Source: an uncultured Legionellales bacterium
Lineage (GTDB): Bacteria; Pseudomonadota; Gammaproteobacteria; Eutrophobiales; Eutrophobiaceae
Assembly: GCA_913045195.1 (NCBI GenBank)
Contig: CAJWQR010000008.1
Span: 1 to 40,367, forward strand
Direction of reading: 5' to 3'
Length of the DNA: 40,367 bases
Shown: in pieces, positions 1 to 40,367 of the stretch
Position numbering within the stretch: the stretch's first letter is position 1
Layout: every line of letters starts with the position of its first letter
Position numbers and translations under genes: made by a program
Notes under the pieces: model-generated
The model's database searches: none
Told to the model about the DNA's origin: nothing
Seen by the model: the letters and a program-made list of their open reading frames with translations, nothing else

Positions 1-1
1 G

Positions 2-277
2 CATCTTATCAAATATACCTTTCATGATTTTCGTGTTGATGGTATAAAAAAATCTACAATCAATGAATTCCTAAAAAATATAGATATTAAAATACTCATC
101 AACAAGCGTGGGACAAGTTGGAGAAAATTATCTAATAGAGAAAAGAAAACAAGTACGAAATCAGAAATAATTGATTTATTATTCGAAAACCCAACAATAA
201 TGAAACGACCAATAATTAAAACCAAAAAAAAATATCTTGTTGGTTTTGATAAAGAAAAATTTAAATTACTAAAATAA
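2..277 (+). CDS. Partial (5'-truncated by window) ArsC/Spx-family protein, YffB-like arsenate reductase-related
   Basis: Frame 2 is open from the window edge: HLIKYTFHDFRVDGIKKSTINEFLKNIDIKILINKRGTSWRKLSNREKK...LLFENPTIMKRPIIKTKKKYLVGFDKEKFKLLK*. FHDFRVDG, NKRGTSWRKL and P.IMKRP...VGF are YffB/ArsC-family hallmarks. Not in the ORF track because the start lies outside the window. Confidence 0.85.
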   Translation, partial: HLIKYTFHDFRVDGIKKSTINEFLKNIDIKILINKRGTSWRKLSNREKKTSTKSEIIDLLFENPTIMKRPIIKTKKKYLVGFDKEKFKLLK

Positions 278-291
278 TAATTATTTTAATC

Positions 292-1641
292 TTAATGTAG
301 TCTTGTTGTGACCTTATTAACTTTGTCTGCTAACTCATCTACAAGAGTTTCTATTTGATTTTCATTTTCACCTTCAACCATAATTCTTATTAAAGATTCA
401 GTCCCGGAAGGTCTTAATACAACACGGCCAGTATTAGCTAGAATATTCTCTGTATCCTTAATAGCGAGATTAATTTCATCATTTCTCGTTATATCAATCT
501 GTGTATCGAATTTAATATTTCGAACTATTTGTGGATATTTACTTATCTCTTTAGTCAATTCTGAAAGATTTTTACCTGTTAATATTATTGACTCTAGTAC
601 TTGTAATGCAGCTATAATTCCATCGCCTGTTGTGGTGAGTTCAAGATTAATAATATGTCCCGAGGTTTCCCCGCCCAATATTAGGTTATTCTTTAACAAT
701 AACTCCATAACATAACGATCGCCAACAGCTGCTCTAAAAAAATCTAATTCTAATTTTTTTATTGCGTGCTCTAAACCAAGATTACTCATTACGGTACCAA
801 CAACAGCGCCATTTAATTTTCTAAGCTGTGACTGTGCAATTATATAAAGAATATCATCCCCGTCTAATACGGCTCCACAATGATCCGCCATAATTAACCT
901 ATCACCATCTCCATCAAACGCAATTCCGACATCAGCTCGTGATGCTTTGACTAGTTCTTGTAAGGCATCAGGAGATGTTGCTCCACATTCATCATTAATA
1001 TTCAGACCATTTGGAGATGCCCCATGTAATATAACCTCTGCGCCTAACTCTTCAAAAACTTTAGGTGCTATGTGATAAGTGGCGCCATTTGCGCAATCAA
1101 TAACTATTCTTAGATCATTAAAATTTATATTATTTTCAATTTTTGATTTACAAAATTCAATATACCTTCTAGGGGCATCGGTAATTCGTCGCGCCTTACC
1201 AAGATTAAGGGACGGGACAGACCTCATTGGGTAATTTAATTCATATTCAATTTCCATCTCAACATCATCAGGTAATTTGGTACCATCGCTCGAAAAGAAT
1301 TTAAGTCCGTTATCATGGAATAAGTTATGAGAGGCACTTATAACGATGCCGGCTTGTGCTCGAGTACTCTTAGTTAGAAAAGCAATGCCTGGGGTAGGCA
1401 TTGGGCCCAATAAGCGAATATCAACTCCAGCTGCAGATAGGCCCGCTTCTAAAGCCGATTCAAACATATAGCCTGATATTCGTGTATCTTTTCCTACTAA
1501 AACAGGACCAGTTCCCTTTTTTGCTAATACACGTCCTGCTGCCCAACCAAGCTTCATAACGAAGTCAGCGCTTATTCCACCATCATCAACGCTACCACGT
1601 ATACCATCAGTCCCGAAATATTTTCTGGTATCTTTTTTAAT
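292..1641 (-). CDS. glmM: Phosphoglucosamine mutase GlmM; reading frame extends upstream of the listed ATG (1557) to a likely ATT start at 1641
   Basis: Homology to GlmM (SASHN, DGDGDR, GGETSGH, RPSGTE). Upstream in-frame translation IKKDTRKYFGTDGIRGSVDDGGISADFV|MKLGWAAG matches the conserved GlmM N-terminus. Confidence 0.93.
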   Translation of the reverse strand: MKKDTRKYFGTDGIRGSVDDGGISADFVMKLGWAAGRVLAKKGTGPVLVGKDTRISGYMFESALEAGLSAAGVDIRLLGPMPTPGIAFLTKSTRAQAGIVISASHNLFHDNGLKFFSSDGTKLPDDVEMEIEYELNYPMRSVPSLNLGKARRITDAPRRYIEFCKSKIENNINFNDLRIVIDCANGATYHIAPKVFEELGAEVILHGASPNGLNINDECGATSPDALQELVKASRADVGIAFDGDGDRLIMADHCGAVLDGDDILYIIAQSQLRKLNGAVVGTVMSNLGLEHAIKKLELDFFRAAVGDRYVMELLLKNNLILGGETSGHIINLELTTTGDGIIAALQVLESIILTGKNLSELTKEISKYPQIVRNIKFDTQIDITRNDEINLAIKDTENILANTGRVVLRPSGTESLIRIMVEGENENQIETLVDELADKVNKVTTRLH

Positions 1642-1734
1642 CGTGATTACCTTTTAAATTGAGTTTAGATATTGTTATTTTATTGATATAAATGAAACCT
1701 GTTTAGTTATTATATCAATCAATTATAAAAATAT

Positions 1735-3657
1735 TTAAGCAGGTTTTATAGATGGTGTAACGCTCTTTTTCGAAGATTTAGTTTTCCTTTTTGTCTTCTT
1801 TTTGGTTGAAGGGCTCTGGTCGTCGCTGTCATTCCAGTCTGAGGGTGGCTGTGGCGTTTTTCCTTTCATAATGTCATCAATTTGATCAGCATCAATCGTC
1901 TCGTACTTAATCAACGCATCCGCCATTAAATGAAGTTTGCCTATATTCTTTTTTAATATCTGCTCAGAACGTTTATAATTTTTATTAATTATATTACGAA
2001 TCTCTTTATCAATGGCATGGGACGTTTCATCGGAAATAGCTTTATGTTGAGTTACCGAACGACCTAAAAAGACCTCTCCATCTTCTTCGCTGTATGTCAA
2101 CGGGCCAAGTTTTTCCGACAAACCCCATTTCGTAACCATATTACGAGCAAGCTGTGTAGCACGTTCAATATCATTGCTTGCGCCAGTTGTAACTTTACTT
2201 GCATCAAAGATAAGTTCTTCTGCAATACGTCCTCCAAATAAACTTGAAATCTGACTATCTAGTAATTCTTTACTATAACTCAAACGATCTTCTTCTGGCA
2301 GAAACATCGTAACTCCTAACGCACGACCACGAGGAATAATTGTAACTTTGTATACGGGATCATGTGATGGTACTAACCGGCCAACAATAGCGTGTCCCGC
2401 CTCGTGATACGCGGTAAGTCTCTTTTCTTCTTCGCTCATAACCAGGGAACGTCGTTCTGCCCCCATCATAATTTTATCTTTAGCTCGCTCAAATTCTTCC
2501 ATATCAACTAATTTTTTATTCGCGCGTGCCGCAAATAATGCTGCCTCATTAACGAGATTAGATAAGTCAGCGCCAGAAAAACCAGGGGTACCACGAGCAA
2601 TTATATTTGCCTTAACATTACCCCCTAATGCAACTTTACGCATATGAACTTTTAAAATTTGTTCGCGACCTCGAATATCTGGTAATGGCACTACAACTTG
2701 GCGATCAAAACGACCTGGTCTCAGTAGCGCGGGGTCAAGAACATCAGGGCGGTTTGTAGCGGCAATCACAATCACTCCTTCATTACCTTCAAATCCATCC
2801 ATTTCTACCAATAACTGATTTAATGTTTGTTCCCGTTCATCATGACCGCCTCCCAAGCCAGCACCACGATGTCGTCCTACCGCATCAATCTCATCGATAA
2901 AAATAATGCAAGGTGAGTGTTTCTTTGCTTGTTCAAACATGTCTCGAACACGAGACGCACCAACACCCACAAACATTTCAACAAAATCTGAACCTGAGAT
3001 TGTAAAAAAAGGAACCTTAGCTTCGCCAGCAATAGCCTTTGCTAATAAAGTCTTGCCAGTCCCAGGAGAACCAATCATTAAAACCCCAGAAGGAATTTTA
3101 CCGCCTAGTTTTTGAAATTTGCCTGGGTCGCGCAAAAACTCAACTAACTCTGAAACCTCTTGTTTTGCCTCTTCAACACCTGCTACATCACTAAATGTTA
3201 TTTTTACTTGGTCTTCACTTAATAGACGCGCGCGACTCTTCCCAAATGACAACGCTCCTCCTCGTCCGCCGCCACCTTGCATCTGTCGCATAAAGTAAAT
3301 CCAAATACCAAGCAATAATATGATAGGAAACCAAGAGATTAGAGCATGAGCCCAAAATGAATTTTTATTCGGTTCCGTTCCTTTAATTTCTACATTATTT
3401 TCAAGTAGCGTACCAATTAATGCATCGTTATTGGTTTCAGGGCTGTATGTAGTAAATCGATTTCCATCAGTACGATTTCCAGTAATCGAACTGCCTTCAA
3501 TACTGACAGTGCCAATACGACCTGTTTTAACGTCAGAAATAAATTGGGAATAAGTAATTTCTCCTGACATTGACGGATTACTAAAATTTTTAAACACAGT
3601 CATCATAACAAGAGCTATGACCACCCATAATATTAGATTTTTTACCATATCATTCAA
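1735..3657 (-). CDS. ftsH: ATP-dependent zinc metalloprotease FtsH (possibly starting at the second Met, about 3648)
   Basis: N-terminal TM segments, Walker [12 protein letters not shown] region, zinc motif HEAGH; Lys-rich C-terminus. Confidence 0.97.
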
Positions 3658-3712
3658 TGCAATAATCCTCTTTAGCTATATATGTGTGTGTACTCTGAAA
3701 ATATAAATATTA

Positions 3713-4333
3713 CTATAATACATAAGAGCGCGCTAAAACATAAAATTCTCTTGATTGGTCACGTGATGCCTTCGGTTTTCTTACTAGTACTTTAGCAAAT
3801 TTTTCTTTCAACAATTGTCTATACTCATATGTTCCATCACCTTCAAAAAGCTTAACCAATAAATCACCGCCAGGTTTTAATATTTGAGTGCTGAAATCAT
3901 ATACAAGTTCAGCAATAGCCATATTTCGTGACTGATCAGTAACCCTTATACCTGTTAAATTGGGGGCCATATCAGAAATTACAAGATCTGCACCATATTC
4001 TCCAACTTCTTTAAGGCACTGTTTTTGAATAATTTCATCTGTAAAATCGCCAGATATAAACAAAACTTGCTCAATCGGATTCATAGGTAATATATCAATA
4101 GCAACAATCCGACCACTAGAATCAATTATACCGCTTAAATATTGAGACCAGCTCCCTGGAGACGATCCAAGATCGACAACACAATAATTTGGTTTTATTA
4201 ATTGATCTTTTTCATCGATTTCTTGAAGTTTATAAATTGCTCGGGAACGAAAATCTAACTTACGAGCTTTTTTTACATATAGATCTTTATTTTGTGTTTG
4301 CAGCCATCTCTTGCTGGATTTATTTTTTGACAT
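3713..4333 (-). CDS. rlmE: 23S rRNA (uridine-2'-O-)-methyltransferase RlmE/FtsJ
   Basis: RSRAIYKLQEID, DLGSSPGSWSQYL, SDMAPNLTG, LLVKLFEG, SREFYVLA motifs; next to ftsH. Confidence 0.95.
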   Translation of the reverse strand: MSKNKSSKRWLQTQNKDLYVKKARKLDFRSRAIYKLQEIDEKDQLIKPNYCVVDLGSSPGSWSQYLSGIIDSSGRIVAIDILPMNPIEQVLFISGDFTDEIIQKQCLKEVGEYGADLVISDMAPNLTGIRVTDQSRNMAIAELVYDFSTQILKPGGDLLVKLFEGDGTYEYRQLLKEKFAKVLVRKPKASRDQSREFYVLARSYVL

Positions 4334-4344
4334 TTAAGATATAA

Positions 4345-4821
4345 TTACATGTAACGAACTTGAACAATCTCATACTCAATAACACCGCTTGGTGCGTTAA
4401 CGTCAACAATGTCGCCTACCTGCTTACTTATAAGTGAACGAGCAATGGGTGATGCTATAGAAATTAATCCTGCATTTATGTCGGCCTCTAATTCTCCTAC
4501 TATTTGGTATGTAACTTCTTCATCTGAGTTAAGGTTTAAAATAGTAACAGTAGCGCCGAAAACAACCTTGTCTGTTTCGTTAATTTCTTTTACATTTATG
4601 ATTTGAACATCAGCAAGTGTCGATTCAATTTTATTTATCCGGCCTTCCATAAAACTTTGCTGTTCACGCGCTGCATGATATTCAGCATTTTCACTTAAAT
4701 CGCCATGCGCCCTTGCCTCAGCAATTGCTGCAGTTATACGAGGTCTATCGACTGTTTTTAATTCGTGTAACTGTTCTCTTAGCTTCTCAGCTCCGACTTT
4801 TGTCATTGGTGATTTGCTCAC
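4345..4821 (-). CDS. greA: Transcription elongation factor GreA (GTG start overlapping carB stop; alternative ATG at about 4806)
   Basis: [54 protein letters not shown]. Confidence 0.96.
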
Positions 4822-7800
4822 GAAAAAATTCCTTTATGTAATGTCTGTAAACTATTCACGTTACTATTTTCACCGTATTTTAATGCCTCTACTGTCGCTT
4901 GAGCAGCTGCCATTGTTGTTGTATAAAAAACTTTTTGTTGGAGCGCTGTTCTTCTTATTGAAAAGGAATCGGCTATTGCATTTTTATCTTCTGTTGTATT
5001 TACAATTAAATCAATCTGCTTATTTTCTAACATATTAACAATATGAGGTTCGCCTTCTCTTACTTTATTGACCCTTTTGCATTTTATACCTGCTTCATTC
5101 AGAATATTACTAGTTCCTGATGTTGCATATATTTCAAACCCTAATTTAACTAGTTCACTAGCTACATTTATCGCTAATTCTTTGTCAATATCTTTAACGC
5201 TAATAAATGCGCAGCCCGAAGTGGATAATATCTCACCTGCTGCAGATTGTCCTTTTGCAAAAGCCTCGCCAAAAGTTTCTCCAATGCCCATCACTTCGCC
5301 TGTTGATTTCATTTCTGGCCCCAACAATGGATCAACGCCTGGAAATTTTATAAAAGGAAATACTGATTCTTTAACGCAATAATAATCAGGTCTCGGTGTA
5401 TCAATTATTCCTTGTGACGCTAGACTATTTCCAACCATACAATTCACTGCAATTTTTGCAATCGGAATTCCAGTTGCTTTTGATACAAAAGGAACCGTTC
5501 TTGAGGCTCTTGGGTTCACCTCAAGTACATAAATATCCTCTCCCTGTATAGCAAACTGAGTATTCATCAGACCAATAACATTTAGACCTTTAGCCATTAA
5601 ACTTACTTGGCTTGCTAGCTGATTTTGTATTGATTCACTCAAATTAAAAGGCGGTAATGAACACGCTGAATCACCAGAGTGTACGCCCGCTTGCTCAATA
5701 TGCTCCATGATTCCAGCTATAAAAACATCATTACCATCTGATATGGCATCAACATCGACTTCCGTTGCGTCGTTTAGAAATCTATCTAAAAGTACAGGGG
5801 ATGAGTTTGATGCTTCAACAGCCTTTTCCATATAATCTCTAAGATCATTTTCGTTGTATACAATCTCCATTGCACGACCGCCTAATACATATGAAGGTCT
5901 TACTACTAAAGGAAAGCCAATTTTATTTGCAACTTTTACTGCTTGCTGAATATTTCTGACAGTTCCATTTGGTGGTTGTCTTAAGTTAAGATCATTCAAC
6001 AACTTCTGAAATCTTTCCCTGTCTTCTGCGAGATCAATTGAATCAGGGTTTGTTCCAATGATAGGCACGCCTTCTTTCTCAAGTTCGCGTGCAAGCTTTA
6101 ATGGTGTTTGCCCTCCGTACTGAACAATTACACCAAAAGGATTTTCGATATTAATAATTTCTAATACATTTTCTAAAGTTAATGCTTCGAAATAAAGTCG
6201 GTCAGATGTATCATAGTCAGTGGAAACTGTCTCTGGGTTACAATTAACCATGATCGTTTCATAGCCGGCCTCGCGCATTGCAAAAGCTGCTTGAACACAA
6301 CAATAATCAAACTCAATACCTTGCCCTATTCTATTAGGACCTCCTCCAAGCACCATGATTTTTTTTCTATCGCTAGGAAAAGCTTCGCACTCAGAACCAT
6401 AACATGAATACATATAAGCAGTGGTTGATTCAAATTCTGCTGCACATGAATCAACTCGTTTAAAAACAGGTCTAATATTTTTATTAATTCTCAGCTGACG
6501 TATTTCAGACTCCGATTTATTAGCTAATTCAGCTAATCGTGAATCTGAAAATCCCATACGCTTTAATTTTATTAAACGTTCCTCTATTAAGGCTGCAAAA
6601 CCTTGATCTTTAATTTCGTTTTCTACTTTAATTAAATTATCAATTTGTGCTAGAAACCACGGATCTATATTAGTAATATTAAAAACCTCTTCTATACTCA
6701 TGCCGTGACGAAATGCATCAGCAATATACCAAAGTCTGTGCGCGCCTGGTTCGTATAGTTCTTTTTTAAGTTTTTTCAAAGGATCATTTTCGGTTTCGTC
6801 AAGTATTTCATTAAAACCAGTAACATCAGTTTCTAAACCACAAATAGCTTTTTGTAATGACTCTTGAAATGTTAAACCAATCGCCATGACCTCGCCGACT
6901 GATTTCATTTGTGTTGTTAAACGATCATCTGCTTGTGGGAATTTTTCAAAAGTAAACCGTGGTATTTTTGTAACAATATAATCAATCGTTGGTTCAAATG
7001 ATGCTGGAGTAACCCCTCCTGTAATTTCATTTTTTAATTCATCTAAAGTAAAACCTACGGCAAGTTTAGCGGCCACTTTTGCAATTGGGAATCCTGTTGC
7101 TTTAGATGCTAATGCTGATGAACGTGATACTCTTGGATTCATTTCGATAATTATTAATTCTCCATTCTCGGGATTCACAGCAAACTGAACATTTGAGCCT
7201 CCAGTATCTACGCCAATTTCACGTAAGACTTTTATAGAAGCATCGCGCATAATTTGATACTCCTTGTCTGTAAGAGTTTGTGCTGGGGCCACTGTTATTG
7301 AATCGCCGGTATGAACACCCATCGGATCTAAATTTTCAATAGAGCAGACGATAATACAATTATCATTTTTATCTCGAACAACCTCCATTTCATACTCTTT
7401 CCATCCCAAGGCTGACTGCTCAATTAAAATTTCAGAAACTGGTGATGCATCAAGACCTCTTTCACAAATATCAAAATACTCATCTGTGTTATATGCGATA
7501 CCTCCGCCTGTCCCGCCAAGAGTAAATGAGGGGCGAATTATTGCTGGGAATCCAATAACATCTAGTGCTTGCTTCGCCTGTTCTACATTACGAACCATTT
7601 CTGATTTTGGCATTGCTAACCCAATTTTCATCATAATTTCTCGAAATCGCTCACGATCTTCAGCTTTATCAATTGCATCTTTTGACGCACCAATCATTTC
7701 TACATCAAACTCTTTGAGTACTCCTTGTTTATCCAGATCTAAAGCGCAATTAAGAGCAGTTTGACCGCCCATTGTTGGTAATAATGCATCCGGACGTTCT

Positions 7801-8039
7801 TTCTGAATAATTTTTTTGACAGTCTGCCAATCAACTGGCTCTATGTATGTTGCATCAGCCATATCGGGATCTGTCATTATTGTTGCTGGGTTTGAATTAA
7901 CAAGTATTACTCTATAACCTTCTTCACGAAGAGCTTTACAGGCTTGTGCGCCGGAATAATCAAACTCACATGCCTGTCCAATTACAATGGGACCTGCCCC
8001 AATAATGAGAATGCTATTTATATCTGTTCTTTTTGGCAT
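4818..8039 (-). CDS. carB: Carbamoyl-phosphate synthase large subunit
   Basis: 1073 aa with two ATP-grasp halves; [47 protein letters not shown]-type motifs; C-terminal MGS domain. Confidence 0.98.
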
Positions 8040-8047
8040 AAATAAAA

Positions 8048-9184
8048 TTAAAATTTATTTTCTTTCATTAATTCAATGAAATAATTAAAGAGTGGAAGTA
8101 AATCATGCGGGCCTGGGCTTGCCTCGGGATGACCTTGAAAACCAAAAACAGGATATTTTCTGTGATGTACCCCTTGTAACGAACCATCAAATAATGAACG
8201 ATGTGTAGCCATTAAATCATCGGGTAAACTTTCTTCATCAACTGCAAAACCATGATTTTGACTTGTGATTATAACTCTCTCATCTTGAATGGATAAAACT
8301 GGGTGATTAGCTCCGTGATGGCCAAATTTCATTTTAATGGTTTTCGCGCCAAGCGCTAACGATAACAATTGGTGCCCTAAACAAATACCAAAAACTGGTA
8401 TCCTTGATTCAATAATTTTATTTATCGCGGTTATCGCATAATCACACGGACTTGGATCACCTGGGCCATTAGATAAAAAAATGCCATTAGGTTTTTGAGC
8501 AAGTACATCTTCAGCCGAGGATTTTGCTGGCACAACAGTAACGTCACATCCTAAATCGGCAAGTATACGTAGAATATTTCGTTTTATGCCAAAATCATAT
8601 GCGATAACTCGCCATTTAGTTTTGTTAGTCTTTTTAACATCCTTCTTCAAACTCCAAGTCCCATCAGACCAACTATAAATATTTTTTGTTGATACCTCCT
8701 TGGCCAAATCCATCCCCTCTAACCCAGCAAAAGATTTTGCTTTTTTTATTGCGTCTTTAGAATTTATTTTTGAACCGGCAACAATACATCCCCTCATTGC
8801 GCCACACTTACGTATGTGACGCGTTAATTGACGCGTATCGATTCCTGCTATTGCAACAATTTTATGCTTTTTCAAATAATCACTAAGGTTATCGGTAGCT
8901 CGCCAATTACTTATAGCTATAGGTAGGTCTCTTATTACTAAACCACTAACGTATACATGATCTGATTCTTCGTCTTCTGAATTTGTGCCAACGTTTCCTA
9001 TATGAGGATGAGTTAGTGTAACAATTTGTTGGTAATAAGATGGGTCTGTGAGAATTTCTTGATAACCCGTCATTGCGGTATTAAAAACGACTTCCCCTGT
9101 TGCTTCTCTATCAATACCAAAAGAAACACCATAAAATAATGAACCATCTTCAAGAGCTAACAGGGCGTTATCTGTCAAAAACAT
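8048..9184 (-). CDS. carA: Carbamoyl-phosphate synthase small subunit (glutamine amidotransferase)
   Basis: Class I GATase triad context GICLGHQLL and [13 protein letters not shown]; operon with carB. Confidence 0.97.
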
Positions 9185-9200
9185 AACCTCTCATTGACAT

Positions 9201-9231
9201 AAAAAAGGGAGTAACCTTGAAGGTAACTCCC
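9201..9231 (-). terminator. Intrinsic terminator/attenuator-like hairpin between acs and carA
   Basis: Minus strand: GGGAGTTACCTT-AAGGTTACTCCC (one internal mismatch) followed directly by TTTTTT, 16 nt before the carA ATG. Confidence 0.75.
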
Positions 9232-9249
9232 GCTGTTCTACTGCTGTGC

Positions 9250-9279
9250 AGTATAATGTATCAGGACATTGAGTGTCTA
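9250..9279 (-). promoter_or_regulatory. Candidate sigma70-type promoter for carAB
   Basis: Minus strand TAGACA-18 nt-TATACT. A 6-bp inverted repeat TACTGC-TGT-GCAGTA (9239-9253) overlaps the -10 element. Confidence 0.45.
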
Positions 9280-9321
9280 TCCGTAGACTAATGATTATGA
9301 AAAGAGAAAAATAAGCATTTG

Positions 9322-11259
9322 CTATTTATTCTCTCTATTTTCAATAAGACCATTAACTACTTCGGGCTCAGCCAAAGTACTAGTATCGCCAAGGTTATCA
9401 ATTTCATTCGTTGCTATTTTTCTCAATATTCGACGCATAATTTTTCCAGACCGAGTTTTTGGTAATCCTGGGGCCCACTGAATTATATCCGGGCTTGCGA
9501 AAGACCCAATCTCATTACGTACATGCTGAACGAGTTCTTGTTTTAATGCGTTGCTAGATGTAATGCCGTCATTCAAAGTGACGTAAGCGTAGATACCCTG
9601 ACCTTTAATATCATGGGGGTATCCAACAACAGCTGATTCTGCAACATCATTGTGTAATACCAATGCACTTTCAACTTCAGCAGTTCCCATCCGGTGACCA
9701 GAAACATTAATAACATCATCGACTCTACCAGTAATCCAATAATACCCGTCTTTATCTCTACGTGCGCCATCACCACTAAAGTACAGGCTCGGGTATGTCT
9801 GGAAATAAGTATTTTTAAAACGTTCGTGATCGCCAAAAACTGTGCGCATTTGACCTGGCCATGGGCGTTTAAAACATAATGAGCCTTCTCCAGCTCCCTC
9901 AATTTCATTCCCTTTATCATCAATTAAACAAGGTTCTATTCCAAAAAATGGTAATGTCGCAGAACCAGGTTTTAAATCAGTTGCGCCTGGTAAAGGCGTT
10001 ATTAAATGGCCTCCCGTTTCCGTCTGCCACCAAGTATCAATAACAGGGCAATTACCATCCCCCACAATATGGTAGTACCATTCCCATGCCTCTGGATTTA
10101 TTGGCTCGCCCACCGTCCCTAAAATTCGCAAGCTTTTCCTGTTTGTTTTTTTAACAAATTCTTCGCCCTTACACATTAAAGCGCGGATGGCGGTTGGTGC
10201 TGTATAAAAGGTATTTACTTTATGTTTATCAATAACTTGCCAAAAACGACTCGCATCCGGATAAGTGGGTACACCCTCAAACATGACTGTTGTTGCGCCG
10301 TTACAAAGCGGGCCATAGATAATATAGGAATGCCCCGTAACCCATCCGACATCGGCTGTGCACCAAAAAATATCATTCTCATGGTAATCAAATACATATT
10401 TATGTGTCATCGCTGTATATAAGAGATAACCAGCAGTTGTATGCAAAACTCCTTTTGGTTTTCCAGTTGAACCAGATGTATATAGAATAAACAAAGGATC
10501 TTCAGCATCCATTTTAGTTGCTGGACAATCAGTCGATGCATTTTTCATGGCATCTTGATACCAAACGTCGCGATTTTCGTTCCAAGCAACATCTTCACTA
10601 GTGTGTTGAATAACTAGAACAGTATGCACGTTTGGGCATTTACTCAATGCAATATCAACATTTTCTTTTAAAGGAACAGTCCGGCCACCACGAATACCTT
10701 CGTCTGCTGTAATTACAAGTTTACAATCAGAATCTAAGATGCGGTCTTTCAGCGCCTCTGGTGAAAAACCACCAAATACAACCGAGTGTATTGCGCCAAT
10801 ACGAGTACAAGCAAGCATAGCAACTGCTGCCTCAGGAATCATTGGCATATAAATAGAGATACAATCACCTTTCTTGATTCCGCGAGATTTTAGTACGTTA
10901 GCAAGCTTACAAACCTCTGTATGTAATTCTCGATAGGTAATGTGCTTATCAACATTTGGTTCGTCGCCCTCCCAAATAATTGCAACTTGATCGCCTCGTT
11001 TTTCAAGATGTCGATCAAGGCAATTATAGCTGACGTTTAATTTAGCCTTGGTAAACCACTTAATATTGACATCGTTATAATCCCATTGTTGAACCTTATC
11101 CCACTTAGAAAACCAAGTTAGAAACTCTTCTGCCTGTTCTCCCCAAAAAGTATCAGATTCATTAATCGAACGCGCATAAATTTTTTGATATTTTTCAGCA
11201 TCAATAAATGCACGCTTAGCAACGTCGCTCGGCACTTTGTAGACTTTTTCTTCCGGCAT
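9322..11259 (-). CDS. acs: Acetyl-CoA synthetase
   Basis: 645 aa; [67 protein letters not shown]. Confidence 0.97.
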
Positions 11260-11342
11260 TTTTCCTCCAAAGAAAGAACATTATTTATAATACAAGCTTG
11301 ATTCTTAAATTGTTTTAAAAATTTTTTAATCGGATGGTGTTT

Positions 11343-12560
11343 TTATTTAATCGAATATTTATTTTCTACATAATCATCAACAATCTTTCTAAAATCTTCG
11401 GCAATATTATCACCTCGTAATGTTATTGTTTTTTTGCCATCAATAAAAACAGGTGCCGATGGGTTCTCCCCGGCCCCAGGTAAACTAATACCAATATCGG
11501 CATGCTTACTCTCACCAGGACCATTAACTATGCACCCCATAACAGCAAGATTCATTTCTTCTACGCCATTATATTTCTCTCGCCATATTGGCATCTGACT
11601 ACGTACATAAGCTTGAATATTATCCGCTAATTCCTGAAACACTGTGCTCGTTGTCCTTCCACATCCAGGGCATGCTGTAACAAGCGGTGTAAATGAACGA
11701 AGACCCATCGTTTGCAATATTTCCTGAGCCACAATAACTTCATTACATCTATCTCCGCCAGGTTCAGGTGTAAGTGAAATCCGAATCGTGTCACCAATAC
11801 CTTCTTGTAATAACACCCCAATCGATGCAGTAGAAGCAACAATTCCTTTAGAGCCCATTCCGGCTTCTGTTAAACCTAAGTGTAATGCATAATCACATCT
11901 TTGTGCTATATCTCTATACACCGAGATTAATTTCTGAACTCCGCTTACCTTGCATGACAAAATAATATTATCTCTAGACAATCCTATATCTTCAGCTTGC
12001 TCAGCACTTTGTAGTGCTGAAATAATTAGTGCTTCTTGCATTACTTCATCTGCGCTTGAAGAAGTCGATTGCTTAGCATTCTCGTCCATCATTTTTGTCA
12101 ATAATTGCTGATCTAGGCTGCCCCAATTCACTCCTATTCGAACGGGTTTGTTATGTAAAATTGCTTGCTCAATCATAATGGCAAATTGATTATCCTTTTT
12201 TTTACCAAATCCAACATTACCAGGATTGATGCGATATTTAGCGAGTGCTTGGGCGCACTCAGGATAATCTATTAACAACTTATGCCCGTTATAATGAAAA
12301 TCTCCAACTAATGGGACATAACAGCCAGCGGAATCGAGTTTTTCACGAATTGTTGCAACCATTGCGGCGGCTTCATCAGTATTAACTGTAATCCTGACTA
12401 ATTCTGAGCCAGCGGTAGCTAACTGCTGCACCTGTTTTGCTGTAGCATTCGCATCAGCGGTATCGGTATTGGTCATTGATTGGACTACGACTGGATTGCA
12501 ACCGCCAATAATAACTGAGCCTACTTTTACAGCAATACTATGTCGTCTATCTTGAGTCAT
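11343..12560 (-). CDS. ispG: 4-hydroxy-3-methylbut-2-en-1-yl diphosphate synthase (long-form IspG/GcpE)
   Basis: [60 protein letters not shown]. Confidence 0.96.
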
Positions 12561-12687
12561 AAAACATTCTTAAATAAAACATATATCTAAAGTCTAAAGC
12601 TCAGAAAGTCACTGTCAAGAACAGTTATAATTCATACTTACCGTTTTTTTTAGAAAAATAACTACTGTCATGAGATACTAATCAATA

Positions 12688-13203
12688 ATGGACAAGAAAA
12701 ATAGCTACACTCAAGAAGACTTAACCATTTGCGGGTATGGGAAAATGTTTGGTGCTAATAACGCTCAACTTCCACTAAAACCAATGTTAATGTTTGATCG
12801 TATCATCAGTATTGCTGAAGATGGTGGTAAAGCTAACAAAGGTGTAATTATTGCTGAACTAGATATAGTTCCTGGCCTTTGGTTTTTTGATTGCCACTTC
12901 GACGGAGATCCTGTTATGCCTGGCTGCCTTGGATTAGATGCAATGTGGCAATTAGTTGGATTCTTTTTAGGTTGGTCCGGAGCTGAAGGGCGAGGGCGCG
13001 CACTTGGATCTGGTATTGTTAAATTTTCTGGACAAGTAACTCCAAAAAATAAACTAGTTACCTACCGTATTGATATGAGACGTGTCATGTTAAGAAAATT
13101 AGTCATGGGTGTGGCAGATGGATGTATGTTAGTGGATGGAAAGGAGATCTACTCAGCAGAAGACTTACGTGTAGGTTTATTCAAATCAACCGAAAATTTC
13201 TAG
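12688..13203 (+). CDS. fabA: 3-hydroxydecanoyl-ACP dehydratase/isomerase FabA
   Basis: [33 protein letters not shown]; 171 aa, collinear with FabA. Confidence 0.97.
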
Positions 13204-13214
13204 GAATAATTAAA

Positions 13215-14429
13215 TTGAAAAGAGTTGTTGTTACGGGTATGGGGATTGTGTCCAGTATTGGAAATAATAAAACAGAAGTATTGGACGCTCTAAAAAACGG
13301 GAAATCAGGTATTGAGTATTGTCCTGAATATGCGGATTTTAAATTTCGTTCACATGTTCATGGCTCTATAAATATTGCTTTAGATGTATTAATAGATCGA
13401 AAACTAAAAAGATTTATGGGGGATAGTGCTGCCTATTGTTATGTTGCTATGCAAGAAGCGATTGAAGATGCTCTGCTTGATGAAAACAATATCTCTAATA
13501 ATCGCACTGGATTAATCGTTGGTCAGGGAGGTAGTTCTAATGAAAATATGTTGGATGTAATTGACACACTTCGTTCGCGCGGTGCACGTAAAGTTGGTCC
13601 AACCATGGTGCCTCGAATCATGACAAGTTCAAATAGTGCCTGTCTATCCGTTGCTTACAAAATAAAGGGCGTTAATTATTCAATTAGTTCTGCTTGCGCA
13701 ACTAGCGCACACTGCATTGGCAATGCTTACGAACTAATTCAAACTGGGAAGCAAGATATAATTTTCGCCGGAGGTGGAGAAGAAATTCATTGGACATCCA
13801 CATTGTTATTCGACAGCATGGGGGCGCTCTCGTCGAAATACAATAACAAACCAGAACAAGCTTCAAGACCTTATGACTCAAATCGTGATGGTTTTGTTAT
13901 ATCTGGTGGAGGTAGTGTTCTTGTGCTTGAAGAAATGGAGCATGCAGTCGCTCGGGATGCAAAAATTTATGCAGAAGTTATTGGTTATGGGGCAACCTCA
14001 GATGGTTTTGATATGGTGAAACCATCTGGAGAAGGCGCAGTAAGATGTATGCAACAAGCACTGGAATTTGTTGATACTCCAATTGATTATATTAACGCAC
14101 ATGCCACTAGCACCCCTGCTGGAGACATTACTGAATTAATTGCAATCAAAGAAGTTTTTAAAGATAAAATTCCAATAATTAGTGCCACAAAATCACAAAC
14201 GGGCCATGGTCTAGGCGCTGCTGGTTCGAATGAATCAATCTACAGTTTATTGATGTTAGAAAATGATTTTGTCGCTGAATCACTAAATATTACAGAAATT
14301 GATGGTGAGGCGGTAGGAATGCCAGTTGCCCAAAATAGAATTGATAATCCTAAATTAAAAACCATACTATCTAACAGCTTTGGATTTGGTGGAACAAATG
14401 CGTCTATAATATTTAGAAAATATAACTAA
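13215..14429 (+). CDS. fabB: 3-oxoacyl-ACP synthase I FabB; likely TTG start at 13215, not the listed 13122
   Basis: KRVVVTGMGIVSSIGN start; active-site context SSACATSAHCIG, NAHATSTPAGD, SATKSQTGHGLGAAGSNE. The listed start would overlap fabA by 82 bp out of frame. Confidence 0.95.
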   Translation: MKRVVVTGMGIVSSIGNNKTEVLDALKNGKSGIEYCPEYADFKFRSHVHGSINIALDVLIDRKLKRFMGDSAAYCYVAMQEAIEDALLDENNISNNRTGLIVGQGGSSNENMLDVIDTLRSRGARKVGPTMVPRIMTSSNSACLSVAYKIKGVNYSISSACATSAHCIGNAYELIQTGKQDIIFAGGGEEIHWTSTLLFDSMGALSSKYNNKPEQASRPYDSNRDGFVISGGGSVLVLEEMEHAVARDAKIYAEVIGYGATSDGFDMVKPSGEGAVRCMQQALEFVDTPIDYINAHATSTPAGDITELIAIKEVFKDKIPIISATKSQTGHGLGAAGSNESIYSLLMLENDFVAESLNITEIDGEAVGMPVAQNRIDNPKLKTILSNSFGFGGTNASIIFRKYN

Positions 14430-14457
14430 AAAATTAAACTGTAACGAGAGATGTTTA

Positions 14458-15084
14458 TTGGAATCATCTCAAATTTTAACTATGCCTAACTTAATTAATA
14501 TTTTTTTAAAACTAAATATAATACTGTTTTCTTTATATGTAATTAATGCCCCAGCAACAAAAGAAAATGATATAGATTACCAAATTGAATCTGAATCATT
14601 CACGATACCGGGTCATGGTGTACTCACATTAGATGTGCCTCGCGTCTGGAATTACAATTTTACAATCAAGGGTAATAATAACCCCCCGATAATAACATTT
14701 TATAATCTTGATAAAGATAAAGAAGAAATATACCAATTAAATTTATCGGTACTTTGGGAAGATGGATTCAAACGAAATATATCATCACCGGAATACATAC
14801 AATCTTTAGTAGAGGAAACAGGTGAGCAAGCGCTGATTAATTCTGATCAAACTGAATTAAGTTTAAAAAAAATTACTGGGCAAGATGGTGTTGGTTATTT
14901 ATTTAATCTATCAGACAGTGGCGCAAACACTGATGAATATCAATTTCTAACTCAAGGTGCATTAGCCGTTGGAAAACTATTATTAATATTTTCTTTATTC
15001 AGTAATGAAGACGAATCAATATTACAACAAGCATTACTAAAGATAATAATGAGCGCCCAACATCATGATAGAAAAGATGTGTAA
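14458..15084 (+). CDS. Hypothetical protein with N-terminal hydrophobic segment (possibly exported)
   Basis: Open frame of 208 aa from a TTG codon (alternative ATG about 24 nt downstream); hydrophobic N-terminus LINIFLKLNIILFSLYVINAPA; no family recognised with confidence. Confidence 0.65.
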   Translation: MESSQILTMPNLINIFLKLNIILFSLYVINAPATKENDIDYQIESESFTIPGHGVLTLDVPRVWNYNFTIKGNNNPPIITFYNLDKDKEEIYQLNLSVLWEDGFKRNISSPEYIQSLVEETGEQALINSDQTELSLKKITGQDGVGYLFNLSDSGANTDEYQFLTQGALAVGKLLLIFSLFSNEDESILQQALLKIIMSAQHHDRKDV

Positions 15085-15148
15085 AATTTATTACATGACC
15101 GCCAAAAACGCTAATTCGCGTATATCAATAATATAGGGTAAAACAAAA

Positions 15149-16951
15149 TTGGATAATCATATTCTGTTGTCTATTGCTAGTATTGGTGTGCTAGGTATTG
15201 CTTGTCAGTGGTTTGCTTGGTGGGTTCGAATACCATCGATTCTTTTTCTTTTGACTACTGGAATTCTAGCTGGTCCGATATTAGGCTTACTTAATCCTGA
15301 TATATTACTTGGGGATTTATTATTTCCTTTTATCTCCCTATCTGTTGCAGTGATACTTTTTGAAGGTAGTCTCACTCTTAAATTTAGTGAGATACGTGGA
15401 CATGGTAAAATTGTTAGTAATCTAGTTACTATTGGAGCGTTAATAACTTGGGCTATAGTTGGTTATAGTACATATCATTTACTTGACCTCTCAATGGAAC
15501 TTGCTTTTTTATTTGGCGCTATTGTGGTTGTAACAGGTCCAACTGTCATTATTCCCATACTAAGGATAGTAAGACCGAATCCAAAAGTGGCCAATGTGCT
15601 TCGTTGGGAAGGAATTGTAATTGATCCGCTAGGTGCTTTGCTTGCGGTTCTTGTCTTTGATTTTATTATCTCGGGGCAACAACACAATGTATTGAGTACG
15701 ATGTTACTCGCATTTGGAAAAATCATTCTGTCTGGTTTTCTAATTGGTTTTATTTCTGCTTGGTCATTAGGTAGCTTATTACGAAAACAGCTTGTTCCTC
15801 AATATCTTAGAAATATTTTTACATTAATTTCTGTTTTAACAGTATTTGTTTTATCTGAAATGATTCAATCTGAATCAGGATTGCTGGCTGTTACTGTAAT
15901 GGGAATAACAATGGCGAATATGAAAGATATGGACATCGATAATATTCTAGACTTTAAAGAAAGTTTAAGTGTGCTATTAATATCAGTTCTCTTTATTGTG
16001 CTTGCTGCACGAATTGAAATAGATGAATTAATTTTTGTAGGCTGGCCCGCAATAGTCCTGCTTGGTATTATCATTTTAATTGCAAGACCTGTTGCAGTTT
16101 TTGCTTCTTCTATTGGTTCTGATTTATCATTTAATGAGAAATTAGTGATTGCCTGGATTGGTCCGCGCGGTATTGTCGCCGCAGCTATCTCAGCCTTATT
16201 TGCTTTACGGCTTGAAGATGCAGGTTTCTCTGAAGCGGCCTTACTCGTACCACTTACCTTTGTTATAATTATTGGTACCGTTGTTATTCAAAGTACAACC
16301 GCGAAACATATTGCAGAATTTCTAAAAGTTCGTGAACCACCACCAACAGGACTGTTGATTGTCGGAGCAGGTAATGTTGCACGAGCAATTGCAAAAGAAC
16401 TTCAATCTCATGATTTTAAAACGCTACTAACAGATAGCACTTGGGAGAATGTAAGATTAGCAAGGATGGATGGGCTAGAAACCTATTTTGGAAACCCTAT
16501 TTCTGAGCATGCCGATAGGAATCTTAATCTTAGCGGTTTGGGAAAGTTACTCGCTATGTCAGGGCGATTGAATCTTGATACATTAGCATGTCTGCGATTT
16601 AAATCGGAGTTTGGGACAAACAACATATATGAATTGAAAACAACTCGTGAGAAAAATACAGAAGACAAGCATATTGTATCAACTAAACATAGGGGTTATG
16701 AGCTTTTTAGCGAGGATGCTGACTATGGAAACCTTGCGTATCGCTTAAGAAATCAAGCCGAAATAAAAAGCACACAACTAAGTAATGAATTTACGTTTAA
16801 ACAGTATCTGAAAAAATATGATGAGGGTATTATCCCAATGTTCGCTATCGATAATAAACAACGTTTACATGTTTTTGTTGCAAATGGCGAGATGGAACCA
16901 AAACCAGATTGGATAATTATTGCTATGATTGACAAAGAAAACGATAAATAA
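15149..16951 (+). CDS. CPA1-family Na+(K+)/H+ antiporter with C-terminal TrkA-N-like Rossmann domain
   Basis: About 12 hydrophobic segments, GPTVIIPILR, WIGPRGIVAAAISALFAL; cytosolic LLIVGAGNVARAIAKEL nucleotide-binding motif; TTG start. Confidence 0.88.
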   Translation: MDNHILLSIASIGVLGIACQWFAWWVRIPSILFLLTTGILAGPILGLLNPDILLGDLLFPFISLSVAVILFEGSLTLKFSEIRGHGKIVSNLVTIGALITWAIVGYSTYHLLDLSMELAFLFGAIVVVTGPTVIIPILRIVRPNPKVANVLRWEGIVIDPLGALLAVLVFDFIISGQQHNVLSTMLLAFGKIILSGFLIGFISAWSLGSLLRKQLVPQYLRNIFTLISVLTVFVLSEMIQSESGLLAVTVMGITMANMKDMDIDNILDFKESLSVLLISVLFIVLAARIEIDELIFVGWPAIVLLGIIILIARPVAVFASSIGSDLSFNEKLVIAWIGPRGIVAAAISALFALRLEDAGFSEAALLVPLTFVIIIGTVVIQSTTAKHIAEFLKVREPPPTGLLIVGAGNVARAIAKELQSHDFKTLLTDSTWENVRLARMDGLETYFGNPISEHADRNLNLSGLGKLLAMSGRLNLDTLACLRFKSEFGTNNIYELKTTREKNTEDKHIVSTKHRGYELFSEDADYGNLAYRLRNQAEIKSTQLSNEFTFKQYLKKYDEGIIPMFAIDNKQRLHVFVANGEMEPKPDWIIIAMIDKENDK

Positions 16952-16976
16952 TAATGTAGAAAAGGTTTAAAATTTA

Positions 16977-17570
16977 TTAATACATTCTCGCCTGCCCTAC
17001 TACTACACCTTGTATATTAATGCGATCGGCAGAATATTTCATTGGACTCATTGATTGATTATCAGGAATTAATTCAACTTGCTTTTCATGTTTTCTAAAT
17101 CGCTTTAAAGTCGCTTCACTATTATCAATTAACGCAACAACTATATCGCCGTTATCAGCTGATTGTGTCTCCCTGATAATAACTAAATCGCCGTCTAATA
17201 TACCCGCATCGACCATAGAGTCTCCTTGTACCTCAAGAACATACCGACCCGGTCCTAATAACATTTCAGAAAAATTTATTTCACATTGTTCTGAAATTGC
17301 TTCTATAGGTTTTCCTGCAGCGATACGGCCAGCAAGCGGCAAAATAGTTAATCTTCGATTTTGCTCTCCTGTCAAACGTATACCACGCCAATTTCTACCA
17401 GTACGCTGCAAATGTCCTTTATCAATCAATGATTTAATGTAGCGATGAATCGTCCCTTTAGATTTAATTTCGAGTAATTGCCCTATCTCATCTAATGTCG
17501 GGCTACGCCCATTTTGAGCTATATAGCGTGTAATGCACTGTAGAATCTTTTCTTCAAGACCGGTTAGCAT
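16977..17570 (-). CDS. lexA: LexA repressor
   Basis: wHTH (RSPTLDEIGQLLEIKSKGTIHRYIKSL), Ala-Gly cleavage region GRIAAGKP, Ser (VQGDSM) and Lys (EATLKRF) catalytic motifs. Confidence 0.92.
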   Translation of the reverse strand: MLTGLEEKILQCITRYIAQNGRSPTLDEIGQLLEIKSKGTIHRYIKSLIDKGHLQRTGRNWRGIRLTGEQNRRLTILPLAGRIAAGKPIEAISEQCEINFSEMLLGPGRYVLEVQGDSMVDAGILDGDLVIIRETQSADNGDIVVALIDNSEATLKRFRKHEKQVELIPDNQSMSPMKYSADRINIQGVVVGQARMY

Positions 17571-17576
17571 TAAAAA

Positions 17577-17622
17577 ATTCTCCCTATGTTCTCTTTTATA
17601 TAATAGAGTACTTTTAGAGAAC
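17577..17622. promoter_or_regulatory. Candidate LexA operators flanking the lexA -10 region
   Basis: Plus strand ATTCTC-CCTAT-GTTCTC (17577-17593), 12 nt, GAGTAC-TTTTA-GAGAAC (17606-17622): two GTTC-N7-GTTC-like boxes in opposite orientation, one mismatch each. Confidence 0.55.
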
Positions 17623-17642
17623 TTTCAATGAATTATTTAAAG

Positions 17643-19043
17643 CTAAATTGATTTGCTATTAGGTTGATACCAAGCCAGTTTCTCATGAAGAGATACAACT
17701 TCACCAATAATAATCATACTGGGTGGTTTTACATTATTTTCTTTTGGTACTTCAGGTAAGCGTTCAATTGTTGATAAATATACATTTTGATCGCCCGTTG
17801 TGCCTTGTTGAATTATTGCAGCTGGCATTGATTTTTTCATACCATGTTTTATTAATTGTCGACTTAAAATATCTAGACTATGCGTTCCCATGTAAACGGC
17901 TAATGTCTGCTGAGGTTGCACTAATGTCTGCCAATTAAGATTCATACTTCCGTCTTTTAGATGTCCTGTTACAAATAAACAGGATTGCGCATAATTTCGG
18001 TGAGTTAATGGAATACCGGCGTATGAGGCACAGCCACTCGCAGCAGTAATTCCTGGAACAATTTGAAAGGGAATATTGTTTTCATAAAGTAAATCAATTT
18101 CTTCGCCCCCGCGTCCAAACATGAAAGGATCTCCACCTTTTAGTCGTAACACACGTCTACCTTGTTTAGCAAGATCTACTAACATTTGATTAATCTCTGC
18201 TTGAGGTAAGGCGTGTCTATCCCTTTCTTTACCAACATAAATTCTTTTAGCGTCTTTACGAACAAATTCAAGAATTTTTGGTGCCACTAACCTGTCATAT
18301 AAAACAACATCGGCTTGCTGCATTAAACGTAAAGCGCGAAAAGTAAGCAGTTCTGGATCGCCAGGGCCACCACCTACCAGATAAACCTCGCCCTTACTAT
18401 CTAGGTGAGATGACTCATTTCCTAATTGTGCCTCGAGCAACTTTAATGTTTTTTCTTCCTGCCCTGCATAGAACATCTCAGCAATCGGTCCATCCAATAT
18501 ACTTTCCCAGAATCGACGTCGATCTTTTGTGCTCGGATATTTTTCTTTGGCGCTGTCACGAAAACGACTAATAAGACTTGCCAATTTACCATAATTGGAT
18601 GGAATTAAAGTTTCTATTCTAATACTCAACAGCTTTGTTAAAACTGGTGCAATCCCACTAGTTGAAATAGCGATAACAACAGGATTCCTGTTAATAATAG
18701 ATGGCATAATAAAGGTTCCCGCATCATAGTCATCAACAACATTGACTAATATATTTTGAGATTTCGCCCGTTTTGCAATTTGATTATTCAGTTGTTTGTC
18801 ATTAGTGGCGGCAATCACCAATTGTTTTCCCTCTAAACACTTCTCCGTATAGGCTTGCTGAAAATAACGAATATCACCAGACTCCTTAAGTTTCTCTAAT
18901 GCAGGCTCTATGTTAGGAGCCACAACAAATACCTTTGCGCCAGCGATTAATAATTGTTTTATTTTTCTTGTTGCCACAACGCCGCCGCCCACAACAAGAC
19001 AGTGCTGATCCTGAAGTTTTATAAAAATCGGGAAATTAATCAT
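17643..19043 (-). CDS. cysG: Siroheme synthase CysG (trifunctional)
   Basis: N-terminal dehydrogenase/ferrochelatase (VVGGGVVATRKI), C-terminal uroporphyrinogen-III methyltransferase (VYLVGGGPGDPELLTFRAL, GGDPFMFGRGGEE, PGITAASG). Confidence 0.96.
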   Translation of the reverse strand: MINFPIFIKLQDQHCLVVGGGVVATRKIKQLLIAGAKVFVVAPNIEPALEKLKESGDIRYFQQAYTEKCLEGKQLVIAATNDKQLNNQIAKRAKSQNILVNVVDDYDAGTFIMPSIINRNPVVIAISTSGIAPVLTKLLSIRIETLIPSNYGKLASLISRFRDSAKEKYPSTKDRRRFWESILDGPIAEMFYAGQEEKTLKLLEAQLGNESSHLDSKGEVYLVGGGPGDPELLTFRALRLMQQADVVLYDRLVAPKILEFVRKDAKRIYVGKERDRHALPQAEINQMLVDLAKQGRRVLRLKGGDPFMFGRGGEEIDLLYENNIPFQIVPGITAASGCASYAGIPLTHRNYAQSCLFVTGHLKDGSMNLNWQTLVQPQQTLAVYMGTHSLDILSRQLIKHGMKKSMPAAIIQQGTTGDQNVYLSTIERLPEVPKENNVKPPSMIIIGEVVSLHEKLAWYQPNSKSI

Positions 19044-19076
19044 GTTTATTTTAACAATAAGGAATAAATTCTATAA

Positions 19077-19643
19077 TTATGCTTTCGGCAGAGTAACACC
19101 TCTCTGCCCTTGATATTTCCCCGATCGATCTTTATATGACGTTTCGCATTCTTCATCTGATTCAAGAAAAATAACTTGTGCCACGCCTTCATTTGCATAA
19201 ATTTTTGCTGGCAAATTTGTTGTATTTGAAAATTCCAAAGTAACATGCCCCTCCCATTCTGGTTCCAAGGGGGTTACGTTGACGATAATGCCACAACGTG
19301 CGTAAGTTGATTTTCCAAGACAAATGGTAAGCACGTTTCTTGGAATCCGAAAATATTCAACTGTCCTTGCCAAAGCAAAAGCATTAGGCGGGATTACGCA
19401 ATGGTCGCTTTTAATGTCGACAAAACTATTAGGATCGAAGTTTTTTGGATCAACGGTTGCCGAATGCACATTGGTAAAAATTTTAAACTCGTCTGAACAA
19501 CGAACATCATAACCATAACTTGAAGTACCATATGATATTAGTTGTTCTTTGCCATTTTTTTTCACTTGTACCGGCTCAAATGGCTCAATCATTCTATGAT
19601 CTTTTGCCATTTGCCTTATCCATGAATCGCTCTTTACACTCAT
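19077..19643 (-). CDS. dcd: dCTP deaminase; probable start at internal Met (19643), not 19703
   Basis: [25 protein letters not shown]-terminus; [47 protein letters not shown]. Confidence 0.95.
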
Positions 19644-19689
19644 AAAAACTATCTCTTTAGTCAGACTGTTTGTGAGATTACGCAGACAT

Positions 19690-20769
19690 TCAATTATTCT
19701 CAATAACTATCTTTGGAAATTTATTTGTATAATCTTTCGCTTGTAATGAAATCTTAGCAGCGACATTTCTTGCAATATCGCGATAGTTCTCTGAAATAAC
19801 AGACTCAGGATCTAATGCTACTGTTGGTTTTCCGTTATCAACACCCTCTCGAATCTGTATATCTAATGGTAACGAACCCAATAATTCAATACCGTATTGC
19901 TCTGCCATACTTTCTCCACCGCCTCTACCAAAAATATGCTCCTCATTTCCGCATTGACTACAAATATGAGTACTCATATTTTCTACAACCCCTAAAACGG
20001 GTACTTGGACTTTTTCAAACATTTTTAATGCCTTTTTAGCGTCCAACAGAGCTATATCCTGAGGGGTTGTCACAATAAGAGCACCGCTGACTGGGATTTT
20101 CTGGCATAAAGTTAATTGGATATCCCCAGTTCCCGGCGGAAGATCAATCACTAGATAATCAAGATCCCTCCAATTTGTGTCATTTAATAATTGTTCCAAT
20201 GCGCCAGTAACCATTGGGCCACGCCATATCATAGGTGTTTCTTCATCAATTAAATAACCAATCGACATCGATTGCACTTGATAATTTTCTTTTGGTTCTA
20301 CTGTTTTTCCATCTAGTGAATCGGGTTTTCCTTTTAGACCTAACATGCGAGGTTGGCTTGGGCCATAGATATCGGCATCCAGAATACCTACATTTGCACC
20401 TTCCGCTTGCAATGCAAGTGCTAGATTAACCGAAGTCGTTGACTTTCCAACACCGCCTTTGCCCGACGCAACAGCGATGGTATTTTTAACGTTAGGTAAA
20501 AGCTGAGTGCCTTTCTGGGCTGTATGAGAAACAATCTTACTGGAAATCTCAACAATACATTCAGAGGTGTCTTGCTCTGATAGAGCTGCTTTAATTTTTC
20601 TAGATAATTCTTCTTTTATACCTGCAACCGGATAACCAAACTGAATAAATATGGAAACCTGATTATCAATAATAATGATATCCTTAACTGTCTTTGCGCT
20701 AATTAAGTCCTGTTTAATATAGGGAGCCTCAATTTCGGAGAGTATTTTTTCTATTTTTTCACGATTCAT
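19690..20769 (-). CDS. apbC: Mrp/ApbC-type P-loop iron-sulfur carrier ATPase
   Basis: [51 protein letters not shown]-x-x-C near the C-terminal half (CSQCGNEE). Confidence 0.94.
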
Positions 20770-20888
20770 TATGATATCCCATATATATCTAACTAAAAGA
20801 AACTATTCTACAAATTTATTGCTATCTCTTCACGTTACCATTGAATAATGCTACTTTAGCGCTCCAAAATTCTGTAGCCTTAATAGTA

Positions 20889-22550
20889 ATGCAACATAAA
20901 CAACGCGAGATCTTAGTTACCAGCGCCCTACCTTACGCTAATGGACCAATACATATTGGGCACATGGTGGAGTATATCCAAACTGATATTTGGGTTCGCT
21001 TCCAGAAAATGAGAGGACATCTCTGTTTCTATGTTTGTGCAGATGATGCGCATGGGACTCCAATTATGTTGCGAGCACAGGAAGAAAATATAACGCCAGA
21101 AACTTTAATAAAAAAAATGAAAGAAGAGCATCAAATTGATTTTGATGACTTTGCTATAAATTTCGATAACTATCATAGTACACATTCACCGGAAAATCAG
21201 TCATTAGCAAATATTATTTTTGAAAAATTAGATAATGGCGGACATATTACAAAAAGAACAATTAAACAATTATATGATTCTGAAAAAAAAATGTTTCTCC
21301 CGGACCGTTTTATTCGCGGTGAATGCCCGAAATGTCTTGCAACTGATCAGTATGGAGATAACTGTGAAATCTGTGGCGCTACATATTCGCCAACTGATTT
21401 AAAAAATCCAATCTCTGCCATTTCTGGTGAAAAACCAATAGAAAAAGAATCTGAACACTATTTTTTCAAACTTGGTGACTTTGAAGAAATTTTGCATGAA
21501 TGGACACGTGCAGGTCATTTACAAACAGCAGTTACAAATAAGCTTGATGAATGGTTTAAAGCCGGATTGCAAGAATGGGATATATCTCGTGATGCGCCTT
21601 ACTTTGGTTTTGAAATTCCTGATGCGCCAAATAAATACTTTTACGTATGGCTAGATGCTCCTATTGGTTATTTAGCTAGTTTCCAAAACTTCTGTGAACA
21701 AGAAAGCCTTGATTTTGACTATTGGTGCAAACCTAATAGCTCAACTGAAATGTACCATTTTATTGGTAAGGACATAATTTATTTCCATGCATTGTTTTGG
21801 CCAGCAATGCTAGATGGAAGTGAGTTCAGGACCCCTTCCGCTATTTTTGCTCATGGTTTTCTAACGGTAGATGGACAAAAAATGTCGAAATCACGCGGAA
21901 CATTCATAACTGCGCGTACCTATCTTGACCACCTTAACCCAGAATATTTACGTTATTACTTTGCCGCTAAACTAGGAGCAGGAATAGATGATATCGATCT
22001 AAATCTAGACGATTTTTTAGTGAGAGTTAACTCTGATCTGATCGGTAAAGTAATAAATATTGCAAGTAGATGCGCGGGATTTATTAATAAAAATTTTGAT
22101 GGAAAATTAGCCGATGCAATCCATGGCCCTGCTATTCAAGAAGAAATTAAAAATGCTAACCAAAAAATTGCTGAGGCTTATGAAGCTCGGGAATATTCAA
22201 AAGCGATGCGCGAGATTATGATATTGGCAGATAAAGCAAATCAATACATTGATCACCATAAACCCTGGGTAGTTGCTAAACAAAAAAATAATAGTAATGA
22301 ATTGCAAGGTATCTGCACTACTGGTATTAATTTATTTCGCCTACTAATGCTATACTTAAAGCCAGTACTGCCAATAGTAGCGGAAAAGACAGAAAGGTTT
22401 CTTAATATTAAACCTCTACAATGGCAAGACGCCCAAACTACATTGTTAAATCATAAAATAAATAAATTTGAAACTTTGATGACACGCGTCGAAAAAGAAA
22501 AAATAGATGCTATGGTTGAAAATAGTAAAGGTAATTTCATCAAAACATAG
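20889..22550 (+). CDS. metG: Methionyl-tRNA synthetase lacking the C-terminal EMAP-II/Trbp111-like domain; likely start at ATG 20889 (ORF opens at 20841)
   Basis: [17 protein letters not shown], zinc cluster [15 protein letters not shown]; ends shortly after the anticodon-binding helical domain. Confidence 0.94.
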
Positions 22551-22563
22551 TGAACTGACTAAA

Positions 22564-22857
22564 GTGTCAACAAATAGAATCCAAAAAAAAACTCTACGTC
22601 AAGCTGCGCACCACTTAGACCCCACTGTCTGGATAGGAAAGAATGGAATAACAGAAAATGTAATTAAAGAAATTACACATGCTCTAGATCGCCATGAATT
22701 AATAAAAATAAAAATACTCCAAGTCGAGAAAAAAGAACGTGTGATAAATATCAAAAAAATTTGTATGGATACAAACGCGGAGCTTATCAGTAATATTGGT
22801 AATGTATTAACGCTATACAAAAAAAATATTAAAAATACCAATCAAAAAATTTCTTAA
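22564..22857 (+). CDS. yhbY: YhbY/CRS1-YhbY-domain ribosome assembly RNA-binding protein (GTG start at 22564)
   Basis: LRQAAHHLDPTVWIGKNGITENVIKEITHALDRHELIKIKI...ELISNIGNVLTLYKK. GxxG motif is GKNG. Confidence 0.88.
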   Translation: MSTNRIQKKTLRQAAHHLDPTVWIGKNGITENVIKEITHALDRHELIKIKILQVEKKERVINIKKICMDTNAELISNIGNVLTLYKKNIKNTNQKIS

Positions 22858-22859
22858 TT

Positions 22860-23077
22860 TTACGGATTTAAACCGAATATACGACTTCTTATATCATCGG
22901 CAATAAGATAAAAACAAGGTAATGCAATTAATATAGTTGAATCTCGACCTGCTTAACTATTTCAATCTTAACCGTCGATGGTGACGGGGATCGTAGTTCT
23001 GTATAGGTATCTGGCTTTGTCCACAGCAAAAGAGCTATAACAACAACAGAAATACTGACAATCAGGAATATTTTCAT
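22860..23077 (-). pseudogene. Apparent scar of an RND efflux operon: N-terminus of a periplasmic adaptor (MFP) joined to the C-terminus of an RND permease
   Basis: From ATG 23077: MKIFLIVSISVVVIALLLWTKPDTYTELRSPSPSTVKIEIVKQVEIQLY* (adaptor-like TM + Pro-rich + VxIxxVxxxxIQ). In another frame ending at 22860: TILIALPCFYLIADDIRSRIFGLNP* (RND C-terminus-like P-C-x-Y-L-I-x-D-D-I-R). Confidence 0.5.
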
Positions 23078-23227
23078 AATGAAAGTACCGGATTTCACTA
23101 AAATTTTGTTTATAAATTGGTATATTGGTGTTCTGGACAATCTATTCTCATAAAAATTTGAACATAAATGCATTCTGTGCGATTTTAGACATAACAAGTC
23201 ACCTAGGTAATTATACAATTAATTATA

Positions 23228-25471
23228 ATGAAGCTTTTTATAAATAGACTAATCGTATTTCTCAGCGTTCTATTACTGACACTTAATATTTATGCAGCTG
23301 AGCTTGGAGGTGAATATTCCAAATTAATTTGCCCGCTGTCGCTTAATGTGCCGGAAAGGCCCTATGTTGATACTGTTTTAACAGATGACGATACACATAT
23401 CAGCGCCGATGATGCTGATTTAGTTGAAGGTGGTATATCAACGCTCCGTGGTAATGCTGAAATCACAAGAAATTCCCAACAAGTAACAGCCGACATCATA
23501 AAATATGATCAACCAAACGATAGCGCAAAACTCGATGGTAATGTCAATTATTGGGATAAGGGATTATTTCTCAAAAGTAAAAAAGCAAACTTAAAATTAG
23601 AGAACGGAAGCGGGGTATTTGACGATGCAGCTTATATTCTAGCTGATAGTCGTGGCAAAGGAACTGCAGAAAAGCTCTTTATTGATGTTGGAACACTCAC
23701 AGAGATGGAGAAAGTAAGTTACACCACCTGCGATCCTGAAGAAAAGTTTTGGCATCTCACAGCAGATAAAATTTCTCTCGACCATGAAAATAACTGGGGT
23801 AAAGCTCGCAACGTTTTAGTGAAAATTAAAAATATCCCTGTATTTTATTCGCCTTATATGTCTTTTCCATTAAGTAAAGAACGTAAGACGGGCTTTCTCG
23901 CACCAGGTTACGGAGCAACAAATAGAATGGGGGTTGAACTCAGAACACCTTATTACTGGAATATCGGCCCTAACATGGATGCAACAATAACTCCTCGCTT
24001 TTTATCAGACACGGGCGTTATGGCGATGGGTGAATACCGTTATCTATTTCCACGTAGTGCAGGTGAGATTAATTTTGAATATCTACCAAGTGACAGCACT
24101 CGAGAAGATAAACATAGAAATTTATTTCATATCACACATCATCAATCATTTGCCGATAATGGTAATTTATTCTTTACTTACAATAGAGTTTCAGACAAAT
24201 TTTATTTTGAAGATTTTGGTAATCAATTATCTAGGACAAGTACCCGATTTTTAGAACGTCGTATGGATGTTTCATATAATGGAAATAATTGGAATTTAAC
24301 GACGCGCCTTCATGACTATCAAACCGTTGATCGCAGCATTGCGGTTTCTTCTCGCCCTTATAAGCGTTTACCACAAATTTTATTCAATTATGCCTCGCCC
24401 AACAAACACGAGAAATTAAATTATGGCGTTAAAATTGATTCTGTGTATTTCGAACGTGGGGATGATGTAAGCTTCAGCGATAATGTTAATGGAGCCCGTG
24501 TTAGTCTGAGGCCTTATATTAAGTACCCTATACGTACTACTGCAACATATATTGAGCCTAAATTTAGTTTAGATTACACACAATACAATCTTGACAATAC
24601 GACACTTTTTAGCGACACCCCCAACAGAGTCTTACCAATCTTCAGTGTAAATAGCGGAATCTTTTTAGAAAGAGAAACAAAACTTATGAATCGTAGTTTT
24701 ATACAAACGCTCGAACCAAGATTGTTTTATTTGTATATACCAAATGAAGATCAATCAGACCTACCTATATTTGATACAGGCTTATTTGATTTTTCTTTTG
24801 ATTCACTATTTAGAGAAAACCGTTTTACTGGCAACGACAGATTAGGAGATGCAAACCAAGTAACGCTGGCGATTACTTCTCATCTAATTAATCAACAAAG
24901 TGGTAAGAATTTTGGTCATGTTAGTCTAGGGCAGATATTTTATATGCGTGACCGTAAAGTAAATCTGCCTAATAACGGAGTTCGAGATGAAGCTAGCTCG
25001 GCTATTATTGCTGAAATTAGCGGCAGAATTATTAAAAATTGGGTCTTTGGCGGTGATGTCCAATGGGACCCAAATATTGGCAACAGCACAGAAAAAATCA
25101 CGGCATATGCGACCTATAATCCCATGCCGGGTAAAGTATTAAATTTAGCTTATCGTGTTAGACGTGATACGACGGATATAGAACAAAGTGATATCTCGTT
25201 TCGATGGCCAATTGATCGAAAATGGAGTGCTGTTGGTCGTTGGAATTACGCTGTGCCAGAGGGGCGTTCGCTAGAACTTTTTGGCGGAATTGAATATGAA
25301 AGTTGTTGTTGGGCATTACGAGCTGTTGGTAGACGTTTCCTAACAGATATTAACGGTGTATTCGATACCGGAATATTCTTACAATTAGAGTTGAAAGGGC
25401 TCGCAGGGGTAGGCAAAAAAACTGTAAATTTCTTAAAAGAACAAATTCCTGGTTACCAGAGTGAGTTCTAA
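23228..25471 (+). CDS. lptD: LPS-assembly protein LptD
   Basis: OstA-like N-domain (ADDADLVEGGISTLRGNAEITRNSQQVTAD), FYSPYMSFPLSKERKTGFLAPGYG, C-terminal vicinal cysteines ESCCWALRAV; followed by surA-pdxA-rsmA. Confidence 0.97.
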   Translation: MKLFINRLIVFLSVLLLTLNIYAAELGGEYSKLICPLSLNVPERPYVDTVLTDDDTHISADDADLVEGGISTLRGNAEITRNSQQVTADIIKYDQPNDSAKLDGNVNYWDKGLFLKSKKANLKLENGSGVFDDAAYILADSRGKGTAEKLFIDVGTLTEMEKVSYTTCDPEEKFWHLTADKISLDHENNWGKARNVLVKIKNIPVFYSPYMSFPLSKERKTGFLAPGYGATNRMGVELRTPYYWNIGPNMDATITPRFLSDTGVMAMGEYRYLFPRSAGEINFEYLPSDSTREDKHRNLFHITHHQSFADNGNLFFTYNRVSDKFYFEDFGNQLSRTSTRFLERRMDVSYNGNNWNLTTRLHDYQTVDRSIAVSSRPYKRLPQILFNYASPNKHEKLNYGVKIDSVYFERGDDVSFSDNVNGARVSLRPYIKYPIRTTATYIEPKFSLDYTQYNLDNTTLFSDTPNRVLPIFSVNSGIFLERETKLMNRSFIQTLEPRLFYLYIPNEDQSDLPIFDTGLFDFSFDSLFRENRFTGNDRLGDANQVTLAITSHLINQQSGKNFGHVSLGQIFYMRDRKVNLPNNGVRDEASSAIIAEISGRIIKNWVFGGDVQWDPNIGNSTEKITAYATYNPMPGKVLNLAYRVRRDTTDIEQSDISFRWPIDRKWSAVGRWNYAVPEGRSLELFGGIEYESCCWALRAVGRRFLTDINGVFDTGIFLQLELKGLAGVGKKTVNFLKEQIPGYQSEF

Positions 25472-26771
25472 TTTCTTGAAAAAACAACCCCAACGTTTGA
25501 TGTTGGGGTTAATAATTCTATTCTTAACACAATCATTTTCGCTAGCCTATTCGCCACTTGATCGCATCGTCGCTGTAGTAAATGAAGATGTTATTATGAA
25601 AAGTGAACTTGAAAATAAAGTCTATACTATAAATGAGAAAATGAAAGAACAAGGAGCAAACACTCCGCCCGAGTCTATTTTAAAACGCCAAGTACTAAAT
25701 AATCTTATACAAAACCGTATTCAACTACAGCTTGCTACTAGGATTGGTATTAAAGTGAACGATGAAAATCTGAATCGAACGATAAGTAATATTGCCGCAG
25801 AAAGTCAGGTTACGTTAGAACAATTTAGAGAAATACTTGAAAAAGATGGCTATAACTATGAACAATTTAGAGAAGATATTCGCAATGAGATTACACTAAC
25901 ACAATTGCGTAAAAGACAAGTTACAAATCGGATTATTGTATCTGAAAAAGAAATTGATAACTTTCTAACTAATAATAATTCCCAAAGCATATTTCAAACA
26001 GAAATGCGTCTTTCACATATATTATTTTCATTATCTGAAACAGCTACCGAAGACCAAATAACGCAAACAGAGCAAATGGCTTCAAAAGTAAGAGATGAAC
26101 TTTTGACGGGAGCTGATTTCGCCAAAATTGCATCAACCGTCTCTGATGGTGGTAACGCCAAAGCAGGAGGTGATTTAGGTTGGCGAAAAATAGACGATAT
26201 ACCAACATTATTTACAGATTATATTCCAGATATGAAAGTTGGTGACATCAGCGAATTAATTCGAAGTCCGAGTGGTTTTCATATTATAAAAATTTCTGAT
26301 ATGAAAGATATGGGAGAAAGCATAGTAGAACAAACTCATGCTAGACATATTCTAGTCAAAGTAAATGAACTCCGAACTGACAAGCAGGCAAATGAAAAAC
26401 TAATTCAATTAAAACTCCGTATCGATAACGGTGATGATTTTGGACTATTGGCAAAAGGTAATTCTGATGACGCAATGAGTGCAATTGATAATGGTGACAT
26501 TGGCTGGTCAATACCGGGAAGACTTGTCCCTGAATTTCAACGTGCACTAGATGGATTAGAAATAAATGAAACTAGCGAACCATTTAAAAGTAGATTTGGA
26601 TGGCATATTGCGCAGGTTCTTGGAAGACGAAATCATGATAATACAGAAAGCATTAAACGTGCCAGAGCAAGAAAAGTAATCGGAGATCGCAAACTAAATG
26701 AAGCTTTACAAAATTGGAAAAGAGAACTTCTTGATGAGGCTTATGTCGAATATCGTTTAGATGATATCTAA
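25461..26771 (+). CDS. surA: Periplasmic peptidyl-prolyl isomerase/chaperone SurA (GTG start)
   Basis: SurA N-domain LDRIVAVVNEDVIMKSEL; two parvulin domains (MRLSHILFS..., THARHILVK...). Confidence 0.96.
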   Translation: MSSNFLKKQPQRLMLGLIILFLTQSFSLAYSPLDRIVAVVNEDVIMKSELENKVYTINEKMKEQGANTPPESILKRQVLNNLIQNRIQLQLATRIGIKVNDENLNRTISNIAAESQVTLEQFREILEKDGYNYEQFREDIRNEITLTQLRKRQVTNRIIVSEKEIDNFLTNNNSQSIFQTEMRLSHILFSLSETATEDQITQTEQMASKVRDELLTGADFAKIASTVSDGGNAKAGGDLGWRKIDDIPTLFTDYIPDMKVGDISELIRSPSGFHIIKISDMKDMGESIVEQTHARHILVKVNELRTDKQANEKLIQLKLRIDNGDDFGLLAKGNSDDAMSAIDNGDIGWSIPGRLVPEFQRALDGLEINETSEPFKSRFGWHIAQVLGRRNHDNTESIKRARARKVIGDRKLNEALQNWKRELLDEAYVEYRLDDI

Positions 26772-27780
26772 AAAAAATAAAGTTCCTCGTATTTTAATAA
26801 CAGCAGGAGAACCTGCGGGTATTGGTCCTGACCTAATAATTAAACTATCACAAATAGAGCATCACTATGACCTAACTATAATTGGTGACCCAGATCTATT
26901 AAATGAACGTGCAAAATTGTTATCAATCCCTTTAAGAATAACAACTATTTCGGATGATAATATTTCTAATGTTATTTCTAATAAAAATTTTTTAAAAGTA
27001 TTGCCCGTTAAATTAAGAACTAAAAGTGCGCCGGGCATATTAGATGTCAAAAATGTAGCCTACATTATTGATATGTTAAATATTGCTTGCAAATATTGTC
27101 TTGAAAATAAATTCGATGCCCTTGTAACAACACCAATACAAAAATCGATAATCAATGATTCTGGAATAATATTTAGCGGTCACACTGAATATCTGGCAAA
27201 GATATGCAATATAAACTTACCTGTCATGTTGTTAGCCTGTAATGAATTTAGAATAGCACTCGTAACAACGCATTTGCCGCTTAGCGATGTCCCTAAAACC
27301 ATATCAAGTGAACGCATTAAAAACATTATTGATATTGTAATTAATGATATGTCGAAACGATTTGGTATCACACACCCAAGAATTACTGTTTGCGGTTTGA
27401 ATCCGCATGCAGGAGAGGATGGGTATCTGGGCACCGAAGAAGAAAAGATAATTGCACCATTGATTAATGCTCTCATTAAAAACGGATATAATGTATCGGG
27501 ACCTGTGCCTGCTGATACTGCATTCCGTGAAGAGGAAAGACAAAAAACGGATGTCTATATTTGCATGTACCATGACCAAGGATTACCAGTGCTTAAAACG
27601 CTTGGTTTTGGGGAAACTGTCAATATCACGCTTGGGTTGCCAATAATAAGAACTTCAGTTGACCATGGAACTGCTCTTCAGCTTGCTGGTACCGGTGATG
27701 CTCAATGCAATAGCCTGCTTGCTGCGATAAAAATGGCTGAGACAATGGCGCTCAATCAATTGCACATCAAAAGTGCGTGA
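26761..27780 (+). CDS. pdxA: 4-hydroxythreonine-4-phosphate dehydrogenase
   Basis: ITAGEPAGIGPDL, FSGHTEYLA, VCGLNPHAGEDGYLGTEE, MYHDQGLPVLKTLGF, RTSVDHGTA. Confidence 0.97.
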   Translation: MISKKNKVPRILITAGEPAGIGPDLIIKLSQIEHHYDLTIIGDPDLLNERAKLLSIPLRITTISDDNISNVISNKNFLKVLPVKLRTKSAPGILDVKNVAYIIDMLNIACKYCLENKFDALVTTPIQKSIINDSGIIFSGHTEYLAKICNINLPVMLLACNEFRIALVTTHLPLSDVPKTISSERIKNIIDIVINDMSKRFGITHPRITVCGLNPHAGEDGYLGTEEEKIIAPLINALIKNGYNVSGPVPADTAFREEERQKTDVYICMYHDQGLPVLKTLGFGETVNITLGLPIIRTSVDHGTALQLAGTGDAQCNSLLAAIKMAETMALNQLHIKSA

Positions 27781-27786
27781 AAGAGC

Positions 27787-28581
27787 GTGCATAAAGCACC
27801 AGCACATAAAGCCAGAAAGAGGTTTGGACAACACTTCTTAAGTGATCAAACTATAATTGAAAAAATTATCAATATTATAAATCCACAAAAACATGATCAT
27901 ATTATTGAAATTGGTCCGGGCAAAGGTGCGCTAACAATACCAATCATCAAATCTGTTAATAAACTAAATGTCATTGAAATTGATAAAGATCTTGTAAATT
28001 TTTTAAAAAAAACTATTGATAGTGAGCTCCTAGTAATCCATGAAAATGATGCGCTAAAATTTAATTATTCAAAATTAAATCATTCAGACCTAAGGATTAT
28101 TGGTAACTTACCATACAACATCAGTACACCACTTTTATTCCATCTCTTATCTTATAAAAACCTTATAAAAGAAATGTTATTCATGCTACAAAAAGAAGTT
28201 GTTGAACGAATTTGTGCGAAATGTGGGACCAAGCAATATGGACGTTTATCAGTTACATTGCAATATTATTGTAATGTTGAATCTCTATTGGTGATAAAGC
28301 CTGATGCTTTTAATCCAAGTCCAAAAATTGATTCCGCTATAATAAAAATAGTACCCCTGGTTCAACCTAGATATAAACTTAACAGTGATGAAAGTTTTAA
28401 AATAATAGTAAGGGAAGCTTTTTCACAGAGACGTAAAACTATTCGTAATGGATTAAAAAATTACCTTAACGAGGATGAAATTGAAAAAATAGGGATCCCT
28501 CTAAATGAACGAGCGGAAAATTTACATATAAAAGATTTCGTCAAGCTATCAAACCTTTATTACCAATTGCAAAATAACTAG
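27787..28581 (+). CDS. rsmA: 16S rRNA (adenine1518/1519-N6)-dimethyltransferase RsmA/KsgA (GTG start)
   Basis: KRFGQHFLSD, IIEIGPGKGALT, IIGNLPYNISTPL, FNPSPKIDSAI, FSQRRKTIRNGLK. Confidence 0.96.
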   Translation: MHKAPAHKARKRFGQHFLSDQTIIEKIINIINPQKHDHIIEIGPGKGALTIPIIKSVNKLNVIEIDKDLVNFLKKTIDSELLVIHENDALKFNYSKLNHSDLRIIGNLPYNISTPLLFHLLSYKNLIKEMLFMLQKEVVERICAKCGTKQYGRLSVTLQYYCNVESLLVIKPDAFNPSPKIDSAIIKIVPLVQPRYKLNSDESFKIIVREAFSQRRKTIRNGLKNYLNEDEIEKIGIPLNERAENLHIKDFVKLSNLYYQLQNN

Positions 28582-28684
28582 CTCTTAGCTTACAAAGAAT
28601 TCTATATTAAATAATATAATTTCTTATCTTCAATCTATTTGTTTATACTTCTACTCCTAAAATAAAACCGGGAAAATTTTTATC

Positions 28685-29203
28685 TTGAAAACCTTACTAC
28701 TTAATTTCATATCAAAAATTGATGCATTTACTGAATATACTGGTAAATGTATTTCTTCGCTTGTGATAATTCTAGTATTACTTGTTGGATATGATGTATC
28801 TATGCGCTATCTATTTAATAGTGGTTCAATCGCCATTCAAGAGCTTGAATGGCATCTATTCTCGATTATTTTTCTTTTGGGTTCGGCTTATACGCTTAAA
28901 CATAACGAGCATGTAAGGCTTGATATTTTTTATAATAGCAAGTTTATGAATGAAACAACTCGAGCCTGGTTTGATGTATTAGGCACATTATTAATTCTTC
29001 TTCCCTTTTGTCTTCTGATCATTGTTAGTGCGTGGCCATTCGTCACCCAAGCATATATACATAATGAAACTTCGCCTGATCCAGGAGGTCTTTCTGCCCG
29101 TTGGCTTATTAAATCCACAATCCCATTGGGCTTTTTTATGTTACTAATACAAGGGGTTGCTGAGGCATTGAAAAAACTTCTTTCAGCATTGGATAATAAC
29201 TAA
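28685..29203 (+). CDS. TRAP transporter small permease (DctQ-type), TTG start
   Basis: Four hydrophobic segments; YDVSMRYLFNSGSIAIQELEWHLFSIIFLLGSAYTLKHNEHVRLDIFY; overlaps the start of the large permease. Confidence 0.88.
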   Translation: MKTLLLNFISKIDAFTEYTGKCISSLVIILVLLVGYDVSMRYLFNSGSIAIQELEWHLFSIIFLLGSAYTLKHNEHVRLDIFYNSKFMNETTRAWFDVLGTLLILLPFCLLIIVSAWPFVTQAYIHNETSPDPGGLSARWLIKSTIPLGFFMLLIQGVAEALKKLLSALDNN

Positions 29204-30516
29204 TGACGATTTGGGTAGTTTTAATGTTTCTTTCTCTGATGCTTTTATTATTAATGGGTTATCCCGTCGCATTTACATCGGGTGCTATTGCGTTAGTGTT
29301 TGGCGTCATATTTCTTGGGATTGACTTTTTTACACTATTACCTCTCCGTATTTGGGGAATCCTAACGAATTTTACATTGCTTGCTGTTCCTCTATTCATT
29401 TTTATGGGGGTCATTCTTGACCGCTCAGGAATAGCAGAAGATCTATTAGAAACAATGGGAAAACTATTTGGAAAATTAAATGGAGGATTAGCTCTTTCTG
29501 TTGTTATTGTAGGTGCAATGTTAGCAGCGACAACAGGAGTAGTTGGAGCAACTGTAGTCACAATGGGAATTATCGCTTTGCCAACAATGCTTAAACATAA
29601 TTATTCAGCATCTTTAGCATCGGGCACAATCGCAGCATCTGGGACATTAGGACAAATCATTCCTCCGAGTATTATATTAATACTTTTAGGAGATGTGATG
29701 GGGGTGCCTGTTGGTCGATTATTTGTCGGTTCAATCATTCCCGGATTACTTCTAGTAACGTTTTTTATGTTATACATACTAATTTATGCTTGGCATAAAC
29801 CAAGTGTCGCGCCAGCCTTTAATTTAAAACAAAATAATTTTAATTATATTGGCCTTATCAATACTATTTTACCTCCGCTATTACTTATACTTTCGGTCCT
29901 TGGTTCTATATTTTTAGGCATAGCAACACCTACAGAGTCTGCTGCTGTTGGCGCTATTGGCGCTCTTATACTTGCTGCTTGTCATAAAAAATTAACTTTC
30001 ATAAATCTCCAAGAATCAATGCAACAAACAATGAAGCTTACCAGTATGGTATTTATGATTCTAATTGGTGCTACAGCATTTGGGCTTGTGTTTAGAGGTA
30101 TGGGTGGAGACAAACTAGTGCTTGATGTAATGTCCAGTTTGCCCGCTGGTGTATGGGGATTTTTGTTTGCCAGTATGTTACTTATTTTTATTCTTGGGTT
30201 TTTTCTCGATTTTTTACAAATCTGTTTTATTGTGATACCAATACTTGCCCCGATTGCCGCTGAATTCGGAATTGACTTGCTATGGTTCGCTGTATTAATT
30301 GCAATTAATCTACAAACATCTTTCTTAACCCCTCCATTTGGATTTTCATTATTTTATTTAAAAGCTGTAGCTCCGCCTGAAGTACGGATACAAAATATTT
30401 ATTCTGGGATCATTCCATTTGTGCTACTGCAATTAGTAACAATACTACTACTAATACTTATGCCGAGTTTAATTACATGGCTACCAAACCTCATGGATGA
30501 ACTACACGGGCTTTAG
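29203..30516 (+). CDS. TRAP transporter large permease (DctM-type)
   Basis: MGYPVAFTSGAIALVFG, VPLFIFMGVILDRSGIAEDLL, ASGTLGQIIPPSIILILLGD, ATPTESAAVGAIGALIL. Confidence 0.94.
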   Translation: MTIWVVLMFLSLMLLLLMGYPVAFTSGAIALVFGVIFLGIDFFTLLPLRIWGILTNFTLLAVPLFIFMGVILDRSGIAEDLLETMGKLFGKLNGGLALSVVIVGAMLAATTGVVGATVVTMGIIALPTMLKHNYSASLASGTIAASGTLGQIIPPSIILILLGDVMGVPVGRLFVGSIIPGLLLVTFFMLYILIYAWHKPSVAPAFNLKQNNFNYIGLINTILPPLLLILSVLGSIFLGIATPTESAAVGAIGALILAACHKKLTFINLQESMQQTMKLTSMVFMILIGATAFGLVFRGMGGDKLVLDVMSSLPAGVWGFLFASMLLIFILGFFLDFLQICFIVIPILAPIAAEFGIDLLWFAVLIAINLQTSFLTPPFGFSLFYLKAVAPPEVRIQNIYSGIIPFVLLQLVTILLLILMPSLITWLPNLMDELHGL

Positions 30517-30559
30517 GATAGAATTATTATTTGAGAACAAGTTAAAATGCTATTGAATA

Positions 30560-31405
30560 TTAAAAACCCTTTAAAATCTTTATTACTGACGATGTATCTG
30601 GTTTAATCCCATGCCAAATCATAAATGTTTCTGCAGCCTGTTCAACTAACATACCCAAACCATCTACTGCTCCTGAGGCACCATTTTCAATTGCCCATTT
30701 AATAAATATCGTTTCCTTATTTGAATACATTAAGTCATAGCAAAAAGTATTTTCTTTAATAATATTTTTAGATATTGGGGGAAGTTCTGCTGACAAACTA
30801 AGTGAGGTCCCATTAATAATTATATCGAACGAGTCATTTGGAAGAGCATCATATGAGTATGTTTTAATATTTGCTTGTTTATTGAATCTTTTTTCTAGCT
30901 CTTCTGCACGAGAAATTGTCCGATTTGCTATAACGATTTTCTTTGTTTTTTGTAACATCAATCTTTCAAGGATCGATTTAACAGTACCTCCCGCCCCTAA
31001 TATTAAGATCGATTTATTTTCCAATTTAATATTATGATTAATGATTAAATCATTGAGTAATCCCTGACCATCTGTTGTATCACCATGAATATTCATTTTC
31101 TCATCGAATTGAATTGTGTTAACCGAGCCCGCTATTTCAGCTCGATGAGTTAATTTTGTGCACAATGAATAAGCGTCTTCCTTAAAAGGAACTGTGATAT
31201 TTAAACCTTTACCGCCTTGTGATGAAAATAATCCTACATATGAAGAGAGTTTGCCAAGAGGAACCTCGATAGCCTGATAATGCAATTCTACCCCTGTTTG
31301 TTCGGCGAATAATGTGTGTATTTGCGGGGATTTGCTATGTGTTATAGGATTACCAAATACTGCATAATTTGCTAATAAATGGTTATGTATGAGTTCGCTG
31401 ACCAC
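30560..31405 (-). CDS. aroE: Shikimate dehydrogenase
   Basis: YAVFGNPITHSKSPQIH, GLNITVPFKEDAY, ILGAGGTVKSIL, NGTSLSL. Confidence 0.94.
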   Translation of the reverse strand: MVSELIHNHLLANYAVFGNPITHSKSPQIHTLFAEQTGVELHYQAIEVPLGKLSSYVGLFSSQGGKGLNITVPFKEDAYSLCTKLTHRAEIAGSVNTIQFDEKMNIHGDTTDGQGLLNDLIINHNIKLENKSILILGAGGTVKSILERLMLQKTKKIVIANRTISRAEELEKRFNKQANIKTYSYDALPNDSFDIIINGTSLSLSAELPPISKNIIKENTFCYDLMYSNKETIFIKWAIENGASGAVDGLGMLVEQAAETFMIWHGIKPDTSSVIKILKGF

Positions 31406-31442
31406 AAAGTATTAATTATAGTTCTTGGTTGAAAGAAAAATT

Positions 31443-32543
31443 CTAATCGCCTGTGCGTTCGACTAAGCCGCCTTTAAGACAATATACTTGCATACCTCGT
31501 TCACTCAACAAAAAAGCAGCCGCTGAACTGCGGCGTCCACTATCACAATAGACAATATATTTCTGCTTCGAATCCAGTGTTCCTGCTTTTATACGTAAAG
31601 TATTTAGTGGGATATTAATACTCCCTGCTATTCCTGATTCTTTGTGTTCTGACTCCATTCTAACATCAATCCAAGTTGCTGATTTACTTTCCGCCATTGC
31701 GTCAGCTTCTTCTTCAGTTAACCAACTTAGCATTGGCTCTTTTAGTAATTCATTAAAATCTTCTTTTGATAATCGCATTAGTGAACCATCTGTCTCCATA
31801 ACGACATTAGCATTTCGTTTTGTGTCGGAGAGAAGAGCTTCTTCTCCAAACGCATCTCCCACTCCTATAGTAGCTAAAGTTAAAGGCGTTCCTGCTTTTG
31901 AATTTCGCGTAACCTTACATTTACCTTGCTTAATAATATAATAATAATCGCCATCATCGCCTTGTTTAATAATCTCTACACCTGCTTTAGCCGGAAACTC
32001 TTGCATTCGCATAAACATCGCTTGAATGTTTGCTGGGGGTATTTGTAAAAAAGCTTTTGACTGAAGTATACTCGTCATCCAGTCATCTTCTTTACCATCG
32101 CTAGTTTTAATATCAACATCATCTGCATGAATATCAGCTACTTCGATACCAGATAATTGATCCCATGTAAGTAAAATATCAAGCAAGTCACTATCTATTC
32201 TAATAATTGTGCACTCTGTTTTAGCTACTGCCGATTGTTTTCTTGGTTGGCGATTTGCGATAGCATGTTTTGCTTTTTCGGTGCCAGCCTCTACAACGTA
32301 GCCTGCTGGTGTTGTGACATCGCTATCTTTAGGAGAACCCACTGCGAAAGTCGCTGATATTTCAACCTGCCCCTCCACAACATAAACCACTTTTTTGTCA
32401 TGCTCTCCTTCTTTGAAAATTGTTTTTCCTGCGGCAACAGACTCCAAAAAAGTTTTACTGGCTAATTCTTGAAAATTTTCTGCTTTAAGTGCGTCAGCGG
32501 GCACAAATTTTTTTAATATTTTTTTGTCAATTGGCTCAGCCAT
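31443..32543 (-). CDS. Cyclic nucleotide-binding domain(s) + C-terminal rhodanese domain protein
   Basis: N-terminal degenerate cNMP-like fold (GKTIFKEGEHDKKVVYVVEGQVEI), second cNMP domain (IIKQGDDGDYYYIIKQGKCKV...GVGDAFGEEALLSDTKRNANV), rhodanese (WIDVRMESEHKESGIAGSINIPL...YIVYCDSGRRSSAAAFLLSERG). Confidence 0.88.
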   Translation of the reverse strand: MAEPIDKKILKKFVPADALKAENFQELASKTFLESVAAGKTIFKEGEHDKKVVYVVEGQVEISATFAVGSPKDSDVTTPAGYVVEAGTEKAKHAIANRQPRKQSAVAKTECTIIRIDSDLLDILLTWDQLSGIEVADIHADDVDIKTSDGKEDDWMTSILQSKAFLQIPPANIQAMFMRMQEFPAKAGVEIIKQGDDGDYYYIIKQGKCKVTRNSKAGTPLTLATIGVGDAFGEEALLSDTKRNANVVMETDGSLMRLSKEDFNELLKEPMLSWLTEEEADAMAESKSATWIDVRMESEHKESGIAGSINIPLNTLRIKAGTLDSKQKYIVYCDSGRRSSAAAFLLSERGMQVYCLKGGLVERTGD

Positions 32544-32610
32544 TTAATGCTTTTCCTTCGCTTCGATAGTAAAAGATGTTGTGTATCTCTAATTTGGATT
32601 AAAACTACTA

Positions 32611-32645
32611 CAACCCTACAGCATAAAAATAATGCAGTAGGGTTG
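32611..32645 (-). terminator. Stem-loop downstream of amtB (terminator-like, weak U-tract)
   Basis: CAACCCTAC...GTAGGGTTG 9-bp perfect stem located 21 bp after the amtB stop. Confidence 0.45.
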
Positions 32646-32665
32646 CATATTAAGTCTGAGAAATA

Positions 32666-33943
32666 CTAAATATTGTAACCGCGCTCATTATGCAAAACGA
32701 TATCAAGACCTTCAATTTCTTCGTCCTCTTCAACTCTCAAACCAACCATCATATCTACCAATTTTAAAATAACAAAGGTAATTACAGCACACCATACTAT
32801 GGTTGCAACGACACCAATTGCTTGAACCCCAAATTGAGAAGAAATTGAATAAGCTTCATCAGCAGACTGTAAACCACCATAAGAATTCGAATAAAATACA
32901 GCTGTTAATAAGCAGCCTAGAGCACCGCCAACACCATGCACTGGAAAAACATCAAGTGAATCATCAATTTTTAATCCGCGTTTAATATATTGTGTCGCAA
33001 AATAACACACAACGCCTGCTGAAATACCAATCAACAATCCACCTAATGGTCCGACATACCCTGAAGCAGGAGTAATAGTGCCTAAACCCGCAACCATGCC
33101 CGTTACAATGCCAAGTACAGTCGGCTTTCCTGATCTAACCCACTCACATGTCATCCATGCTAACGAACCAGCGGCGGCAGAGATATGCGTTACTGCCATC
33201 GCCATTCCGGCGCCACTGCCTGACGCTAATGCGCTACCCGCATTAAAACCAAACCAACCGACCCATAACATTGAGGCGCCGGCAACAGTCAATGCCATAT
33301 TATGAGGAGCCATTGGCTTGTCCGGAAAACCACGACGATTACCAAGTACTAGAGCCGCAACAATCGCGCCAACGCCCGCGTTGATGTGAACAACAGAACC
33401 GCCCGCAAAATCCATAAAACCTTTATCAGCAAGCCAACCACCGCCCCAAACCCAGTGGCAGACAGGCGCATAAACGAGAGTCAACCATAACGCACTAAAC
33501 AAAAGTACAGATGAGAATTTCATTCTTTCTGCAAAACCACCGATGATTAAAGCAGGCGTAATAATGGCGAATGTCATCTGAAACATGAAGAAAACAATCT
33601 CGGGTATAGTGCCGCTCATACTATCCATACCAACATCCGAAATCATAAGATTTCCGAGACCAACAATCTGATTGACTGACCCCCCATCACCAAAGGCCAA
33701 GCCATAGGCGAATACCATCCATAATATAGATACTAGGCAAGCAATGGCAAAACATTGCATCAAAACAGATAACACATTTTTTACACGAACAAGCCCCGAA
33801 TAAAATAATGCAAGTCCAGGTAATGTCATAAATAATACGAGCGCAGTAGAGACTAATATCCAAGCGGTATCGCCCGTATCTAATTCATCTGCAAACACTA
33901 CGCCTGGAAATATTGTGATTAATAATATTAAAATACGGTTCAT
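32666..33943 (-). CDS. amtB: Ammonium transporter AmtB (copy 1)
   Basis: DTGDTAWILVSTALVLFMTLPGLALFYSGLVR, ASMLWVGWFGFNAGSALA, DVFPVHGVGGALG; C-terminal HNERGY. Confidence 0.95.
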   Translation of the reverse strand: MNRILILLITIFPGVVFADELDTGDTAWILVSTALVLFMTLPGLALFYSGLVRVKNVLSVLMQCFAIACLVSILWMVFAYGLAFGDGGSVNQIVGLGNLMISDVGMDSMSGTIPEIVFFMFQMTFAIITPALIIGGFAERMKFSSVLLFSALWLTLVYAPVCHWVWGGGWLADKGFMDFAGGSVVHINAGVGAIVAALVLGNRRGFPDKPMAPHNMALTVAGASMLWVGWFGFNAGSALASGSGAGMAMAVTHISAAAGSLAWMTCEWVRSGKPTVLGIVTGMVAGLGTITPASGYVGPLGGLLIGISAGVVCYFATQYIKRGLKIDDSLDVFPVHGVGGALGCLLTAVFYSNSYGGLQSADEAYSISSQFGVQAIGVVATIVWCAVITFVILKLVDMMVGLRVEEDEEIEGLDIVLHNERGYNI

Positions 33944-34035
33944 TGAGTTCCCCCTCGTTATCCTCGAATGCTTTCCCAGTTACTAATTAATTTTAGCCTC
34001 ATTATAAAATTTAGTTTCCTATTTCTTTTTTTTAT

Positions 34036-34392
<357 letters not shown>

Positions 34393-34417
34393 TTATTATT
34401 TTGAAATAATATAGTAA

Positions 34418-34433
34418 CGCAGTACTTGAACCA
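34418..34433 (-). promoter_or_regulatory. Candidate sigma54 promoter upstream of glnK copy 1
   Basis: Minus strand TGGTTCAAGTACTGCG: GG-N10-GC spacing retained, about 45 bp upstream of the glnK ATG. Confidence 0.4.
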
Positions 34434-34530
34434 AAAATAGTCAAATTTAACTTATTCCCCATGTTGATTTTTAGATTCATATTTAAGGTAATTTGTCTAA
34501 ATAAGAAGATAACCCTTTTAATTTTAGTTA

Positions 34531-34556
34531 AAAAAAACGGGTCCAAAGACCCGTTT
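34531..34556 (-). terminator. Intrinsic terminator downstream of amtB copy 2
   Basis: Minus strand ACGGGTC-TTTG-GACCCGT followed by a T-rich run; 7-bp perfect stem, about 35 bp after the amtB stop. Confidence 0.8.
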
Positions 34557-34590
34557 AAATGGTAGAGAAGAAAATGTGTAAAGAAACTAA

Positions 34591-35928
34591 CTAGATAATG
34601 TAACCCCTTTCATTATGAGAGTTAACATCAAGACCGCCAACTTCCTCTTCTTCCGTGACACGAAGACCCATAACCGCGTCTAAGACCATCAAGATAATTG
34701 CAGTTAAAACACCCGTATAGATTATCGTGAATAAGACACTCTTCGTTTGAATCCAGATTTGAGTAGCAGTGCTTCCGTCTAAACCCACACCACCCCATGC
34801 AGATGATGTGCAGAGCCCGGTTAAGATAGCGCCGATAATACCCCCCACGGCATGAACTCCAAAAACATCCAGAGAATCGTCATAGCCCATTGCACGTTTT
34901 AATGTCGTTGAGGCAAAGAAGCAACCAGCGCCTGCCGCAACACCAATTAGTAATGCCCCTTGAGGTCCAACAGTACCTGATGCAGGAGTAATTGCGACTA
35001 AGCCGGCAACAGCGCCCGTTATAATACCTAAAACACTAGGTTTACCATGTGCATTCCACTCAACAATCATCCAAGCCAAAGCGGCAGTGGCGGTTGCAAT
35101 CTGCGTCACTAACATCGCCATTCCTGTGGTTGTGTCTGCAGCTAATTCAGATCCGGCATTAAAACCAAACCAACCGACCCATAACATTGAGGCACCAATG
35201 ACTGATAACGTTAAATTATGTGGTGGCATGGCAACTGAAGGATAGCCTTTGCGTTTACCAAGCATAATCGCTGCAACAAGACCAGCAATACCTGCATTAA
35301 TATGAACAACGGTGCCACCGGCAAAATCAATGACACCCCAGTCCCATAATAAGCCACCATCACCGGCCCAAACCATGTGCACCATTGGGAAGTAACAAAC
35401 GGTGACCCAAATCGCTATAAATACCATCATTGTTGAAAACTTCATTCTTTCTGCAAAAGCACCAACAATAAGAGCTGGTGTTATGATTGCGAAAGTTAGC
35501 TGAAAGCTGGCAAAAACTGATTCGGGTATAGTCCCTGACATTGAATCAACCGAAATTCCTTGTAGGAATGTATTACCAAAACCACCAATAATAGAATTCA
35601 AATTAAACACACCGGCTTCCATTCCTGTAGTGTCAAAAGCCATACTATAACCATACACAACCCAAATCACTGTAACTAAGCAGGTTATCGCAAAACACTG
35701 CATCATAACTGAAAGTACATTTTTGCTTCTCACCATCCCGGCGTAAAATAAACTCAGTCCAGGAATAGTCATCATTAAAACTAGTACCGTTGCAGTAATC
35801 ATCCAGGCGGTATCACCCGAATTTAATTCATCGGCTAATGCAAGCGAGGGTGCTAATGAGGTAATAAAACCGAGCGCGACACCTGCTAAGCCTTTCGTGT
35901 TAAATAAAACACCAAATAAACGTTTCAT
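34591..35928 (-). CDS. amtB: Ammonium transporter AmtB (copy 2); likely start at Met 35928, not 36015
   Basis: LNSGDTAWMITATVLVLMMTIPGLSLFYAGMVRSKN, GASMLWVGWFGFNAGSELA, DVFGVHAVGGIIG; AAGGAG 9 nt upstream of ATG 35928; the listed start would overlap glnK. Confidence 0.95.
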   Translation of the reverse strand: MKRLFGVLFNTKGLAGVALGFITSLAPSLALADELNSGDTAWMITATVLVLMMTIPGLSLFYAGMVRSKNVLSVMMQCFAITCLVTVIWVVYGYSMAFDTTGMEAGVFNLNSIIGGFGNTFLQGISVDSMSGTIPESVFASFQLTFAIITPALIVGAFAERMKFSTMMVFIAIWVTVCYFPMVHMVWAGDGGLLWDWGVIDFAGGTVVHINAGIAGLVAAIMLGKRKGYPSVAMPPHNLTLSVIGASMLWVGWFGFNAGSELAADTTTGMAMLVTQIATATAALAWMIVEWNAHGKPSVLGIITGAVAGLVAITPASGTVGPQGALLIGVAAGAGCFFASTTLKRAMGYDDSLDVFGVHAVGGIIGAILTGLCTSSAWGGVGLDGSTATQIWIQTKSVLFTIIYTGVLTAIILMVLDAVMGLRVTEEEEVGGLDVNSHNERGYII

Positions 35929-35956
35929 TGTTTTCATCTCCTTAAGGAATTTAGGT

Positions 35957-36343
<387 letters not shown>

Positions 36344-36356
36344 TTAAAAAATCCGA

Positions 36357-37097
36357 TTAGAAACTAGACGATACTGAGAAGACTAAAGCGTCAGGCTCAT
36401 CATTTCCTCGAACCCAGAATTCTTTAGTATCATCAACATCAAAATAGTAACTTAAGTCCAGTGTAAATATGCCAACATCTTTACTTAAACCAACTGACGC
36501 ATGCGAGTAACTCGTGCCAGCACGTGCTTCATCATCGTTATCTTGATAGCCATATTGAAATGCAAGACCGACATCAGCAGGAAGCGATAAACCCAAATCT
36601 ATGGTGAAATAGGTAGCATCACCAACTTCACCAAAATAATCCGGGGTATAGGCAATACCAAAACCAATACTTGGTGCTAAGTCCCCGCCAAAGGTATAAC
36701 CAACCCCTGCGTAAATATCATAAAAATCAAAATCACCACCTGCATCATCGGCTGCTTTTACTCCTGGATACCAGTAATAAAGTGCGCCAATATCCCAGCT
36801 AATCCCATTGGGTAACTCCCCGCCAATTCCGCCATAAAAATCGATTTCTATATTCGCAGAGTTACCAAAATCGACATTTGAGGCCCAAGTACCAAGGTAA
36901 AAACCAGATTCGTGCCCCATGTCAAAACCGCCTTGTATAGCAGCGCCATCTGCGGTTTGGCTACCGCCCCTGTAGATGTAATCAGAAAAATAACCGACAT
37001 TCGCGCTAAATTCGACTGGCGAATGTCCATCCGCAAAAACTGACGATGACAGTAAAATACCCGTACATGCCAATATTTTTAAATTTAATTTCTTCAT
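36357..37097 (-). CDS. TorF-family putative porin (Gcw_chp type), start at internal Met 37097
   Basis: Signal peptide MKKLNLKILACTGILLSSSVFA; FSANVGYFSDYIYRGGSQTADGAAIQGGFD; GTWASNVDFG; C-terminal aromatic F. Confidence 0.88.
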   Translation of the reverse strand: MKKLNLKILACTGILLSSSVFADGHSPVEFSANVGYFSDYIYRGGSQTADGAAIQGGFDMGHESGFYLGTWASNVDFGNSANIEIDFYGGIGGELPNGISWDIGALYYWYPGVKAADDAGGDFDFYDIYAGVGYTFGGDLAPSIGFGIAYTPDYFGEVGDATYFTIDLGLSLPADVGLAFQYGYQDNDDEARAGTSYSHASVGLSKDVGIFTLDLSYYFDVDDTKEFWVRGNDEPDALVFSVSSSF

Positions 37098-37197
37098 TTC
37101 TATCCTCTCTATGGTTATCGTATTGCAAGAAAAATTATTCGTTGTGTTATGCTCTTTCACACCAAACATTCACAATCTCAACTACCTTCCCTAACTA

Positions 37198-37213
37198 TGC
37201 ATCTTTCATACCA
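37198..37213 (-). promoter_or_regulatory. Candidate sigma54 (-24/-12) promoter for the porin-glnK-amtB cluster
   Basis: Minus strand TGGTATGAAAGATGCA versus TGGCACG-N4-TTGCA consensus: GG-N10-GC retained. Confidence 0.6.
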
Positions 37214-37317
37214 ACTTTTTTTATTGGATAAAAATCAAGTAATTAAAAAAAAATTTATCCAAAATAGAAAGATTAGCTTTTTTCTGTACAATTCATTGTA
37301 TTAGTAAAGTACATTTA

Positions 37318-37334
37318 TGCGCAAATTTGGTGCA
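37318..37334 (-). promoter_or_regulatory. Candidate NtrC enhancer site
   Basis: TGCGCAAATTTGGTGCA versus TGCACCA-N3-TGGTGCA type consensus; about 105 bp upstream of the sigma54-like element. Weaker palindrome TGTACAATTCATTGTA lies one array step (about 33 bp) closer. Confidence 0.6.
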
Positions 37335-37426
37335 AAAAATTAAAAAACGCCCAGATATGTGCCTTTTAAAATTTACAATGACATATTCAGAACCAAAACA
37401 TAAGATTAGAAAGATGGGTATAGCGC

Positions 37427-37687
37427 ATGTTTAAAGAAAAAATTGAAATGATAATCTCAGACATTACAAAAATCTTGCCAGAAGATTTAAATGTAATGAA
37501 AGATGATATTGAAAAGAATTTACGCGCAACATTAGATGCAGCATTTTCAAAAATGGACCTTGTGACGCGTGAAGAATTTGATATTCAGGCATCATTGCTA
37601 AGTAGAACACGAGAAAAACTTGAGGGATTGCAAGAAAAGTTGTCAGCGCTAGAAGAACAATTAGAAAAAAACAATCCTGATAGTTAA
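37427..37687 (+). CDS. ubiK: UbiK accessory factor (YqiC/BMFP family)
   Basis: 86 aa, MFKEKIEMIISDITKILPEDLNVMKDDIEKNLRATLDAAFSKMDLVTREEFDIQASLLSRTREKLEGLQEKLSALE. Confidence 0.88.
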   Translation: MFKEKIEMIISDITKILPEDLNVMKDDIEKNLRATLDAAFSKMDLVTREEFDIQASLLSRTREKLEGLQEKLSALEEQLEKNNPDS

Positions 37688-37733
37688 ATTATAAACATAG
37701 TCAGTAAAAAATATTTAAATATGGCAAAAATTT

Positions 37734-38114
37734 ATGGCAGATAAACAATACGATATTAGCATCGCAACTCAAATAAACTATATTTCAGAACAATCCATTC
37801 CTGAAGAAAGTCGATATGTTTTTGCATACACAATTAAAGTTACTAATACCGGGCAAACTGCGGCTACATTACTTCGTCGTCATTGGTTAATTACAGATGC
37901 TAATTGCAAGGTACAGGAGGTTAGAGGCGAAGGTGTTGTCGGCATACAACCGCATATCATGCCAGGAGAATCTTACGAATATACAAGTGCGGCAATTTTA
38001 GAAACCCCAGTTGGTTGTATGCAGGGTTCTTATGAAATGATCGCTGATGATGGCATGGAATTTGATGCCCCAATCCCCGTATTTAATCTCGCCGCACCAA
38101 ATACACTTCATTAA
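37734..38114 (+). CDS. apaG: ApaG (Co2+/Mg2+ efflux-associated protein)
   Basis: YVFAYTIKVTNTGQTAATLLRRHWLITDANCKVQEVRGEGVVGIQPHIMPGESYEYTSAA. Confidence 0.96.
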   Translation: MADKQYDISIATQINYISEQSIPEESRYVFAYTIKVTNTGQTAATLLRRHWLITDANCKVQEVRGEGVVGIQPHIMPGESYEYTSAAILETPVGCMQGSYEMIADDGMEFDAPIPVFNLAAPNTLH

Positions 38115-38116
38115 TA

Positions 38117-38950
38117 ATGAGCACCTATGCAATAGGTGATGTCCAAGGCTGTTATTCGGAACTTCAAAACTTACTGAATGAAATTAATTTTGATGAAAGA
38201 AGAGATGAGCTTTGGTTTACAGGAGACCTTGTTAATAAAGGGCCAAAATCACTACAAACGCTACGTTTTATAAAAGCACTTGGAGTTAACGCAAAAAATA
38301 CTCTCGGTAATCATGATTTACATTTACTTGCCGTTGCAAAAAATATTCGGCCATTATCAAAAAAAGATACTATTCAAGAAATTTTAGCTGCTGATGATGT
38401 TAAAGAACTATTCGATTGGCTAAAGTCTCGTCCTTTATTAATAACTGATGACAATTTAAATTTTACCATGGTTCATGCAGGGTTACCTCCGCAATGGTCT
38501 TTAGAAAATGCAAAAGAATTTGCTAAAGAATGTGAATTAATTTTACAAGGTGAAAAAATAAATAAATTGTTACATGAAATGTATGGTGATACGCCAAATA
38601 TTTGGGTAAATTCATTACAAGATTATACTAAACAACGTTTTATTATTAATTGCTTCACACGCATTCGTTTTTGTAATGGCGATGGAATGCTTGATTTTGA
38701 TACAAAGGTTGCACCTGGAAAACAAAACGCCTCATTGATTCCATGGTACTCATTACCAAATCGAAAAACTAAAGATAACAAAATTATTTTTGGGCATTGG
38801 TCGACGATACACACCGGAAACGAAAATAATTTTAAACAATACAATGTATACCCTATAGATACTGGTTGCTTATGGGGCGGTAGTTTGACAGCAATGAGAT
38901 TAGAAGACGAAAAAGTATTTAGCGTCCCATCTGAACAACCAAAATTCTGA
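38117..38950 (+). CDS. apaH: Symmetrical bis(5'-nucleosyl)-tetraphosphatase
   Basis: YAIGDVQGCYSEL, WFTGDLVNKGPKSLQTLRFI, TLGNHDLHLLA, MVHAGLPPQWS, GHWSTI. Confidence 0.96.
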   Translation: MSTYAIGDVQGCYSELQNLLNEINFDERRDELWFTGDLVNKGPKSLQTLRFIKALGVNAKNTLGNHDLHLLAVAKNIRPLSKKDTIQEILAADDVKELFDWLKSRPLLITDDNLNFTMVHAGLPPQWSLENAKEFAKECELILQGEKINKLLHEMYGDTPNIWVNSLQDYTKQRFIINCFTRIRFCNGDGMLDFDTKVAPGKQNASLIPWYSLPNRKTKDNKIIFGHWSTIHTGNENNFKQYNVYPIDTGCLWGGSLTAMRLEDEKVFSVPSEQPKF

Positions 38951-38959
38951 TCGTAAAAA

Positions 38960-39445
38960 TTATTTTCTTTCTAATACTGCAAAGCTATAGTCAAACTCAT
39001 TATTTTTGTCTGCATTAAAGCTTTCTCTCGATATCTCTCTCCACTGATTACTTTTATATTCAGGGAAAAATGTATCTCCATTGACGCTAGCATTAATTTC
39101 CGTGATATAGAGTTTGTCTGCTTTATCCAATGTTTGCGAATATAAAATAGCGCCGCCCATTACTACTAATTCCAATTGTTTTTCACAATATGAGTAAACC
39201 TCGTCTAATGTATTTTTTACTGTACAACCTTCAGCTGAATATTTCTTATCGTTTGTAAGGATTATATTTTCTCTGCCTGGCAATGGCTTGCCTATGGAAT
39301 CATGTGTTTTCCTACCCATGAGAATGGGCTTACCCATCGTTATTTTCTTAAAATTTTTTAGATCTGATGAAATATGCCATGGCAGAGCACCGCCTCTACC
39401 GATGACACGATTTCTATCCATAGCAACAATTATTGATAACTGCAT
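38960..39445 (-). CDS. folA: Dihydrofolate reductase
   Basis: LSIIVAMDRNRVIGRGGALPWHISSDLKNFKKIT, PILMGRKTHDSIGKPLPGRENIILT, VVMGGAILYSQTL. Confidence 0.96.
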   Translation of the reverse strand: MQLSIIVAMDRNRVIGRGGALPWHISSDLKNFKKITMGKPILMGRKTHDSIGKPLPGRENIILTNDKKYSAEGCTVKNTLDEVYSYCEKQLELVVMGGAILYSQTLDKADKLYITEINASVNGDTFFPEYKSNQWREISRESFNADKNNEFDYSFAVLERK

Positions 39446-39478
39446 AGTAAGAAAATTAAAAAATTCATATAAAATTTA

Positions 39479-40270
39479 TTAAATAGCGATTGGTGCAGAA
39501 ATTTTTGAATGTGCCTGATAATTATTTAATTCGAAATGCTCATATCTAAATTTAAATATATCATCGGTATCTGTATTTATTCTCATTTGTGGCAATGCAA
39601 AGGGTTTCCGTTTCAATTGTTCATCAGCCTGATCTAAATGGTTTAGGTAAAGATGTGCATCACCAAAAGTATGAATAAATTCTCCCAAATTTAATTTAGT
39701 CACTTTAGCAATCATCATTAATAATAATGCATAAGAAGCGATATTAAATGGGACACCGAGAAATATATCAGCGCTCCGCTGATAAAGTTGACATGATAGT
39801 TTGCCGTCAGCAACATAAAACTGGAAAAGCGCATGACATGGGGCTAAAGCCATATTACTAATTTCACCAACATTCCATGCACTAACCATTAAGCGTCGAG
39901 ATTTGGGATTACATTTTATTTCTTCAATAACCTCAGAAATTTGATCTACTGTTTTATTTTTTGTTTTCCATGAACGCCATTGCGTCCCATAGACAGGCCC
40001 TAAATCACCGTCTTTATTTGCCCACTCATCCCAAATTGAAACGCCATTGTCATTTAAATATTTAATATTAGTGTCGCCCTGCAGAAACCAAAGTAATTCA
40101 AAAATAACCGACTTTAGGTGTACTTCTTTTGTGGTGACTAACGGGAAACCTTCATTTAAATCAAACCGCATTTGATAACCGAATACACTAAGCGTACCTG
40201 TACCAGTACGGTCTTCTTTTTTGATGCCTTCTGACTTAACATGGCGTAATAGTTCTAAATACTGTTTCAC
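39479..40270 (-). CDS. thyA: Thymidylate synthase
   Basis: [68 protein letters not shown]. Confidence 0.98.
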
Positions 40271-40301
40271 TGTGACTCTTTATTTTTATAACTGCATCTA
40301 A

Positions 40302-40367
40302 TTAATCGTTAATTCGGTACGCCATTATGAAAAATATTGATCCGAATACTACCATGGGTATTGAAAG
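40302..40367 (-). CDS. lgt: C-terminal end of prolipoprotein diacylglyceryl transferase (gene continues outside the window)
   Basis: Open minus-strand frame LSIPMVVFGSIFFIMAYRIND* resembles the Lgt C-terminus (LSIPMIV.G...WAYRR), in the usual lgt-thyA position. Not in the ORF track. Confidence 0.75.
   Translation of the reverse strand, partial: LSIPMVVFGSIFFIMAYRIND

Follow-up and report, generated by a model that had tools for sequence, protein, structure and literature searches.

The two facing direct repeats upstream of lexA in the analyzed window, a DNA stretch of 40,367 nucleotides from an uncultured Legionellales bacterium, are very probably operators of the LexA protein encoded downstream of them, which together with one Y-family polymerase would constitute a minimal regulatory module. 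As judged from sequence, this repressor represents a class-wide clade separate from the Escherichia coli and alphaproteobacterial LexA types, and recA, uvrA, and recN are predicted to be independent of it. The window is derived from contig C8 of a 1.39-Mb assembly (86 contigs, 91% complete), in which a genome search returned one lexA match; one LexA was likewise found in each of five congeneric genomes. The lexA product P0001 scores 166.7 bits against the full-length LexA profile TIGR00498 (curated cut-off 110.95), contains the Pfam domains LexA_DNA_bind and Peptidase_S24, and, when aligned to E. coli LexA and to solved LexA chains, has the cleavage site A85-G86 and the catalytic residues Ser118 and Lys156. 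The gene is flanked by a sodium/proton antiporter gene on one side and by cysG on the other, and thus does not form part of a LexA2-ImuABC-type operon (lexA with imuA-imuB-dnaE2). Elsewhere in the window, two ammonium transporter genes are located close to each other (32666-36015, minus strand).

Table 1. Features of the lexA and polymerase loci; positions are those of the window unless contig C15 is given.
Feature	Position	Strand	Description
lexA	16977-17570	-	197 aa, P0001; winged-HTH domain, recognition-helix segment S37-K-G-T-I-H-R-Y44
Proximal LexA operator (putative)	17577-17593	+	ATTCTCCCTATGTTCTC, ATTCTC-CCTAT-GTTCTC; one mismatch to GTTC-N7-GTTC
-10 hexamer TATTAT	17600-17605	-	Read from sequence; TATnnT after box in 77-site consensus
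Distal LexA operator (putative)	17606-17622	-	GTTCTCTAAAAGTACTC, GTTCTC-TAAAA-GTACTC; one mismatch to GTTC-N7-GTTC
-35 hexamer TTGAAA	17623-17628	-	Read from sequence; TTGAAA before box in 77-site consensus
Y-family polymerase gene, P0002	C15:4708-6012		Only one found in the window's genome

A first-pass annotation of this DNA had described two opposed RTTCTC-N5-GTTCTC-like sites upstream of lexA, each one mismatch away from GTTC-N7-GTTC, with a -10-like element between them and with no CTGT-N8-ACAG box; direct reading of the intergenic region bears out all of these points, coordinates included (Table 1). The two boxes face each other across 12 bp, half of which is occupied on the coding strand by the -10 hexamer. 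The order of elements on that strand is TTGAAA, GTTCTCTAAAAGTACTC, TATTAT, the distal box being the exact 17-bp spacer of a sigma-70-type promoter. The proximal site, which reads GAGAACATAGGGAGAAT on the coding strand, spans the predicted transcription start and the ribosome-binding site, where it overlaps a Shine-Dalgarno-like AGGGAG. With at most one mismatch, the pattern RTTCTCN5GTWCTC occurs in the 40-kb window solely at these two sites (0.32 expected), a number reached in 2 of 100 shuffles by a pattern that was composed after the sites had been seen. With one mismatch allowed, neither the 8-base GTTC-N7-GTTC in the window (28 vs. 20.9) nor RTTCTCN5GTWCTC in the whole genome (22 vs. 18 for the reversed control) shows enrichment. 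Since most matches in the window's own genome also lie inside genes, motif counting in that genome was dropped as a means of finding the regulon; an exact GTTCTC-N5-GTTCTC in hppA (contig C14) and a GTTCTC repeat with one extra spacer base in an isocitrate-lyase-family gene (contig C15) were rejected as coincidences within coding sequence. Because window and genome counts are weak in an AT-rich genome, the case rests on the position of the sites, their paired layout, and their conservation.

Conservation in close relatives, whose absence the annotation had named as refuting its reading, is seen well beyond them: the two-box and promoter layout upstream of lexA is kept in the window's genus, in many other genera of the family, and in members of the class at large. 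GTTC-N7-GTTC with at most one mismatch is found in 92 of 100 promoters of the window LexA type (69 of them exact; 6 of 100 after shuffling), in 70 of 72 alphaproteobacterial lexA promoters, and in 0 of 15 E. coli-type lexA promoters of the same class; the compared promoters and genomes are related, so that these counts are descriptive and not fully independent, yet the contrast between groups is still very large. CTGT-N8-ACAG shows the opposite distribution, being present with at most one mismatch in 10 of the 15 E. coli-type promoters and at the shuffled level in those of the window type (5/100 vs. 3/100). For the extended motif GTTCTC-N5-GTTCTC, the best site in the 100 window-type promoters matches 12 of 12 positions in 51, 11 in 30, and 10 in 9; thus, 81 fall within one mismatch, whereas the reversed motif peaks at 10/12, in 6 of 100. 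The consensus of 77 forward sites is TTGAAA-GTTCTCwwwwwGTTCTC-TATnnT, with TTG in 60 of 77 and with each position of the two hexamers in the box (1-6 and 12-17) conserved at 1.4-1.9 bits. Among promoters with two boxes, the commonest start-to-start offset is 29 bp (19/48), the same as in the window.

When 33 family genomes were scanned for the exact motif, most matches lay upstream of lexA or of a Y-family polymerase gene, in genomes with a window-type LexA; matches in genomes lacking it were discarded as random or tandem-repeat sites. In the window's genome, the box TTTCTCTAAATGTTCTC is located at C15:4673, upstream of the P0002 gene, within the frame TTGAAT-box-TTATAA. This polymerase contains IMS and IMS_C domains and has DNA polymerase IV models as its best matches; polymerases of the P0002 type are presumably active. 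The box precedes the polymerase of this second type in 6 of 6 congeneric genomes and the second Y-family polymerase in all 13 family genomes that have both a separate locus and a cleavable LexA. It is absent at canonical dinB genes (0/10) and at the second polymerase in genomes with a LexA that lacks the catalytic serine (G016, G036) or without any LexA (G017, G019; 0/4 together). This contrast, 13/13 against 0/14 for the ten dinB genes plus these four polymerases, corresponds to a Fisher p of about 5e-8. Class-wide, a P0002-like polymerase gene directly adjoins lexA in 28 of 67 window-type loci; some relatives with a boxed lexA, such as G008, have only an unboxed dinB. In three genomes (loci L085, L088, and L089 of G012, G011, and G025, respectively), the gene under the same box encodes a Y-family polymerase of a plainly distinct subtype, LYIDFDCFFASVEQQLQP, suggesting that the regulated polymerase was replaced there by another subtype.

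The first-pass annotation had taken the locus as a sign of a rewired SOS regulon and had pointed to boxes at other SOS genes as a check. The Y-family polymerase supplies such a second target, the only further recurrent one that was found, but recA, uvrA, and recN do not: the box was found upstream of recA in 0 of 26 family-level genomes (in G033, a 10/12 match lies near recA, but outside the promoter position), and upstream of uvrA and recN in 0 of 14 and 0 of 16 genomes, respectively, of the window's genus and family. A repressor devoted to a single translesion polymerase is therefore a more apt description than a rewired SOS regulon. The genes ssb, uvrB, and ruv were covered solely by the whole-genome motif scan, and further targets may be missing from the fragmented, 91% complete genome. 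Elsewhere in the class, 2 of 26 scored genomes have a box upstream of recA, with 12/12 (L367, G174) and 11/12 (L360, G161) matches, and in these two genomes the window-type LexA has possibly taken over a wider SOS network. They also lend some appeal to the idea that the window LexA governs a complete SOS network through boxes too degenerate for consensus matching, which we nevertheless regard as unlikely: in all but one case the best matches at recA, uvrA, and recN reach 7-9 of 12 positions, which is the chance level, compared with 10-12 at the lexA and polymerase sites. The recA promoters of the window's genus and near relatives (e.g., L138 in G000:C44, and L130) have in common an extended, conserved AT-rich segment that ends in AAAAAGTATTGACAT; it contains no LexA box match and is possibly an UP element or the site of another regulator.

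Window-type LexA proteins were delimited by a best E-value of at most 1e-42, beyond which a gap precedes the E. coli-type proteins; of the 276 genomes sampled from the class, 83 (about 30%) encode one, so that the gammaproteobacterial context is not an anomalous one for this type. A tree built from 86 LexA sequences places the 57 window-type, 16 alphaproteobacterial, and 11 E. coli-type proteins each on one side of a branch, with supports of 99/95, 100/99, and 100/99, respectively, and P0001 falls outside both of the latter clades. The resemblance to Alphaproteobacteria that had been proposed for the locus thus holds for operator and recognition helix and fails for the protein clade. In the helix, His-Arg replaces the Glu-Glu of E. 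coli LexA (RSPNAAEEHLKAL) both in P0001 (KSKGTIHRYIKSL) and in alphaproteobacterial LexA (KSKSGIHRLI), which fits the GTTC half-site that the two have in common; half-site and spacing equal those of the alphaproteobacterial box, and the agreement of protein and operator noted earlier is upheld. The common operator core, the similar helix, and the presence of alphaproteobacterial LexA among the closest outside matches to P0001 (36-44% identity) might speak for a recent horizontal transfer of lexA together with its operators from an alphaproteobacterium. The LexA trees, in which neither of the two well-supported clades is nested in the other, rule against this candidate, as does the spread of the window type over the class, and we give it hardly any credence. 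The two types may share an ancient ancestry, their sister relation being weakly supported (89/70, with few outgroups). The other reading to be considered, in which a different regulator operates through the repeats or they are just a strong promoter, LexA being inactive here, could draw on the conserved -35/-10 frame built around the motif. It is very improbable, since a promoter does not need the conserved hexamers inside its spacer, the second facing copy stands outside the promoter, the motif tracks the LexA clade while E. coli-type lexA genes of the class have CTGT-N8-ACAG, and the motif equals the alphaproteobacterial LexA box (PMC9578287, PMC8565304).

We propose LexA autorepression by paired operators. 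Bound to the distal box, a LexA dimer would occupy the spacer that separates the -35 from the -10 hexamer; another dimer, on the opposing proximal box, would cover the transcription start, and lexA would be repressed by its own product. The P0002 polymerase gene, preceded by this box in an equivalent promoter frame, would be under the same control. RecA filaments formed on damaged DNA would trigger LexA cleavage at A85-G86 and thereby derepress lexA and the polymerase gene, whose product would carry out translesion synthesis, whereas recA, uvrA, and recN would be expressed without LexA control. The sites, their layout and conservation, the LexA clade, the link to the polymerase gene, and the lack of boxes at recA, uvrA, and recN are read from sequence, whereas LexA binding, cleavage, damage induction, and polymerase function are predicted from what is known of these protein families. 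The clade would read GTTC-N7-GTTC, usually as GTTCTC-N5-GTTCTC, and is often encoded beside such a Y-family polymerase. It is likely that we deal with an ancient LexA lineage, present in about a third of gammaproteobacterial lineages and distinct from the E. coli and alphaproteobacterial types, which uses an alphaproteobacterial-type direct repeat and makes up a minimal module together with a single Y-family polymerase; the window's genus lacks the E. coli-type LexA, and there this module would be the entire LexA response.

In relatives of the window, the E. coli-type LexA is often encoded beside an imuA-like gene and imuB, and some relatives have both LexA types, which may split labor between two mutagenesis systems. 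In four LexA relatives (L023 and L026 of G016 and G036, L022 of G013, and L028 of G024), the catalytic serine is lost, with GNAM, GNTM, or GDAM in place of GDSM; their operators are kept, the Ala-Gly cleavage site is mostly lost too, and these proteins are probably not cleavable. Such lineages, in which the repressor has lost protease residues, offer material for studying the shrinkage or decay of SOS networks, and the window-type module itself would be a natural minimal SOS circuit that comprises a repressor and one translesion polymerase but not recA. Wherever the module exists, it would be missed by SOS predictions based on the E. coli motif, including those of LexA-box scanning tools.

The operator of Pseudomonas putida LexA2 is probably different from the window-type box. 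That system (lexA2-imuA-imuB-dnaE2; PMC3901139) is similar in that a LexA is dedicated to a mutagenesis operon including its own gene; however, the window type has as its partner just one Y-family polymerase, which is apparently active, instead of imuA-imuB-dnaE2. In reviews, GTTC-N7-GTTC is the box of Alphaproteobacteria, Caulobacter among them (PMC9578287, PMC8565304, PMC3323433). Most beta- and gammaproteobacteria are credited with CTGT-N8-ACAG, Xanthomonadales having a box of their own (PMC2248561). The operators of LexA are said to be almost specific to the class, their changes being monophyletic for the clade concerned (PMC3323433). Our literature search, with subscription journals mostly outside its reach, found no report of the direct-repeat box in Gammaproteobacteria, and priority is not established by it. 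Alphaproteobacterial LexA shares with the window type the GTTC half-site, the direct repeat with an 11-bp period, the His-Arg helix, and autoregulation (predicted here). It differs in length (about 230 vs. about 197 aa) and clade, whereas in the window type the box is lengthened to GTTCTC, the operators form a facing pair about a fixed promoter frame, and the regulon, in the window's family, includes neither recA nor uvrA. E. coli-type LexA (PMC3323433, PMC2248561) agrees with the window type in its domains, its protease dyad, its cleavage site, and its autorepressor role, but has a different recognition helix and operator and belongs to another clade. In the Geobacter lexA-imuB-C-polY system, in which, according to the work cited in PMC6511836, the recA promoter is not bound by LexA, lexA is likewise coupled to a Y-family polymerase with recA outside the regulon; it is unlike the window module in lineage, in its large palindromic operator (PMC8565304), and in its ImuB-C partner. 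Finally, Acinetobacter UmuDAb (PMC11332147) is also an S24-type repressor of error-prone polymerases in a gammaproteobacterium; however, it is UmuD-derived, needs DdrR, and has a 21-bp operator composed of a core and palindromic arms, whereas P0001 carries the Pfam LexA DNA-binding domain.
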